64,000 bases of DNA, from assembly GCA_003223215.1 (NCBI GenBank), contig QHYH01000115.1:1-64000 (forward strand). Direction: 5' to 3'. Made by a program: the position numbers and the translations under genes. The stretch is from Acidobacteriota bacterium (GTDB taxonomy: Bacteria > Acidobacteriota > Terriglobia > Acidiferrales > UBA7541). Below, piece after piece: positions 1-64,000 of this stretch; positions within the stretch are counted from its first letter, which is position 1; every line of letters starts with the position of its first letter. Below the pieces are notes generated by a model. That model did not search any database, had not been told where the DNA came from, and saw only the letters and a program-made list of their open reading frames with translations.

Positions 1-1
1 C

Positions 2-2170
2 CCGCGCCGTTCCGTGGCCGTGCTGGGTTTCACCAACCTTTCCGGGGACGCGCACGAAGCGTGGCTTTCCACGGCGTTTTCGGACTGGCTCACGACCGAG
101 CTTTCCGCAGGCGGCCAACTGCGGACCCTGCCCGCGGAAAATATTGCGCGAATGAAGGCGGAACTTGCCTTGGACGATTTGGAAAGCTTAGGCCGCGGAA
201 CCCTCGAGCAGATTCACAAGGACCTAGGTACAGACTTGGTGGTGGCAGGCTCCTACGCGACGCTGGGCGCAAATCCTCAGATTCGGCTGGACGTGCGTCT
301 CTTCGACACGCAGAGCGGGGAGACCCTGTACGCCGATTCCGAGACCGGTTCGCAGGAAGGCCTGTTTGACTTAGTGTCGCGAGCGGGCGAGCAGTTGCGT
401 GCCAATCTGGGCGTTCGAAAGATTACCAAAGAGGAGGCCGTGGAAGTAGCAACCGCGCTTCCTTCGAATGGGGAAGCCGCGCGCCTTTACGCGGAAGGGC
501 TTTCCAAGTTGCGCGCGTTTGACGCGCTCCAGGCGAGGGACCTGTTGCAGAGAGCCGTCGAGGCCGAGGCTGGCTACGCGCTTTCCCATGCCACACTCGC
601 GACAGCGTGGGTGCAACTAGGGTATGACGAAAACGCAAAGGCCGAAGCGAAGAAAGCCTTCGACCTGTCTTCAAATCTGTCGCGTGCGGAAAGGCTGCTG
701 GTAGAAGCCCGCTATCATGAAAGTTCGCGGGATTGGGAGAAAGCCGCAGAAATCTATCGCGCCCTCTTTCAGTTTTTTCCCGACAACTTGGATTACGGCC
801 TTGCGCTCGCTAATGCCGACTACAAAGCCAACAAATGGAAAGATGCACTCGAGACGTTGGCGGCCTTGAAAACATTGCCGGTCCCCCTGACGGACGATCC
901 CCGGATTGAGTTGGCGGAGGGAGACGCCGCGATGCCTCTGGGCGATACCAAACGCGCGGAAGCCGCCTATCTAAGCGCGGAACAGAAAGCCCGAGCTTCG
1001 GGCGCGTCGCTACTCGTAGCCACAGCGATGTTCGCCCACGCGTGGTTGCTGGAAAAGATGGGACGGCTCGATGAAGCGGACAAAGCCATTCATGGGGCGA
1101 GGGATCTCTATCTTGCCGCTCATGACCAAAGGGGAGTGGCGGACGCCGAAACCGGAGAAGCCATCGCCTTGATGTTTCGAGGGGACTATTTCTCCGCGCG
1201 CGAGCGATACGTGGAGGCGCTTGGCATCCATCAAAAAATCGGCAACATGCACAGCGTGGCCGGAGAATTCCACAATCTGGCCGAGATTGCTCTGTTCCTG
1301 GGCGACGTTCGCGGAGCCTTGCAAAAATCTCAGCTGGCTCTCCAAACCTACCAGGAAGTTCGAGACGACAACGGCATGGCGCTGGCGAAGATCGGTTTAG
1401 GCGATGCGCTGTTTGCACAAGGAAAACTCTTCGAAGCCCGCAAGATGTACGAGGAGTCCCTGGATACTTGCCGGCAAAACGGCGACAGGGATCGTGAAGC
1501 AGATGCTTTGATGGGGCTAGGGCAGGTTCTGCGGGCGCAGGGGGATTCCCGCGCGGCCTGGGAGAGTGAAATACGTGCCAAGGAAGTGTTTCAAGAAATT
1601 GGCAACAAGATGCCGGAAGCGCGGGCGGAATTGCGCCTGGCCCAGTTGCTCCTCGACCGCAGTGAAAACAACGAGGCAGTGAAATCGATTCAGCGGGCCG
1701 AGGGTCTTTTGGCAAAGACGACGTCCCCGAGGGACGATGCCGAGGCCCGAATCCTGTTAGCGCAGACTCTTATGGCATCAGGCAAAATCCCCGAGGCGAA
1801 AGAAAACGTCTCGCGAGCCATGCAATTTGCAGAGCGTTCTCATGACCTGGATATCTCCCTCATGTCCCGAATGATGTCCGCCCGAATTGACGCAGTGGGT
1901 GGGAATACGGTGCAACGAAAAGAAGCGGCAAAGCGGCTGAATGCGGTTGCGCAGCAGGCAAAAACTGCCGAATTCGTCTACGCGGCGCTCGAGGCTCGCC
2001 TGGCTCTCGGTGAAATGGAACTCAAATCCGGGAACCCGAAAGCCGGGCGCACGCACCTGGAAACCCTGGAGGAAGATGCGTCCGGCCAGGGCTTCCAGCT
2101 GATTGTACAAAAGGCGACCGCTGTCCTGGGGGCTGTGGAAAATCAGGCCGCGCTGCGGGTGCGAAACTAG
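2..2170 (+). CDS. TolB-like/TPR repeat protein, 5' end missing
   Basis: The frame is already open at the first base, so the N-terminus lies outside the window; a GTG at 14 is probably internal. The visible part starts with a TolB/FlgO-like domain (VAVLGFTNLSGD, then GTDLVVAGSY and RLDVRLFDTQSGE, about the first 130 residues). It is followed by roughly 550 residues of tetratricopeptide-type helical repeats (for example AKIGLGDALFAQGKLFEARKMY). In Acidobacteriota this arrangement normally forms the C-terminal half of a membrane protein whose N-terminus is either a Ser/Thr kinase or a CadC-like winged helix, with a transmembrane segment between. Which one applies cannot be seen here. The role is probably signal integration or protein scaffolding. 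Confidence 0.85.
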   Translation, partial: PRRSVAVLGFTNLSGDAHEAWLSTAFSDWLTTELSAGGQLRTLPAENIARMKAELALDDLESLGRGTLEQIHKDLGTDLVVAGSYATLGANPQIRLDVRLFDTQSGETLYADSETGSQEGLFDLVSRAGEQLRANLGVRKITKEEAVEVATALPSNGEAARLYAEGLSKLRAFDALQARDLLQRAVEAEAGYALSHATLATAWVQLGYDENAKAEAKKAFDLSSNLSRAERLLVEARYHESSRDWEKAAEIYRALFQFFPDNLDYGLALANADYKANKWKDALETLAALKTLPVPLTDDPRIELAEGDAAMPLGDTKRAEAAYLSAEQKARASGASLLVATAMFAHAWLLEKMGRLDEADKAIHGARDLYLAAHDQRGVADAETGEAIALMFRGDYFSARERYVEALGIHQKIGNMHSVAGEFHNLAEIALFLGDVRGALQKSQLALQTYQEVRDDNGMALAKIGLGDALFAQGKLFEARKMYEESLDTCRQNGDRDREADALMGLGQVLRAQGDSRAAWESEIRAKEVFQEIGNKMPEARAELRLAQLLLDRSENNEAVKSIQRAEGLLAKTTSPRDDAEARILLAQTLMASGKIPEAKENVSRAMQFAERSHDLDISLMSRMMSARIDAVGGNTVQRKEAAKRLNAVAQQAKTAEFVYAALEARLALGEMELKSGNPKAGRTHLETLEEDASGQGFQLIVQKATAVLGAVENQAALRVRN

Positions 2171-2441
2171 CCGAGGCCGACTGTGCGAGCCGCGATTCCT
2201 CAGGGGTCGGCGATTCTAGTTAACCGTAGCCGCTCGACGCAGTTGGTTTGGGGATTTCACCAGCCAAAGAACTTAGGTCAGAAATACTCTTAAGCATTTT
2301 AGAATCATTACCTTAGTCGGGAAGAGGCAGAGTACATGCGGGTACCTTGACTTGCTTCGCGTGATTGAAAAAGGCTTTAACGGCGTGGTTGGCGCAGGAC
2401 GAACGTATCTTTCTTTTGCAGGGCTTCAAGGGGTGCTCACT

Positions 2442-3578
2442 ATGAAACAACGATTCTTGGCCGGGCGATTCGTCCGAACTCTAGTTCTTACTCTTCTGTT
2501 CCTGTTGGCCTCCTGGGCGCGACTTTATGGCCAATCCGGCGCGCCAAACGGAAAGACCACTCTGGCCGTAATTGGCCTCGACCACGACCATGTGTGGGGA
2601 CTGCTCAAAGACTTGACCGGAGAGCCGAACGCAGAACTGGTGGCCATAGCCGACAGCCACCCGGAGCTGGTAGACCGGGCCAAGGCCAAAGTGTCCGCGA
2701 GCGTAAAGTTCTATTCCGACTACGTGCAGATGCTCGACGAAATGAAGCCGGACGGGGTTATCGTGACGACGGAAAACGATCGGCACCTGGAAATTCTGCG
2801 CGAGTGCGCGAAGCGCCATATTCATTACTCGACAGAAAAGCCGATGGCTACGACTGCGGCGGACGCACGCGAGATGCAACGGCTGGCAAACCAAGCGGGC
2901 ATCAAAGTGATGGTGAACTACTGGAACGCGTGGGTCGCGCCGACGCACGAACTGTATCACCGCGTGAAGGACAATCAGGTGGGACCGATTCAAAGAATCA
3001 TCGTGCGGTATGGCCACCAAGGCCCGAAAGAAATCGGCGTATCCAAATACTTCGCCGACTGGCTTTACGACCCAGTGAAGAACGGTGGCGGGGCGATTAT
3101 GGATTTCGGGTGCTATGGCGCGGAATGGGCAGTATGGCTCAAGGGCCGGCCGGCGCGTGTTTCGGCCGTCACACAGAAACTAAAAGTAGAACAACACAAT
3201 CCGGTGGATGACGATGCCACCATCGTTCTGGACTATCCCGATGGGACGGCCATTATCGAGGCTTCCTGGGATTGGCCGTACAACATGGGACAAGTCCAGG
3301 TGTTCGGACCCAAAGGCAGCTTGCTCGCGACAGCGAGAGATTTGTTCTCCCGGCAGACAGGCCGGCAGGAGGTTAGCGCCGCATTGGAGGGAGAGCGCGT
3401 GGCGCTCGACGCGCCGGCACACGAAACGAGCAATCCAATTTCTTATTTTGTGGACTGCATTCGAAACAACAAGCCCATCGAGGATCCGCTTTCCATGAAG
3501 GTGAATGTGCAGGTGATGGAAATCCTGGATGCTGCCCGCGAGTCCGTTCGAACCGGAAAGCAGCAAGAACTGCGCTGA
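2442..3578 (+). CDS. Gfo/Idh/MocA family oxidoreductase, secreted
   Basis: NAD(P)-dependent sugar or inositol dehydrogenase family. I start at ATG 2442, because AAGGGG at 2428-2433 is spaced 8 bases before it and the product then opens with a good signal peptide (hydrophobic LVLTLLFLLASW, likely cleaved near LYGQS). The upstream non-ATG start at 2352 would bury that signal. The Rossmann turn reads VIGLDHDH instead of GxGxxG, and the EKP motif that contacts the nicotinamide is present (TEKPMA, residues 131-136). The C-terminal beta-sheet domain (GGGAIMDFGCYGAEWAVW) is the usual substrate and oligomer interface. The exact substrate is unknown. Its exported location resembles other acidobacterial members next to sugar-modifying operons. 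It stands alone, with a LacI regulator convergent to it. Confidence 0.88.
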   Translation: MKQRFLAGRFVRTLVLTLLFLLASWARLYGQSGAPNGKTTLAVIGLDHDHVWGLLKDLTGEPNAELVAIADSHPELVDRAKAKVSASVKFYSDYVQMLDEMKPDGVIVTTENDRHLEILRECAKRHIHYSTEKPMATTAADAREMQRLANQAGIKVMVNYWNAWVAPTHELYHRVKDNQVGPIQRIIVRYGHQGPKEIGVSKYFADWLYDPVKNGGGAIMDFGCYGAEWAVWLKGRPARVSAVTQKLKVEQHNPVDDDATIVLDYPDGTAIIEASWDWPYNMGQVQVFGPKGSLLATARDLFSRQTGRQEVSAALEGERVALDAPAHETSNPISYFVDCIRNNKPIEDPLSMKVNVQVMEILDAARESVRTGKQQELR

Positions 3579-3830
3579 AGCGCACGCCTCAAGCACTTAT
3601 CGAGCGTGCCTTGTACACCCCGGCGGCACCTCCCGTTTCTACGCGGCGATCGGCTCCCTCAAGTCACTCGAGCGATAGGCGCGTCATTGCGAACGACGCG
3701 AATTAAGATGGTCGGCGAATGCCGAGTGCGCTTCAGGCAACCGGGCAGGCGGGGCCGGGATCATTCTTGGTGGCTATGCCCGACGCCATTTCCCCGGGAC
3801 TTGTTTTGCATCAGGCGAAATTTGCTCTGC

Positions 3831-4913
3831 TTACCAACGGAGGCTGCCCGCCGAACTCTTTTCGAGTCGCGATGAAACGGGTCCGGTAGATTGGCGAGCC
3901 ACAAGCTCCGGCTCGATGGCGATCTCCGGCACGAATTCACCCCGCCCTTCGATCAGGTCAACCACCGTTTGCGCCGCAATCTGCCCCATCCGTACGAGCG
4001 GCTGCCTCACCGTGGTGAGTGGGGGATTGGAGAAAGCCGCTCCCGGAGTGTCGTCAAATCCTACGACCGAGATATCTTCCGGCACGCGCAACCCGGCTTC
4101 GTGGAACGCCCACAGCGACCCAATCGCGGAAATGTCGTTGTAGGCAAAAAGCGCGCTGAACGGCTGCTTCCTCGCGAGCAGTTGTTTCGCGAACGGATAC
4201 CCGATCGCGGGTGTCGAGTCCGTCCCTTCCAACTGGACCGTTAATTCAGAGCGAACCGAGATATTGAGTTCCCTCGCGACTTCGCAGATGGCGTTCCATC
4301 GGTCGGAGGAGTCCGAGCTGAAGGTCTGGCCCTTGATGAAGGCAATGTTTTCATGCCCGAGGCTTTTCAGATGCTCCAGCGCCAAACGAGCCGCGCGCTT
4401 GTGATCCAGCACGATATTGGTCACGCCCTCTACGCGCTGATGTCCCGCGACAGCCACGGTTGGCAACGCCAGTTTTTCTGTCAGCGACGTGTCGGTGGTG
4501 ATGAAGCCTTCCACGCCTCGCGTGAGCAGCATCTGCGCATAAGTCTGAAGCAGTTTCGGATCGTGCCGGTGAATGACCGTTAGAAAGAAGTAGTTGTTCT
4601 TTCGGAGATATTCCTCAATTCCGCTGATGACCATCGCTCCGTAGGCGTCGCCAATCTCCTCGGCGATCACGCCGATCGTATAAGTTCTCTTCAGGCGCAA
4701 CGTTCGGGCAAAGAAGTTGGGGCGGTAGTTCAGTGCCTGCGCCGCTTCAATGATGCGGTTCTTGGTGTGTTCGGGAATGGAGCGCGCGGCGGGGGAGTTG
4801 TTTAACGCAGCGGAGACCGTGCCGGGAGTAAGGCCGAGGTGCTCCGCAATGGTCTTCAGGGTTACCCTTGGTTCGGAGCGCAGGGACTGCTTCTTCCCGG
4901 GCGGCTGCGTCAT
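3831..4913 (-). CDS. LacI-family transcriptional regulator
   Basis: Sugar-responsive DNA-binding regulator. The N-terminal helix-turn-helix reads VTLKTIAEHLGLTPGTVSAA followed by the hinge helix (NYRPNFFARTLR), as in LacI/CcpA proteins. The rest is a type I periplasmic-binding-protein fold that binds the effector (TYTIGVIAEEIGD; SALFAYNDISAIG; ISVVGFDDT). About 360 residues, normal for the family. I use ATG 4913; a TTG two codons upstream is also possible. It faces the MocA gene tail-to-tail. The long region upstream (4914-5407) separates it from the ASPIC/UnbV gene and may carry its own operator. The effector and regulon are unknown; carbohydrate genes in this window are the obvious candidates. 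Confidence 0.93.
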   Translation of the reverse strand: MTQPPGKKQSLRSEPRVTLKTIAEHLGLTPGTVSAALNNSPAARSIPEHTKNRIIEAAQALNYRPNFFARTLRLKRTYTIGVIAEEIGDAYGAMVISGIEEYLRKNNYFFLTVIHRHDPKLLQTYAQMLLTRGVEGFITTDTSLTEKLALPTVAVAGHQRVEGVTNIVLDHKRAARLALEHLKSLGHENIAFIKGQTFSSDSSDRWNAICEVARELNISVRSELTVQLEGTDSTPAIGYPFAKQLLARKQPFSALFAYNDISAIGSLWAFHEAGLRVPEDISVVGFDDTPGAAFSNPPLTTVRQPLVRMGQIAAQTVVDLIEGRGEFVPEIAIEPELVARQSTGPVSSRLEKSSAGSLRW

Positions 4914-5407
4914 CTGCAAAACCCTCCGGCACCTACGAAAACTAGTATAACTGCGTTTCCCGCCACACTGTGGCCTCAGGTGGCTAAATCTGAGTCATGC
5001 ATGTCATGCATACGTGTCCTTGACGAGGTTGGTATCGAACGCTCGGCCGGCTTCCGCCCTGACCAGAGGATATGCCCCCGGGCTCCCTCGATAGAAGTGC
5101 GCAGGATCCTGCCAGCAACCCAATCTATAAGTTCTAGTACTGCCTGTAAACATCCTGAACCGAGCAGGAGACGTTCTCACTGCGGGGCGCTCGCTCCCCA
5201 GGCATGCCGGACTCCGCCCATAATGGCCATCTCGGCCTGCGAAAACACCGGGAAGCCGCGGCGCCTTTTCCTAGGTGTGTCGGCTGCAACGAATCCCGCA
5301 CCGTTGGAACAGACGGTGAACTCTATAACGAGCTCAAGGCCAAATCGCGCGAGCCCACCCTTCCTCAACCGTTCGATCGTCCATGATATCCTTTACCGGG
5401 AACCCTC
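4914..5407. other. Divergent intergenic region, no gene seen
   Basis: Nearly 500 bases between the LacI gene (minus) and the ASPIC/UnbV gene (plus). Small open frames here have no recognisable domain or good ribosome-binding site. It contains a short tandem repeat of TCATGCAT at about 4996-5013 (each copy includes the palindrome ATGCAT), which could be a protein-binding site. No tRNA-like cloverleaf or terminator was recognised. Confidence 0.5.
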
Positions 5408-7360
5408 TTGATCGCACCGCTTTTGAAGCATCTCGCAAAGTCTTTATTACTTCTCGGCCTTTCTGCGAACTTGGCGTTGGCCCAGGGCGGCCATCCCACT
5501 CCTTCGCCTCCACCGCCCGGGGCCAAGTCCACCAAGTGCAGCAGCCGCCCGATTCCCCAACTCGAAGACATCACCGCGAAGACCGGGATCACCTTCAAGC
5601 ACACCTCGGACCCCGCAAAAAAATACATCGTCGAATCCATGAGCGGCGGCGTGATCGTTTTCGATTACGATCGCGACGGCTGGCCGGACATTTATTTCAC
5701 CAACGCGCCCAGCGTCGAGATGGCGCTCAAAGGCCAGAAAGCTCCAGGCAAGCTCTATCACAACAATCACGATGGCACATTCACAGATGTCAGTGAAAAG
5801 TCCGGCCTGAATTCGCCCTGCTTCGCCATGGGCGGCGCCGTGGGCGATTACGACAATGACGGCTGGCCCGCCCTATACCTAACATGCTTCGGCGGTAATG
5901 TTCTCTACCACAACAATGGCGACGGGACCTTTACCGATGTCACGTCCAAAGCGGGCGTCGCCGATGGCCGCTGGTCCACGGGCGCTTCTTTTGGCGATTA
6001 CGACGGCGACGGTTTCCTCGATTTGATGGTTACCAATTACGTGGACTTCCACCTTGACGATCTCCCGGGTTTTGGGAAAGCTCCCAACTGCAAATACCGC
6101 GGCATCGACGTGCAGTGCGGCCCGCGCGGGTTGAAGGGCGCGGGCGACACGCTTTTCCATAACAACGGCAACGGCACGTTCACGGACGTTTCGAAAGCCG
6201 CCGGTGTCAGCGACCCCAACGGCTACTACGGCCTCAGCGTCGTCTGGGCCGACTTCAACAACACCGGTCGCCCGGACATTTACGTCGCCAATGATTCCAC
6301 GCCGAAATTTCTCTACAAAAACCTGGGGAATGGAAAATTTCAAGATATCGGCCTCGAGTCTGGCACGGCCGTCAGCGAAGACGGCTCCGAGCAAGCTTCC
6401 ATGGGCATCGCCATCGGGGACTATCTACATGCCGGCAGGCCTTCGCTGTACACCACGAATTTCTCCGATGAGAATGACTCGCTGTATCGCAACGACGGCA
6501 ATTGGAATTTCACGGACGTTTCTTATGCTTCCGGGGTGGCGCTGCCTTCTTTGCCGTTCGTCAAGTGGGGCACGGCGTTCGTCGATTTGGATAATGACGG
6601 CTGGGTCGATCTCGTCACCGTAACCGGCCACGTCTACCCGCAGGTCGACAGCCTTCCCTCCGGAGCTACCTATCGTGAGCCCAAGCTCTTGCGCATGAAT
6701 CAGAAAGACGGCAAGTTCTGCGACGCCAGCGACCAGGCCGGGCCCGCCCTTATGGAGAAGCGCGTTTCGCGCGGTCTGGCCGTCGCCGATCTTTTTAATG
6801 ACGGCAACATGGACGTCGTGATCAGCGACATCGACGGCGCTCCCATGATCCTAAAAAACCATGGTGTTGCAGGCCGGCATTGGGTCAGTTTCGAATTGGC
6901 CGGCACGAAGAGCAACCGCCTCGCTATCGGCGCGCGGATCAAGGTGATTGCCGGCGGCATGACGCAGACGGACGAAATTCACAGCGGCGGCAGTTACCTC
7001 TCGCAAAACGATTTGCGTTTGCATTTCGGACTGGGTGCTGCCACCAGGATCGACCGCGTGGAAATTTTCTGGCCATCGGGCAAAACCGATTCGCTCACGA
7101 ACCTCGCCGCCGACGAGTTTTATTCCGTCTTGGAGGGTTCCGGCATCGTTCCCGCCGTGCGCGTTCGCCCCGCTTCTCCGGCTAAGGCCAGGCCCACGCC
7201 AGCTCCTAGCGCACCCTCGGAGCAACCACATACCTTAAGCTTGTTTGGGACCGTGCTTTCTTGCAGATCCTGGTTGTTCTTTGAAACTACTCCTCCGCCC
7301 GAGACTATTTCCTTTGACGAAACCTCCCTTAGACTTTCCCCATTGCAACGAATGCTTTAG
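5408..7360 (+). CDS. ASPIC/UnbV and FG-GAP (CRTAC1-like) secreted protein
   Basis: Secreted beta-propeller protein. It opens with a signal peptide (LLKHLAKSLLLLGLSANLALAQ). Many FG-GAP/VCBS repeats follow, recognisable by calcium-loop cores such as DYDRDGWPD, DYDNDGWPA, DYDGDGFLD and DLDNDGWVD. A C-terminal ASPIC/UnbV domain follows at about 500-580 (GARIKVIAGGMTQTDEIHSGGSYLSQND; RVEIFWPSGKTD). The start is TTG 5408; no in-frame ATG is available upstream. The last ~60 residues after the usual end of the ASPIC domain are Pro/Ala-rich and then unlike the family, so the native stop may have been lost. Function is unknown beyond likely carbohydrate or protein binding. It starts the co-directional sugar-oxidation block. 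Confidence 0.88.
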   Translation: MIAPLLKHLAKSLLLLGLSANLALAQGGHPTPSPPPPGAKSTKCSSRPIPQLEDITAKTGITFKHTSDPAKKYIVESMSGGVIVFDYDRDGWPDIYFTNAPSVEMALKGQKAPGKLYHNNHDGTFTDVSEKSGLNSPCFAMGGAVGDYDNDGWPALYLTCFGGNVLYHNNGDGTFTDVTSKAGVADGRWSTGASFGDYDGDGFLDLMVTNYVDFHLDDLPGFGKAPNCKYRGIDVQCGPRGLKGAGDTLFHNNGNGTFTDVSKAAGVSDPNGYYGLSVVWADFNNTGRPDIYVANDSTPKFLYKNLGNGKFQDIGLESGTAVSEDGSEQASMGIAIGDYLHAGRPSLYTTNFSDENDSLYRNDGNWNFTDVSYASGVALPSLPFVKWGTAFVDLDNDGWVDLVTVTGHVYPQVDSLPSGATYREPKLLRMNQKDGKFCDASDQAGPALMEKRVSRGLAVADLFNDGNMDVVISDIDGAPMILKNHGVAGRHWVSFELAGTKSNRLAIGARIKVIAGGMTQTDEIHSGGSYLSQNDLRLHFGLGAATRIDRVEIFWPSGKTDSLTNLAADEFYSVLEGSGIVPAVRVRPASPAKARPTPAPSAPSEQPHTLSLFGTVLSCRSWLFFETTPPPETISFDETSLRLSPLQRML

Positions 7361-7403
7361 ACGTTATTCTAAGGCTCTCAATCACGATTAGGTTCTAATC
7401 AGC

Positions 7404-8306
7404 ATGAAAAAACTGCGTTTTCTCGTCTCGCTGACGACCGACGACAACGACTATCAGATCGAACAGGCGCAGTCCGCCGAAGATGCCGCTCGCAAGTTCG
7501 GCGTCGAGCTCCAGGTGATCTACGCCGACAACGATGCCATCACGCAAAGCACCCAGCTTCTCAAAGCCATTCAAGCTGAAGAGTCGCATCGCCCCAACGC
7601 CATTGTCTTTGAGCCCGTTGGCGGTACGGCCCTGCCGCAGGTCGCTCGCGCCGCTGCTTCGGCGGGCATTGGTTGGGCCATTCTCAATCGCGATGCCAAT
7701 TATGTGCCCGAACTCCGGAAATCTTCGCCTGCCCCGGTTTTTGTACTCACTTCCGACCATCTCGAGATCGGCCGCATTCAAGGCCGCCAGATTGCGGCCC
7801 TCGTGCCTCACGGCGGCGCGGTTCTGTGCATCCAGGGACCGGGCGAGAACTCTGCAGCGAAAGATCGCACCACCGGGATGCAGGAAACCAAGCCTGGCAA
7901 CGTTCATCCGACTCTCCTAAGGGCGCAATGGACCGAGGAAAGCTCGCAAAAGGCAGTCCGCTCCTGGTTGAAGCTCACCACCTCGCGCAAAGCCGCCATC
8001 GACCTCATCGCTGCCCAGGATGACTCCATGGCCATCGGCGCGCGCAAAGCCTTCGAGGAACTGCCCGACGAAACCGAGAAAGAGCGCTGGCTCCGCTTGC
8101 CGTTCCTCGGGTGCGATGGTCTGCCCAAGACCGGCCAGGCCTGGGTTAAAAGCGGGCTTCTTACCGCTACGATTTTTGTCCCGCCCAACGCCGGCCAGGC
8201 CATCGAAATGTTCGTCGACGCCTTCGCGCGCGGCAAGCAGCCCCCGGAACGCGCCCTTACCGTCCCCGTCTCTGTCCCGCCGCTTAACGAACTCAAGCGC
8301 CGCTGA
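7404..8306 (+). CDS. Sugar-binding (periplasmic-binding-protein fold) protein without signal peptide
   Basis: The whole 300-residue product resembles the Peripla_BP_4 sugar-binding fold (as in ribose/xylose-binding proteins). It has the first beta strand (LRFLVSLTT), a GxELQVIYADND second strand, the domain-crossing PNAIVFEPVG, and DGLPKTGQAWVKSGLLTATIF near the end. Unlike transport-associated binding proteins it has no signal peptide or lipobox, and unlike LacI regulators it has no helix-turn-helix. No ABC permease or ATPase genes are adjacent. It is thus probably a cytoplasmic sugar sensor or an orphaned domain. Start ATG 7404; it follows the ASPIC/UnbV gene by about 43 bases. Confidence 0.8.
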   Translation: MKKLRFLVSLTTDDNDYQIEQAQSAEDAARKFGVELQVIYADNDAITQSTQLLKAIQAEESHRPNAIVFEPVGGTALPQVARAAASAGIGWAILNRDANYVPELRKSSPAPVFVLTSDHLEIGRIQGRQIAALVPHGGAVLCIQGPGENSAAKDRTTGMQETKPGNVHPTLLRAQWTEESSQKAVRSWLKLTTSRKAAIDLIAAQDDSMAIGARKAFEELPDETEKERWLRLPFLGCDGLPKTGQAWVKSGLLTATIFVPPNAGQAIEMFVDAFARGKQPPERALTVPVSVPPLNELKRR

Positions 8307-8462
8307 CCCTGTGAATTTTCTCAAGGCGGCCTTTCGCTTCCCCTAGCGAAGAAAGCTTTTAGAAAATCGATTTTCGGTGCTTGTTTGCGGTTCATTACGT
8401 CGTATAATGCCGCGGGAAGACGGGTGTCGGTTTGCGGTGCTGTGTTTGCCGAGGTGAAGCGC

Positions 8463-9617
8463 ATGAGGGTTCTGCCCAAGGACTTGTTGCCCCAGGATTC
8501 GTCCGCCATCAGTTCCTCGATCGATCGCAGGCAATTCCTCGCCACCTCCGGCGGCCTGCTGGCGGCTGCGGTTCCGGGGAACTCCCTTACGGCCGGTGCA
8601 ACCGAACCCCGGACCGCCTCCGCGCCCGGGCCTAGGCCCGCGGGCAACCAGCGCAAGATTCCCATCGGCGTCTTCGATCCCGTTTACGAGCATCTCGCTC
8701 TCGACGCCATGCTCGACAAGGTCACCGCCCTTGGCCTTGAAGCCATGGAGATTGGCACCGGCGGCTATCCCAACAACATTCATTGTCCTCTCGACGACCT
8801 CATCGCCGACCGCTCCAAGGCCAAAGCCTGGATGAAAAAATTCGAGGACCGCGGCATTCGCGTGGCCACGCTGAGTTGTCACGGCAACCCCATCCATCCC
8901 GATGCCAGCATCGCCAAAAAAGATATCGACACATTCCGCAAAACCGTGCTTCTCGCCGAGATGCTCGACGTTAGAGTGATCGTTGGTTTCTCCGGCTGTC
9001 CGGGCGGCACACCGCAAGACACTCAGCCAAACTGGATCACCTACCGCTGGCCTCCCGAATACGCCAGGATGCAGGACTGGCAGTGGAAAGAAAAGGTCGT
9101 CCCTTACTGGAAAGAAGCTGCGAAGTACGCTCGCGAGCACGGGGTCAGGCGCCTGGCTCTCGAGATGCACCCTAACTTCGTCGTCTATAATCCACGCACG
9201 CTCGTCAAACTCCGCGAGGCCGTCGGCGAAGAAATTGGCGCCAACAACGACCTCAGCCATCTCTTCTGGCAGGGCTGCGACCCCGTGGAGGTCATTCGTT
9301 TTCTCGGAAAACAGGGCGCCATTTACCATGCCCATATGAAAGACACGGTTTTCTTTCCGGAAAACCTCAATCAATACGGCGTGCTCAATTTCGCTTTCAC
9401 AACCAGCGATCTCGATTCGGCTTCGGAAACTTTCCGCGCCGTTGGATACGGCCACAGTGCCAGCCTCTGGAAATCCATCATCAAGGCCTATATGGAAGTC
9501 GGCTACGAAGGCATTCTCAGCATTGAAAATGAGGATCCGATTCTTTCTGGCGAGGTTGGCGTCGAGCGCGCCGCTTACGTCTTGAAAAACGTTCGCAGTG
9601 AAATTCTGGGAGCCTGA
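8463..9617 (+). CDS. Sugar phosphate isomerase/epimerase, Tat-exported TIM barrel
   Basis: Xylose-isomerase-like TIM barrel (AP endonuclease 2 superfamily). ATG 8463 is chosen because GAGGTGA (8451-8457) sits 5 bases upstream and the product then carries a twin-arginine motif (DRRQFLATSGG). The expected metal-binding residues are visible on successive strands: Glu in LALEMHPNF, Asp/His in NNDLSHLFW, His in YHAHMKDT and Glu in LSIENEDP. The substrate cannot be read from the sequence; relatives act on keto sugars, inosose or 3-keto-glycosides. The next gene, another TIM barrel, starts 1 base after its stop, so the two are almost certainly co-translated. Confidence 0.9.
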   Translation: MRVLPKDLLPQDSSAISSSIDRRQFLATSGGLLAAAVPGNSLTAGATEPRTASAPGPRPAGNQRKIPIGVFDPVYEHLALDAMLDKVTALGLEAMEIGTGGYPNNIHCPLDDLIADRSKAKAWMKKFEDRGIRVATLSCHGNPIHPDASIAKKDIDTFRKTVLLAEMLDVRVIVGFSGCPGGTPQDTQPNWITYRWPPEYARMQDWQWKEKVVPYWKEAAKYAREHGVRRLALEMHPNFVVYNPRTLVKLREAVGEEIGANNDLSHLFWQGCDPVEVIRFLGKQGAIYHAHMKDTVFFPENLNQYGVLNFAFTTSDLDSASETFRAVGYGHSASLWKSIIKAYMEVGYEGILSIENEDPILSGEVGVERAAYVLKNVRSEILGA

Positions 9618-9618
9618 A

Positions 9619-10563
9619 ATGCGTCGTCGCGAATTCATGGGAGCTTGTGCTGGCGCAGCTTTGACCGCGGCGGCTCGACGTTCTCCGGTTGCGGCGCTTC
9701 CGGTTCCCGCGCCTGCCGAACCCGACCGCGTGCCTTTTTCCCTCACCGTGATGCTCTGGACCGTGTTCCGCGATCTCCCTTTTCCCCAGCGCCTCGAAAA
9801 AGTGGCCGAGGCGGGCTACCATGCCGTCGAACTCGTCGGTGAATTCAGCGATTGGAAGCCGCAGGATTTTGCCGATGCGCGCCGCAAGAAACGCGAACTC
9901 GGAATGGTGTTCGACGGCACCTGCGGTGTCTGGCTGCCCCTCGCCGACGCTCGGACGCGCGACGCCTTTCTCAAGGCGCTTCGCGATTTCGTCCCTACGA
10001 TCCGCGAGCTCGAATGCACACGCCTCATCATGCAAACGGGCAATAAGATCACCGGCCTGTCCTCGGAGGAAATGCACGCCAACTGCATCGAGACGCTCAA
10101 GCGTGGCGGCGACATCGCTGCCGAAAACAATATCGAACTGCTCATCGAGAACATCGACCCGGCAGAGAATCCCCAATACTTTCTCACCAGCTCCGCGGAA
10201 GGCTTTGAGATTGGCCGCTCCGTGGGCAATGCCCATGTCAAGTTCCTCTACGATCTCTTCCACGAACAGATCGCCGAAGGCAACCTCATCGAAAAGCTAG
10301 AGAAAAACATTGATCTTGTCGGCATTGTCCACGTCGCCGACGTTCCCGGCCGCCATCATCCCGGCACCGGCGAAATCAACTACTCGAACATTTTCCGCAA
10401 GCTCGCCGAGCTGCGCTATTCCCGCTACGTCGCCATGGAGTTTGACCCCCTCGGCGATGCGGTGAAGGGATTGCGCGACGCTCGCGAACTGGCCATTTCG
10501 AGCGCGCGCTCCGCGCGGGCGGCTCGCTCGTTTGCATCGGGGAGGAAGTATGAATCGGCGTGA
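9619..10563 (+). CDS. Hydroxypyruvate-isomerase-like TIM barrel, Tat-exported
   Basis: Second xylose-isomerase-like TIM-barrel protein. ATG 9619 lies 1 base after the preceding stop, with GGGAG at 9607-9611 as ribosome-binding site. The N-terminus has a Tat signal (RRREFMGACAGAALTAA). Barrel metal ligands are recognisable in LLIENIDP, FLYDLFHEQ, HVADVPGRHHPGTGEINY and VAMEFDP; the HPGTGEINY segment is typical of hydroxypyruvate isomerase/OtnI-type proteins. It overlaps the next gene by 14 bases. With its neighbours it suggests isomerisation of an oxidised sugar outside the cytoplasm, although the precise reaction is inferred. Confidence 0.88.
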   Translation: MRRREFMGACAGAALTAAARRSPVAALPVPAPAEPDRVPFSLTVMLWTVFRDLPFPQRLEKVAEAGYHAVELVGEFSDWKPQDFADARRKKRELGMVFDGTCGVWLPLADARTRDAFLKALRDFVPTIRELECTRLIMQTGNKITGLSSEEMHANCIETLKRGGDIAAENNIELLIENIDPAENPQYFLTSSAEGFEIGRSVGNAHVKFLYDLFHEQIAEGNLIEKLEKNIDLVGIVHVADVPGRHHPGTGEINYSNIFRKLAELRYSRYVAMEFDPLGDAVKGLRDARELAISSARSARAARSFASGRKYESA

Positions 10564-11152
10564 CGCACTTCGCCTGCTTACTGCGGGAGCCGTTATTCCG
10601 GCGCTGACTCCGGAGCTGTTGGCCTTCTATCGCCAGGCCCATCCGGACGGCTCGTACTCTCTCCGCACTTTGAGCCCCCCTCAAAACGACACGGTCGTCG
10701 CCATGATTGACCAGATCATTCCGGCAACGGCTACGCCCGGCGCCAAAGGGGCACGCGTCAACGAATTCATCGACGTCATCCTAGCCGAATGGGCCAAGGA
10801 CGACGAGCGTCGCAGTTTCCTCGATGGCCTCGCCGACGTGGATAAACAAAGCAACGCGCTTTTCGGCAGGGACTTTGCTTCCGCTTCTCCCGCGCAGCAG
10901 CTGGTTCTTTTACGCGCTATGGACGAAGCGTCCGCCCACGCCCGCTCCCTGCAAAAGGAGCCGCCGCCCTCCTGGGAACCCGAAGGCCGCGACAGGCAGA
11001 TGCAGGGCGATTTCTTTACGGTATTCAAAAACTTGACTCTTCACGGCTACTACACATCGGAAATCGGTTTTACGCAGGAATTGAAGCTCGAAATCATCCC
11101 CGGTGCGCAGCATGGCTGCGCGCCTCTTGGCCCCGGGACGGGAGATGCGTAG
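10550..11152 (+). CDS. Gluconate 2-dehydrogenase subunit 3 family protein (LacC-like)
   Basis: Small Tat-signal-bearing partner of GMC dehydrogenases. ATG 10550 follows GGAGGAAG (10541-10548) and overlaps the upstream gene by 14 bases. The product starts MNRRDALRLLTAGAV, a twin-arginine signal. It then shows the family pattern: LRTLSPPQNDTVVAMIDQIIPAT, EFIDVILAEW, and a C-terminal FFTVFKNLTLHGYYTSEIG. In known systems (gluconate 2-dehydrogenase, Caulobacter LacABC) this subunit carries the cofactor-binding flavoprotein through the Tat system by hitch-hiking. Here the GMC oxidoreductase gene follows after 9 bases. Confidence 0.9.
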   Translation: MNRRDALRLLTAGAVIPALTPELLAFYRQAHPDGSYSLRTLSPPQNDTVVAMIDQIIPATATPGAKGARVNEFIDVILAEWAKDDERRSFLDGLADVDKQSNALFGRDFASASPAQQLVLLRAMDEASAHARSLQKEPPPSWEPEGRDRQMQGDFFTVFKNLTLHGYYTSEIGFTQELKLEIIPGAQHGCAPLGPGTGDA

Positions 11153-11161
11153 GGGAAAGCC

Positions 11162-12847
11162 ATGCCGACTGCAATCTATGACGCGATCATTGTTGGCTCC
11201 GGAATCACCGGCGGCTGGGCCGCGAAAGAGCTCACCGAAAAAGGCCTCAACACGCTGGTTCTCGAGGCGGGGCGTACCATCGTTCCCGAACGCGATTACG
11301 TCGAGCACGTCCCGGTCTGGGAGCTCAGGCACCGCGACTGGGACGATCGTTTCGTTCGCGAGCGCACCCAGCCGATTCAACGCGAGTGCTATTATGCCTG
11401 CGACGAATACTCTCACCAGTTTTTCGTAAACGACCAGGAAAATCCCTACTCCTTCGATCCTGGAAAACATTTTTCCTGGATTCGCGGCCGCCAGGTCGGC
11501 GGCAAGTCCATCACCTGGGGACGGCAGAGCTACCGCTGGAGCGATCTCGATTTCGAAGCCAACTTGAAAGACGGGATCGCCGTCGACTGGCCAATCCGCT
11601 ACGCGGACATCGCTCCGTGGTACGACTATGTCGAAGAGTTTGCCGGCGTCAGCGGGCAGCCTGAAGGCTTGCGGCAACTCCCCGACGGGAAATTCCTTCC
11701 GCCCATGGAGTTGACCTGCGTCGAGCTGGATCTCAAGGACGCCCTCGCCAAACATTTCGACGACCGCATGCTGACCATCGGACGTTCTGCCGTTCTCACC
11801 CGCGTCCACAAAGGCCGCGCCGCTTGCCATTACTGCGGCGTCTGCCATCGCGGTTGCATTACCCAGTCCTATTTCAGCAGCCTGAATTCCACGCTCCCGG
11901 CCGCGCAAAAAACCGGCCGCCTCACCATCCGCCCCTACAGCGTGGTGCACAGCCTTAACTTCGACCCGAAAACGCGCCGCGTCAGCGGCGTGCGCGTCAT
12001 CGACGCGCAGTCCAAAGCGCCGCTTGAATTTAAGGCGCGCATCTTCTTCCTTTGCGCTTCGACGCTTGAGTCCACGCGCATCCTTCTCAATTCCACGTCT
12101 CCGGAATTCCCCAACGGCCTGGTGAACTCGAGCGGCGAACTCGGCCACAATCTTATGGATCACCACATGGGCAGCGGCGCCAGCGGCAGCATGCCCGGGC
12201 ACGAAGACAAGATGCCCTTTGGCAATCGCCCGAACGGCCTCTACATTCCGCGTTTCCGTAACGTGGACAAAAAGCACAAAGACTTTATCCGCGGCTATGG
12301 CTATCAGGGCGGCGGCAGCCGCGAAGGCTGGCGGCGCGGCCTCAACAAGGTAGGTCTTGGCGTGGATTTCAAACACTCTCTCAAAAGCCCCGGCAGGTGG
12401 AGCTTGGGCATGGGCGGTTTTGGCGAGTGCCTGCCGAATCACAACAATTACGTGGAAGTCGACAAGGAACAAACCGATGCCTGGGGCATTCCCACCCTTA
12501 AGATTCATTGCGCTTGGAGCGAGAACGAGCTGGCCATGTCCAAGGACATCGCCATCCAAGCCGGGGAAATGCTCGCGGCTGCTGGCGCCACGGACATCGA
12601 GATGTTCCAGAAAATTAGTCCGCCGGGCCTCGCCATCCACGAGATGGGCACGGCCCGCATGGGGCGCGACCCCAAAACCTCCGTGCTCAACGCGCACAAT
12701 CAGGCGCATGACGCCAAGAATCTGTTCCTGACCGATGGAGCGTGCATGGTTTCTTCTTCCTGCGTGAACCCGTCGCTGACGTACATGGCACTCACAGCGC
12801 GGGCCTGCGATTTTGCCGTGTCAGAAATGAAGAAGAACAATCTATAA
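11162..12847 (+). CDS. GMC-family FAD oxidoreductase, sugar dehydrogenase large subunit
   Basis: Flavoprotein of the glucose-methanol-choline family, 561 residues. The N-terminal ADP-binding fold reads IIVGSGITGGWAAKELTEKG. The C-terminus has the catalytic His region (AIHEMGTARMGRDP) and a second GMC signature (NLFLTDGACMVSSSCVNPSLT). There is no signal peptide, so export with the Tat-signalled small subunit just upstream is expected. A CxxCxxCxxxC motif (Cys222, 225, 228, 232) suggests an iron-sulfur cluster, functionally comparable to the cluster in FAD glucose and fructose dehydrogenases. The likely job is oxidation of a sugar or glycoside hydroxyl with electrons passed to the respiratory chain; the substrate is unknown. 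Confidence 0.92.
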   Translation: MPTAIYDAIIVGSGITGGWAAKELTEKGLNTLVLEAGRTIVPERDYVEHVPVWELRHRDWDDRFVRERTQPIQRECYYACDEYSHQFFVNDQENPYSFDPGKHFSWIRGRQVGGKSITWGRQSYRWSDLDFEANLKDGIAVDWPIRYADIAPWYDYVEEFAGVSGQPEGLRQLPDGKFLPPMELTCVELDLKDALAKHFDDRMLTIGRSAVLTRVHKGRAACHYCGVCHRGCITQSYFSSLNSTLPAAQKTGRLTIRPYSVVHSLNFDPKTRRVSGVRVIDAQSKAPLEFKARIFFLCASTLESTRILLNSTSPEFPNGLVNSSGELGHNLMDHHMGSGASGSMPGHEDKMPFGNRPNGLYIPRFRNVDKKHKDFIRGYGYQGGGSREGWRRGLNKVGLGVDFKHSLKSPGRWSLGMGGFGECLPNHNNYVEVDKEQTDAWGIPTLKIHCAWSENELAMSKDIAIQAGEMLAAAGATDIEMFQKISPPGLAIHEMGTARMGRDPKTSVLNAHNQAHDAKNLFLTDGACMVSSSCVNPSLTYMALTARACDFAVSEMKKNNL

Positions 12848-12993
12848 CCACGATTTCCTGACGTGTTCTGGTTGTCCCGAAGAAAGCAGAAGGCAAATTC
12901 CGAAACTCGGTTTAACATGGTCCCTGGCAATCCGGCGGTAAGAAGAGAAATTTTCCTGACTTGAAACTTTTACTGGAAACTGAGAACTCAAAC

Positions 12994-14697
12994 ATGGCTC
13001 AGGTAACCCGTTCTCCCAAACAGTACGATGTCTGCATCATTGGCTCCGGTGCCGGTGGAGGGGTCGCTGCAAAAGTCCTCACCGAGGGCGGCCTCAACTG
13101 CGCCATGCTCGAGGCTGGGCCCGACGTTCACCCGGAAAAAGATTTCAAGATGTTCATGTGGCCCTACGACTTGTCTCACCGCGGAGCAGGTGTTGGCGGC
13201 CATGCCTCGCAAGATTTCAGTGAATTTCTTGCGCCCAATGGCGCATGGCACATTCAAGGCGAGCCTTATACCTCCGCTCCCGGCAACGATTTTCAGTGGT
13301 TTCGCTCCCGCATCGTCGGCGGCCGAACCAATCATTGGGGGCGCATCGCTCTGCGCTTTGCTCCCATCGATTTCAAATCCAAGACACGCGACGGCCTCGG
13401 CGACGATTGGCCCATCAGCTACGACGACCTTTCTCCGTACTACGACAAGGTCGAGTCTTATATCGGCGTCTTCGGCACCAAAGAAAACGTTTCCAGCGCG
13501 CCCGACGGCGTTTTTCTTCCTCCACCTAAGCCTCGCTGCACGGAGCTGCTGGTCAAGAAGGCCTGCGACAAGCTCAACATCATCTGCATCCCCTCGCGTC
13601 TCGCCATCCTCACAAAATCGATCAACGGCCGCCTCCCTTGCCACTACTGCGGCCAGTGCGGCCGCGGCTGCGTGACCGGTTCCAACTTCAGCTCCAGCCA
13701 GGTTCTCATTCCTCCGGCGATGAAAACCGGAAAGCTGACGCTCATTACCGGCGCCATGGCCAGGGAAATCCTCGTGGACAAAGACGGCAAAGCCAACGCC
13801 GTCTCTTACATCGACAAGGCTACGCGCTCGGAGAAGCGCATCATCGCCCGCGCTATCGTCGTCGCCGCGAGCGCCTGCGAATCCGCGCGCCTGTTGCTGA
13901 ATTCCAAATCCACCGTGTTCCCTGCCGGTCTTGCCAACTCCTCCGGCGCGGTCGGCAAATACCTAACCGATTCTGTTGGCAGCAGCGGCCACGGCTACAT
14001 CCCGCAGCTCGAGAAAATGCCGCCGCACAATCATGACGGCACTGGCGGCATGCACATGTACATGCCGTGGTGGAAATTCGACCGCAAGAATGATTTTCCC
14101 CGCGGCTATCACATCGAATTTGGCGGGGGCCGCGACATGCCGGGCATCGGTATGTTCAACGGCATGAATCGAGAACAAGAGGGGTACGGTCTTACTCTAA
14201 AACAGCGGGCTCGCAAAGAGTACGGCTGCCACATCGGCTTCGCCGGTCGCGGTGAAATGATTCCGAACCCTGACACCTACTGTGAAATTGATCCCGAGGT
14301 TGTCGATGAATGGGGCATTCCCGTCCTGCGCTTCCACTTCAAATGGTCTGACTATGAATTGCTGCAGGCCAAGGACATGCAGGAGACTTTCAAGGCCATC
14401 GTCGAAACCATGGGGGGCGAGTATAAAACCCACACTTCCATCCGCGGGGATCTTCCCTTTGGAATCGAGCCCGGCGGAAAAATCATTCACGAAGTCGGCA
14501 CCGCGCGCATGGGTGCCGATCCCAAAACTTCCGTTCTCAACGGCTTTTGCCAGGCTCACGACGTAAAAAATCTTTTTGTCACCGACGGCGCTCCGCTCGT
14601 CACCAATCCTGACAAGAATCCCACGCTCACCATCATGGCGCTCTCCTGGCGCGCTTCGGAATACCTCCTCGACGAAGCCAGAAAGGGCAACATTTAA
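12994..14697 (+). CDS. GMC-family FAD oxidoreductase, second copy
   Basis: Paralogue of the preceding gene. I use ATG 12994 rather than TTG 12961, because the FAD-binding strand (YDVCIIGSGAGGGVAAKVL) then begins at the usual distance from the N-terminus. The catalytic His region (IIHEVGTARMGADP) and the end signature (NLFVTDGAPLVTNPDKNPTLTIMALSWR, given in part) are present. The CxxCxxCxxxC motif is conserved at Cys216, 219, 222 and 226. Sequence divergence from the first copy is large (different central regions), so this is an old duplication probably with a different substrate. Its small subunit lies downstream, opposite to the first pair. Confidence 0.92.
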   Translation: MAQVTRSPKQYDVCIIGSGAGGGVAAKVLTEGGLNCAMLEAGPDVHPEKDFKMFMWPYDLSHRGAGVGGHASQDFSEFLAPNGAWHIQGEPYTSAPGNDFQWFRSRIVGGRTNHWGRIALRFAPIDFKSKTRDGLGDDWPISYDDLSPYYDKVESYIGVFGTKENVSSAPDGVFLPPPKPRCTELLVKKACDKLNIICIPSRLAILTKSINGRLPCHYCGQCGRGCVTGSNFSSSQVLIPPAMKTGKLTLITGAMAREILVDKDGKANAVSYIDKATRSEKRIIARAIVVAASACESARLLLNSKSTVFPAGLANSSGAVGKYLTDSVGSSGHGYIPQLEKMPPHNHDGTGGMHMYMPWWKFDRKNDFPRGYHIEFGGGRDMPGIGMFNGMNREQEGYGLTLKQRARKEYGCHIGFAGRGEMIPNPDTYCEIDPEVVDEWGIPVLRFHFKWSDYELLQAKDMQETFKAIVETMGGEYKTHTSIRGDLPFGIEPGGKIIHEVGTARMGADPKTSVLNGFCQAHDVKNLFVTDGAPLVTNPDKNPTLTIMALSWRASEYLLDEARKGNI

Positions 14698-14698
14698 C

Positions 14699-15292
14699 AT
14701 GGCAAACCAATCCATCTCTCGTCGCGACATCCTGCGCACTCTTGCCGTCGGCGCTGCTGGCTCTGTCTTGCAGGTCATTCCCGCCAAAGCCGCCGCATAC
14801 GCCCATCAAATGGTTCACAAGGAAAAGGCCGCTTCGCCGACAGGGAACTACACTCCGAAATATTTTTCGGCCACGCAATACGCCACGCTCGTCGCTCTGT
14901 GCGACCTGATCATTCCAAAAGATGAAAAATCCGGCGGCGCCGTCGAAGCCGGCGCTCCCGAATTCATCGACCTCCTCACCAGCGAAAATGAAAAGTATCA
15001 GCTAAGGCTAGGCGGCGGCATCTTCTGGCTCGACGGCTACTCGACCGATCATTACGGCAAACGGTTTGTCGACTGCACCGCAGAGCAAAAGAAGGAAGTT
15101 CTCGACCTCATCGCTTTCCGCAAAAACGCCAAGCAGGATACCGCGCTCAGCCAGGGAGTTTCCTTCTTCTCCTTCCTGCGTAACATGACTTGCGACGGCT
15201 ACTACACCAGCAAAATCGGCATCGCCGACCTGGGCTACATCGGCAACACCTCGCTCCGCGAGTTTCCGGGTTGCCCTCCGCTTCCGGAATGA
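14699..15292 (+). CDS. Gluconate 2-dehydrogenase subunit 3 family protein, second copy
   Basis: Starts 1 base after the GMC stop codon (TAA-C-ATG), so it is translationally linked. The Tat signal is SRRDILRTLAVGAAG. Family features include YFSATQYATLVALCDLIIPKD, EFIDLLTS, a FFSFLRNMTCDGYYTSKIG segment and the terminal GYIGNTSLREFPGCPP, which ends this group of subunits. It should serve as the exported escort or maturation partner of the second GMC oxidoreductase. About 197 residues, normal for the family. Confidence 0.9.
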   Translation: MANQSISRRDILRTLAVGAAGSVLQVIPAKAAAYAHQMVHKEKAASPTGNYTPKYFSATQYATLVALCDLIIPKDEKSGGAVEAGAPEFIDLLTSENEKYQLRLGGGIFWLDGYSTDHYGKRFVDCTAEQKKEVLDLIAFRKNAKQDTALSQGVSFFSFLRNMTCDGYYTSKIGIADLGYIGNTSLREFPGCPPLPE

Positions 15293-15511
15293 CCTCCATT
15301 TATTCTCAAGGTCGATGAGCGCCTGAGTGGCGCCACGGGCTCCCGCCGGTTTCTCTGTTTGTGCAGCTGCAGGGCGCCCCGACAACGCCATGGCCAAGAT
15401 CTTTTTCACGTTCGAGCCCTCCGTGGCTGGATTCTCGGAGTTATTCTTCACTGCCGTCGAGCCATCGGTTGATGGGTTGATGGGCCTGGGGCCGTTGCGT
15501 CCGTTTCGGTC

Positions 15512-17119
15512 TTGTTGTTATCCTTACGCTCCTTGTCCGCGACGCCTCCGAATGACGACTCCTTGCCGCGGCCTTCTTTGTGGCCCTGGGGCTACGTCAT
15601 TGCCCTCGCCTACTTCACCCTGCATATGGCCACCGCCACGCGTTACGGCTACTTCCGCGACGCTCTGTATTACCTCGCTTGCGCCGACCATCTGGCCTTC
15701 GGCTACGTCGATCAACCGCCGCTGTTTCCGTTCATTGCCTGGATTGCGCGTCACACGCTCGGCACTTCTCTCCCGGCGCTGATTTGTTGGCCCGCCCTCG
15801 CCGGAGCCGCGCGCATCCTGTTGGTCGCCGCATTCGCGTGCGAACTTGGCGCGAAGCGCTATGGTGTTGCGCTCGCCGCCGCGCTCGCCGCCACTCCTGC
15901 GGTGTGGTGGGTCATCGACCACCAATTCGCCATGAACGCCTTCGAAGCCGTGCTTTGGACCGGCTGCGCCTACGCTGTCCTGCGCATGATCCAAACGCAG
16001 AACGCCAAGCTCTGGCTGGCTTTTGGTGCGATCTCGGGCCTTGGCGTCGAAAACAAATATTCCATTGCGATTTTTGCGTTCGCTTTGCTTCTGGGACTGC
16101 TTCTCACGCGCGAGCGCAAACTCTTATTCACACCGTGGCTTTTCGCGGGCGGCGCCGTGGCAGTTCTGATCTTCCTTCCCAACCTGATCTGGAATATCCA
16201 GCACCACTGGCCGTTTCTCGAGTTGATGCACAACATTCGTGTCACCGGAAAGGAAATCGCCTACCCGCCTGGTGCGTACATCGGCCAGCAAATCGTGATG
16301 ATGAATCCGTTTAGTCTTCCGTTTTGGCTCGGCGGTTTGCTCTTTTGTCTTTTCTCCCGCGCTGGGAAATCATTCCGCGCGTTCGGCTGGGCGTTTCTCA
16401 TCACCTTCGCTTTCTTTCTTATTTCCCACGGCAAGGACTACTACTCCGCTCCGGCTTATCCCATCTTGCTTGCCGCCGGCGCAGTCGCTGTCGAGCAGTT
16501 GCTGTTTCGCTCGAGTGAGCAGCAAGCCAGCGGACGGCAATCCAAGTGGCGTACGGCCCTCAAGCCGGTTTGTTTTGCGTGGCTCGCGATTGGCATAGCT
16601 CTTCCTCTCCCTCTTGTTCTTCCTCTGCTCTCGCTGGATGGTCTCGTGCGCTACGAATCGCATTCGCCGCTGCAGCCCAAGCCCACCGAGCGCAGCTTCG
16701 TTGGCACCGCGCTCCCACAGTATTACGCTGACGAAATGCCCTGGCAGGAGCAGGTCGCCGCCGTCGCTCGCGTCTATCATTCGCTTTCCCCGCAGGAACA
16801 GGAGGAAGCGGCCATTTTCTGTGACAACTACGGCCAGGCCGGCGCGATCGACTTTTTCGGTCCGCGTTACGGGCTGCCCCGAGCCATTAGCGGCCATCAA
16901 AATTATTTTTTCTGGGGACCGCGCAGCTACACCGGCGAGATTGTCATTCTTGTCGGCGAGCCCGAGTCGGGCGCGCGGAAGGAATTCTCTTCCGTCGAAG
17001 TCGGCGCAACTCTGGACATTCCTTACGCCTATTTCTATGAGACGCGCCCGATTCTGCTCTGTCGGGGCTTGAAGGGGAATTTGCAGGCGGTCTGGCCGCG
17101 CGTCAAAAACTGGCGTTAA
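15512..17119 (+). CDS. Glycosyltransferase family 39 (PMT/ArnT-like) membrane protein
   Basis: Polytopic membrane glycosyltransferase of the ArnT/PMT superfamily, which uses polyprenyl-phosphate sugars as donors. The first periplasmic loop has the expected acidic motif (GYFRDALYYLACADHLAFGYVDQPPL). About ten hydrophobic segments follow (for example FAIFAFALLLGLLL and a VLIFLPNLIWNIQ stretch). The C-terminal ~170 residues form a soluble domain. The start is uncertain: TTG 15512 is the earliest available and no strong ribosome-binding site is evident. It is not obviously linked to the upstream dehydrogenase operon (about 220 bases away). The acceptor, lipid or protein, is unknown. Confidence 0.85.
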   Translation: MLLSLRSLSATPPNDDSLPRPSLWPWGYVIALAYFTLHMATATRYGYFRDALYYLACADHLAFGYVDQPPLFPFIAWIARHTLGTSLPALICWPALAGAARILLVAAFACELGAKRYGVALAAALAATPAVWWVIDHQFAMNAFEAVLWTGCAYAVLRMIQTQNAKLWLAFGAISGLGVENKYSIAIFAFALLLGLLLTRERKLLFTPWLFAGGAVAVLIFLPNLIWNIQHHWPFLELMHNIRVTGKEIAYPPGAYIGQQIVMMNPFSLPFWLGGLLFCLFSRAGKSFRAFGWAFLITFAFFLISHGKDYYSAPAYPILLAAGAVAVEQLLFRSSEQQASGRQSKWRTALKPVCFAWLAIGIALPLPLVLPLLSLDGLVRYESHSPLQPKPTERSFVGTALPQYYADEMPWQEQVAAVARVYHSLSPQEQEEAAIFCDNYGQAGAIDFFGPRYGLPRAISGHQNYFFWGPRSYTGEIVILVGEPESGARKEFSSVEVGATLDIPYAYFYETRPILLCRGLKGNLQAVWPRVKNWR

Positions 17120-17365
17120 CCGCTTCTTGAGACGAAACTCCAAAATCAGCTACGGCAAAGAATTGCGTTTTTGCACAGCCGTGCACAGCTTTCCACAGCG
17201 AAACTTGCAGATTCCTCTTGCCAGGAAAACTCGCCAGGTTTACTCTCCCGCACAGATTGAGCCGGAGAGCTTCAAAAACTTTGCGGCCCAATGGAAGGGG
17301 GCGCAACCGCTGAAGAGCTGTTGCGCCTTCAATCTTTTTTGGCGCAGCGATTTTTTCTGTTCCAT

Positions 17366-18274
17366 TCACTTGTCGGTCTTCAACGCTCTATAAATCTCGT
17401 GCACGAATGCGTCCGGCGGAACTCGCCCGTGCCCCCACTGTGCATCAAACTCCGCCGTCGGATGCTCCCCGATCACCTGGTTCTCCGTGCGCCCGGCATC
17501 GATCGAATGGCGCACGCGGTCGCGAACAGTGACGATCATGTCGCAAAACGCTTTCAGGCCCGCGCCGGTCGTCACTTCGCCGCGCGCCGGCACCACGTGA
17601 AACCCGGGATCCGTCCATCCGCCGAGAGTTTTCAGCAGGCCATCGAGCGTCCCGCCTTGCGCGAAAGCGATCTCCGGATAGCCGTCGCCGGGAAACGCTT
17701 CGCCCCAGTACACCAGTTTGGCCAAGTGAAAATGCACCAGCGCGTCCGAATCGCTGTAACCGGGCTGTTGTTTCACGATGTGGACCGCCTCGCCATTGAG
17801 GTCGAAGCTCATCACTTCCGAGAACGAAACCCTCGGCCGGTCGACGCCCATCTTCACGAATTCCTCCGACGGCGGCTTGGGCGCACCCATGACGTGCCCG
17901 CCAATTCGTTCCAGGGTCTTTTCTTGCATGGCCACGAACGCGCCGCGCCGGCCCCATCCCGCATCACCTTCCGAGTGGGCCGGGTCTTCCGGAGCAATCA
18001 GCACGTAGCGGGCCGGAGACTTCGTGCGCTTTGCCAGTTCGCTGCTGATGCGCTCGGTGCTGTCCGCCGACGGCGTTCCGATGAGCAGCGCGCCATCCGG
18101 CCCAACCAAAGCCACCACATTGCCCGTTCTGGTGGCAAACACCAGAACGTTTGGCGTGACTTCCGTAAAGCCCGCCGCCTCTTGCCCCCTGCCCGTCGCA
18201 ACAAACACAAACCCGAGCGCAAACCCAACCTGCATCGCCGCGCAGAGCCGGCCGGCTCTTCGAAGACTTTTCAT
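17366..18274 (-). CDS. Metallo-beta-lactamase-fold protein lacking the metal ligands
   Basis: Secreted 302-residue protein; the first ~30 residues are a signal peptide ending near ATGRGQ. The order of strands follows the SoxH-like MBL fold (VTPNVLVFATRTGNVVALVGPDGALLIGT). The metal-binding HxHxDH segment is replaced by PEDPAHSEGD at residues 95-104. The later His positions are also lost: GYSDSD where GHTDGD-type sequence is expected, and PARGEV where PGHG is expected. The protein therefore probably does not bind zinc or hydrolyse substrates in the family manner. It lies 55 bases downstream of the propeller gene on the same strand. Confidence 0.72.
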   Translation of the reverse strand: MKSLRRAGRLCAAMQVGFALGFVFVATGRGQEAAGFTEVTPNVLVFATRTGNVVALVGPDGALLIGTPSADSTERISSELAKRTKSPARYVLIAPEDPAHSEGDAGWGRRGAFVAMQEKTLERIGGHVMGAPKPPSEEFVKMGVDRPRVSFSEVMSFDLNGEAVHIVKQQPGYSDSDALVHFHLAKLVYWGEAFPGDGYPEIAFAQGGTLDGLLKTLGGWTDPGFHVVPARGEVTTGAGLKAFCDMIVTVRDRVRHSIDAGRTENQVIGEHPTAEFDAQWGHGRVPPDAFVHEIYRALKTDK

Positions 18275-18329
18275 GGCGCTCCCCCGCTTGCTCCGTAATC
18301 CCCAAGGCCTGACCCCTGACCCTCTGACT

Positions 18330-19904
18330 CTATTTCAGCAATCCATACGCTTCGACTTCCCCACGCGCTCCGAAATACACGCGCCCATTCACGACGAGCG
18401 GAATCGCGAACCGTGTCGCCATCGCGGCGCGATCGCGCTTGCTGTTTTGCTCCGAAGTGTAAATCGGCTGCTCGATATGGTTGCCATCAAACGCATAGAG
18501 CACGGCGGGCCGCTCGGCGCCGTTCCAAGTCTTGGTTGCGATGGCCCAGACGACGGCGTTCTTCCTACCGTCGGCCGAAACGGAAGGCGTGGCGCCGGGG
18601 TTCTCGAATTTGATGCTCGACCGTGTTTTCAACGTGAGTTGTCCGTTCGCGATGGCGTAATCACAGAGATAGTCATCGCTCGACGCGAAGAAGGCGTGGC
18701 CGTTCCAATAGGCCATCGCGCCGTATCCGCCCCCGGCCATGTGCATCCTCTGGACCACCGCATCTCCCTGTGCCTGAAACTGTCCCATCCGGTCGCGGTC
18801 AATCACGTAAATCATTCCGCCTTTGGTCGGCTGTAGAAGCAGGTGAGGATGCGGTCCCGGCTGATCGGGCAATAGCACGGGCCCACTCGAGCCCAAATCG
18901 GCGTCCGCGTCACTCAGTTGTGCCTGATTGAAGGGCGTAAAGGAGTCAGTCACAACGAGCGAAGAATTATGGAGCTCGAGCTTCAGCAGCGTGTCGCCGT
19001 AATCTCGTCCTCCCGAAGCAGCGTCAAAGGTGCCGTTGCCGGTGGCCATATAAACGCTGCCATCCGCGTCCGCGCCCAGTCCCGTGTCGCTCGCCCAGAT
19101 GCCGCCTTCGCTCCCGTCCGGCGTAACGTTCAGCACCGCCTTCTGCTCGAGCGTCTGCGGGTCGTACGCCATCACCCAGCCGTGGTACGGATCCACGTCG
19201 CAGGAAGAGCCCCACGTAAGATAGAGAGTCTTGTTCGCGAGCAACAGGGCCGCCCGCGGGTTTTCTCGCAACGCGTCGAACTGTACTTCCCCGTTCTTGC
19301 TTCCATCGCCCCGGCCCCGAACTCGCGCCGCGATTTGCTTTGGTCCGCCAAATTTCTCCGCCCCCGTGGTGATTGCCAAGGCATGCAAGGACTGAAAATA
19401 CTTGTTGTCCTTGAAGAAATGGCCGATCATCGTGCGTGCCAGCACGTACAGGGTTCCCGACTGCAGATCAATCACCGGGGTTGAGGTAATGCCGACTTCA
19501 GGTTGGATGAAAGGGCACTGCGCGTCTCGTGCGGGAACTGTCTCCTCATCGCGCCGCTTGTTGAGTAAACTCACGTGCCACAGCGGCGGATCATTCGGGC
19601 GATTGGCATCGAACGCATACACGCTGTCGTGCTCCGTGGCTACAAAAAGCACGTCGTGTTTGCCGTTTCGAGGGATCTCTACCGCAGGAAGGAATAATGG
19701 TTGCGCGTACACCGCTCCATCGACCTCGAATGCGCCCAGCTTCCCGAACTGCTTTTCGTTCACGTTTTGCGGAGTCAGGGATTTCTCGTCGAGCGTCGCG
19801 CCCGTCCGCAAATTGTCATACTGCGAAGTCGCTACTTGCGCCGCGCCTGCGCTCGCGCCCAGCGCCAAGGTAACTACCGCACACGCGATCCTGAGTAGGT
19901 TCAT
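18330..19904 (-). CDS. PQQ-like beta-propeller secreted protein
   Basis: A 524-residue protein with a signal peptide (IACAVVTLALGASAGAAQ). It has a series of WD40/PQQ-type blades: VLFVATEHDSVYAFDANRP, GTLYVLARTM, YLTWGSSCDVDPYHGWVMAYD, GSVYMATGNGTFD, GMIYVIDRDRMG, AVLYAFDGNH and GRVYFGARGEVEAYGLL. No heme motif (CxxCH) or known quinoprotein dehydrogenase catalytic residues are evident, so it may be a structural or binding propeller rather than an enzyme. The pseudo-MBL gene follows 55 bases downstream on the same strand, so the two may be co-transcribed. Confidence 0.85.
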   Translation of the reverse strand: MNLLRIACAVVTLALGASAGAAQVATSQYDNLRTGATLDEKSLTPQNVNEKQFGKLGAFEVDGAVYAQPLFLPAVEIPRNGKHDVLFVATEHDSVYAFDANRPNDPPLWHVSLLNKRRDEETVPARDAQCPFIQPEVGITSTPVIDLQSGTLYVLARTMIGHFFKDNKYFQSLHALAITTGAEKFGGPKQIAARVRGRGDGSKNGEVQFDALRENPRAALLLANKTLYLTWGSSCDVDPYHGWVMAYDPQTLEQKAVLNVTPDGSEGGIWASDTGLGADADGSVYMATGNGTFDAASGGRDYGDTLLKLELHNSSLVVTDSFTPFNQAQLSDADADLGSSGPVLLPDQPGPHPHLLLQPTKGGMIYVIDRDRMGQFQAQGDAVVQRMHMAGGGYGAMAYWNGHAFFASSDDYLCDYAIANGQLTLKTRSSIKFENPGATPSVSADGRKNAVVWAIATKTWNGAERPAVLYAFDGNHIEQPIYTSEQNSKRDRAAMATRFAIPLVVNGRVYFGARGEVEAYGLLK

Positions 19905-20082
19905 TTGTAGAGACGTACTTCAGGTCGGTTCGCTTCCGCCGCCCCTGCCTTCCATTGGACGTTTGGACCTGGAGTAAGGACGCTAATGGAGCTCGCAGAT
20001 TTTTTCAAGCATCGGTGCTCGATACCAAGACTTACGGTTTACGACTTGAAGGTCGCGGATTAGGCTGTCACGAACCGCTGAC

Positions 20083-20199
20083 CTATTTTTGTTGTTGCTG
20101 AGGGTCTACCGAGGGAATACCAATGCGCCGGACAAGATCCTGAAACCTGGGATCGCTTCGCAGCGGGTTCAGTCGGAGATCCACCCCGATCCAGGGTAT
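20083..20199 (-). other. In-frame continuation of the winged-helix/TPR gene behind a TGA
   Basis: Reading on past TGA in the same frame gives a peptide ending at TAG 20083-20085. It contains NPLRSDPRFQDLVRRIGIP, the C-terminal sequence usual for these winged-helix/TPR proteins. The TGA falls where a Trp would fit (RST-TGA-IPWIGVD), as from a TGG to TGA change. No convincing selenocysteine-type hairpin was seen after it. Confidence 0.7.
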
Positions 20200-21996
20200 T
20201 CAAGTGGATCGCTGAAGAAAGGCTTGCTGCATGGACTCGATAGCCTTCTCGTTTTCCCCCAGTTCGGTATAGGCATCGGCCACGATGAACCGGCAGATAT
20301 AGTGTTCCTTGGCTTGCTCCAATGCCTTGGCTAGAAGCTGTTTAGCCTTGCCGCTCTGGCCTATATGGGCGAGCGCCCACGCTGCTGTGGCAGTCAAACT
20401 AGGGCTATCCCCGGAAATGCGGACGGTGTCCTCGGCAGCGCGGAGCGTTTCGGCTTGTTGCCCCATCTGGGCGTAAGCCATCGAGAGGACGGCATAAGCA
20501 GTGCCTGCCGCGGGCGCTAACTCAATGGTTTTCCGGCACTGCTCGATGGTTTCCGGCATGCGACCGGAGAAGTAGTAGATCCACAGCGCTTCGTTGCGGC
20601 TTTCGACCGCCAGCGGATCGTAAAGGTAGGCCTGCTGGACGCGCGAGAGCGCTTCATCGAAGCGCCCCAAAGTTCCGAGGTAATTGGCATAACCCAATTG
20701 AGCTTCCGGCAGGCTGGGATTGATGTCGAGCGCCCGGCGATATTCCCTTTCTGCGGCCGGCCAGTCCCAATCAAAAAACAAGCGCACATAGCCAAGCCTA
20801 ACGTGCCCGCTCGCGAGGTGGGTGTCGAGGTCAACAGCGCGCAATGCCGCTTCCTTTGCGCGCGGCATCACTTCGGCTGGGGAACTGTAATACGTGGTTG
20901 AGGCATCGTAGGCTTCGGCCAGGGCCGAATAGAGACGGGCGTCTTTCGCGTCCTTAGCAATTCCTCCCTGGAAATACTCAATTGCCTTATTCACGCTTTC
21001 ACGCGTGCCTTCTCCGAGTTCATGGAGACCCAGAAGGTATTTATCGTAGCTTTCCAGATTGACAGGCGAGGTGGCGGCGGAACCTGTCTCGACGGGTAGC
21101 AATTGGATAGAAAGAGAATGGGTAATCTTCTCGGCGATTTCTCTTTGAATGGTTAAAACATCGGTAAGGGGCCGCTCATAGGTTTCGGCCCAGAGGTGCG
21201 TTTGTTCTCCCGCCTGAATCAGCTGGGCCGTCACGCGCACGCGATCACCGCCGCGGCGCACGCTGCCTTCGAGCAAATAACCAACTCCGAGTTCCTGACC
21301 AATTTGGGCAACGTTTTCTTTTGTACCTTTGTATCGCACGATGGAGGTTCGGGCGATTACCCCAAGCTTGGTGGGCTGGAGCTGGCCCAGCTGGGCGATC
21401 ATCTCCTCCGTCAGACCATCGGCAAAATAATCTTCGCGCGGATCACCGCTCAAATTCGCAAAGGGGAGCACTGCAAGCATGGCTCTTTGAGGGGGAGGTC
21501 TCAGCGACCAGAATCGCCGCGACACTAGCATCGCCGTCACGGCTAGCGCAATCAACACGGTTAGCGGCAAAAACCAGAGTGTTCTCTTTACGTCGACTTG
21601 ACTTGCGGTTTGAGCCGGCCCAGACGCCGGGGACGCCGCTGGATCTGAAGCCGTGGCTGCGCCATCTTCGCGCACCGAAGCAACGAAACGGTAGCCTCGC
21701 CTGGGGATGGTCTCGATGTATTTGCGCCCATCGGGGCTGTCGCCCAACACCTGCCGCAGGTTAAAGACGTGGCGGGACAAATTGCCTTCCTCAATGAAAA
21801 CCCCCGGCCACACTTTTTCTAGCAACTCTTCTTTTTCGACGATGTGCCCGGCCCTCTCGACTAGCACGAGGAGGGTTTCCAGGTCCTTTGGCGGGAGCGT
21901 GACGGGCTGCCCGTCGCGCCGCAAGACTCGCTCTTGGGCTTCGAGTTGGTAAGGCCCGAATGTGTATAAGTGCTTTGCTTTCAATGCCACACCCAA
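20200..21996 (-). CDS. Winged-helix/TolB-like/TPR membrane regulator
   Basis: CadC-like one-component regulator. Residues ~10-105 form an OmpR-type winged helix (DGQPVTLPPKDLETLLVLVERAG, starting with GPYQLEAQERVL and ending IETIPRRGYRFVASV). A transmembrane helix follows near 150 (FLPLTVLIALAVTAML). A TolB-like domain comes next (AVLPFANLSGDPREDYFADG; GVGYLLEGSVRRGGDRVRVTAQL), then TPR repeats to the end. The reading frame stops at TGA 20200-20202, but family sequence continues in the same frame for 38 codons beyond it, so the protein is about 38 residues short unless the TGA is an error or is read through. The DNA target is unknown. Confidence 0.9.
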   Translation of the reverse strand: MGVALKAKHLYTFGPYQLEAQERVLRRDGQPVTLPPKDLETLLVLVERAGHIVEKEELLEKVWPGVFIEEGNLSRHVFNLRQVLGDSPDGRKYIETIPRRGYRFVASVREDGAATASDPAASPASGPAQTASQVDVKRTLWFLPLTVLIALAVTAMLVSRRFWSLRPPPQRAMLAVLPFANLSGDPREDYFADGLTEEMIAQLGQLQPTKLGVIARTSIVRYKGTKENVAQIGQELGVGYLLEGSVRRGGDRVRVTAQLIQAGEQTHLWAETYERPLTDVLTIQREIAEKITHSLSIQLLPVETGSAATSPVNLESYDKYLLGLHELGEGTRESVNKAIEYFQGGIAKDAKDARLYSALAEAYDASTTYYSSPAEVMPRAKEAALRAVDLDTHLASGHVRLGYVRLFFDWDWPAAEREYRRALDINPSLPEAQLGYANYLGTLGRFDEALSRVQQAYLYDPLAVESRNEALWIYYFSGRMPETIEQCRKTIELAPAAGTAYAVLSMAYAQMGQQAETLRAAEDTVRISGDSPSLTATAAWALAHIGQSGKAKQLLAKALEQAKEHYICRFIVADAYTELGENEKAIESMQQAFLQRST

Positions 21997-22195
21997 GCGA
22001 AGAACTTCTCAAGAAATCTTTCAGAACTCCTCAAGGACATTCCCGGCGGAGGGTTGGCACCCTCGGCAGAACACAAGCAGTCCTGGCGCCGCTTCAGCCC
22101 TGCGAATGTGACGATTCTAGCGCATCCGGGGCCGCTTTAGGAGTCAAGCGCAGTGGATTGTTTGATCACCTATTTCAGCAAGGGAGGCTGCTAGC

Positions 22196-22789
22196 ATGAG
22201 AATCGGAAGACTCGCAAGGCAAATCCAGCATTCGACGCTGGCTCTCGTTCTGGCGGGAGCATGCCCCGGTGGCGCTCTGGCGCGCAACCGACACACGCAC
22301 GAGGCCACCGCACAACTTCAACGACTGACAACGGCCCAAGCCACGCTTCTTAAAGTTGTTCGGGACTCGACCGAACGGTTCAAGGATGTGTCAGTGGCCG
22401 AGGCGGAAGGGTACTCGCTCCTATTCGGCTGCGTCAGCGGGCCGGATGCGGGTGCCATGGGCCTTCACTTTGTGAACATGAAACTGGTGGGGCTCGGCGA
22501 AATCGACTCGACACGCCCGCAGATCGTGATCTACGAACCGATGCCCGACGGCCGCCTGCAATTGATCGGTGCTGACTTTCTGGTGATTGCAAGCGACTGG
22601 GACAAAGCACATCCGGGTCAAGGGGCGCCCCAGCTCATGGGACAGCTCTTTCATTATTTCGAGAGCCCTAATCGCTTCGGCCTCCCGGCGTTTTATACGC
22701 TTCACGTGTGGGCGTGGAAGGAAAATCCCAATGGCGCGTTTGTGAATTGGCACCCGAGCGTTTCCTGCCAGGCGTTCTCGGGCCAATAG
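22196..22789 (+). CDS. Secreted protein of unknown function
   Basis: A 197-residue product starting at ATG 22196, with a GGGAGG-like ribosome-binding site about 10 bases upstream. The first ~30 residues look like a signal peptide (STLALVLAGACPGGALA). I do not recognise a named domain. Conserved-looking features are a SLLFGCVSGPDAGAMGLHF segment, PQIVIYEPMPDGRLQLIGADFLV, and a His/Trp-rich end (FYTLHVWAWKENPNGAFVNW). Similar unnamed secreted proteins occur in soil bacteria as far as I recall. It has its own upstream region and precedes the DUF1326 gene by about 100 bases. Confidence 0.75.
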   Translation: MRIGRLARQIQHSTLALVLAGACPGGALARNRHTHEATAQLQRLTTAQATLLKVVRDSTERFKDVSVAEAEGYSLLFGCVSGPDAGAMGLHFVNMKLVGLGEIDSTRPQIVIYEPMPDGRLQLIGADFLVIASDWDKAHPGQGAPQLMGQLFHYFESPNRFGLPAFYTLHVWAWKENPNGAFVNWHPSVSCQAFSGQ

Positions 22790-22892
22790 TCAGACGCTTA
22801 CACCACAAACGATGTTGAGGGCTTGCTTACACGAATTCGGGAATCGAGCGGTTCATGGTTGAGTTCGTATTCCATCGATAAAAGGAGAGGAC

Positions 22893-23567
22893 ATGAAAGC
22901 ATCACCATTGGTTGGAACTGGGTTGGTCCTGGCGCTGGCGGCGTCATTAGCGGCGGCGCCAGGGGAATCTTCGTGGCGGATGAAAGCCGACTACGTGGAA
23001 GCCTGCAGTTGCCATCTTTTTTGCCAGTGCTATTTCAACAAACATGCGGAACATCCCATGTGCGAATTCAACATGGCGGTGACCGTCCGCGAAGGGCATT
23101 CCGGAAACGTTGATCTGGCAAACGCCAAATACTGGTTGACGGGAGACATCGGTGACCAGTGGGGGACAGAGAAGAAGGGGACGTGGGTGGTCGTCTCCTT
23201 CGACCCGAAGACGACTAAGGAGCAGCGCGACGCGCTGGCGCCCATCATTCTGAAGACTTACGGTCTGGAGTGGGGCGAGTTAAAAGTGCAGGAAGCGCCC
23301 ATCGAAGTGCGGCAGTCGGGCGATGTTGTCGAAGCGAAGCTGGCCGACGGAAAAGAGGCTTACTTGAAGCTCAGGCGCGAGCCGGGTGCCGACGGAAAGG
23401 GTGTTGTGCTCAAAAACGTCAAATACTTTAACGCCGTCCAGAACGACGGTTTCCAGCTCTACAGGTCGATGGAACACCGCGCCGATCTCGAGGGGCACCA
23501 GTTTTCCTACTCGGATCGTAACGCCTTCCTTATAACCATCGTGTCCGAAGAGCCGAAGGAACAGTAG
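22893..23567 (+). CDS. DUF1326 domain secreted protein
   Basis: 224 residues, ATG 22893 preceded by an AAAGGAGAGG ribosome-binding site. A short signal peptide (VLALAASLAAAP) is followed by the DUF1326 hallmark Cys cluster YVEACSCHLFCQCYFN, suggesting metal or redox binding. The rest (GDIGDQWGTEKKGTWVVVSFDP; PIILKTYGLEWGELKVQ) matches the family pattern. The family function is not established. The gene ends before a bidirectional hairpin shared with the convergent MocA gene. Confidence 0.85.
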   Translation: MKASPLVGTGLVLALAASLAAAPGESSWRMKADYVEACSCHLFCQCYFNKHAEHPMCEFNMAVTVREGHSGNVDLANAKYWLTGDIGDQWGTEKKGTWVVVSFDPKTTKEQRDALAPIILKTYGLEWGELKVQEAPIEVRQSGDVVEAKLADGKEAYLKLRREPGADGKGVVLKNVKYFNAVQNDGFQLYRSMEHRADLEGHQFSYSDRNAFLITIVSEEPKEQ

Positions 23568-23640
23568 GCGCAAATAGCCGGACGACAGAAAGCAGAGGCG
23601 GAACACCTGTCTCGCTAGCGCCTACTGGGTCCGCTTTGTA

Positions 23641-23670
23641 GAAGAAAGGGGCACGAAGAACCGTGCCCCT
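23641..23670 (-). terminator. Intrinsic terminator of the minus-strand MocA gene
   Basis: A perfect 9-bp stem (AGGGGCACG at 23647-23655 with CGTGCCCCT at 23662-23670) with a 6-base loop. Read on the minus strand it is followed by TTTCTTC, just downstream of the stop at 23697. On the plus strand no T-run follows, so it mainly serves the minus strand. Confidence 0.75.
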
Positions 23671-23696
23671 CATGAACAATCCTTCTGTCAGCGAGC

Positions 23697-25067
23697 TTAC
23701 TGGGTTTTGATCGTGTTCGTGGCAGCGTCCCAAGTAACCGCGGCTTTGCGGAAGTAGGATTCGTTGGCCATGTGGCAGGCCAGCGCCGCGTTGTTGCCGA
23801 ATACAGCATCTTCGACGACGGGCTGGCGAGACTTCACAGCCTGGAAGAATTTCCAGAGGTGAGGCTTTTCCTCGTCCCAGGAAGCGCCCCGGTAGTTGTA
23901 GCCCTCAGACACGGGCTCTTTGCCCGGCTTGGGATCGTGCTCTTCGTGCCATTGCTTGAAATAGGCTTCGCGCATGGCGCGCGGAAAACCATAGGTGTAA
24001 TAGCTGGGAGCTTCGTCCACGCCGGATTGCGGATAATAAGTGATGGTGAATTCCGTCACTTCCAGGATTCCCCGGGAGCCCTGGAAGCGATAGGTCTCTG
24101 GGCTTTCGCAACCCAGATTCAAGCGCAGATAAACCGGCGCGCGGCCTTCACCGTAGTCGAAAAGAACGGCGTGGACGTCGGGCATGTCGCGGCCGTCCTT
24201 AAAGCGCAAAATGTCGCCGAGCGCCAAGGCTTTTCTCGGCGGCTCGTTCCGCCCCAGCATGAAGTTCATGCCGCTCACCAGATGAACGAGCAAATCGCCG
24301 GCGAGCCCCGTTCCGTATTCCCGCCAGCACCGCCAGCGCGCAAAATATTTTGGGGACATGTCAGGATCCCAGGGTTTTTTAGGCGTATCGCCTTGCCAGG
24401 TGTCCCAATCGAAATTGCTGGGAGCCAGGTCCGGCGGCGGTGGATACTCCCACGCGCCGGTGGGATCGTTGCGACCGTAGGTACCCTCGACGAGAGTGAG
24501 CGTGCCGACGATACCGTTCGCAAGCAGCTCTTTTGCTTTGGCGCAGATGACCGAGCTGACGCGCTGCGATCCAATCTGCACGATGCGGCCGGTTTTTTTC
24601 GCCGCGGCCACCATGGCCACGCCGTCGGCAGCGGAATGCGACATGGGCTTTTCGCAGTAGATGTCCTTTCCGGCGTTCACCGCATCGATGACAACATTTT
24701 TGTGCCAGTGATCGGGAACGGCGGCGATGATGCAGTCGATCTCCTTGTTGTCGAGAAGTTCCTTATAGCGGCGCGTGGTGACGACTTTGTCGCCGGCGAT
24801 TTCTTTCGAAAGCGTGTGGCGGCCGTCCCAGAGATCGGCGGCGGCGACGCATTCGACGCCGGAGAGCTGCACGGCATTCGTCAGCAGGCCCGAGCCCTGC
24901 ATGCCGATGCCGATGATGCCGAAACGCACGCGGTCGCTCGGCGAAGGTGATTGTAAGGGCAGAGGAATGTGCTCCGGCTCGAGAAAAATTCTGGGCGAAG
25001 CGGCGAGCGCGCCGGTAGCGCCGGCGCTGCGTTCGAGGAATTCGCGGCGTGACAGGCCTTTTTTCAT
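23697..25067 (-). CDS. Gfo/Idh/MocA family oxidoreductase, Tat-exported
   Basis: 456-residue NAD-dependent oxidoreductase. ATG 25067 is chosen because AGGAG precedes it and the product opens with a Tat motif (SRREFLERSAGATGALAAS). The Rossmann motif is FGIIGIGMQGSG and the EKP motif is CEKPMSHS. The C-terminal domain (RCWREYGTGLAGDLLVHLV) is typical of the secreted Bacteroidetes/Acidobacteria group with long C-termini, near glycoside-processing Gfo/Idh/MocA enzymes. It may form an operon with the TIM-barrel gene, although that gene is upstream on the same strand with about 210 bases between. The substrate is unknown. Confidence 0.9.
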   Translation of the reverse strand: MKKGLSRREFLERSAGATGALAASPRIFLEPEHIPLPLQSPSPSDRVRFGIIGIGMQGSGLLTNAVQLSGVECVAAADLWDGRHTLSKEIAGDKVVTTRRYKELLDNKEIDCIIAAVPDHWHKNVVIDAVNAGKDIYCEKPMSHSAADGVAMVAAAKKTGRIVQIGSQRVSSVICAKAKELLANGIVGTLTLVEGTYGRNDPTGAWEYPPPPDLAPSNFDWDTWQGDTPKKPWDPDMSPKYFARWRCWREYGTGLAGDLLVHLVSGMNFMLGRNEPPRKALALGDILRFKDGRDMPDVHAVLFDYGEGRAPVYLRLNLGCESPETYRFQGSRGILEVTEFTITYYPQSGVDEAPSYYTYGFPRAMREAYFKQWHEEHDPKPGKEPVSEGYNYRGASWDEEKPHLWKFFQAVKSRQPVVEDAVFGNNAALACHMANESYFRKAAVTWDAATNTIKTQ

Positions 25068-25278
25068 GTTGCGCTCCTCAAGGAAGTTGAGTTCAGTGGA
25101 CAGTTCGAAACCAAAGTCAAAAGCCAAGGGGCCGCGGACCTACAGCAACAAGAAATGAGAACCGCTGGCCAACTCCACAAGTGCTTCAGCGCCACCCGCG
25201 AAGCTAGTGGAAAGGACCTCAGGCTTGAAGGCTTGAGCTACGGCCTGGCCTGAGCTACTGCTTGGCCCGAGATACCGT

Positions 25279-26220
25279 TCAGAATTTCAAATTGCGCAGA
25301 TACGTGTAGCTGATTTTGATGTCGTCGAAAGCAGATTTCGGATCGTCATTCTCAACGAAATAGTGTTGGATGCCGGCTTTGTCCGCGTGCGCGAAAAGAT
25401 TTTTCCAATCGATGGAGCCTTGGCCGACGTCGGCCATGTGTCCGCCATACCTGACGGTCTGCCCCATGGCGCCCTGGTAGCCGCTGTTGGAGCTGGCGTC
25501 TTTGACCCAATCCTTGACATGCACAAGAGGGAAGCGCCCGGGGTATTTATCGAAATACGCGATGGGATCTTTCCCGGCGACACTGATCCAGCAGAGATCC
25601 ATCTCCATGGCGACGAGTTTGGGATCCGTTTCGGCGAGAAGAAAATCGTAAGGAAGTTTGCCGCCGAGAGAATCGGCTGGCTGAAATTCGAAGGAGTGAT
25701 TGTGGTAGCCGAATTGGATGCCGGCTTTTTGGCTTTCTTCGCCGGCTTTGTTGAAGAGATCCGCTGCACGCTTCCATCCGTCGGGCCCGGTGCGCTGTTT
25801 TTCGTCGATCCAGGGACAAATGATATAGCTGTGGCCAACAATTTTCGCAGCTTCGAGAGCTTCGGACCATTTTTTCTCGACGACGTCGTAGCCGACGTGG
25901 CAGGAAGGAGCAACCAGGCCGTCTTTGTCGAGCAGTTCACGAATTTCTTTCGGCGAATGGTCGTAGTAGCCAGCGAATTCCACTTCCTTGTAGCCGGTGG
26001 CGGCAACTTTGGCGATAGTGCCGCCAAAGTCGGTTTTCATGGCGGCGCGAACGGTGTAGAGCTGGAGGCCGATGCGCGCGATTTTGTGCGTTGGGTTTTC
26101 AGGAATTGCTTTGGCAAACCCTGGGTTGAGGCGAGCCGCGGCCCAGCTGGGTTTGGCGGCGGCGGAAAGAGTTGCGGCAAGCGAAGTGCCGATAAATGTG
26201 CGTCGGTTCATGCGCTGCAT
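25279..26220 (-). CDS. Sugar phosphate isomerase/epimerase, Tat-exported
   Basis: A 313-residue xylose-isomerase-like TIM barrel. ATG 26220 has AGAGG five bases upstream; another ATG three codons later is possible. The Tat signal is NRRTFIGTSLAATLSAA. Barrel features: GLQLYTVR at strand 1, VEFAGYYDHSPKEIRELL, and metal or catalytic residues in YHNHSFEF, MEMDLCWISVAG, LVHVKDW and FVENDDP. It belongs with the 23697 MocA gene as a typical pair for modifying exported sugar derivatives. A terminator at 26261-26298 separates it from the TonB receptor upstream. Confidence 0.9.
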   Translation of the reverse strand: MQRMNRRTFIGTSLAATLSAAAKPSWAAARLNPGFAKAIPENPTHKIARIGLQLYTVRAAMKTDFGGTIAKVAATGYKEVEFAGYYDHSPKEIRELLDKDGLVAPSCHVGYDVVEKKWSEALEAAKIVGHSYIICPWIDEKQRTGPDGWKRAADLFNKAGEESQKAGIQFGYHNHSFEFQPADSLGGKLPYDFLLAETDPKLVAMEMDLCWISVAGKDPIAYFDKYPGRFPLVHVKDWVKDASSNSGYQGAMGQTVRYGGHMADVGQGSIDWKNLFAHADKAGIQHYFVENDDPKSAFDDIKISYTYLRNLKF

Positions 26221-26260
26221 TTTACCTCTTCGAGAAGAAAAGGGAACAGCGATTCGACCG

Positions 26261-26298
26261 AAAAAGAAGGGCGGTCTAACTAAGTCGGGCCGCCCCTT
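26261..26298 (-). terminator. Intrinsic terminator after the TonB receptor gene
   Basis: The stem pairs AAGGGCGG (26267-26274) with CCGCCC(C)TT (26290-26298), one base bulged. On the minus strand it is followed by TTCTTTTTC. It lies 13 bases past the receptor stop codon and before the next minus-strand gene. Confidence 0.65.
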
Positions 26299-26310
26299 GA
26301 GCTGAAACCG

Positions 26311-29300
26311 TCAGAACTGGAAGCGCAGGCCGAACTGCATGCGGCGCGCCAAGTGAGCGCCGCTGGCATGCAAGAATCCAGACGAGGTTATGCAGCTTGG
26401 ATCGCCGGCGGTGCCGGATGGCCCGACGCAGTCCATGCTGCCGTTAACGCCATTGTACTGAGTATGATTGAAAAGATTGAAGTTCTCCCAGCGAAAGTCG
26501 AGCGCTCGTGTTTCGGTGAACGAGAAACGCTTGAACAGCCCGAAGTCGAAATTCAAGCGGCCGGGGTTGCTCAGCGTATTGCGACCCACGTCACCGAAGG
26601 TCAGGCCGGTCGGGACCGCGTAAGCCGCGGGATTAAAAAGCAGTGGGCCGCGGATGCCGGGTACGTTGACCTGCGACGAGACCTGAGGGTTACCCACAAA
26701 ATCCGGGCGAGAGCCTGTGCCAACGCCGTTCGCCACACCCGCTGCGTCACCAAAATCGGTCCCATTGGTGACGCTAAACGGAGTGCCGGTCTGTGCGATG
26801 GTGATGCCAGAGACCTGCCATCCTCCTAGTACGTGGTGAGTAAGCCCGGAACCTTTAAAGAACGGCAGTGCATAAACGTAGCTGATGGCCAGATTGTGGC
26901 GCAGATCAAAGTTGGAACTCGCGCGATTGTTAGCGAGGTTGTAGGTGTTGACGAAGGCTCCGTCATATCTGTCCGAGGAGTTGTCAATTGAGTGGCTGTA
27001 AGTGTACGCAAAGCTTAGCGTGAGATCGCCCACCGTGCGCCGCACGGTAGCTTGCATGGCATTGTAGATGGAGTTTGCCTGGTCTTCCAGGCGGGTGAGG
27101 TCACCAAACCCCACGTTAGGACGCGAGGGGTTGGGATCATTGCCGCAGGCGATACCCAAATTGGTAGCGGCTTGGCCTGTGACCGGTGTTCCGTTAGCCA
27201 GCGTTCCGCTTGCAGACAAACTGTTGCAGTCGGCGGACGTAATTGGCTGACCGGCGGCAAAGGGGTTGCCAGAAGACACAGGGAGAAGCTGGTTCAGGTT
27301 GCGCTGCTGGGTGAGATGAGTGCCTTTGCTTCCGACATAGGAGACCGTTGCCACGAAGTGGCTGGGAAGCTCCTTTTGAACGTCCAGGTGCCATTGCTGC
27401 ACGTAAGGCCAGATGGCCTTGTTCGGAATGGAGTAAACGGATAGAGGAAACAGTAGCCCCCCTCCACCGATGTTGCCGTAGCCATTGATGTTGAACTGGG
27501 AGGCGTTGAGAGAATAGGGTGCAGAGCCTTCGAGTGACTCGGTATTGGCTTCGTTTCCATTGGTATGCTCAAAGAAGATGCCGTAGCCGCTGCGAATGGC
27601 CATTTTGCCGTCACCTTTGGGGTCCCAAGCAAAACCAATGCGCGGCGCGGGATTAAACAGGTGTCCTTTCAGGCAGCCGGCCTCCGAGGAGGAACCTACG
27701 GTCGCACCAGGGAAAGAGTTCGTTACCAGGCCAGGAATGAGCGAGGCTCCACCGGGACCGCCACATTGAATGACGCCGTTGAAGGGATTGCCGGGGCCAG
27801 GGACGAAGGCACCTTCCTGTCCCGTAACGGAGCCGTCGTCAATCACAGGTGAGCCGCCCGTGGTAAAGGCGGTTGGCTCGAAGTTGAAGGCGTGGCGATA
27901 CCGCTCGCGATAAGTGCCATAGAGGCTGAGGCGCAAGCCGAGATTGAGAGTGAAGTTTTTTGTCATGCGCCAATCGTCCTGGAAATAGGGTTCTACGATT
28001 CGGTAGCGATTGTAATATTTGGCTTGGAGATTGACCTGAGAGAACTGCGCAACCTTGCCCACGAGCAGGTCCGCAAAGGAGTTTCCCGTGCTGGGAATCG
28101 ATGTATTGCTGGAATCGAACGTCAAAATACCTTGGATATAGGGTGAATTCTGCTCATTCTTTTGCGCGAACGCTATGTAAACGCCAAACTGCATCGTGTG
28201 AGTTCTCACAATCTTGGTCATGTTGTCGCGGTACGTGTAGACGGGGTTGGCGTTATTCCATGGGAAGTATCCGGTGTCCGCACTAAAACCGCCCCCGTAG
28301 GCAACGTTGTTGCCCAGCGAGAGTGCTGGGAGCTTTCCCCCCTGACCGTTGTTAAAAAGGACGCCCATCGGGAAAGGGGAAGAAAGCGGAGGGTTGTGAA
28401 GAGCCGTAAGAAAAATGTGATCCGCAGTGTAGCTGGCCACAAACTCATTGAGCAACGTTGGCGAGATGTTTGCATTCAGGCGGGCCACAAAGCTCGTGCC
28501 TGGGCCGACGAACTCGGTATTGACATCCTGGAAGCTGGAACCGTTGCCCCAGAGAGGATTCTCGGTCTGCGTCTGCCAGGAATCATGGATATAACGGAAT
28601 GTTAGCCGGTAATTGTCGGTGATATTGTGATCGATTCGAACGAGCTCTTCCCGCCAGGTTTCTGGAAGGGAAACGGTTTGTACGACCGCAGGAAACCCAT
28701 TGTTGGTCAAACCCGGAGTCGCGTTCGGGATGAGCGCGAGCAACGCCTGACCGACAGGATCTATGGTTACAGTATTGTTCGGGAAGCCGACGAAAGAGTT
28801 TTTGGGAACTCCCGCACCGGAAGCCGGGCAATCCGGAAAAACAGGTGCACCGGAGGGCGCTAAAGTTGCGTCTTGGTAAAAAGTCGTTCCTGGGGCAGGG
28901 CAAAGATCGCTGAAGTTTCCAGTGCGCTCGGCATCCGAAGGGACGTTTACGGCTCCAGTGGTGTGGGGATTCTTTTCCCGCCGCCATTCCTCGGAAAAGA
29001 AGAAAAAGGTCTTTTTCTTGTCGGCGTTGTAGTGATTTGGAATGTAAACGGGGCCGCCAATGGTATAGCCGAAATCATGTTTCTTGTAGGGGGCCTTCTT
29101 GGCAGTTGGATTGGCCCCTTCTTCCCAGGACTTGGCATTAAAGAATTCGTTGCGTAAGTATTCGAAGGCACTGCCATGGAAAGAGCTGGTGCCCGACTTG
29201 GTTTCGACTTCCACGGTGCCGGAGCCATTTCGGCCATACTGTGCGCCATAGTTGGAAGTGAGGACTTTGAATTCGGCGATGGCCTCCGGATTCGGATAGA

Positions 29301-29976
29301 CGTTCAAGGTAGCGTTGCTTCCATTATCCATGTTGTCGCCGCCATCAAGCTCCCAGTTGTTGTACTCGGTGCGGCCCCCATTCATGCTATAGGCCACGTT
29401 GCCGTAGACGCCGACCTTGGCGTCGTCTTGACCCGTCTGGCTGACCACGCCGGGCGCCAAATTAACGAGTTGCGTGAAATTGCGTCCGTTGAGCACGAGG
29501 TTATCGATCTGCTTGCCGGTGATGGTGCTGGTGAGATCGGAAGAAGTGGTTTCGACTTGGGCAATGGCTTCGCCGGTAACTTCAACTGTTTGCGTAATAG
29601 CCCCGACAGTGAGTTGCACGTCAACGCGGGCCTTTTCGGCAACGTTGAGTACGATCTTCTGTACGGAGAATTTTTGAAAACCTTGGGCAGTCACGACCAA
29701 ATTATAGGTATCGCCAGGCAAACCGGAAACAACGTATGCACCGTCGGCGTTTGAAGTTGTGGTACGTGTCAAGCTGCCAGCGACGTTGGTGAGGACCACT
29801 TGAGCGCCAACGACCGCGGCGCCGGATTTATCTACGACCGTGCCGCTGATATAGCCGGTATCCTGAGCGCGCGCGGCGAGAGGAAGCATTAGGGCGATCA
29901 TGAAGACGCAGAGCCGCAATTGCGCGACATTCCGGATTCTGTTTCCCTGTTGCAAACAACTAAAGTTTTCCGTCAC
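26311..29976 (-). CDS. Oar-like TonB-dependent outer membrane receptor
   Basis: A 1221-residue outer membrane protein. The start is GTG 29976, supported by GGAGG at 29984-29988, 7 bases upstream. A signal peptide (LCVFMIALMLPLAARAQ) is followed by a carboxypeptidase-regulatory-like domain at about 40-120 (YISGTVVDKSGAAVVGAQVV). Then come a plug domain (NGRNFTQLVNLAPGV) and a long beta barrel ending in the aromatic C-terminus RMQFGLRFQF. Acidobacteriota encode many of these Oar-type receptors; they probably import oligosaccharides or other large ligands, but the ligand is unknown. No SusD-like partner is next to it. A possible LacI-type operator lies upstream at 30148-30163. Confidence 0.93.
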   Translation of the reverse strand: MTENFSCLQQGNRIRNVAQLRLCVFMIALMLPLAARAQDTGYISGTVVDKSGAAVVGAQVVLTNVAGSLTRTTTSNADGAYVVSGLPGDTYNLVVTAQGFQKFSVQKIVLNVAEKARVDVQLTVGAITQTVEVTGEAIAQVETTSSDLTSTITGKQIDNLVLNGRNFTQLVNLAPGVVSQTGQDDAKVGVYGNVAYSMNGGRTEYNNWELDGGDNMDNGSNATLNVYPNPEAIAEFKVLTSNYGAQYGRNGSGTVEVETKSGTSSFHGSAFEYLRNEFFNAKSWEEGANPTAKKAPYKKHDFGYTIGGPVYIPNHYNADKKKTFFFFSEEWRREKNPHTTGAVNVPSDAERTGNFSDLCPAPGTTFYQDATLAPSGAPVFPDCPASGAGVPKNSFVGFPNNTVTIDPVGQALLALIPNATPGLTNNGFPAVVQTVSLPETWREELVRIDHNITDNYRLTFRYIHDSWQTQTENPLWGNGSSFQDVNTEFVGPGTSFVARLNANISPTLLNEFVASYTADHIFLTALHNPPLSSPFPMGVLFNNGQGGKLPALSLGNNVAYGGGFSADTGYFPWNNANPVYTYRDNMTKIVRTHTMQFGVYIAFAQKNEQNSPYIQGILTFDSSNTSIPSTGNSFADLLVGKVAQFSQVNLQAKYYNRYRIVEPYFQDDWRMTKNFTLNLGLRLSLYGTYRERYRHAFNFEPTAFTTGGSPVIDDGSVTGQEGAFVPGPGNPFNGVIQCGGPGGASLIPGLVTNSFPGATVGSSSEAGCLKGHLFNPAPRIGFAWDPKGDGKMAIRSGYGIFFEHTNGNEANTESLEGSAPYSLNASQFNINGYGNIGGGGLLFPLSVYSIPNKAIWPYVQQWHLDVQKELPSHFVATVSYVGSKGTHLTQQRNLNQLLPVSSGNPFAAGQPITSADCNSLSASGTLANGTPVTGQAATNLGIACGNDPNPSRPNVGFGDLTRLEDQANSIYNAMQATVRRTVGDLTLSFAYTYSHSIDNSSDRYDGAFVNTYNLANNRASSNFDLRHNLAISYVYALPFFKGSGLTHHVLGGWQVSGITIAQTGTPFSVTNGTDFGDAAGVANGVGTGSRPDFVGNPQVSSQVNVPGIRGPLLFNPAAYAVPTGLTFGDVGRNTLSNPGRLNFDFGLFKRFSFTETRALDFRWENFNLFNHTQYNGVNGSMDCVGPSGTAGDPSCITSSGFLHASGAHLARRMQFGLRFQF

Positions 29977-30466
29977 GGTAAAACCTCCAAAGAAAAAATG
30001 GGAATGGGTGACGACAGAAACGGATGGAAACTGAAGACACAGTTCGGGAGGCCCCTGCGCGTTCTGCGACCACCGGCGTTCGAAGATAGCCCCTCACTGA
30101 GACAGCCCCCACCACTCGACTTTGCCAAAATTGCACCGGAGCTGCTTATTAAAACGAGTTAATACTGCTATGAGAGCCATGTGTCAAGTCAAAAGTTCAA
30201 GGTCAAAAGTGGAAAAACGGAAGTAGAGGGGGGACTTCGGCTGCAGTCAGCGTAAGCCCTTCATGCCCCAAGGGTAAGCGCATGACAAGACATAGAGTTA
30301 ACCGCGCGTTGGCCATGGGGCGGCCCATGGAAACCGGCAACGTGCAAGGCAAGATCGGAACGCGTTCGGGGGCAAGGCCGGCCTCTCAAAGTCTGAAGTT
30401 AAGGAATAGTTTCGCCAGAGCTACGCTTCTTGTAATTTCAACGGCGGTACCGGACACTACCTGGTG
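29977..30466. other. Divergent promoter region between TonB receptor and TPR genes
   Basis: About 490 bases without a supported gene. It holds the ribosome-binding site of the receptor (complement of 29984-29988), a LacI-operator-like palindrome at 30148-30163, and a short imperfect direct repeat (GTCAAAAGT-like) at 30183-30211. Confidence 0.5.
30148..30163. promoter_or_regulatory. LacI-family operator-like palindrome
   Basis: ATTAAAACGAGTTAAT: the outer five bases on each side are perfectly inverted (ATTAA/TTAAT) and the centre is CG, the arrangement expected for LacI-family operators. It lies about 170 bases upstream of the TonB receptor start. The assignment rests on shape only. Confidence 0.35.
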
Positions 30467-31714
30467 ATGAGAATATTTCCTCGTTTGCCTAACGCTTGCG
30501 CCTTGGTTCTTGCTGTTTTGTGTGGTGCGGCGGCCACCGTTTCAGCGTGGCCGCAGCCGGGAGGAAATGACACATTTGAGCAGTCAGCTTCGGCGGGATC
30601 GCATGACGCTCCCCGTTCGAATCTTGAAAAGTGGTTTGTGGAAGGACAGGCGGCGCTGCGGGACGGGAAGCTCGACGCCGCAGAGGCGGCGTTTCGGCGA
30701 GTTCTTGCGGCGGACGCGGGTTCGGGGGCGGCATATTCGAATCTTGGCGTGATCGCCATGCGGCGCCAACAATGGGACCGGGCGATTCAGCTTTTGCGAA
30801 AAGCCGAAACGCTGGACCCGCAGCTGGCCGGCATCCGGTTGAACATCGGGCTAGTGGAATACCGGCGCGGAAATTATGCCGCCGCAATTGCGCCGCTAGC
30901 GTCTGTTCTACGCGAAGACCCGGGTTCGGAGCAGGCGCGCTACCTTTTGGGGCTTTGCGAGGTCCTCTCGAAGCGTTATCGAGAGGCAGTCAAGGTGCTG
31001 GAGCCTCTGTGGGAGGAGAAATCGAATGATGTGCCGTATCTTTATCTGCTGGATATCGCAGCGGTAGAGTCTGGTCAGAAGGAACTCGATGAAAAAACTG
31101 TGAAGCAAATGATCGCAGTCGGCGGGCAAACGGCGGAATACCACCTGATTCTTGGGAAGGCGTTCCTCAACCGATACGAAGTGCCCGAAGCAAAAGAAGA
31201 ATTGGAACTGGCCGCGGCGATCAATCCCAACCTGCTGTTCTTGCATTTGGACTTAGGCATTACGTACATGCGCCTTGGCCAGCATGACCGGGCTGAGGGA
31301 GAGTTCCGGAAGGACATCGAACTGGAGCCGGACCTTGCAGACGACTATGAGCAGCTGGGAGCGCTCTACTCGCGGATGCAAAGGGATGACGAGGCCGAGA
31401 AGGAATTCCGCGAGGCGCTCAAGAGAAATCCAAAAAGCGACGGAGCGTACCTCGGCTTGGCCAAGCTTTATCAGAAACAAAGAAAATTGGCGGACGCGTT
31501 GAAAATGGCCGACGCAGCGCTCGGGCTGTCACCGGAAATCCACGGCGGGCACTTTTTGCGCGGCAGAATCCTTGCGCAGTTGGGCCGGGAGAAAGAGGCG
31601 CAATTGGAATTCGCGGCGGCGCAGAAATCGATAGATGCCCAGTTGAACAAGGAGCGCAACGCGCTGGAACAGGAGCCTGTTCCGAACCCGGAACTGACGA
31701 AGCAACCGCAATAA
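30467..31714 (+). CDS. TPR repeat secreted protein
   Basis: About 415 residues. Starts at ATG 30467 or the GTG immediately before it (30464); neither has a strong ribosome-binding site. The signal peptide is ACALVLAVLCGAAATVSA. The rest is a run of tetratricopeptide repeats, for example AYSNLGVIAMRRQQWDRAIQ, QARYLLGLCEVLSKRYREAV, DYEQLGALYSRMQRDDEAEK and AYLGLAKLYQKQRKLADAL. Such exported TPR proteins scaffold complexes in the periplasm. It converges on the amidase gene with 12 bases between stops. Confidence 0.88.
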   Translation: MRIFPRLPNACALVLAVLCGAAATVSAWPQPGGNDTFEQSASAGSHDAPRSNLEKWFVEGQAALRDGKLDAAEAAFRRVLAADAGSGAAYSNLGVIAMRRQQWDRAIQLLRKAETLDPQLAGIRLNIGLVEYRRGNYAAAIAPLASVLREDPGSEQARYLLGLCEVLSKRYREAVKVLEPLWEEKSNDVPYLYLLDIAAVESGQKELDEKTVKQMIAVGGQTAEYHLILGKAFLNRYEVPEAKEELELAAAINPNLLFLHLDLGITYMRLGQHDRAEGEFRKDIELEPDLADDYEQLGALYSRMQRDDEAEKEFREALKRNPKSDGAYLGLAKLYQKQRKLADALKMADAALGLSPEIHGGHFLRGRILAQLGREKEAQLEFAAAQKSIDAQLNKERNALEQEPVPNPELTKQPQ

Positions 31715-31726
31715 AGCTCCCCGCGG

Positions 31727-33142
31727 CTAACGAAGATCAAGGAGCGGCGCTTGCCAGGGGCCCCTGGATTTCTCGAGAGCCTCGGCGACGGCGAGGACCA
31801 GTTCCTCCTCAAAGGGCCGGCCGATGATTTGCACGCCGATAGGAAGACCTTCGTTCGAAAAGCTGATCGGGACCGAGGCGCCAGGGAAGCCGGTTAAGTT
31901 GAGCCATTGCGAAAAGCGCATGGTGTCGAGGTAGCCAGTGGCAGGGTTGTAGTTTCCTGCGCCGTGGCGAAACGCGGGCGCGGAGGAGACTGGGGAGAGA
32001 AGGATAGGGACGTTGCCCATTTGGCGGAGAATTCTTTCGCGAAGGAGGTCGCGCTCGGCGCAAGCCTGAAGGAACTGATCGAGCGAGACAGGATTGGGCG
32101 AAGCGGCGTGCGAAAGATATTCGCAGAGCATGGGACTAAGCTGCGATTCGTGCCCAGAGAGATTGGCGTTGAGCAGATGGGCGATAACCGGGCCGAAGAA
32201 AAACCACCAGAGTTCGAAAGCGCGGTCGAGACCCTGCATTTCGAATGACTCAACGGCGAATCCGTGGTCGCTGAGCATTTTGGCAGCGCGGTCGATGGCC
32301 GCGCGCGTCTCGGGCGTGCCTTGGCCAAGCGCGGAACTTTCTAAAACGCCGATGCGCGTTGAGCGCAAATCCTTTTCGGAGTAAGAGCGAAGCGGAACCG
32401 GAGCGGAGTGCGTGTCGCCCGCATCGGGGCCGGCCATGACTTCGAAAAGCGCGCGCACATCGGCGATGGTGCGCGCCATAGGGCCGACAACACCGATCCA
32501 ACCGAACGCGCCGGCACCTGAGGGGAAATGACCGGTGGTAGGAATGCGGCCGGGCGTGGGCTTTAGTCCGCAGATACCGCAAAAATGAGCGGGCACGCGA
32601 AGGGAGCCGCCGCCATCACTTCCGACGCCGCCCATCGAGCAGCCTGCAGCGATCGCGGCAGCCTCGCCGCCGCTCGAGCCGCCTGCGGAGTATTCAAGGT
32701 TCCAGGGATTGCTGGTTTTGCCCGTGAGAAGGTTGTCCGTCTCGTAGGCCATCAGAAATTCCGGAGTGTTGGTGTTGCCGAGAAGAACGGCGCCGGCTGA
32801 TTTTAGCCGCGCAACGAGAGGGGCGTCGGTGCGGGGGACGTAATCTTTGCGAAGAAGGGAGCCGGCGGGGCAAGGCCAGCCGGCGACGTCGATACAACTC
32901 TTGATGGTAAGGGGCACGCCGCGAAGAGGGCCCGGCGGCTCGCTAACTGACATGGCCGTTTCGGCGGCGCGAGCTTGCGCGCGAGCTCGGTCTGCGTCCA
33001 GGTGAACAAAGGCATTGAGTTTCGGTTGCAGGGAGGCGATGCGACCGAGATGCGATTCGACCAGTTCTACTGGAGAAAGCTTCTTCGAGCGAATGTCTCG
33101 GGCGGCTTCCGAGATCGTGGAGAAGGAGCGCGGCGTGGTCAT
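31727..33142 (-). CDS. Amidase (amidase-signature family)
   Basis: 471 residues, start ATG 33142. The complete Ser-cisSer-Lys triad is visible: Lys81 in LTIKSCID, cis-Ser156 in the GGSSGGE loop and nucleophile Ser180 in SDGGGSLRVPA; the 24-residue spacing of the two Ser matches fatty-acid amide hydrolase. The family hydrolyses amides; the GatA-like members transamidate tRNA, but there are no gatB or gatC genes here, so a catabolic or detoxifying amidase is more likely. No signal peptide, so cytoplasmic. Confidence 0.92.
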   Translation of the reverse strand: MTTPRSFSTISEAARDIRSKKLSPVELVESHLGRIASLQPKLNAFVHLDADRARAQARAAETAMSVSEPPGPLRGVPLTIKSCIDVAGWPCPAGSLLRKDYVPRTDAPLVARLKSAGAVLLGNTNTPEFLMAYETDNLLTGKTSNPWNLEYSAGGSSGGEAAAIAAGCSMGGVGSDGGGSLRVPAHFCGICGLKPTPGRIPTTGHFPSGAGAFGWIGVVGPMARTIADVRALFEVMAGPDAGDTHSAPVPLRSYSEKDLRSTRIGVLESSALGQGTPETRAAIDRAAKMLSDHGFAVESFEMQGLDRAFELWWFFFGPVIAHLLNANLSGHESQLSPMLCEYLSHAASPNPVSLDQFLQACAERDLLRERILRQMGNVPILLSPVSSAPAFRHGAGNYNPATGYLDTMRFSQWLNLTGFPGASVPISFSNEGLPIGVQIIGRPFEEELVLAVAEALEKSRGPWQAPLLDLR

Positions 33143-33330
33143 AAGGGGAACGGCGAGAGTATGCGTAGGATGGGATGCGGGTCAAGCATGAAGCGATGCA
33201 AAAGGTGAAACCAAGATCAAAAAGATAAAATAAGTTGACCTTGCGGGAAGCAGCCGCGAGAATTTCAAAGGTCTTGGGCGGGAAGAATCTTGCACGCATT
33301 GCGGGATTCGGCGCGAAGAGGAAGAAGACT

Positions 33331-36300
33331 TTGATCGACTCAACAGTTCGGCGTGGAATGGTGCTCGGCGCTGGCGCGCTCGTGTGTTTTTTCGGGGCGA
33401 TTGGTAGGCAGGTCGTTCGAGGCACGGGACAGGACAAAACAGCGGCAGCGAAAAAGCCGGAGCGGAAGCCCAACGCCTCGGAAGCCTACCGATTGAACAC
33501 GCTGGGAGTCGCGCATATGAACCAGCAACGACCCGCGGACGCGCAGAAGTACTTTGCGCAAGCGCTGGAAGCCGATCCGAAGTTCGCGGTGGCGCGATTG
33601 AATTTAGGCGTGGCACTGCTCGGGCAGCAGAAGCTGGAAGCGGCGCGCGCGGCTTTGACTGAAGCGAGCGTCGAACTGCCGAACGATCCGTATGGGTGGT
33701 ATAACCTCGGGCTGGCGCTCAAAGACAGCGGGGAACCGGAAAAGGGAATAGTTGCTTTCCGGCGCGTGACGGAAATCACACCGAATGAAGCCGACGCGTA
33801 TTACTTTATCGGCTATCTCAGCACGCAACTCCAAAAATATGACGATGCGATTGCCGCGTTCGAGAAAGGGCTGGTGCTCAATCCCGTGCATGCGTCCGCG
33901 GAGTTCGGGCTGGCGCGCGCTTTGCAGCGCAAGGGCGACACGGAAGCGGCACGGCAGCATCTGGCGCGATTTCAGAAAATCACGTCGGAACATTTGGGCA
34001 CGCCGTTCGGCGCAGGCTACGGGGATCAGGGGAAATTTTCGACGGCGGAACTGCCGGTGAGTACCGCGATGGAAGTACCGCCGGCAATTGCCGTGCATTT
34101 CGCGCCGGAAGCGCGCCCCTTTGTTTCAAAAAGCAGCGGTGGGATCCCGGTGGCCATCGGAGCAAGCACGGGCGCGTGTTTTTTTGACTTTGACGGCGAT
34201 GGCCAGCCTGATCTCTTTCTCGTGAACGGCGCGACGAATGGGCCGAGCCATTTGCTGCGCAACCTGGGCAACGGGCGATTTGAGGATATAACGCAGGCGG
34301 CGGGCATTCGTCTTGCGGGCAGCGGACTCGGCTGCGCTGCGGGCGATTTTGACAATGACGGGAAGACCGATCTTGCGGTATGCCTGAGCGACGGCGTGCG
34401 GCTGCTGCGCAACGAGGGTGAGGGAAAGCTTGAAGATGTAACGGAAAAAGTGGGAATCCGCAGGGAAAAAGGATGTGTGGGCGTCACGTTCGTAGATTAT
34501 GACCACGACGGCGACCTCGATTTGTACATCACGATGGCGGCGGGTGCAGGTTCGGCAGGGAACGCAGCGCACAATATCTTGTGGCGCAACAACGGCGATA
34601 GCTCGTTCACCGACGTTTCCGCAGAAACGGCGCTCGGTGCGGCGGCCACGGGAGCCGGCGTGGTTACAACGGACTTCAACAATGACCGCGCGATTGATTT
34701 TGTTCTGGCAGGCGGAGCGACGGGCGCGTCTATTCTGCTGAACCCGCGCGAAGGGAAATTTACGCCGTTCGAAGCGATGGATTTCGCAAAAGAAAAGTTG
34801 CCGCCGGCGGTTGGCGTGGTCGCTTTCGACTTTGACAAAGACGGTTGGATGGATCTGGCGTTCACGCACGCGGGGGCGCCGGGGATCAGTTTGTGGCGCA
34901 ACGTGCAGGGGAAGCGGCTCGAGCGCGTACCGCTGCCGGATTTTGGCTGGCAAAAGGGTTGGGGCATTGCGCCAGTCGATTACGACAACGACGGTTGGCT
35001 CGATCTTGTGGCGGCGGGCGAAACGGCGAACCGGGCCGAGCTGCGGCTCTTGCGCAATTTGGGCAGCAGGGGCTGGAGCGATGTCACAAAAAGCGTGGCA
35101 CTCGATGAAGTGAAGTTGAACGAGCCGCGCGCAATCGGGGTCGCGGATATTGATGGAAATGGTGACCCGGACTTGGTTGTGACGCAATTGGGCGGCGCGC
35201 CGGCGGTGTTGCGCAACAACGGCGGAAATCAGCACAGTTGGATGAGCATCGACCTAAAAGCGCTCAACGATAACAAAAGTGGCATAGGAACGAAAGTCGA
35301 GGTATATGCGGGCACGCTGTATCAGAAATGGGAAGCGTCCGGCGCGTCCGGGTACCTGGGACAGAATGCCGCCCCGATTCTGGCGGGCCTGGGTTCCGAG
35401 ACCAACGCGGAAGTGGTGCGACTGCTGTGGCCGACGGGTGTGCCGCAGGATGAAATCAATCTTGCCGCGAAAAAAGTGCAATCGATAACGGAACTGGACC
35501 GGCGGGGCAGCTCCTGCCCGATTCTGTTTTCATGGAATGGGCATGAATATGAATTCATCGCCGACATGATCGGGCCGGGCGTCGTGGGCCATTGGATCGC
35601 GCCGGGAGAGCGTGACGTTCCAGACCCTGACGAATACTTGAAAGTGCCTGCGGGCAGCGTGAAGCCTCGCAACGGGATGCTGAGCTTCCGATTCCTCGAG
35701 CCGATGGAAGAGACTGTTTATCTGGACCAAGTACGGTTGCTGGCGATCGATCATCCCGCCGCGTACGAAGTTTTTCCGAATGAACGCTTCGTGAGCGCGC
35801 CGCCGTTTCCGGACGGTCGGGTGATTGCCAGCCGAAATGCGCACCCGCCGCTGGGTGCGTGGGATGAGCGCGGGCATGATGTGCTTTCGCTGATTTCCCA
35901 AGCCGATCGCAAGTACGTCACAGACTTTGACGATTTGCCATTCGCGGGGTTAGCCAAGCTGCATTGGGTGGAACTCGATCTTGGCGCGTGGGACGCGCAC
36001 AAGCCGCTGCGGCTCCTGATCGACGGCTACACGGATTATTTCACTGCGACGTCGATGTACGCGGCGGATCAAGCAGGCGTCAAAGTGATGGCGCCGCACG
36101 TCGAAGCACAGGATGCGCAGGGCAAATGGGTGCGCGTGGTCGAAGACATGGGCTTTCCGGCCGGTCTCGAACGCACCATGATTGCGGATTTGACCGGCAA
36201 GCTGCCCCCGGGAACACGGCGGATCCGTATCGTCACGAACCTGAAGATCTATTGGGACGCGATTCACATCGATCAGACGCCAGACCCGAAAGACATCCGC

Positions 36301-36810
36301 GTTTCGGAAGTACCGCTGGCGGAGGCGGCGCTCGAGTTTCTCGGCTATCCGCGGGAAATTCGTTTGCATCCGGCGAGCGACACGACGTATTCCTACGCGG
36401 AGCGCAGCAGGACCGGGCCATACGCGCGCGCGGCGGGTAACTACACACGCTATGGTGGCGTGCGCGATCTCCTGAACGCCTCCGATGACCGCTTCGTAGT
36501 GTTTGGCTCCGGCGAGGGCGTAAAACTCGATTTCGACCCGCGCATGCTTCCGGGATTGCCCGCCGGTTGGGTGCGCGATTACTTCTTCTACGCGGATGGC
36601 TTCGAAAAGGATTTGGATTTTTATGCGGCGGATGCGTTTACCGTCGAACCGCTACCGCACCACTCGCTGCTGCCGTATCCCTACCCGGCAGGCAAAGATT
36701 ATCCGAACGATGGAGAACACTTGAACTATCAACTTGGGTACAACACGCGCACACGCTCTGATCGGATGCCGCCGAGCCTGCGGTATCAATACCGAGCCTC
36801 ACCGCGCTGA
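33331..36810 (+). CDS. TPR + FG-GAP + ASPIC/UnbV protein with extra C-terminal domain
   Basis: Very long secreted or membrane-anchored protein (~1160 residues). I use TTG 33331, preceded by AGAGGAAG at 33317-33324, giving a short N-terminus and a hydrophobic anchor (MVLGAGALVCFFGAIG); TTG 33235 and ATG 33358 are alternatives. Order of parts: TPR repeats (about 50-240), FG-GAP repeats with calcium loops (DFDGDGQPD, DFDNDGKTD, DYDHDGDLD, DFDKDGWMD, DYDNDGWLD, DIDGNGDPD), an ASPIC/UnbV domain (GTKVEVYAGTLYQKWEASGASGYLGQN in part). About 450 further residues begin at CPILFSWNGHEYEFIADMIG and have no domain that I can name. Probably a large extracellular binding protein. Confidence 0.85.
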   Translation: MIDSTVRRGMVLGAGALVCFFGAIGRQVVRGTGQDKTAAAKKPERKPNASEAYRLNTLGVAHMNQQRPADAQKYFAQALEADPKFAVARLNLGVALLGQQKLEAARAALTEASVELPNDPYGWYNLGLALKDSGEPEKGIVAFRRVTEITPNEADAYYFIGYLSTQLQKYDDAIAAFEKGLVLNPVHASAEFGLARALQRKGDTEAARQHLARFQKITSEHLGTPFGAGYGDQGKFSTAELPVSTAMEVPPAIAVHFAPEARPFVSKSSGGIPVAIGASTGACFFDFDGDGQPDLFLVNGATNGPSHLLRNLGNGRFEDITQAAGIRLAGSGLGCAAGDFDNDGKTDLAVCLSDGVRLLRNEGEGKLEDVTEKVGIRREKGCVGVTFVDYDHDGDLDLYITMAAGAGSAGNAAHNILWRNNGDSSFTDVSAETALGAAATGAGVVTTDFNNDRAIDFVLAGGATGASILLNPREGKFTPFEAMDFAKEKLPPAVGVVAFDFDKDGWMDLAFTHAGAPGISLWRNVQGKRLERVPLPDFGWQKGWGIAPVDYDNDGWLDLVAAGETANRAELRLLRNLGSRGWSDVTKSVALDEVKLNEPRAIGVADIDGNGDPDLVVTQLGGAPAVLRNNGGNQHSWMSIDLKALNDNKSGIGTKVEVYAGTLYQKWEASGASGYLGQNAAPILAGLGSETNAEVVRLLWPTGVPQDEINLAAKKVQSITELDRRGSSCPILFSWNGHEYEFIADMIGPGVVGHWIAPGERDVPDPDEYLKVPAGSVKPRNGMLSFRFLEPMEETVYLDQVRLLAIDHPAAYEVFPNERFVSAPPFPDGRVIASRNAHPPLGAWDERGHDVLSLISQADRKYVTDFDDLPFAGLAKLHWVELDLGAWDAHKPLRLLIDGYTDYFTATSMYAADQAGVKVMAPHVEAQDAQGKWVRVVEDMGFPAGLERTMIADLTGKLPPGTRRIRIVTNLKIYWDAIHIDQTPDPKDIRVSEVPLAEAALEFLGYPREIRLHPASDTTYSYAERSRTGPYARAAGNYTRYGGVRDLLNASDDRFVVFGSGEGVKLDFDPRMLPGLPAGWVRDYFFYADGFEKDLDFYAADAFTVEPLPHHSLLPYPYPAGKDYPNDGEHLNYQLGYNTRTRSDRMPPSLRYQYRASPR

Positions 36811-36936
36811 AGGCGCTCTGCCTCTACGAGGCTCAGTTTTGTGATGGCGATCGCCTGCTGCTCCTCGCCTTCCACAATGTATCTGCGCGAGGTATACGCA
36901 GTCCATGAGTTTTGTAAAAGCAGTACCCAAAAAAAG

Positions 36937-37839
36937 TCAGTCTTTTTGCGCGAGGAGGGAAGCGCGAGCGGCGGCGAGCTCCTTGCGCTTGGATTTGTCA
37001 ACGTCGGGGAAAGAGAGATTGAGTTCGTTCAGGGCGTCGAGAATGACGCCGGCAACGACGAGGCGCGTGAACCATTTGTTGTCCGCGGGAACTACGTACC
37101 AGGGAGCGTGTTTGGTGGCGGTTTGCTGGATCATTTCCTCGTAGGCTTCTTGGTAGTCCTTCCAAAAGCCGCGCTCTTGCACGTCGGCCATGGAGAATTT
37201 CCAGTTCTTCTTTGAGTCTTCAAGGCGTTCGAGAAAGCGCTGCTTTTGTTCTTCTTTGGAGACGTGCAGGAAGAATTTGCGGATCACCACGCCGTTGCGC
37301 GTGAGATAACGCTCAAAAGCGTTGATGTCTTCGTAGCGCTCCTCCCAGATGTGCTTGGTGACGAGGCGGTCGGGGAGTTTCTGCGCGCGAAGAAACGTGG
37401 GATGCACGCGGACGACGAGGACTTCTTCATAGTAGGAGCGATTAAAGATGCCGATCTTCCCGCGTTCGGGGATGACTTTGTGGTTGCGCCAGAGATAGTC
37501 GCGGTTCAGTTCCTCCGGGCTCGGGGATTTGAAAGAGTGAACGTCGCAGCCCTGCGGGTTGACGCCGGACATGACGTGCTTGATGGCGCCGTCTTTGCCG
37601 GCGGCGTCCATGGCTTGAAAGATGAGCAGAAGAGCCCAACGATCCTGCGCGTAAAGCATTTCCTGGAAGTGGCTGAGGCAGGCGATGCCGTCTTCGAGCA
37701 GGCCTTGCGCGGCGCGCTTGTCCTTGATGCCGTTGGTGTCGGCGGGCTCGAAATCCTTGAGGCGAAACTTTTCACCCTTGGGGATGCAGTAAGGTTCGAT
37801 GATGTGCGAGGCTTCTTTCAACAATTTGTCGTGTTTCAT
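36937..37839 (-). CDS. ppk2: Polyphosphate kinase 2 family protein
   Basis: 300 residues. Transfers phosphate between polyphosphate and nucleotides (PPK2 class I/III type, or AMP/ADP phosphorylation). The Walker A is FQAMDAAGKDG (residues 74-84) and the Walker B region follows in IFNRSYYEEVLVVRVHP. The lid helix (EERYEDINAFERYLTRNG) and FLHVSKEEQKQRF are conserved family segments. Length and single-domain structure match the short PPK2 form. It lies between the convergent large ASPIC gene and the Omp85-type gene, with no clear partner. Which nucleotide it prefers cannot be told. Confidence 0.92.
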   Translation of the reverse strand: MKHDKLLKEASHIIEPYCIPKGEKFRLKDFEPADTNGIKDKRAAQGLLEDGIACLSHFQEMLYAQDRWALLLIFQAMDAAGKDGAIKHVMSGVNPQGCDVHSFKSPSPEELNRDYLWRNHKVIPERGKIGIFNRSYYEEVLVVRVHPTFLRAQKLPDRLVTKHIWEERYEDINAFERYLTRNGVVIRKFFLHVSKEEQKQRFLERLEDSKKNWKFSMADVQERGFWKDYQEAYEEMIQQTATKHAPWYVVPADNKWFTRLVVAGVILDALNELNLSFPDVDKSKRKELAAARASLLAQKD

Positions 37840-37908
37840 GATGAAGCGAGTGTAGTACAGCGGGCGCGGTGCGGAACAGGCAACCTGGAGCGGTGCCCGG
37901 GAACAGGC

Positions 37909-40452
37909 TTAGAACAGCGAGCCGAGTCCCCAGCCGAAAGCGCCGAAGCGATTGTGCGCGTGCAAGAGGGACTTTTCAGAAAGAGGAACCAGGCGGTCGA
38001 GTCGGAGCACGTTGAGCGAGTAGTAAGAGCGAAATGGAACCTGGATTCCGGGGATGGTCCACTGGAGTTGGATGCCTGTCGAGCCGTGAAGAACTCCGTT
38101 GGTGGTGCTGAGCAGATTGGGCTTGCTTGGGCCGAGCCAGTTGGGAAGAAGCCAGCCCGATCCGAGATCGAAGAAGCCCGCGGCCTCGACGCCGTTGCGA
38201 AGCGGTATGCGATATTCCGCATTGGCAGCGGTGATGAGATTGGCACCGGCGTAGGAAGGCGAAAAGACGATTACCCCCGAAGGCGTGGTTCGTTCGGTCA
38301 TGGCCACCGGGCCGAGTTCGCCGTCGCGGAGGCCGCGAACGAATTCATCGCCGTCAAAAAAGCGGGAGTACAGAGGAGCTGCGCCGCGATAACTGCCTGC
38401 GGCGCTGAGGGCGGTACGAAAAGCCCAGGCGTTCGTGGAGGCGAAAAGCGGATCGCGGAAAATGTACGCGGTCTCGCCGGAAGCGTGAACCATGTTTTCG
38501 TTGCCGCCGAGAAAGCTGCCGGAGGCGGAGTCCGAGAAAAGCAAGTGCTCGCTGCCGCTATCGTGCACCCAGGCGGTTCCGAGCGAGCGGCGGGACGTGT
38601 GCGAGCGGAGATCGATGGGAGGCAAGCTGGTCGAACTTGCCGGGGTGGAGAAGGTTTGCTCGGAGAGGGTGCGCGACAAAGTGTAGTTGACGCCGAAGGA
38701 ATCGGAGTTGCTGAGCGCGTAGGTCCAGGGCACGCTGATGCCTTCGCTGCGGGAATGGAGGAATGGTCCCTGGACGCCGTGCCTGAAGCGCGGCCGGATC
38801 ACATTGTCAAAAATGGAAAACGCAAGCGAGCCGCGCGTGCCGAAGATGCCTTCTTTGGCGATGCCCAGGAGCAATTGCAGACTTTCCGGGCCGCCTTCGA
38901 GTTTTGCGGTGAGCAATTCTTCGTGATCGAGCAGATCGAAGACCGTATAGGCGAGGCCGAACGTGCTGCCGAACTGAGCGCGGCCGCCGTCAAAGGTAAC
39001 CCGCTGCTGGCCAATTTCTTCGAGACGAATGGAGATATCAGCGGTGTGGCGGCCGTCGTCGAGCTGGATTTGAATGTTCTCCCTGCGAATAGGCTTGAAG
39101 TAGCCGGTGCGCGCAAGTCTCGTGAGGCCGACTTCCAGGGCGTGCTCATCGAGCGGGTAGCCTTCGCCGAGAGGAATGCGGCGCCGAACGAAGCGATCGT
39201 TGAATTTGTGCAGACCCTGGAATTCGATGCGGCGCACAAGATAAGGAGGCCAATCGCCAAGATTGAGCCTTAGGCGGACAGAATGCTCTTCGGGATCGAA
39301 GATAGGATGGGCGTCTACGGTTTGCAAAAAACCGGATTTTGAATCGCGCGAGCGAAGGCGCGCCGAACAGAGGCGCCGAAGCTTGTCGACTTCCTCCTGT
39401 GAGAAGGCGCGTCCCCCGTCGATGGCGGGGAAGAGCAGCGGCTTGCCACTGTGATTTTCGATGGCTTGCTGAAGAGCTTGGTTGGGCTCGATCGATTCGA
39501 GACGGTAGAACGGGCCTGCCTGGACGGGGATGGAGAGTAAGAGCCCTGGGCGCGCTCGCTGGTGAGGAAACGGAAACCCGTTGCGCGGACGCTCTTTGAT
39601 TTCTGCCACCCGGGCGTTGCCGACTCGCGCTTCCGGATACCCGTGGTTTTGGAAATAGTCCAAAATGCGCCGGCGATCTTCTTCGAATGCACTTTGCGTG
39701 TATGCATTTTTGCCTCGCAGAGATGCCAGTGGCTTCCGCGGCGCGATGTTTTGCATCTGCGCGCGCAAGAGCTTTTCTGAAACGCCTGGACGGCCTTCAA
39801 AGCGAACTTGCCGGACGGGAAGATGCGGGCCGTCGACGATCTCAAAGAGCGCGTTGAGGGTGGCGTTCGCTCGCGGTTGTCGATGAATTCGGACGGAAGC
39901 CGCGGGATAGCCCAACTCGTTCAGAGCCGTGCGAATGGCCAGGGCCATTCGGTGGAGTGCTGCGGGATCGGCAGGTTTGCCAAGACCTGGGGCGAGCTTG
40001 TTTTCTTCGAGCAATTTTTCGATCTGCTTTTGCGAGAGCACCCGCGAGCCGGCATATTCGACACGCGAGAGAAAGGGCTCCTCATCGAAGTGAAAAAGAA
40101 GAGCCACGCGTTCCTGGGGCGGAGAGGCTTGAGAATCGAGCGCGCTTCGCGGGAGTTCCTCCACGCGAATGGCGGCAAACCAGCCGAGCCTGCTGAGAGT
40201 TCGAAGATCATTGCGGAGCTTCCCGGCGTCAAACCGATCCCCCGGATGCAGAGAAAGCTGCGCTCGAACCGCTGCGGAAGAGATATGTCGCAGGCCAACG
40301 AACTCGAGGGAAGCAACGATGGAAATTCCTTTGGCGGTGGGACTTCGAACGGCGGAGGCGGGCGCGAGGATCGCGGTTTGCGCCAGAATCGGAACCCCGG
40401 CCACAGACACGAACAGCAACCCGACGGAAACTCTCAACCAGCGCACCGGCAT
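37909..40452 (-). CDS. Omp85/BamA-family outer membrane protein with POTRA domains
   Basis: About 847 residues. ATG 40452 follows a very close AAGGAG (40455-40460) and gives a signal peptide (VSVGLLFVSVAGVPILAQ). POTRA-type repeats follow: LEFVGLRHISSAAVRAQLSL, VEYAGSRVLSQKQIEKLL, VRFEGRPGVSEKLLRAQM, IEFQGLHKFNDRFVRRRI. The C-terminal third is a beta barrel that ends FGAFGWGLGSLF, an aromatic last strand. Omp85 proteins insert or secrete outer membrane proteins (BamA, TamA, TpsB); four or more POTRA units suggest a BamA/TamA-like role, but a second divergent copy is also usual in this phylum. It is transcribed divergently from agmatinase. Confidence 0.86.
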   Translation of the reverse strand: MPVRWLRVSVGLLFVSVAGVPILAQTAILAPASAVRSPTAKGISIVASLEFVGLRHISSAAVRAQLSLHPGDRFDAGKLRNDLRTLSRLGWFAAIRVEELPRSALDSQASPPQERVALLFHFDEEPFLSRVEYAGSRVLSQKQIEKLLEENKLAPGLGKPADPAALHRMALAIRTALNELGYPAASVRIHRQPRANATLNALFEIVDGPHLPVRQVRFEGRPGVSEKLLRAQMQNIAPRKPLASLRGKNAYTQSAFEEDRRRILDYFQNHGYPEARVGNARVAEIKERPRNGFPFPHQRARPGLLLSIPVQAGPFYRLESIEPNQALQQAIENHSGKPLLFPAIDGGRAFSQEEVDKLRRLCSARLRSRDSKSGFLQTVDAHPIFDPEEHSVRLRLNLGDWPPYLVRRIEFQGLHKFNDRFVRRRIPLGEGYPLDEHALEVGLTRLARTGYFKPIRRENIQIQLDDGRHTADISIRLEEIGQQRVTFDGGRAQFGSTFGLAYTVFDLLDHEELLTAKLEGGPESLQLLLGIAKEGIFGTRGSLAFSIFDNVIRPRFRHGVQGPFLHSRSEGISVPWTYALSNSDSFGVNYTLSRTLSEQTFSTPASSTSLPPIDLRSHTSRRSLGTAWVHDSGSEHLLFSDSASGSFLGGNENMVHASGETAYIFRDPLFASTNAWAFRTALSAAGSYRGAAPLYSRFFDGDEFVRGLRDGELGPVAMTERTTPSGVIVFSPSYAGANLITAANAEYRIPLRNGVEAAGFFDLGSGWLLPNWLGPSKPNLLSTTNGVLHGSTGIQLQWTIPGIQVPFRSYYSLNVLRLDRLVPLSEKSLLHAHNRFGAFGWGLGSLF

Positions 40453-40549
40453 ATCTCCTTCGACCGAGGAGAACGATGGAACAGATGAGCGGTTCGGTCG
40501 CCGGGTTGTCTGCTTTGACTTTAATCGCGGCAGGAACCGGAAATTCCGT

Positions 40550-41473
40550 TTGCCGCATCCTGAGCCCACCGACGCGTTAACCTACGCACGGTTTACCGGT
40601 GTGTCGACGTTTATGCGGTTACCGCATATTACGGATCCGGAAGAACTGGAAGTCGCGCTGATTGGGGTTCCGTTTGACGGCGGGACCACCTACCGGTCGG
40701 GGCCTCGCTTCGGTCCGCGGCACGTGCGCGAGCAATCGGCGATCATTCGTCCCTGGAACCCGGTCTTGCAGGTGAACCCGTTTGCCAAGCACCGCACCGC
40801 GGATTTTGGCGACCTGCCCGTGAATCCGCTCTCCATCGAGGATACTTTCCGGCGCATTGAAAAAGGCGTCGCGCCGCTCCTCGATGCGCAGGTGCGTTGC
40901 GTGTGCGTGGGCGGAGATCACTCCGTCAGCCTACCGCTGTTGCGGGCGGTGGCGAGGAAACACGGGACGGTCTCACTCGTCCAGTTCGATGCGCACAACG
41001 ATCTCTGGGATGAATATTTCGGCAGCAAGTATTCTCATGGCACGCCGTTCCGCCGGGCGTTTGAGGAAGGGCTCCTCGAGGACGGACGCGTTTTGCAGGT
41101 TGGCCTGCGCGGACAGGTCTATGGCGAGCGGGACTTCGATTTCGCGCGCGAACACCGGGTGAAGATGGTGACGGCCGAGGAACTTCAAAGCCAAGGAATG
41201 GCTATGGTGCGAAAGCATCTGCGCGCCTTCCGCGGCAAGGCTGTGTACGTCACCCTGGATATCGACGTGGTTGATCCGGCCTACGCTCCCGGAACCGGAA
41301 CGCCGCAAGTAGGCGGACTGACCAGCATGCAAATTCTCGAGCTGGTTCGCGCGCTCCGTGGATTGCAGATCGTCGGATGCGATCTCGTGGAAGTCTCGCC
41401 GCCTTACGATACGGGCGAAATCACTTCCTTGCTGGCTGCCAATCTCCTTTTTGAATTGCTGTGCGTCCTTTAA
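40550..41473 (+). CDS. speB: Agmatinase/ureohydrolase family protein
   Basis: About 307 residues with TTG 40550 as start (PHPEPTDALTYARF next); a longer reading would overlap the divergent Omp85 gene. Hydrolyses agmatine or a related guanidino compound to putrescine and urea. All manganese ligands are visible: His in VGGDHSVSL, Asp-Ala-His-Asn-Asp in QFDAHNDLWD, and Asp-Ile-Asp in TLDIDVVDPAYAPG. The PFDGGTTYRSGPRFGP substrate loop is typical of agmatinase and its relatives. The next gene, an amino-acid permease, starts immediately after the stop, suggesting coupled uptake and degradation. Confidence 0.88.
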   Translation: MPHPEPTDALTYARFTGVSTFMRLPHITDPEELEVALIGVPFDGGTTYRSGPRFGPRHVREQSAIIRPWNPVLQVNPFAKHRTADFGDLPVNPLSIEDTFRRIEKGVAPLLDAQVRCVCVGGDHSVSLPLLRAVARKHGTVSLVQFDAHNDLWDEYFGSKYSHGTPFRRAFEEGLLEDGRVLQVGLRGQVYGERDFDFAREHRVKMVTAEELQSQGMAMVRKHLRAFRGKAVYVTLDIDVVDPAYAPGTGTPQVGGLTSMQILELVRALRGLQIVGCDLVEVSPPYDTGEITSLLAANLLFELLCVL

Positions 41474-42790
41474 ATGGCCACGCTCGCGCGCAAACTTCGA
41501 TTGCACGATTATTTCGCGCTGGCCTTCGGCACGATGATCGGCACGGGCTGGCTCGTGCTGATGGACGATTGGCTAGGGCGCGGTGGGCCACTCGGCGCCG
41601 TGTTGGGATACGTGATCGGCGGAATCATTCTGCTGCCGGTCGGCTACGTTTATGGCCAGTGGGTCCGCCGGCTTCCCGATGCTGCCGGTGAGGCGGCGTA
41701 CACCGCAGAAGTGTTTCCCTCGATCATCAGTTATTTCACCGGCTGGATGATGCTGCTGGCGTATTTCATCGTGTGCCCCTGGGAAGCGGTCGCGCTCGGA
41801 AAGCTGGCGGCATACATCTTCCCGTCGTTGAATAGTCTGGAACTCTACCGCATCGGAGACCAGCCGGTGTTTCTGCCGCGACTGGCGCTGGGTGTGGCGC
41901 TCACGATATTCCTTGGAGTGTTGAACTATCGCGGAATTCGTTTGAGCGCAAATTTCCAGAAGCTGATGACCAGCGCCGTGCTGCTGTGTTTTCTGGTGGT
42001 CCTGGCGGTCAGCGCAACTCGCGGCGCGCCTGCCAACTTTCATCCCTTGTTCAGCTCGACCCCGCTGGTTTCGATCCTGCTCACGCTACAGATCGTGCCG
42101 TACTTCATGACCGGTTTCGAATCCGCACCCAAATATGCGGAGGAGTCGAACCCGGAATTTCGCGAGGGGAGCTACATGTGGGCCATCGCGCTGGCTTTAG
42201 GTGTTGGAGCTTTTTTTTACGCCATGTGCATCGCCGCGGTGACCTACGTTGCGCCCTGGCAAGAGTTGCTGGGCAAGCGTTTTGCCACGGCCATCGCGTT
42301 TGAAACCGCATTGAAAGCACGTTGGCCCGTGTCTCTGATTTTCACCATGGCTTTGCTTGGCCTTTTCCAGTGCTTCAACGGAAATTTTGCCGCTTCAACA
42401 CGCCTGCTCTTTGCCTTTGGCCGACGCGGAACGATCCCTTCAAGTTTTGGCGGCGTGCACCAGCGATTCCAAACGCCGTACGTTGCGGTCCTGGGCGTCA
42501 CCGCGGGATCACTTGCAGGCCTTTTCCTGGGAGATGCGTTGCTCGTCCCGGTGACGGAGGTGGGCTCGATGGCATCGGCTTTAGGCTGGTTCGCCGCGTG
42601 CGCTTCGTTTTGGATGGCGGAGAAGCGCGCCGGGATGAGAATGGTGACTGGTCTGGGAATTCTCGTCTCGTTCACACTGATTTTAATGAAGATGCTGCCG
42701 GTTTTCCCCGGGCACTTTTCCCCCGCGGAGTGGATGGCATTCGGGATTTGGGTCGGGCTGGGAGGGGCACTCCACTGGGGAAGGGGCTGA
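41474..42790 (+). CDS. APC-family amino acid/polyamine permease
   Basis: 438-residue polytopic transporter with roughly 12 hydrophobic segments. The first helix carries the APC substrate-binding signature (FALAFGTMIGTGWLVLMDDW). Other family marks are GWMMLLAYFIVCPWEAVALG, YFMTGFESAPKYAEES and FQCFNGNFAASTRLLFAFGR. Its ATG (41474) directly follows the agmatinase stop (TAA-ATG), so both are translationally coupled. Import of agmatine, arginine or a polyamine is a reasonable inference from that context, but substrate specificity is not readable from sequence. Confidence 0.9.
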   Translation: MATLARKLRLHDYFALAFGTMIGTGWLVLMDDWLGRGGPLGAVLGYVIGGIILLPVGYVYGQWVRRLPDAAGEAAYTAEVFPSIISYFTGWMMLLAYFIVCPWEAVALGKLAAYIFPSLNSLELYRIGDQPVFLPRLALGVALTIFLGVLNYRGIRLSANFQKLMTSAVLLCFLVVLAVSATRGAPANFHPLFSSTPLVSILLTLQIVPYFMTGFESAPKYAEESNPEFREGSYMWAIALALGVGAFFYAMCIAAVTYVAPWQELLGKRFATAIAFETALKARWPVSLIFTMALLGLFQCFNGNFAASTRLLFAFGRRGTIPSSFGGVHQRFQTPYVAVLGVTAGSLAGLFLGDALLVPVTEVGSMASALGWFAACASFWMAEKRAGMRMVTGLGILVSFTLILMKMLPVFPGHFSPAEWMAFGIWVGLGGALHWGRG

Positions 42791-42835
42791 GGTCAGGCTC
42801 ATGTATACTTCCGAAGGCAAGACACTTAGCGAGCG

Positions 42836-43648
42836 ATGATTCCATTCCTCCATCTTGGGCCGCTGACGATTCCGACATTTGGGCTGATGGTCGCCGCAGG
42901 CTTGCTGGTCTCCGCGTATGTGTTGCAAGCGGATTTTGACCGGCGGCGGGATACTTTTCTGAAGAGCGGCTACTTGAAGGAGAGCAACGAGCCTAGTCAC
43001 CACGACGAGGGCTTTCTGGTCATCGGCATTGCGGGTCTGAGCGGACTTGTGGGCGCCCGTCTGTATCACGTCTTGGAGAGCCCGCGGGAGCTGATGGCCA
43101 ATCCATCGCTGCTCGTCAGCCGGTTCGGATTTGCGTGGTTCGGCGGATTTCTTGGCGGGTTTGTCGCGCTGATTTTCCTGGCAAAGTACTATCGCATTCC
43201 AGCGCTGGAGTTCATGGATGTGTGCTCGCCCGCAGCAGCCGTGGGTTACGCGATCGGGCGCATTGGATGTTTGCTTTCCGGTGACGGCGACTACGGTGTT
43301 CCGACGAAACTTCCGTGGGGCATGAGCTTCCCAAATGGTGTGGTCCCAACCACTGCGCGCGTGCACCCGACGCCCATCTACGAGTTTCTAATCTGGATGT
43401 TGATCGCGACGATCTTATGGCAGTTGGGGAAGAAAACGCTGGGTGGAGAAGCACCGGGCAAAGTATTTTGCGCTTATCTTATTTCGACCGGTGTTGCGCG
43501 GTTCGGAATCGAATTCATCCGCATCAATCCGAAGTCTTTTTTGGGCATGTCCAACGCGCAGACAGCGAGCCTTGTCTCGATACTTCTAGGAATCATCCTT
43601 GTCGTGCGAATCAAATCCAATAAGCAAAAAGGCAACGCTACGGTGTGA
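42836..43648 (+). CDS. lgt: Prolipoprotein diacylglyceryl transferase
   Basis: 270 residues, start ATG 42836; a TATACT promoter-like box is at 42804-42809. Transfers diacylglycerol from phosphatidylglycerol to the lipobox Cys of prolipoproteins in the inner membrane. The signature reads GYAIGRIGCLLSGDGDYG: the essential Arg is present, while the Asn and Glu of the enterobacterial GRIGNFINGE form are Cys and Asp here, as in many non-proteobacterial enzymes. The conserved VHPTPIYE segment and about six membrane helices are visible. It begins 46 bases after the permease gene. Confidence 0.9.
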   Translation: MIPFLHLGPLTIPTFGLMVAAGLLVSAYVLQADFDRRRDTFLKSGYLKESNEPSHHDEGFLVIGIAGLSGLVGARLYHVLESPRELMANPSLLVSRFGFAWFGGFLGGFVALIFLAKYYRIPALEFMDVCSPAAAVGYAIGRIGCLLSGDGDYGVPTKLPWGMSFPNGVVPTTARVHPTPIYEFLIWMLIATILWQLGKKTLGGEAPGKVFCAYLISTGVARFGIEFIRINPKSFLGMSNAQTASLVSILLGIILVVRIKSNKQKGNATV

Positions 43649-43830
43649 GCGTCACGTTGGATGGCAACATGAATTGTCCGGATAGCGTGTCGCGAGCCCG
43701 AAACGGCACGCCGCAAAAAAATCGTGACGATACCTCCCCCGGGTCGGGAGAAAGATTCACCTTATCCCCCGGTTGAGGATTACCAGACCGTCGACTCCAA
43801 GCATTCAAAGTCGCCTCAAGACACAAAGCG

Positions 43831-46497
<2,667 letters not shown>

Positions 46498-46567
46498 CCT
46501 GGCGATCCTTTCGCTCCTGGAGAGCAGCTTTCTATCATAGCCGAAATCGCATCGGCGCGCCGGGGGC

Positions 46568-46573
46568 TATACT
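46568..46573 (+). promoter_or_regulatory. Candidate -10 box of the radical SAM/ATP-grasp operon
   Basis: TATACT, 9 bases before the ATG at 46583, in the short aconitase/radical SAM divergent region. If it is used, transcription would begin only a few bases before the start codon, leaving an almost leaderless mRNA. No convincing -35 element was found. Confidence 0.35.
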
Positions 46574-46582
46574 AATAGGGAA

Positions 46583-48043
46583 ATGAATATTGTTCTGATA
46601 TCGACGTACGAACTGGGACGGCAGCCTTTTGGGTTGGCGTCCCCGGCGGCGTGGCTGCGAAAGGGCGGGCACACGGTGAGCTCGCTCGACTTGTCGCGGC
46701 AGCCGCTCGATGAGGCCGCGGTTCGCGAAGCCGCGCTCGTCGCGGTCTATTTGCCCATGCACACGGCGACCCGGCTCGGGGCGCAGCTCGTTCCGACGCT
46801 GCGCCGGCTGAATCCGCGCGCGCACCTGTGCTGCTACGGTTTGTACGCGCCGACGAACGCGGAATTTCTGCGTACCCTGGGCGTCTGTACGATTCTCGGC
46901 GGCGAGTTTGAAGAGGGGCTGGCGCATCTCGCAGATCGCCTGAGGCGGAATGGAAGCGGAAATGGCTGCGGCGCTTCAAGCGTTCCGCAGTCGGAGCCGT
47001 TGATTTCTTTGGCCCGGCAGAGATTCATTCCGCCCGACCGGCAAGGACTCGCGGCGCTTGCGAGCTACGCGCACGTCGTCCTTCCGTCCGGTGAGCATCG
47101 CCTTGCCGGTTATACCGAAGCGAGCCGCGGATGCAAGCATTTGTGCCGCCATTGCCCGATTGTGTCGGTTTACCAAGGAATGTTCCGGGTAGTGGATCGT
47201 GAAGTTGTGCTCGCGGACGTTCGCCAGCAGGTGGTGGCCGGCGCGCAACACATTACCTTCGGCGATCCGGATTTTTTCAATGGCAGCGGGCATGCCACGG
47301 CCATTGTCGAAGCCCTGCACCAGGAATTTCCCCGCCTCACCTACGACGTAACCATCAAGATCGAGCACTTGTTGAAACACCAGCGGCACCTCGCGACCCT
47401 GCGCGATACGGGTTGCCTCTTCGTGACCAGCGCCGTCGAATCGCTGGATGACGAGGTGTTGCGCCGCCTGGACAAAGGTCACACGCGGGCGGATTTTCTC
47501 GAGGTGACCCGCATCTTTCGTGACTTGGATTTGGTCTTGCACGCGACCTTTGTGCCCTTCACGCCCTGGACGACGCTGGACAGCTACCTCGAATTGCTGC
47601 GCGTCTTGCGAGAAAACGATTTGGTCGAAAACGTTGCGCCGATTCAGCTGGCGATTCGTCTGCTGATTCCTCGAGGTTCGCGATTGTTGGAACTCGATGA
47701 GATCCGACATTTGGCTGGCCCGTTTGATCCTTCCGCGCTCGTATACCCGTGGAGCAATGCGGATGCGCGTGTTGACGCGCTCGGCGCGGAGATGGAACAA
47801 ATCGTCTCAGGCGGCGAAAAGCACAAGCTTCCGCGGCAAGCGATCTTCGAGCGCATCTGGAAGGCAGCGCACGAAGCAGCCGGTGTCGAAACGGAGCTTG
47901 CCGCGCGGCCCGTTCTCGTGTCGCGCCCGGCAATCCCGTACCTCAATGAGCCTTGGTACTGTTGAGCTGAGCCAACGCAGGACCAGTTGGTCCGGCTCGC
48001 CGAAGCCAAACAGTCTTTGCCACAAACGGAGTCGTTCGTTTGA
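46583..48043 (+). CDS. CUAEP-tail radical SAM selenoprotein (TGA 47963-47965 read as selenocysteine)
   Basis: Radical SAM enzyme of 486 residues if TGA codon 461 encodes selenocysteine (460 if it is a stop). N-terminal ~120 residues resemble a B12-binding-like Rossmann domain (MNIVLISTYELGRQPFGLAS). The SAM/4Fe-4S motif is CxxxCxxC (GCKHLCRHC; Cys184, 188, 191), followed by radical SAM barrel elements (ITFGDPDFFNG; TGCLFVTSAVESLDDEVLRRLDKG in part). The end reads Tyr-Cys-TGA-Ala-Glu-Pro, the tail for which the CUAEP/CCAEP-tail radical SAM family is named, as I recall. The extended frame adds 25 residues after the TGA, stops at 48041-48043 and overlaps the ATP-grasp start by 4 bases. Substrate unknown. 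Confidence 0.88.
47963..47998 (+). promoter_or_regulatory. Bacterial SECIS-like element after the selenocysteine TGA
   Basis: TGA at 47963-47965 is followed by a two-part hairpin. The lower stem is GAGCC (47969-47973) with GGCTC (47994-47998). A 6-base bulge separates it from the upper stem GGACC (47980-47984) with GGTCC (47989-47993), capped by loop AGTT. The apical loop begins 19 bases after the TGA and has a G among its first two bases. These are the features I recall for bacterial SECIS elements, which SelB binds. Not tested by folding software. Confidence 0.75.
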
Positions 48044-49377
48044 ACCGAGAGCCTGTGTCCTCGACAGCCAATAACACCGCCAAACGCCTGCTGCTCTTCA
48101 CGGCGAAACTGGGCTACCAGACGCGGAGCTTTGAGGAAGCGGCGCGCAAACTGGGCGTCCAGCTCGTTTACGTCACCGATCGCTGCCACGAACTGGAAGA
48201 TCCCTGGGGCGATCAAGCCATTCCCGCGCACTTCGAGTCTCCCGAGGAAGCTGCGCACGGGGTGATAGAAAAACTGCGCGGCCAGGAAATGTCGGGAGTG
48301 TTGGCGCTCGGAGATCGTCCCGCGGCCGCTGCGGCCTATGCTGCGCGCGCTCTCGGAGTCCCTTATAACCATCCGGCCGCGGTCGAGGCTTGCCGAAGCA
48401 AATTACGGATGCGCGAAGTGTTTCGGGACGCGGGATTGCCTGTGCCGTGGTTTCGCCGTTTTCTCGTCGCCCCACTTCCCGAGCCTTCGCTTGCCGGAAT
48501 TTTCTTCCCCTGCGTGCTGAAGCCGCTTTCGCTTTCGGCCAGCCAGGGGGTGATGCGAGCAAATAGCCAGGACGAATTTCTTGCGGCCGCTTCGCGCCTC
48601 CGACGGCTGCTCGAATCGGCCGAGATTCGCTCGACGCGCGAGCCGTATCTGGATCAGATGATTGTGGAAGGCTATATCCCGGGTAGGGAAGTGGCCGTTG
48701 AGGGACTCCTGAGCGACGGCACTTTGCGAATCCTGGCGATTTTCGACAAGCCCGATCCCCTGGAAGGTCCGTATTTCGAAGAGACGATTTATGTCACGCC
48801 GTCACGGCTTCCTCAGTCCGCGCAAAATCAAATCGAGAAGTGCGCGGGAGAGGCAACCCGTGCGCTGGGCCTGACTCACGGACCCATTCACGCGGAGTTT
48901 AGAATCAATGACGAAGGAATATGGCCCATCGAGGTCGCGGCGCGCCCCATTGGCGGCCTCTGCGCGCGAGCTTTACGGTTTTGCGCGAGCGAAGCGGAGC
49001 CGCCCATGGGGCTCGAGGAATTGCTCCTGCGCCACGCCTGCAGGATGCCCGGCAGCGACGCGCCGCGGGAAAGCGAAGCTTCCGGCGTGATGATGATTCC
49101 TGTTCCGCACGGCGGCATCGTGGAAAGCGTTACGCAAGTGGAATCCGCGCGCGCGACTCACCTTATTACCGACCTGGTCATCACCGCGCGCCTTCATGAT
49201 TACATTGCGGCGTGGCCGGAAGGCTCGAGCTATTTGGGTTTTCTCTTTGCAAGAGGAAACACGCCCGAAGAGGTGGAGCGCTCGATCCGCGAGGCGCACC
49301 AGAAATTGCGCTTTGGCATCACGCCGCGTCTGCCGGTGGAGCACCCCGCGACTCATCGCCTGCCCGTCGGCGGATAA
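48040..49377 (+). CDS. ATP-grasp domain protein, partner of the radical SAM selenoprotein
   Basis: 445 residues, ATP-dependent carboxylate-amine/thiol ligase superfamily. The TTG start at 48040 overlaps the extended selenoprotein stop (TTGA) and has GGAG at 48028-48031, spacing 8. N-terminal pre-ATP-grasp domain: LLFTAKLGYQTRSFEEAARK and GVLALGDRPAAAAAYAARALG in part. ATP-grasp elements: PCVLKPLSLSASQGV (Lys and flexible loop), EGYIPGREVAVEGLLSDG, and metal ligands in HAEFRINDEGIWPIEVAARP. The last ~100 residues (GVMMIPVPHGGIVESV) form a RimK-like or biotin-carboxylase-like C-terminal part. Likely ligates an amine or amino acid to a carboxylate in the same pathway as the radical SAM enzyme. 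Confidence 0.88.
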   Translation: MNREPVSSTANNTAKRLLLFTAKLGYQTRSFEEAARKLGVQLVYVTDRCHELEDPWGDQAIPAHFESPEEAAHGVIEKLRGQEMSGVLALGDRPAAAAAYAARALGVPYNHPAAVEACRSKLRMREVFRDAGLPVPWFRRFLVAPLPEPSLAGIFFPCVLKPLSLSASQGVMRANSQDEFLAAASRLRRLLESAEIRSTREPYLDQMIVEGYIPGREVAVEGLLSDGTLRILAIFDKPDPLEGPYFEETIYVTPSRLPQSAQNQIEKCAGEATRALGLTHGPIHAEFRINDEGIWPIEVAARPIGGLCARALRFCASEAEPPMGLEELLLRHACRMPGSDAPRESEASGVMMIPVPHGGIVESVTQVESARATHLITDLVITARLHDYIAAWPEGSSYLGFLFARGNTPEEVERSIREAHQKLRFGITPRLPVEHPATHRLPVGG

Positions 49378-49710
49378 TTATCCTTTGGCTTTGGGGGGGA
49401 CGTACCCTTCGGGCAATTTCGCGCCTTCCCCGAAAAAGAACTGCTCCATCTGCTCTCCCATGATTTTTTGCGAGTTGGGGTCCAGCGGATTCAGCCGGTA
49501 CTCGTTCATGACCATCTTCGAGTATTCGAGCCACAGCTTCCAAGCATCTTTCGAAACGTTCTCGTAAACGCGTTTCCCCAGTTCGCCCTGCCACGGGATG
49601 CGGTCCAGCCCCGGCAATTCCTTCCCGAACTTCACGCATTTCACCATGCGCGTTCCGGGCTTCACCGGCTCGCTGGGTGCCGGCGTTGGGTCGCAGGATT
49701 CGTTGGCCAT
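49378..49710 (-). CDS. yggX: Fe(2+)-trafficking / oxidative damage protection protein YggX
   Basis: 110 residues. The ~90-residue core matches YggX: MVKCVKFGKELPGLD, PWQGELGKRVYENVSKDAW, MVMNEYRLNPLDPNSQK and EQMEQFFFGEG. The ~20 N-terminal residues are an extension. YggX protects iron-sulfur enzymes from oxidative damage or traffics ferrous iron. It converges on the ATP-grasp gene with no base between stop codons (TAA directly followed by the complementary TTA). Its location beside an Fe-S radical SAM gene and near aconitase is suggestive but may be chance. Confidence 0.93.
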   Translation of the reverse strand: MANESCDPTPAPSEPVKPGTRMVKCVKFGKELPGLDRIPWQGELGKRVYENVSKDAWKLWLEYSKMVMNEYRLNPLDPNSQKIMGEQMEQFFFGEGAKLPEGYVPPKAKG

Positions 49711-49863
49711 GCGGTTCTCCTGTCTGTTTCGGTCTTTTTTACCTTACTGCAAGTTAGGGTAAAATCCTAGCCGTACGGACAAAATCTCGGTCCCATCTGC
49801 GCAAACTTTTTTTGAGACTGTGCCTCACTTCGCTGCATCTAGAAAGAACCGGAGGTAATCGGC

Positions 49864-50475
49864 TTGCCCAAAATAACCACCCTGTTTTGGGACATCGGCG
49901 GCGTCATCCTGACCAACGGCTGGGACCGCGGATCGCGGAAAGAGGCTGCCGCCACGTTTCACTTGGACTGGGAAGAATTCCAGGACCGGCACGACCTCTC
50001 TTTTCCGGCCTTCGATTGCGGCCAAATCACCCTCAATGAATATCTCGACCGCACGCTCTTCTATCGCCCCCGCCCGTTCTCGCGCGAAGAATTCACCGCC
50101 TTCATGTTTGCGCAATCCAAGGAATATCCGGATACGCGAGCGGTTCTGGACAAGGTGACGAAGACGCAAAAATACTTTGTCGGCGCCATCAACAATGAGC
50201 CACTGGAGCTCAATCAGTACCGCATCGAGGCTTTCGATCTTCGAAGAAACTTCCTGGTTTTTTTCAGCTCTTGCTATGTGCATTCGCGCAAGCCCGAAGA
50301 AACCATTTTTCGCGTGGCGCTGGAAGTCACGCAGCGCCCGCCCGAGCAATGCCTTTTCATTGACGACCGCCCCTTGAATCTGGAAAGGCCTGGAAAACTC
50401 GGCATGAACACGATCCTTCACCAGGGCGCGGAACAATTGCGGTTGCAACTTGGAAAATATGGGGTTGAGGTATAG
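49864..50475 (+). CDS. HAD-superfamily phosphatase
   Basis: 203 residues; TTG 49864 with GGAGG at 49851-49855, spacing 8. Motif I is FWDIGGVILTNGW with nucleophile Asp10; the usual second Asp is Gly, as in YihX-like HAD-IA members. Cap helix region follows (DLSFPAFDCGQITLNEYLDRTLFY), then motif II around FFSSCYVHSRKPE and motif IV in CLFIDDRPLNLE. YihX-type enzymes dephosphorylate glucose-1-phosphate; as the gene stands 55 bases before glucose-6-phosphate dehydrogenase, a sugar-phosphate substrate is plausible. Confidence 0.87.
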   Translation: MPKITTLFWDIGGVILTNGWDRGSRKEAAATFHLDWEEFQDRHDLSFPAFDCGQITLNEYLDRTLFYRPRPFSREEFTAFMFAQSKEYPDTRAVLDKVTKTQKYFVGAINNEPLELNQYRIEAFDLRRNFLVFFSSCYVHSRKPEETIFRVALEVTQRPPEQCLFIDDRPLNLERPGKLGMNTILHQGAEQLRLQLGKYGVEV

Positions 50476-50529
50476 TTTGGAGCGTCGCGCAATCTGACCG
50501 AACGGGACACAACCACGAAGGAGACAGGG

Positions 50530-52053
50530 ATGGCCGGGGAGACAAATCGTTCCGGGTCGGTGTACGGCGGGGTAGCCGAACCCTGCGCGGTGATTCTGTT
50601 TGGCGCCTCGGGCGACCTCGCCAAGCGCAAGGTCATTCCCGCGATGTACGATCTGGCCACCCACAATGCTCTTGGCCCGCGCTACGCCATCGTCGGGTTC
50701 GCCCGCACGGCTATGAAGGAGGATTTGTTCCGCGCCGGTTTGGGCGAAGCCGCCAAAACGATTTCCGACGTGGGACCGATTGACCCCAAGCAGTGGGATG
50801 CCTTTGCTTCGAACCTCTATTACTGCTCGGGCGATTACGGCAATTCGGAAGCCTTTACCCAATTGGCCAAGCGGTTGACCGAGTTGGAGGCCGCCAAGAG
50901 TCTCGGCGGCAACCGCTTGTTTTACCTTTCGACGCCGCCGGAGGTTTATCCGGCCATCGTGGAACAACTGGGCCGCGCCGGGCTGGCGCATCCCCCTTCG
51001 CCCAATTCCTGGGTGCGCATCATCATTGAGAAACCGTTTGGACGCGACTTGGCTTCCGCCAAGGCGCTCAATGAGATTGTCCTCAACGTGTTTGATGAGA
51101 GGCAGGTTTATCGTATCGACCATTATTTGGGAAAAGACACGGTCCAAAACCTGCTCGTGCTGCGCTTTGGCAACGGCATTTTTGAGCCGCTCTGGAACCG
51201 CAATTACGTGGACCATGTGCAAATCACCGCGTCGGAAACGCTGGGCGTTGAGCGCCGCGGCGGTTTTTATGAAACTGCCGGGGCGCTGCGCGACATGATT
51301 CAGAGTCACGTTCTGCAACTGACTTCTCTCGTGGCCGTCGAACCTCCCGCTGCCTTCGATGCCACTGCGGTGCGAAATGAAAAATTGAAGGTGCTGCAGT
51401 CGATCCGCCCGTTCAACCTGGAAATGGTGGCGCGGTCGGTCGTTCGCGGCCAATATGCTCCCGGGAAACTCGGCGACAAGCCCGTCCCAGGCTATCGGGA
51501 GGAACCCGGAGTGAATCCGGCTTCGAAGACGGAAACCTTCGTCGCGGGAAAACTGCTCATCGACAATTGGCGCTGGGCCGGGGTGCCGTTTTACATTCGC
51601 ACGGGCAAGCGTCTTGCAAAACGCAGCACGGAAATCATGATCCAGTTTCACTGCGCTCCGCACATCGTATTTCGCGAGCGCGAGGTGCAGCCCAATCGCT
51701 TGGTCCTGAATATCCAGCCAGACGAAGGGATTTCGATCAGCTTTGGCGCGAAGCGCCCGGGCACGGAAATGAGCATCGGAAATGTCACCATGGATTTCAG
51801 CTACCGCGAGGGCTTTGGCGACACCACGCGCAGCGCCTACGCCACGCTGCTAAGCGACTGCGTTCGCGGCGACGCTACGCTTTTCGATCGCGGCGACAGC
51901 GTCGAGGCCGCGTGGTCACTGGTGGATCCCATCCTCGACGTCTGGAGTGCGGCCCGGACCGCGACCGTGCCTCAGTATGCGGCAGGCAGTTGGGGCCCGC
52001 GCGACGGCGAGCTTCTGCTCGAACGCGATGGCCGCCGGTGGTATAACCCGTAG
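50530..52053 (+). CDS. zwf: Glucose-6-phosphate 1-dehydrogenase
   Basis: 507 residues, ATG 50530 after an AAGGAG-like site. Oxidises glucose-6-phosphate to 6-phosphogluconolactone with NADP. Coenzyme motif FGASGDLAKRK (24-34), EKPFGRDL (168-175) and substrate/catalytic RIDHYLGKDTVQN (195-207) are intact. C-terminal beta domain with GFGDTTRSAYATLLSDCV. Neighbours glucokinase and the HAD protein fit a shared sugar-phosphate operon. No 6-phosphogluconolactonase or gnd is in the window. Confidence 0.97.
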   Translation: MAGETNRSGSVYGGVAEPCAVILFGASGDLAKRKVIPAMYDLATHNALGPRYAIVGFARTAMKEDLFRAGLGEAAKTISDVGPIDPKQWDAFASNLYYCSGDYGNSEAFTQLAKRLTELEAAKSLGGNRLFYLSTPPEVYPAIVEQLGRAGLAHPPSPNSWVRIIIEKPFGRDLASAKALNEIVLNVFDERQVYRIDHYLGKDTVQNLLVLRFGNGIFEPLWNRNYVDHVQITASETLGVERRGGFYETAGALRDMIQSHVLQLTSLVAVEPPAAFDATAVRNEKLKVLQSIRPFNLEMVARSVVRGQYAPGKLGDKPVPGYREEPGVNPASKTETFVAGKLLIDNWRWAGVPFYIRTGKRLAKRSTEIMIQFHCAPHIVFREREVQPNRLVLNIQPDEGISISFGAKRPGTEMSIGNVTMDFSYREGFGDTTRSAYATLLSDCVRGDATLFDRGDSVEAAWSLVDPILDVWSAARTATVPQYAAGSWGPRDGELLLERDGRRWYNP

Positions 52054-52118
52054 TGCTATAGCCGTGAGTTGCAAAATTCGTTGAACCGATTTAAAAGAGG
52101 GGATTACAAGGGGGATCG

Positions 52119-53102
52119 GTGATCCTTGCGGGAGATGTGGGCGGCACCAAATGTAACTTGGCGCTATTTTCCGAAAAGGATGGAAACCTGACGCCGGTTT
52201 TTCGCCACCGCTTTGCCAGCAAGGAATTTGCGCAGTTCGATTTGATCGTCAAGCAATTTTCCAGCCAGGCTGCGGATCATCTCGGCAGCGAGCGAATTAA
52301 CGCTGCCGGATTTGGCATCGCCGGTCCGGTCATCAACGGCCGCGTGCGCGCCACGAACCTCCCCTGGATCGTGGAAACCGAAACGCTCATCAAGGAGCTG
52401 AACGTTCCGCACGTTGTGCTCCTCAATGACCTCGGCGCGTGGGGGCATAGCCTCGAGCATCTTGCCCCGGAAGATTTCTGCGTTTTGAATCCTGGCAAGC
52501 CCGAGACCGGCGGCACACGCGCGTTGCTTGCCGCGGGCACGGGTTTGGGAGAGTCCATTCTCTTTTGGGATACCGGCCGGTACCGCGTGGTGCCTTCCGA
52601 AGGAGGGCACTCCGATTTTGCTCCCCACACGGAGCAGCAGATTGAATTGCTCCGCTTCATGCGCCGCCGTTATCCCCAGGTGAGTTGGGAGCTGATCCTC
52701 TCAGGCAGAGGTTTCCGCACCATTCACGAGTTTCTGGCTCCTAAAGTGCTGCACGCTTCGTTTGAGGACCCCGACGCGGATCCCGCTCCGGAAATTACCC
52801 GGCGCGGTTTGGACAAATCCTGCCGCGTGTGTTCGGACACCGTCGATTTGTGGACCGCCATCTATGGCGCCGAGGCCGGAAATCTCGCGCTGAAAGTCTT
52901 GGCGCTGGGCGGCGTCTATGTTGCCGGCGGCATCGCCGTCAAAATCCTTGAGAAAATGAAAGATGGCACGTTTTTCCACGCCTTCAAAGACAAATGGAAA
53001 TTCGAGGGGCTCCTCAGCAACATCCCCGTCTCGATCATCTTGAATGAGTCCGCCCCGCTGCTGGGCGCCGCCTACGAAGCCCTGGCTGCCGTCGACAGAT
53101 AG
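52119..53102 (+). CDS. glk: Glucokinase
   Basis: 327 residues, GTG start at 52119 preceded by an AAGGGGG-type site. Phosphorylates glucose, feeding the adjacent dehydrogenase. ROK/Glk family: phosphate loop AGDVGGTKCNLALF at the N-terminus, FGIAGPVINGRV, LLNDLGAWGHSL (catalytic Asp) and AAGTGLGESILFW, EGGHSDFAPHTEQQIELL in part. It is the bacterial Glk-type (PF02685-like) glucokinase. About 65 bases downstream of zwf; likely co-transcribed. Confidence 0.95.
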   Translation: MILAGDVGGTKCNLALFSEKDGNLTPVFRHRFASKEFAQFDLIVKQFSSQAADHLGSERINAAGFGIAGPVINGRVRATNLPWIVETETLIKELNVPHVVLLNDLGAWGHSLEHLAPEDFCVLNPGKPETGGTRALLAAGTGLGESILFWDTGRYRVVPSEGGHSDFAPHTEQQIELLRFMRRRYPQVSWELILSGRGFRTIHEFLAPKVLHASFEDPDADPAPEITRRGLDKSCRVCSDTVDLWTAIYGAEAGNLALKVLALGGVYVAGGIAVKILEKMKDGTFFHAFKDKWKFEGLLSNIPVSIILNESAPLLGAAYEALAAVDR

Positions 53103-53250
53103 TCGGAAGCTCGCTCGCGCTGGTTCTCCGTGATCGGCGAGGTGTCATCCTTCCCCACCATTCTTTGGTAAGCTAAGAGGGACGCAATTCCTCTAGAAAG
53201 GCCTTGCCGGAAGTCTCCGCGATTTTGAGAGACAGGCCAAGGAGCAAACC

Positions 53251-54744
53251 ATGAGCAGTGCGGTAACCACCCAAGTCCCCGAGCTTGAGAATTATGTGAA
53301 CGGCGCGTGGCGGCGAGCCACGGCTTCGGATTACGCTGAGGTCATGAATCCCGCAACGGGCGAGCTGCTGGCGCGTACACCTCTTGCCAGCTCGGCCGAT
53401 GTTGATGCCGCCGTTCAGGCTGCGGCCGCTGCTTTTCCCGCATGGCGCCGCACACCGCCGGGCGAGCGCATTCAATACCTCTTCAAGCTAAAAAACCTTC
53501 TCGAAGAAAATATCGACGAACTCTCGCGCATTATCACGACCGAAAATGGAAAGACCTTCGTTGAAGCCAAAGCGGAGATGCGCCGCGGCATCGAGAACGT
53601 CGAAGTGGCTTGCGGCATCCCCATGATGATGCAGGGCCATGTACTGGAAGACGTAACGCCGGGCGTGGACGAAATCCAGATCCGCCAGCCGCTGGGTGTG
53701 GTCGCGGCCATCACGCCCTTCAATTTCCCGGCGATGATCGTTTATTGGTTTCTGCCGTACGCGATCGCTTGCGGCAACACGTTCATCCTCAAGCCTTCCG
53801 AGCGCGTCCCGCTTTCGATGCGGCGCGCGTTCGAATTGCTCGAGAAAACCGGCCTGCCCAAGGGCGTGGTGAATCTGGTTAATGGCGGGGGCGAGGTGGT
53901 CAACGCGCTTTGCGATCATCCGCAGGTACGCGCCATCAGTTTCGTCGGCTCGACGCCGGTGGCCAGGCATGTGTACGGGCGCGCCGCGGCCAGCGGCAAG
54001 CGCATGCAGTGCCAGGGCGGCGCAAAGAATCACGTCATCGTCCTGCCCGATGCCGACATGGAGCTGGCGACGCAAATCATCAGCGACAGCGCTTTCGGCT
54101 GCGCGGGCCAGCGCTGTCTCGCCGTTTCCGTAGCGGTCACGATCGGCGAAGCGCAAAAGACGTTTCGCGATTCCATCGCCGAAGCCGCTTCGAAAATTAA
54201 GGTCGGGAACGGTCTCGACGCCGGCGTGCAGATGGGGCCGGTCATCAGCAAAGAAAGTAAGAGACGCGTCGAAAGTCTCATCAACGCCGGTGTCGGGGAA
54301 GGTGCCAAGCCCATTCTGGATGGACGCGGCACGAGAATTCTCAAATATGAGGCAGGAAATTTCCTGACCCCCACGATTCTTGATGGTCTCCCTTCCACCA
54401 GCCAGCTTGCGCACACGGAAATTTTTGGCCCGGTGCTCAGCTTGATTCATGCCAATTCCGCGGACGAAGCCATGGAATTCCTCCGTCGCAGCCCGTACGG
54501 AAATCAAGCTTCGCTCTTTACCACTAGCGGGTCTGCTGCGCGCAAATTTCGTTACGAGGCGCCCGCAGGTAACATCGGCATTAACATCGGTGTTGCCGCG
54601 CCGATGGCGTATTTCCCGTTCAGCGGCTGGAAGGAAAGTTTCTTCGGTATTCTTCACGGTCAGGGACGTGATGCCGTGGAATTCTTCACCGAGTCGAAAA
54701 TCGTGATCGAACGCTGGTCGCGCCAGGAAACTCGCAAATTCTGA
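53251..54744 (+). CDS. mmsA: Methylmalonate-semialdehyde dehydrogenase (CoA-acylating)
   Basis: 497 residues, normal for MMSDH. Oxidises methylmalonate or malonate semialdehyde to propionyl- or acetyl-CoA in valine, thymine or inositol breakdown. Catalytic Cys289 lies in [14 protein letters not shown], and the usual glutamate base site reads [15 protein letters not shown], the Asn variant typical of acylating MMSDH. N-terminal segment [11 protein letters not shown] and [20 protein letters not shown] in part are family-typical. Ribosome-binding AAGGAG precedes ATG 53251. Confidence 0.93.
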
Positions 54745-54893
54745 GAGCGAGCTTGGCTTGTCCTCCGTTGTCGATGGACTCCGTTAGGTGGTCAGCGCGA
54801 GCGGAGCGAGGAATTTGCTTTGATGCTGTGCCGTGAATCGCATCCTTTGAACGGTTTGACCTTGCACCATGCAACTCGTGGAATCTCACGACG

Positions 54894-56027
54894 ATGACGA
54901 CAAAACCTCTCCACCTTGACATGCACAAGCAGATTGAATGCGCCGAGACGCTTGCATCGCGGTTCTATACCGACCCCGCGATTCTGGACATTGAGAAATC
55001 GCGCATTTTCCAGCGCACCTGGCAACTCGTTGGCACGCTCGATCATCCCTGCGGCGAAATGAATGGTAGCCATCGCACCATTTCCGACCCGGAAAGCTTT
55101 TTCACCACGGAGGTCGTCGGCGAACCGGTCATCGTCGTGCGTGACAAGCAGGGCCAGTTACGCGCTTTCAGCAACGTTTGCCGCCATCGCGCCGGACCGA
55201 TTGCGCTCGGCAGCGGTTGCAAGAACGTCCTGCGCTGCCAGTATCACGGCTGGACCTATACCCTCGATGGCCGCCTGATTGGCACTCCGGACGTCGATGG
55301 CGTCGAGTTCTTCGACCGCAGCTCCATGGGCATGGTCCCGCTGCGTTGCGAAACCTGGGGCCAGTTCATTTTTGTGAACTTCGATCTCCAGGCCGAGCCG
55401 CTTGCCGCGTACCTGGGAGAAATTCCCGAGCAGGCGCGTGGCTTCCAATTCGCGGGCCTGGAGTTCGGCGAGCGCCGCGACTATGTGATTGACTGTAACT
55501 GGAAGGTGTACGTCGACAACTATCTCGAGGGCTACCACATTCCCATCGCCCATCCCGGCTTGATGAAAGAAATTGATTACGCGCAGTACCGCACGGACAC
55601 GTTCCGCTATTCTTCGCAGCAGTTCGCGCCGATTCGCGCGATGAAACCGGACGACGCTCGAGAACGCCTCTACGCACCCGGCTCCGGCCTCAAGGAGGCG
55701 CTGTACTTCTGGATTTTCCCGAATCTGATGCTCAACATTTATCCGGATAACATTTCCACCAATGTGATCGTGCCGCTCTCGCACGAAAAAACGCTCACCA
55801 TCTTTGAATGGTTTTTTCACGATGTGGCTTCACAGAAAAGCCGCGAGCGTATCGAGCGCGCCGTGTCCTTCAGCGACGAAGTGCAACGGGAAGACATTCT
55901 GCTTTGCACAAACGTGCAGAAAGGCCTGGGTTCTTCGACCTACGAGCGCGGGCGGTACGCGGTGAAACGGGAAAACGGTGTGCACCACTTCCACCTGCTG
56001 CTCGACGAGTTCCTCGCTCGGCCTTAG
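54894..56027 (+). CDS. Rieske-type ring-hydroxylating oxygenase alpha subunit
   Basis: 377 residues. The Rieske [2Fe-2S] ligands are CxH (Cys96, His98 in NVCRHRAGP) and CxxH (Cys115, His118 in RCQYHGW). The mononuclear iron ligands are His215 and His220 in LEGYHIPIAHPG, with a later Asp in EVQREDILLC. No ferredoxin reductase gene is adjacent. Family relatives include choline/carnitine monooxygenase-like and aromatic dioxygenases; the substrate is not clear. It follows mmsA by about 150 bases and precedes gluconokinase. Confidence 0.92.
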   Translation: MTTKPLHLDMHKQIECAETLASRFYTDPAILDIEKSRIFQRTWQLVGTLDHPCGEMNGSHRTISDPESFFTTEVVGEPVIVVRDKQGQLRAFSNVCRHRAGPIALGSGCKNVLRCQYHGWTYTLDGRLIGTPDVDGVEFFDRSSMGMVPLRCETWGQFIFVNFDLQAEPLAAYLGEIPEQARGFQFAGLEFGERRDYVIDCNWKVYVDNYLEGYHIPIAHPGLMKEIDYAQYRTDTFRYSSQQFAPIRAMKPDDARERLYAPGSGLKEALYFWIFPNLMLNIYPDNISTNVIVPLSHEKTLTIFEWFFHDVASQKSRERIERAVSFSDEVQREDILLCTNVQKGLGSSTYERGRYAVKRENGVHHFHLLLDEFLARP

Positions 56028-56045
56028 CCAGCCGCGGATGCTGTC

Positions 56046-56537
56046 GTGATTGTGCTTTTGATGGGTCCTGCCGGATCGGGAAAGACCACAGTCGGGATAC
56101 TGCTCGCGAAACAACTCTCCTGGGAGTTTGCCGACGCCGACGATTTTCATTCGCCCGCGAACAAGGAGAAAATGTCTCGCGGTGTCGGGCTGAGTGACGA
56201 AGATCGCATTCCATGGCTACAAACCATCCGCAAGGCGATGGAGCGATGGCTGGCCGAGCGGCGAAGTGTCGTTCTGGGTTGCTCGGCGCTGAAGCGCAGC
56301 TACCGCGAACAACTTGGGGTTCAGGCAAACGCAAAAGACATCAAGGTGGTCTATCTTAAAGGCACCTACGATCTTTTGCTCGAACGCTTGCGCGCCCGAC
56401 AAGGACACTACGCGACCGAGGGGCTTCTCTCGAGCCAGCTTGCCGACCTTGAAGAACCAACCGACGCCCTCATCATTGACGTGTCTATCTCGCCAGAGGA
56501 AATCGTCGCCGAAATTCGCAAGCAATTGTGCGTGTAG
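56046..56537 (+). CDS. gntK: Gluconokinase
   Basis: 163 residues; GTG 56046 is the likely start. Phosphorylates gluconate to 6-phosphogluconate. Walker A LLMGPAGSGKTTVG, substrate segment FADADDFHSPANKEKMSRG (19 residues), LSDEDRIPWL, and the SALKRSYREQL lid are the thermoresistant gluconokinase pattern. It starts 18 bases after the Rieske gene stop. With zwf and glk it feeds the 6-phosphogluconate pool; it may also process gluconate from dehydrogenase activity. Confidence 0.94.
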   Translation: MIVLLMGPAGSGKTTVGILLAKQLSWEFADADDFHSPANKEKMSRGVGLSDEDRIPWLQTIRKAMERWLAERRSVVLGCSALKRSYREQLGVQANAKDIKVVYLKGTYDLLLERLRARQGHYATEGLLSSQLADLEEPTDALIIDVSISPEEIVAEIRKQLCV

Positions 56538-56615
56538 GCGATCGCGCAAAAAGACCGTCCCGGAGACTTCCGCCTTTCTTCGCAACAGCGGATAACGGAC
56601 AGCTTTAGAACTCTG

Positions 56616-57242
56616 CTACGGCTTTGCCGGGGATGGCGCGGGCTGCGAACCCGGCGCTGTCGGAGTGCTTCCGTAATTGAAATTCACTTTGGGAGCCTGC
56701 CTCGCTCCTTCCTCCGTCTTGAAGTACGCATCGTTGCGGGTGAATCCGCTCAGGCCTGCCACCAGATTGTTGGGGAAGAGCGAGAGAAACGTGTTGTAGT
56801 CCTGCAGCGTTTCGTTGTAACGGCGGCGTTCGACGGCGATGCGATTTTCCGTTCCGGCCAGCTCGTCTTGCAAGCGAAGGAAGTTCTCGTTGGACTTCAG
56901 TTGCGGATAATTTTCCACGACCAAAAGCAGCCTTCCCAGCGCATTATCCAGTTGCCCGTTTGCGGCAATCTTCTCCGCCGGGGTGTGGGCACTCAACAGT
57001 GCGGAACGTGCCTTGGCGATATCACCAAAGACAATCTGCTCCTGCACGGCCATTCCCTTTACGGTCTCCACCAGGTTGGGAATCAGGTCGGCCCTCCGCT
57101 GCAGCACCACGTCCACCTGCGACCACGCGGCGTTCACGGCCTCCTTCTTGATGGCCATTTGGTTTCTTCGACTGATGAACGAGCTTCCCAAAATCAGCGC
57201 GATGACTACTAAAACGACCAGAACAATCAGAACGCTCTTCAT
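56616..57242 (-). CDS. LemA family protein
   Basis: About 208 residues from ATG 57242 (a GTG two codons upstream is possible). One N-terminal membrane helix (VLIVLVVLVVIALILGSSF), then the four-helix LemA domain with NAAWSQVDVVLQRRADLIPN, NLVETVKGMAVQEQ in part and NETLQDYNTFLSLFPNNLVA. The C-terminus is Pro/Ala-rich. LemA proteins commonly pair with TPM-domain proteins, as here with one gene between. Cellular role is poorly known. Confidence 0.92.
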   Translation of the reverse strand: MKSVLIVLVVLVVIALILGSSFISRRNQMAIKKEAVNAAWSQVDVVLQRRADLIPNLVETVKGMAVQEQIVFGDIAKARSALLSAHTPAEKIAANGQLDNALGRLLLVVENYPQLKSNENFLRLQDELAGTENRIAVERRRYNETLQDYNTFLSLFPNNLVAGLSGFTRNDAYFKTEEGARQAPKVNFNYGSTPTAPGSQPAPSPAKP

Positions 57243-57263
57243 ATCCACCTCGGCCTTTCGATT

Positions 57264-58016
57264 TCAGCTGCTTGTTTTCTTGACGCGCTGCCATTCTCGC
57301 TTGGGAAAATGATGGTCCAACGCGTGCAACACTTTTTCCAGCGCTCTTAGGTACGCACCATACGCCGGAACAATATCTCCGTGAAATTCGCCGCTTTCCC
57401 GCAGTTGCAAAAGTGCGTCGAAAGCCGATGCGTCAGTATCGGTCAACGCCGCAGCCCGCGCGACGATTTCGTGCGCGTCGACCGGCGGCGTTTCTCCAAA
57501 CGCCATCACCGTGTGGCGCAGCAGCGTCAACACGCTCGAAAAGGATTTTCGCAGCACCGGCGCTAACTCGCTGACATGTCCCGGCGCGCGCAAATAATGC
57601 TGCCGGAGCTTCAACAAAATCGTCCGCAGGTCACGTTCAATCTGCAGCCGATGCAAATTCGTGGGCACTTCGATCTTGGCAACCACGTCCTCGCCGTACA
57701 ACACGCGGCGCCCCTGCTTCATGTCCAGAATCTCGATCGCGAAAACGTCCGCGGCTTGCCGCAATTCCTCGTGTGTGAAAAAGAGCGGTGCCGGTTCTTT
57801 CTGTTCGACGCACCACCATTTCACCGCGCCTGCCAGCCGCCCAAGCTCTTCCACAGTCAGGGAGCGCAAAATGCACACGACGTTAAGATCGGAGTGCCCT
57901 CCGCGAAAATCCCCGCGTGCCGCCGAGCCGAACAAAATGACGCACTCCAGGTTGCTGGCCGCAAATTCCTTTAACCGCTTCACGAGTTCTGTCAGTTTTG
58001 TATCCGTGGAAAGCAT
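57264..58016 (-). CDS. Nucleotidyltransferase-fold protein with Asp-to-Asn change
   Basis: 250 residues, start ATG 58016. The N-terminus has the polymerase-beta-like nucleotidyltransferase motif FGSAARGDFRGGHSDLNVV. In the standard pattern GS(x)nDxD the second Asp is Asn here (Asp43-x-Asn45), which may impair catalysis or alter metal use. A helical C-terminal part of ~120 residues (HVSELAPVLRKSFSSVLTLL) resembles HEPN/KNTase-type extensions. It lies between LemA and TPM genes, tightly spaced (12 bases after the TPM gene), so it is transcribed with them. Confidence 0.8.
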   Translation of the reverse strand: MLSTDTKLTELVKRLKEFAASNLECVILFGSAARGDFRGGHSDLNVVCILRSLTVEELGRLAGAVKWWCVEQKEPAPLFFTHEELRQAADVFAIEILDMKQGRRVLYGEDVVAKIEVPTNLHRLQIERDLRTILLKLRQHYLRAPGHVSELAPVLRKSFSSVLTLLRHTVMAFGETPPVDAHEIVARAAALTDTDASAFDALLQLRESGEFHGDIVPAYGAYLRALEKVLHALDHHFPKREWQRVKKTSS

Positions 58017-58028
58017 TTTCGCCCGGTT

Positions 58029-58868
58029 TTACCAGCCTCCTGACGCTCCCCCGCCCCCGCTGCTCCCGCCGCCAAACCCGCCAAATCCCCCTCCGCCCCA
58101 GCCACCGGATCCGCCGCCGAACCCACCCCCGCCCGAGCCGCCACCCCAACTGCCTCGCGATCCCCGGCCGGAGTTGGCCATCATCCCGAGCAAGAACCAC
58201 AACAGGCCGCTTCCCCCCGACCCGCCGCCCCGGAGTCCGCGTCCTCCGGAGGCGCGTCCGAGAAACGAAAATAGGATAATCAACCCAACGAAAAGCCAGA
58301 AAATCCCACTGCCACCGCCGTTGTTTCTGTGACGGATCCGCCGCACCGGCGGCTCGCCGCTTAGGGTGACGTTCGAATCATCGGCGATGTATTTTGCCAA
58401 TTGCCACGCCGCCGTTTCCACCGCGTCGCCGTAATCGCCCTGCCGCAGAAACGGGACCATAGCGCGGCCCGCGTCGCCTGCGCGCGCATCATTAATGACC
58501 GGTTCGAGGCCGTAGCCGACTTCGATGCGGTACTTGCGGTCATTGGGCGCCAGCAGCAAAAGAACGCCGCGATTGTCTTTTTTGCTTCCGACTCCCAGCT
58601 GCTTATAAAGGTCCACGGCGTAAGAGTCGACGCTTTCTCCATCCAGCGAGCGGACCGTCACGATAGCCATCTGCGCCCCGGTTTTCTGCTCAAGTTCCGT
58701 GCCCAGAGCTTGCAGGGCAGCTTTCTTTTGCGCGCCGATCACCCCCGCAAGGTCCGTCACATAGCCGGTGGGATGAATGCTTTGGATGTCTTCGGCGAGC
58801 GCGAGACCCGCGCTAAGGAGCGCGGCGCACAGCAAGACGGTGCTTCGAAAAAGGTGAGCAGTACGCAT
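58029..58868 (-). CDS. TPM-domain (YgcG-like) membrane protein
   Basis: 279 residues: signal peptide (LLCAALLSAGLALA), TPM domain at about 35-165 (HPTGYVTDLAGVIGAQKKAAL; IVTVRSLDGESVDSYAVDLY in part; YRIEVGYGLEPVINDARAG), one membrane helix (FWLFVGLIILFSFLG), and a Gly/Ser-rich tail of ~60 residues. TPM/Psb32 family proteins are thought to be phosphatase-like or quality-control factors of the envelope. The glycine tail is common in this family. First gene of the TPM-NTase-LemA run. Confidence 0.92.
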   Translation of the reverse strand: MRTAHLFRSTVLLCAALLSAGLALAEDIQSIHPTGYVTDLAGVIGAQKKAALQALGTELEQKTGAQMAIVTVRSLDGESVDSYAVDLYKQLGVGSKKDNRGVLLLLAPNDRKYRIEVGYGLEPVINDARAGDAGRAMVPFLRQGDYGDAVETAAWQLAKYIADDSNVTLSGEPPVRRIRHRNNGGGSGIFWLFVGLIILFSFLGRASGGRGLRGGGSGGSGLLWFLLGMMANSGRGSRGSWGGGSGGGGFGGGSGGWGGGGFGGFGGGSSGGGGASGGW

Positions 58869-59370
58869 TTATGAGATTTGGACCTGTCCGTTGTCTTCCT
58901 TTCATTTTACGTTGGCCGATGCACAAAAATATCATGGTATTCGGTATTCTTGAGAGCATGCCGAGTGCTTGTCCGGGCTCGGTGATGCCGGTCACAGGAT
59001 TGCCTGTTCAAGTGGTGCCGACTCGAAAGAATCCGGTTGGCGCGGCTTGAAACGGCGCTTACGGGAAACGCCGTGTTGAATTTTCTGCGCGAATTTTCCC
59101 AAACGCGCAGCGGAAATTCGCGCAAGCGATTGTCGCCGCGCCAAATGTCGGCTAGAGCGCAAACGAGTTAGACTCTGGCAAGCGGCGTTCGTTGCTGGTC
59201 GTGCGCTTGCTTGCAAGGTTTCCTGGGGATTCCGAAAAAGGAGAGCAGTGTGACCAGGCAGCAGAGTTGTCTCGCGGCAAGCAAAGCGCATTAAGGTGCG
59301 TTCCATCACCAGCCAGCGTGACCGGTACACTTTTTCCTCGTAACGAGGATCCCCCAAGCGGAGGATTCTT
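58869..59370. other. Intergenic region upstream of Hsp20 with possible RNA thermosensor
   Basis: 500 bases with no supported gene. Near the end, UUCCUCG (59334-59340) can pair either with CGAGG at 59344-59348 (tight 3-base loop) or with the ribosome-binding GAGGA at 59361-59365, so the anti-ribosome-binding sequence can be sequestered or expose the start of hsp20. Such a switch is common before small heat-shock genes but is not tested here. No ROSE or CIRCE consensus was found. Confidence 0.35.
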
Positions 59371-59883
59371 ATGAAAGAGTCAATCATTGAGAGGACCATG
59401 AAGCCACTCCCGGCGCCCTTCGAGGAGTTCGAGGAGTTTTCCACGCCGATGCCGGATTTTTTTGACCTCATCGCGCGTCGTCCGTTCGAACTGCTCGGCG
59501 CCGCACCGCGGTTCTTCACCCGCGACCTGGAAAGCTTCTTCAAGACGGAGCCGGAGGTGTTCCGCCCGGTCAACCTGAAACTCTATGAGACCGAGGTAGC
59601 GCTCGTCGTTCGCGCCGAAGTCCCCGGCTTCACCGAGAAGGAGCTGGACGTCAACGTGGCGCCCTGGCGGCTTGTCATCACGGGCAAGAAGGAGTTCAAA
59701 GAAGAGAAGAAGGAAGGGCCCGTTTACAAAGAGAAGCTCAACCAGATCTATCGCACGGTGAAGTTCCCGGTCGAGATTCGTCCGGAAGAGGTCAAGGCCA
59801 TCTTGAAGAACGGCGTGCTTGAACTCACGCTGCCGAAGGCAGAAGTAGTGAAGAAAGTGCATGTGGAAGTGAAGCCGCTCTGA
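59371..59883 (+). CDS. Hsp20/alpha-crystallin small heat-shock protein
   Basis: 170 residues, ATG 59371, ribosome-binding GGAGG at 59360-59364. ATP-independent holdase. Alpha-crystallin domain from about residue 65: NLKLYETEVALVVRAEVPGF, KELDVNVAPWRLVITGKKE and the closing ILKNGVLELTLPKAE. N-terminal part is rich in Phe/Pro/Glu (FEEFEEFSTPMPDFFDL) as in the family. A strong intrinsic terminator follows, so it is monocistronic. Confidence 0.93.
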   Translation: MKESIIERTMKPLPAPFEEFEEFSTPMPDFFDLIARRPFELLGAAPRFFTRDLESFFKTEPEVFRPVNLKLYETEVALVVRAEVPGFTEKELDVNVAPWRLVITGKKEFKEEKKEGPVYKEKLNQIYRTVKFPVEIRPEEVKAILKNGVLELTLPKAEVVKKVHVEVKPL

Positions 59884-59908
59884 AAGGGAAAACAGGTTGA
59901 AGCTAGAG

Positions 59909-59943
59909 ACGGGCGCGCCGGTGAGCGCGCCCGTGCTGTTTTC
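59909..59943 (+). terminator. Intrinsic terminator after hsp20
   Basis: Perfect 10-bp stem ACGGGCGCGC (59909-59918) with GCGCGCCCGT (59925-59934), loop CGGTGA, then GCTGTTTTCTT. It lies 26 bases after the hsp20 stop codon. Confidence 0.85.
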
Positions 59944-60087
59944 TTATTTCTCAATTCATCGTATGCTTGAAAGAGACGGAATTTTTCCCCGCACTTTTCC
60001 GAAAAGGCTGCTTTGCACACGACGCTTTCCTTAGACTTGTGCAATCCGGTCAAGAAACGCAAGGTCGGTGAGCCCGGTTCAACGAGA

Positions 60088-61482
60088 ATGAGCGATGTCA
60101 AGACAATCCGGCCCGTCTGGAAGCCCGCCGGAAGAGTGCACACCGGCGAGCAGCCGTTCAAATATCCATTGACTAGAGAATTTGTCGAGCCCGACTGGCG
60201 CCGATTGCCCGGCTATAAAGACGTCACCACCGCGGAATGGGAAACGGCTCTATGGCAACGCCGCCACACGGTAAAGAACCTGAAAGAATTGCAACTTGTT
60301 TTCGGCCCGCTGCTGCCGTTGAGCCTGCTCGAAAGCATGGAGCGCGACACCCGAGAGCGCGCCACCATGTCCATCCTGCTCCCTCCACAGATGCTCAATA
60401 CCATGGACGAGAAAGACTTGTGGAATGATCCCGTCCGCCGATACATGCTTCCTGCGTTTGACGATCGCAATCCCGATTGGCCGAGCCATCCCAAATCCAG
60501 CCGCGACAGCTTGCACGAATCCGACATGTGGGCTGTCGAAGGGCTGACGCATCGCTATCCAACGAAAGTCCTGGCGGAAATGCTTTCTACCTGTCCGCAA
60601 TACTGCGGCCACTGCACACGCATGGACCTCGTCGGCAACGACGTGCCGCAAGTCGTCAAGCTGCGCTTCCAGCTCTCGCAGAAAGACCGCTACGAACAGA
60701 TGCTCGACTATCTGCGCAAGACGCCTTCCGTTCGCGACGTGGTCGTTTCCGGCGGCGACATTGCCAATATGCCCATCGCGCAGCTCGAACCGTTCGTCTC
60801 CGCTCTCCTGGATATCCCGACGATCAAGGACATTCGCCTAGCCGCCAAAGGGCTGATGGGCATTCCGCAACACTTCCTGCAGGACGAAGTTCTGAAGGGA
60901 TTCGAACGCCTGGCGAAAAAAGCGCGCGAACGCGATGTAGATTTGGCGCTGCACACGCACGTGAACAACGCGCGCCAGATTACGCCGCTGGTGGCAAAAG
61001 CGGCAAAGAGAATTTTAGAACTTGGCTTCCGCGACGTTCGCAACCAGGGCGTGCTGCTGCGCGGCGTAAACACCAACGCCAAAGATTTGCTCGAACTCTG
61101 CTTCACGCTGCTCGATCGCGCCAAAATCATGCCGTACTACTTCTACATGTGCGACATGATTCCCAATTCCGAGCACTGGCGTTTGTCCATCCGGGAAGCC
61201 CAGCAGTTGCAGCACGACATCATGGGGTACTTGCCCGGCTTTGCCACGCCGCGGATGATTTGCGATGTGCCCTTTGTCGGCAAGCGTTGGGTTCATCAAG
61301 TGAAAGACTACGACCGCGAAAAAGGCATCTCCTACTGGACCAAGAATTATCGTACCGGCATTGAGGCCGACGATCCGCAAGCGTTCGAGCGCCTCTACGA
61401 GTATTACGACCCCGTTTACACCCTGCCCGCCACGGGTCAGGAATGGTGGCGCCGCCAAGCCCCCGTCTTCGCCCAACCTTAG
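60088..61482 (+). CDS. KamA-family radical SAM protein (lysine 2,3-aminomutase-like)
   Basis: About 464 residues from ATG 60088; TTG 60013 would add 25. PLP- and SAM-dependent amino acid aminomutase family. The 4Fe-4S motif is CxxxCxxC (Cys169, 173, 176 in STCPQYCGHCTR). SGGD motif (DVVVSGGDIANM), barrel segment HTHVNNARQITPLV, and a Lys399 in DVPFVGKRWV that fits the PLP-binding Lys of lysine 2,3-aminomutase. It lacks the GGGG run of that site, so lysine itself may not be the substrate; related proteins act on Glu, Arg or unknown amino acids. Confidence 0.88.
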   Translation: MSDVKTIRPVWKPAGRVHTGEQPFKYPLTREFVEPDWRRLPGYKDVTTAEWETALWQRRHTVKNLKELQLVFGPLLPLSLLESMERDTRERATMSILLPPQMLNTMDEKDLWNDPVRRYMLPAFDDRNPDWPSHPKSSRDSLHESDMWAVEGLTHRYPTKVLAEMLSTCPQYCGHCTRMDLVGNDVPQVVKLRFQLSQKDRYEQMLDYLRKTPSVRDVVVSGGDIANMPIAQLEPFVSALLDIPTIKDIRLAAKGLMGIPQHFLQDEVLKGFERLAKKARERDVDLALHTHVNNARQITPLVAKAAKRILELGFRDVRNQGVLLRGVNTNAKDLLELCFTLLDRAKIMPYYFYMCDMIPNSEHWRLSIREAQQLQHDIMGYLPGFATPRMICDVPFVGKRWVHQVKDYDREKGISYWTKNYRTGIEADDPQAFERLYEYYDPVYTLPATGQEWWRRQAPVFAQP

Positions 61483-61539
61483 TATCGCCGGGAGGAGACA
61501 TGGCCACGGCGGATCCGGCCTCGGTGCGGGCCAAAGGTT

Positions 61540-62100
61540 CGGGTGGGTTGTCGACCGTTGCGTGCTCCAGCGACTTCGACTCACGGCTTGTGGCTGCGGG
61601 GGAACGCTCGCGAACCTGTTGGCCGCTTTTGTTTTTTGGATGGCATTAAGAAGCGCGAGAAGTGCATCGGTTGGAGTGCGCCTTTTTCTGCTGACGAATC
61701 TTCCGTTCAACCTCTTCGATGGCACCGGCTATTTCTTCTTTTCCGGCGTCACCGATTTTGGCGACTGGGCAGCGGTCGTTAGGGGCCGGCCCGCGCATTG
61801 GTTGTGGCGGGGGCTCCTGGTTGCCGCGGGAGCGGAGGCCTATTGCTGGGCCGTCGTAGCCGTGGGCAGCGGGCTGGTGCGGTACGTCGGAGTCCCCAGG
61901 AACGAGACGCACCGGTTAGGGAAACTCACGTTCCTTCCTAATTTCACTTGGGTTTCCTTGCGAGCGTCGGTGAGGCATGAATCCGATGGGAATCCGATGG
62001 CTCTGGCAGTCCGCGTTGCCGGCGACGGGGGGCGGGCACTCCGGGCTTCTCTGGCTGACGTACTACATTCCGAGGGGAGCGGCATTATGCTCGGCCGCTA
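61540..62100 (+). pseudogene. Decayed M50-like polytopic membrane protein gene
   Basis: The frame through 61590-61970 encodes membrane-protein sequence (GTLANLLAAFVFWMAL; NLFDGTGYFFFSGVTDFGDW; GLLVAAGAEAYCWAVVA). Around 61970 the coherent reading moves to another frame, where NPMGIRWLWQSALPATGGGH continues to about 62080. The N-terminal half with the expected protease HExxH is missing. Upstream sequence overlaps the KamA 3' end in other frames only. This fits a truncated, frameshifted relic of a site-2-protease-like family; I cannot name a functional product. Confidence 0.5.
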
Positions 62101-62190
62101 GGTCCAGCGGGATAGCTGGTGGTGTTGTTGGGACACGCGATGGCCTGTCAAGATTGTCCGATAAACCGGCCAACCCGAGGGACGACGCTG

Positions 62191-62535
62191 CTACTGTTCA
62201 ATTCTTCCCAATTCGCTCGGGAACCGATGTTTGCTTTCATCCAGCTCGAGCCGATTCTTAAGAACCAGTTTTGCCTCTTCGGCGGCAGCGCGTAATTCGG
62301 GATGCCTGCCTATGCTGCTTGAATGCAAAACGCCGTCAGCCAGGCGCCACAGGCAGTTCTCCAATTCCGTGATCCGCTTGACGACCTCCGGCGCGGAGGT
62401 CTGCGCCTTGACGTAGGTATCGAGCGCGACTTCGCCCTCGATTTTCTCGATCGGTTCGGTAACCGTGGTTTCGCCGTCGTTTACGGGATGGACGACCTGA
62501 GGAACGACGCCCGCAAGCGGATTGGGGTTTGCCAT
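62191..62535 (-). CDS. Small hypothetical protein
   Basis: 114 residues if ATG 62535 is used. I recognise no domain. The sequence is coherent and mostly helical (VVKRITELENCLWRLADGVL; RAAAEEAKLVLKNRLELDE), with a Pro-rich N-terminus, and coding appearance is better than in the other frames. A perfect TATAAT (complement of 62542-62547) lies 6 bases before the ATG and no ribosome-binding site is visible, so the message might be leaderless. Function unknown; confidence is moderate. Confidence 0.55.
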   Translation of the reverse strand: MANPNPLAGVVPQVVHPVNDGETTVTEPIEKIEGEVALDTYVKAQTSAPEVVKRITELENCLWRLADGVLHSSSIGRHPELRAAAEEAKLVLKNRLELDESKHRFPSELGRIEQ

Positions 62536-62624
62536 GAGCGCATTATACTTCAAGAAAGAACCGGGCCAGAATGGCAGCTGGCCTGCCATCTCCAGGCAGT
62601 CATTTCCCGGTTTTGGCTCCTGGC

Positions 62625-64000
62625 TCAGTTCGCCGGAACATGCCGTACTTTCGTCGCGAGCGAGCCGGGCCCCGGTTCGGGCACTGGTTTCGGCATTTCC
62701 GAGTTTGCAAAGCGCGGCACCATCTGGTCCGCCATGGCGATCGCATAAACCGCCGACGCAATTTCGACTGCGGCTTCTCGCACGTCCTCTTCATAGATCC
62801 GCTCGTAAGTGTCGAGGTTGGTGTGATGGGTGAACGATCCATAGTCAAACGCGTCCTGCGCCAATCCGATTCCCGGCAAGCCCGCGTTGTTGAACGACGT
62901 GCTGTCGGTCCCGCCGGTTCGGCGGCTGTCGGTGGCGACAGCGCCCATGAAGCCCCAATCCGCAAACGGCATCAGCGCCTCGCGCACCATGTCCGCCGCG
63001 CCCGCCGGCCCAAACACGCTCGCACCCCTCGGTTTTCCGGTGCCCGAATCAATGTTGAAGTACGTGTCCAGCTTCGCGTATTCCGGTTTCTGGTTTTCAA
63101 AACTTCCGAAATGCTGCTCTACGTAAGCGAGCGAACCGAGCAAGCCTTCTTCCTCGCCGCTCCAAAGCGCAACACGAATCGTGCGCCGCGGCTTCACGTG
63201 GAGGGAGGCGAGAATCCGCGCCGCCTCCAGCATCATCGACGAACCTGTGCCATTGTCGGTTGCGCCGGTCGCGTCATGCCACGAGTCGTAATGGCCGCCG
63301 AGTATCACGATCTCATCCCTTTTGTCGGTGCCGGGAATTTCTCCGATCGCGTTATAGGCCGTCGTCCCTTCCGGATACTCTTTGTTTTGAATGCTGATCA
63401 TTAGCGTCACCGGCGTGCCGTCGGCCATGATGCGCGTAATGCGTCCGTAATCTTCATTGCGCATCACCAGCGTCGGCACCGCTCGTGTCCAGTCATACGT
63501 TCCGTTCTGCTGCGCGATGATGATGCCGTGCGCGCGGCCAGCATCATTCACACGGACCAGCGCGCCGTTATCGACCAAGAATTGATCCACTTGCCTGGAA
63601 ACTTCCTGCCGGGTCAACTGTCCCTCCGGCAGTTTCGGCTGCTCGGGAAAGCGAAAGGGCTTGGCGTGGGGACCGAATCGTGACTTCCATTCGTCCTCGG
63701 ACCGCCGCATCGGCGCTGGATTCATCTCTTCCGGCACTTCCACGTGCTTTCCCACAAACACAATCGCGCCGTGCATTTTGTCTTTCACGGAATTCAAATA
63801 GGCATCGAGCTCCGCTTGCGTCGGCTGCTTGGGCTCTTCAGCTTTCTCCGCCGTTGCCATCGGCGGCGCAGCCCACTTCGGCTCCGGCGGAGGTGGCGGG
63901 CCTGCGAAAAAGTTGAACCCGCCCGCTCTCTGTGGCGCCAGCCCCGGCGGATCGAGCAACACGACTTTCGCGGTCACGACGCCCTTGGTGCTCGGCGTCC
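62625..64000 (-). CDS. M28-family metallopeptidase, N-terminus outside window
   Basis: Open to the right edge (reading continues upstream of 63977), so the N-terminus is missing; ~458 residues are visible. Aminopeptidase of the M28 (glutamate carboxypeptidase-like) family. Zinc ligands and catalytic residues: His and Asp in LGGHYDSWHDATGATDNGTG, Glu-Glu in WSGEEEGLLGS, Asp in FNIDSGTG, and a C-terminal His in SFTHHTNLDTYE. A PA-type insertion precedes the peptidase domain (residues ~140-240). It is probably secreted, which fits the neighbouring family members in this phylum. Confidence 0.93.
   Translation of the reverse strand, partial: TPSTKGVVTAKVVLLDPPGLAPQRAGGFNFFAGPPPPPEPKWAAPPMATAEKAEEPKQPTQAELDAYLNSVKDKMHGAIVFVGKHVEVPEEMNPAPMRRSEDEWKSRFGPHAKPFRFPEQPKLPEGQLTRQEVSRQVDQFLVDNGALVRVNDAGRAHGIIIAQQNGTYDWTRAVPTLVMRNEDYGRITRIMADGTPVTLMISIQNKEYPEGTTAYNAIGEIPGTDKRDEIVILGGHYDSWHDATGATDNGTGSSMMLEAARILASLHVKPRRTIRVALWSGEEEGLLGSLAYVEQHFGSFENQKPEYAKLDTYFNIDSGTGKPRGASVFGPAGAADMVREALMPFADWGFMGAVATDSRRTGGTDSTSFNNAGLPGIGLAQDAFDYGSFTHHTNLDTYERIYEEDVREAAVEIASAVYAIAMADQMVPRFANSEMPKPVPEPGPGSLATKVRHVPAN

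Follow-up and report, generated by a model that had tools for sequence, protein, structure and literature searches.

A radical SAM gene with a predicted in-frame selenocysteine codon and its ATP-grasp partner in Acidobacteriota, compared with the CUAEP/CCAEP-tail family and ArsL

Radical SAM proteins ending in the tail C-(U/C)-A-E-P are collected in the NCBIfam family NF040546 (rSAM_CUAEP), the CUAEP/CCAEP-tail radical SAM (seleno)proteins. The name and description of this family contain neither Sec-Sec or Sec-Cys tails nor a ligase partner, and a 2026 review on the selenoproteins of prokaryotes (PMC13188914) does not mention NF040546 in its available main text. In the literature searched, which did not extend to PMC9879109 and PMC12013261, nothing was found on CUAEP, on NF040546 or on ATP-grasp, radical SAM and selenoprotein jointly, and among the papers listed none described Sec-Sec or Sec-Cys tails. 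Judged by sequence, the nearest characterised relative of the enzyme presented here is ArsL. ArsL has been proposed to take the aminocarboxypropyl group from SAM and pass it on to As(III) (PMC8552651). As conserved residues, the available text of that paper names only the three cluster cysteines, so the role given to the tail below is one that we infer ourselves. For the neighbouring gene the closest solved relative is the L-amino acid ligase BL00235, for which Met-Gly and Met-Met are listed as products (PMC6920838).

The locus lies in a stretch of 64,000 nucleotides from an Acidobacteriota bacterium, referred to as the window. Its relevant features are:

46583-48043, + strand: radical SAM gene coding for a predicted selenoprotein of 486 residues with Sec461, stop included (NF040546 match; TGA read as Sec)
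47132-47155, + strand: CxxxCxxC radical SAM motif (Cys184, Cys188, Cys191), invariant in 33 aligned relatives (PF04055, 48.6 bits)
47960-47965, + strand: predicted Cys460-Sec461 pair, codons TGT TGA (pair counted in 149 distinct readable loci)
47966-48043, + strand: tail past the UGA, 25 codons and stop, missed by ordinary gene callers (sequence, ORF list)
47969-47998, + strand: putative bacterial SECIS with lower arms 47969-47973/47994-47998 and upper hairpin 47980-47993 with an AGUU loop (sequence; covariation for the upper hairpin)
48040-49377, + strand: ATP-grasp/L-amino acid ligase-like gene with a TTG start (PF13535, 123.9 bits; PF18603 LAL_C2, 46.1 bits)
49378-49710, - strand: YggX-type Fe(II) trafficking protein, a recurrent neighbour (PF04362, 122.5 bits)

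The radical SAM gene starts with an ATG at 46583, and its Cys codon (47960-47962) is followed directly by a TGA (47963-47965). The first-pass annotation of this DNA had proposed that the TGA encodes selenocysteine, and its description of the frame is borne out: behind Tyr-Cys-TGA the frame continues with Ala-Glu-Pro for 25 sense codons to the stop TGA at 48041-48043, which overlaps the TTG start of the next gene (48040) by four bases in the sequence TTGA. Ordinary calling indeed truncates the gene, as the ORF list made with table 11 ends it at 47965, after 460 amino acids. The tail family that the annotation had named proved to be NF040546. The window protein matches it with 635.5 bits over residues 3-469 (cut-off 500), shares its tail and its Cys/Sec interchange, and is thus a new member of a family that was already known. 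The partner role of the ligase, the kinship to ArsL and the Sec-Sec forms are additions to what had been noted before.

Relatives of this soil-bacterium enzyme are spread over many bacteria. At least 568 were found in named genome contigs, and the best 80 of these, which were kept, come according to their record titles from Acidobacteria, NC10, Calditrichia, Chloroflexi, Gemmatimonadetes, Latescibacterota, Proteobacteria and others. The nearest among the matches listed are Acidobacteria gp2 MAGs with 79% identity. Within Acidobacteriota, 48 of 297 sampled genomes carry an NF040546 enzyme above the cut-off. Conservation continues past the TGA, as had been expected of a translated tail. In an alignment that took in 33 of the 45 proteins at hand, the Glu-Pro after the pair is invariant, and the invariant tail residues are P452, E456, W458, C460, Sec/Cys461, E463 and P464. 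A few members (L059, L125, L180) have Ser instead of Ala after the pair, giving CUSEP.

It had also been predicted that homologues carry Cys or Sec in the tail, and this holds at both pair positions in 123 of 126 loci (46 + 80). The remaining three have no readable motif: L097 and L112 end at contig ends and L062 has a frame break. In L062 (genome G001), WYC-stop-AEP stands in another frame than the gene body, which indicates a frameshift or an assembly error. As the search pattern demanded C or U at both positions, other residues would appear as unreadable loci and not as exceptions. Over 149 distinct readable loci, with these three and four duplicates left out, the pair is Cys-Sec in 112, Cys-Cys in 32, Sec-Sec in three and Sec-Cys in two. 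On a FastTree tree, built without the too short L078, the Cys/Sec label switches at least 16 times, and at least 11 of these switches are forced by well-supported branches.

The selenocysteine machinery that had been presumed to exist elsewhere in the cell is present in the window's own genome, with matches to selA (567.9 bits), selB (354.1), selD (351.4) and tRNA-Sec (selC, 65.4). Near its cut-off the tRNA-Sec family RF01852 is unspecific, exceeding it in five of 14 controls and in the SelA-less genomes G088 and G293 as well; reliance is therefore placed only on the 65.4-bit match from the own genome. Among the genomes of the phylum, SelA is above cut-off in 45 of 48 that carry the enzyme versus 191 of 297 overall, and in 37 of 37 with a UGA tail versus five of eight with a Cys tail (Fisher 0.004). 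Three further enzyme genomes have SelA, their tails being cut (G188, G128) or frame-broken (G001). SelB above cut-off is absent in two UGA genomes, G110 and G287. The selD match of the own genome (G000:C89:13265-14227, L085) holds one in-frame TGA, and from its sequence SelD may be a selenoprotein too.

The hairpin that the first-pass annotation had placed behind the TGA stood in its parts, although not as the minimum-energy fold. Both arms and the AGTT loop, 19 bases past the TGA, are present: GAGCC (47969-47973) faces GGCTC (47994-47998) in the lower stem, and GGACC (47980-47984) faces GGTCC (47989-47993) around the loop (47985-47988) in the upper one. The single sequence folds with -18.6 kcal/mol (z -2.36; six of 200 shuffles equally good), yet different bases pair in its minimum-energy structure, and a comparison of relatives was therefore called for. 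Rfam returned six weak matches for 46000-49500 at E values up to 10, no SECIS family among them.

For the comparison, rows were thinned of near copies, from 113 to 73 with UGA and from 32 to 30 with Cys. In the UGA rows, a seven-pair hairpin was paired in 79.1% of cells versus 63.5% after shuffling, a value equalled by none of 500 shuffles, and two-sided changes numbered 96 versus 38.8 (none of 500 as high). When the hairpin partner was slid, the best version reached 52.4%. Two of the five covariation measures fell within the shuffles in these rows, namely the number of pairs with a two-sided change (six; 125 of 500 as high) and that of further pair types (18; reached by 111 of 500). In the Cys rows 49.5% of cells were paired versus 46.0% after shuffling (39 of 500 as high). 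This contrast between UGA and Cys rows is strong, to be read with the provisos that kinship inflates covariation counts, that the Cys rows are fewer and that the contrast is not a formal test. Conversely, the count assumes a five-base loop, which puts rows with a four-base loop, the window's included, out of register, and hence understates the hairpin. A simple stem search, which left out two of the 149 loci as too short, found a stem of at least five pairs in 103 of 113 UGA rows and in 14 of 32 Cys rows. The hairpin is kept in some Cys rows (e.g., L118, L141), as would be expected of a recent Sec-to-Cys change. In all, covariation of the upper hairpin in relatives supports a putative SECIS directly behind the UGA.

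From these comparisons the UGA at 47963-47965 almost certainly encodes selenocysteine. It is very probable that the gene as a whole is an NF040546 radical SAM enzyme whose UGA is read as Sec with the help of the hairpin just 3' of it, and that a ligase-like ATP-grasp protein is nearly always encoded in the same genome.

The five loci with Sec at the first position of the pair are all from Chloroflexota. Three of them (L143, L154, L168) have a tandem Trp-Tyr-UGA-UGA-Ala-Glu-Pro, and two (L146, L194) have UGA-Cys, the genome of L194 being in the same class as that of L154. The tail behind the pair is conserved in these loci, and the tree places all five in a single group (support 86). SelA is above cut-off in all five genomes, and SelB in the four of four that were tested. 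Tandem Sec-Sec codons would burden the recoding machinery unusually.

The gene downstream codes for a protein with an ATP-grasp domain and an LAL C-terminal domain, modelled with a mean pLDDT of 89.5. No NCBIfam family matches it above its cut-off. The ligases BL00235 (3vot) and BacD have the same domains, BL00235 being closest by sequence and fold (profile match 237.1 bits, Foldseek 1.8e-31) with an identity of about 25%. An alignment was made of the window's ligase with 28 of 32 others. When a ligase relative is called at E 1e-30 or better, it occurs in 54 of the 297 Acidobacteriota genomes: in all 48 with the enzyme versus six of the 249 others. Two of these six (G213, G080) hold enzyme fragments below cut-off, and the other four are 72% (G057), 77% (G226), 92% (G017) and 96% (G278) complete. 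The ligase gene lies within 6 kb of the enzyme gene in 33 of the 48 genomes, in several orientations, and elsewhere in 15.

The same pattern recurs in a second, distant group, the class of G299, which is the genome of L154 and an Anaerolineae record. Here, the ligase is found in 33 of 35 enzyme genomes (34 of them above the family cut-off) versus nine of 263 others, and was not found in the enzyme genomes G301 and G417. Of the 33 pairs, two are close (G513, G598); in three the genes are far apart on one contig, and in 28 they are on separate contigs. The co-occurrence has Fisher values of 3.6e-49 in Acidobacteriota and 3e-33 in the second group, both too optimistic because the genomes are related. 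Judged by co-occurrence, the ATP-grasp gene downstream is close to an obligate partner of the enzyme. The fact that the enzyme is nearly always found in genomes with a ligase-like gene points to an undescribed small-molecule pathway.

What this pathway may make can be approached from the relatives of the enzyme. In the NCBIfam ranking, NF040546 is followed by ArsL (NF040542) with 265.2 bits, below its cut-off of 450, and by a third family with 40 bits. Four ArsL-type proteins fetched from plasmids are 29.6-35.2% identical to the window enzyme. Their tails read RCCLKC, and the vicinal cysteines of all four align with Cys460-Sec461. The window enzyme differs in having CUAEP in place of RCCLKC, in lacking the third tail Cys and in carrying an extra segment before the tail. 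All four ArsL-type loci lie among arsenic or arsinothricin genes, in contrast to NF040546 loci, which almost never do. Using 12 arsenic-cluster proteins from these plasmids as tblastn queries, no match was obtained in the window, and of 124 loci just two had a hit in their flanks, L116 (ArsC-like) and L140 (ArsM-like, weak); the queries did recover their own source loci. The near absence of arsenic genes makes arsenic less likely as the acceptor. An ATP-grasp gene with domains similar to those of the window's is present in three of the four ArsL-type loci, from Priestia, Alicyclobacillus and Pantoea (L200, L201, L203), the proteins being 23-26% identical where they align. The association of both enzyme branches with a ligase of this type is suggestive but does not prove orthology. 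In the ATP-grasp-bearing ArsL-type clusters, an amino acid may be attached to arsinothricin-like products in a further step.

A predicted model of the enzyme, built from 33 sequences with Sec entered as Cys, has a mean pLDDT of 92.1 and a pTM of 0.91, and the two ten-residue blocks that hold the pair average 89 and 85. It consists of a cobalamin-type fold and a radical SAM barrel. The matches are cobalamin-fold radical SAM enzymes, namely AprD4 (Z 26.6; 402 residues, rmsd 3.5), OxsB (24.3), MgmA (24.1) and TsrM (23.2), which have the fold in common over most of the chain at 14-17% identity. The AprD4 alignment stops at model residue 435, before the tail. The B12-binding domain PF02310 scores 19 bits, below its cut-off of 32.1, and the fold matches include enzymes with cobalamin.

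Neighbouring genes were clustered at 124 loci, from 7 kb upstream to 8.5 kb downstream of the enzyme gene start. The clustering includes antisense shadows and names no families itself, so names come from one Pfam-scanned member per cluster. As minimum counts, partly inflated by gene order common to close relatives, the ligase occurs at 73 loci, YggX at 46, Nfu at 32, a POT-family peptide transporter at 12 and DUF169 at eight. YggX and Nfu are never found in one locus (examples of such neighbours are at L066 and, for YggX, at 49378-49710 of the window). In many of its 12 loci (L039, L042, L045, L056, L079 and others) the transporter gene lies approximately 1.5 kb upstream of the enzyme. A gene of the DUF169 cluster stands between enzyme and ligase genes in L108, L113, L117 and L120.

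By analogy with these systems, the enzyme quite possibly works like ArsL and builds an unusual amino acid, which the ligase would turn into a dipeptide. Firstly, the Cys-Sec pair, placed like the CC of the ArsL CC-LKC tail, would hold a soft acceptor atom at the active site, be it a metalloid, a metal or a chalcogen. Secondly, SAM would be cleaved to give a 3-amino-3-carboxypropyl fragment. Thirdly, this fragment would be put on the acceptor atom, yielding a methionine-like or glutamate-like amino acid. Lastly, the ligase would couple this amino acid to a second one, and the neighbouring Nfu or YggX would serve the iron-sulfur cluster. Methionine itself is an aminocarboxypropyl group on sulfur, and the nearest ligase makes methionine dipeptides, which agrees with this mechanism without proving it; the peptide transporter beside some enzyme copies is likewise consistent with it. 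Arguments against ArsL-like chemistry are the score below the ArsL cut-off, the lacking third tail Cys, the near absence of arsenic genes and the best fold matches being other cobalamin-fold enzymes. Extended to the family, there is possibly a widespread, undescribed two-enzyme pathway in which a Sec-dependent ArsL-like enzyme makes a soft-element amino acid for an obligate ligase and thus a dipeptide, with a vicinal Sec-Sec pair in catalysis or binding in some Chloroflexota.

Rather doubtful is a role of the pair in redox chemistry or as a hydrogen-atom relay, in which Cys-Sec would quench a substrate radical or be re-oxidised to a selenenylsulfide at each turnover, while the enzyme would apply the usual 5'-deoxyadenosyl chemistry to a product or substrate of the ligase, either an amino acid or a peptide. 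The occurrence of CC, CU, UC and UU is what a reversible dichalcogenide would allow, and AprD4, the top fold match, is a dehydratase. However, in sequence the enzyme is closest to ArsL and not to AprD4 (265.2 versus 19.5 bits). Vicinal Cys pairs, moreover, form strained disulfides, which speaks against a relay of this kind.

It is unlikely that the pair provides ligands to an auxiliary metal site, or that the enzyme modifies a metallophore or another metal-binding product whose peptide bond the ligase builds. An iron or Fe-S gene is a recurrent neighbour, as expected in that case (YggX at 46 and Nfu at 32 of the 124 loci, never both), but both belong to the housekeeping genes, their role here may be confined to the SAM cluster, and gene order conserved among related genomes may partly explain their presence. 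That the UGA is a true stop behind Tyr-Cys and the tail a decayed remnant is highly improbable and was dropped in view of tail conservation and Sec machinery: the ordinary ORF finishes at the UGA, as does the Thermomicrobium roseum CDS in the plasmid collection, but 32 loci have Cys at this position, the Glu-Pro behind it is invariant, the hairpin is retained mainly alongside UGA and the genome holds the complete machinery.

If the preferred reading, ArsL-like chemistry followed by ligation, is true, many soil and sediment bacteria would contain a hidden biosynthetic pathway. For an orphan selenoprotein family there is now a partner enzyme, together with the chemistry of the nearest characterised relative and a strain with a name, Thermomicrobium roseum DSM 5159, in which the gene is present with the UGA (L199, 8935-10389). 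The public T. roseum CDS stops at the UGA despite its product name, CUAEP/CCAEP-tail; as in the plain ORF call of the window, the residue that matters lies just past its end.
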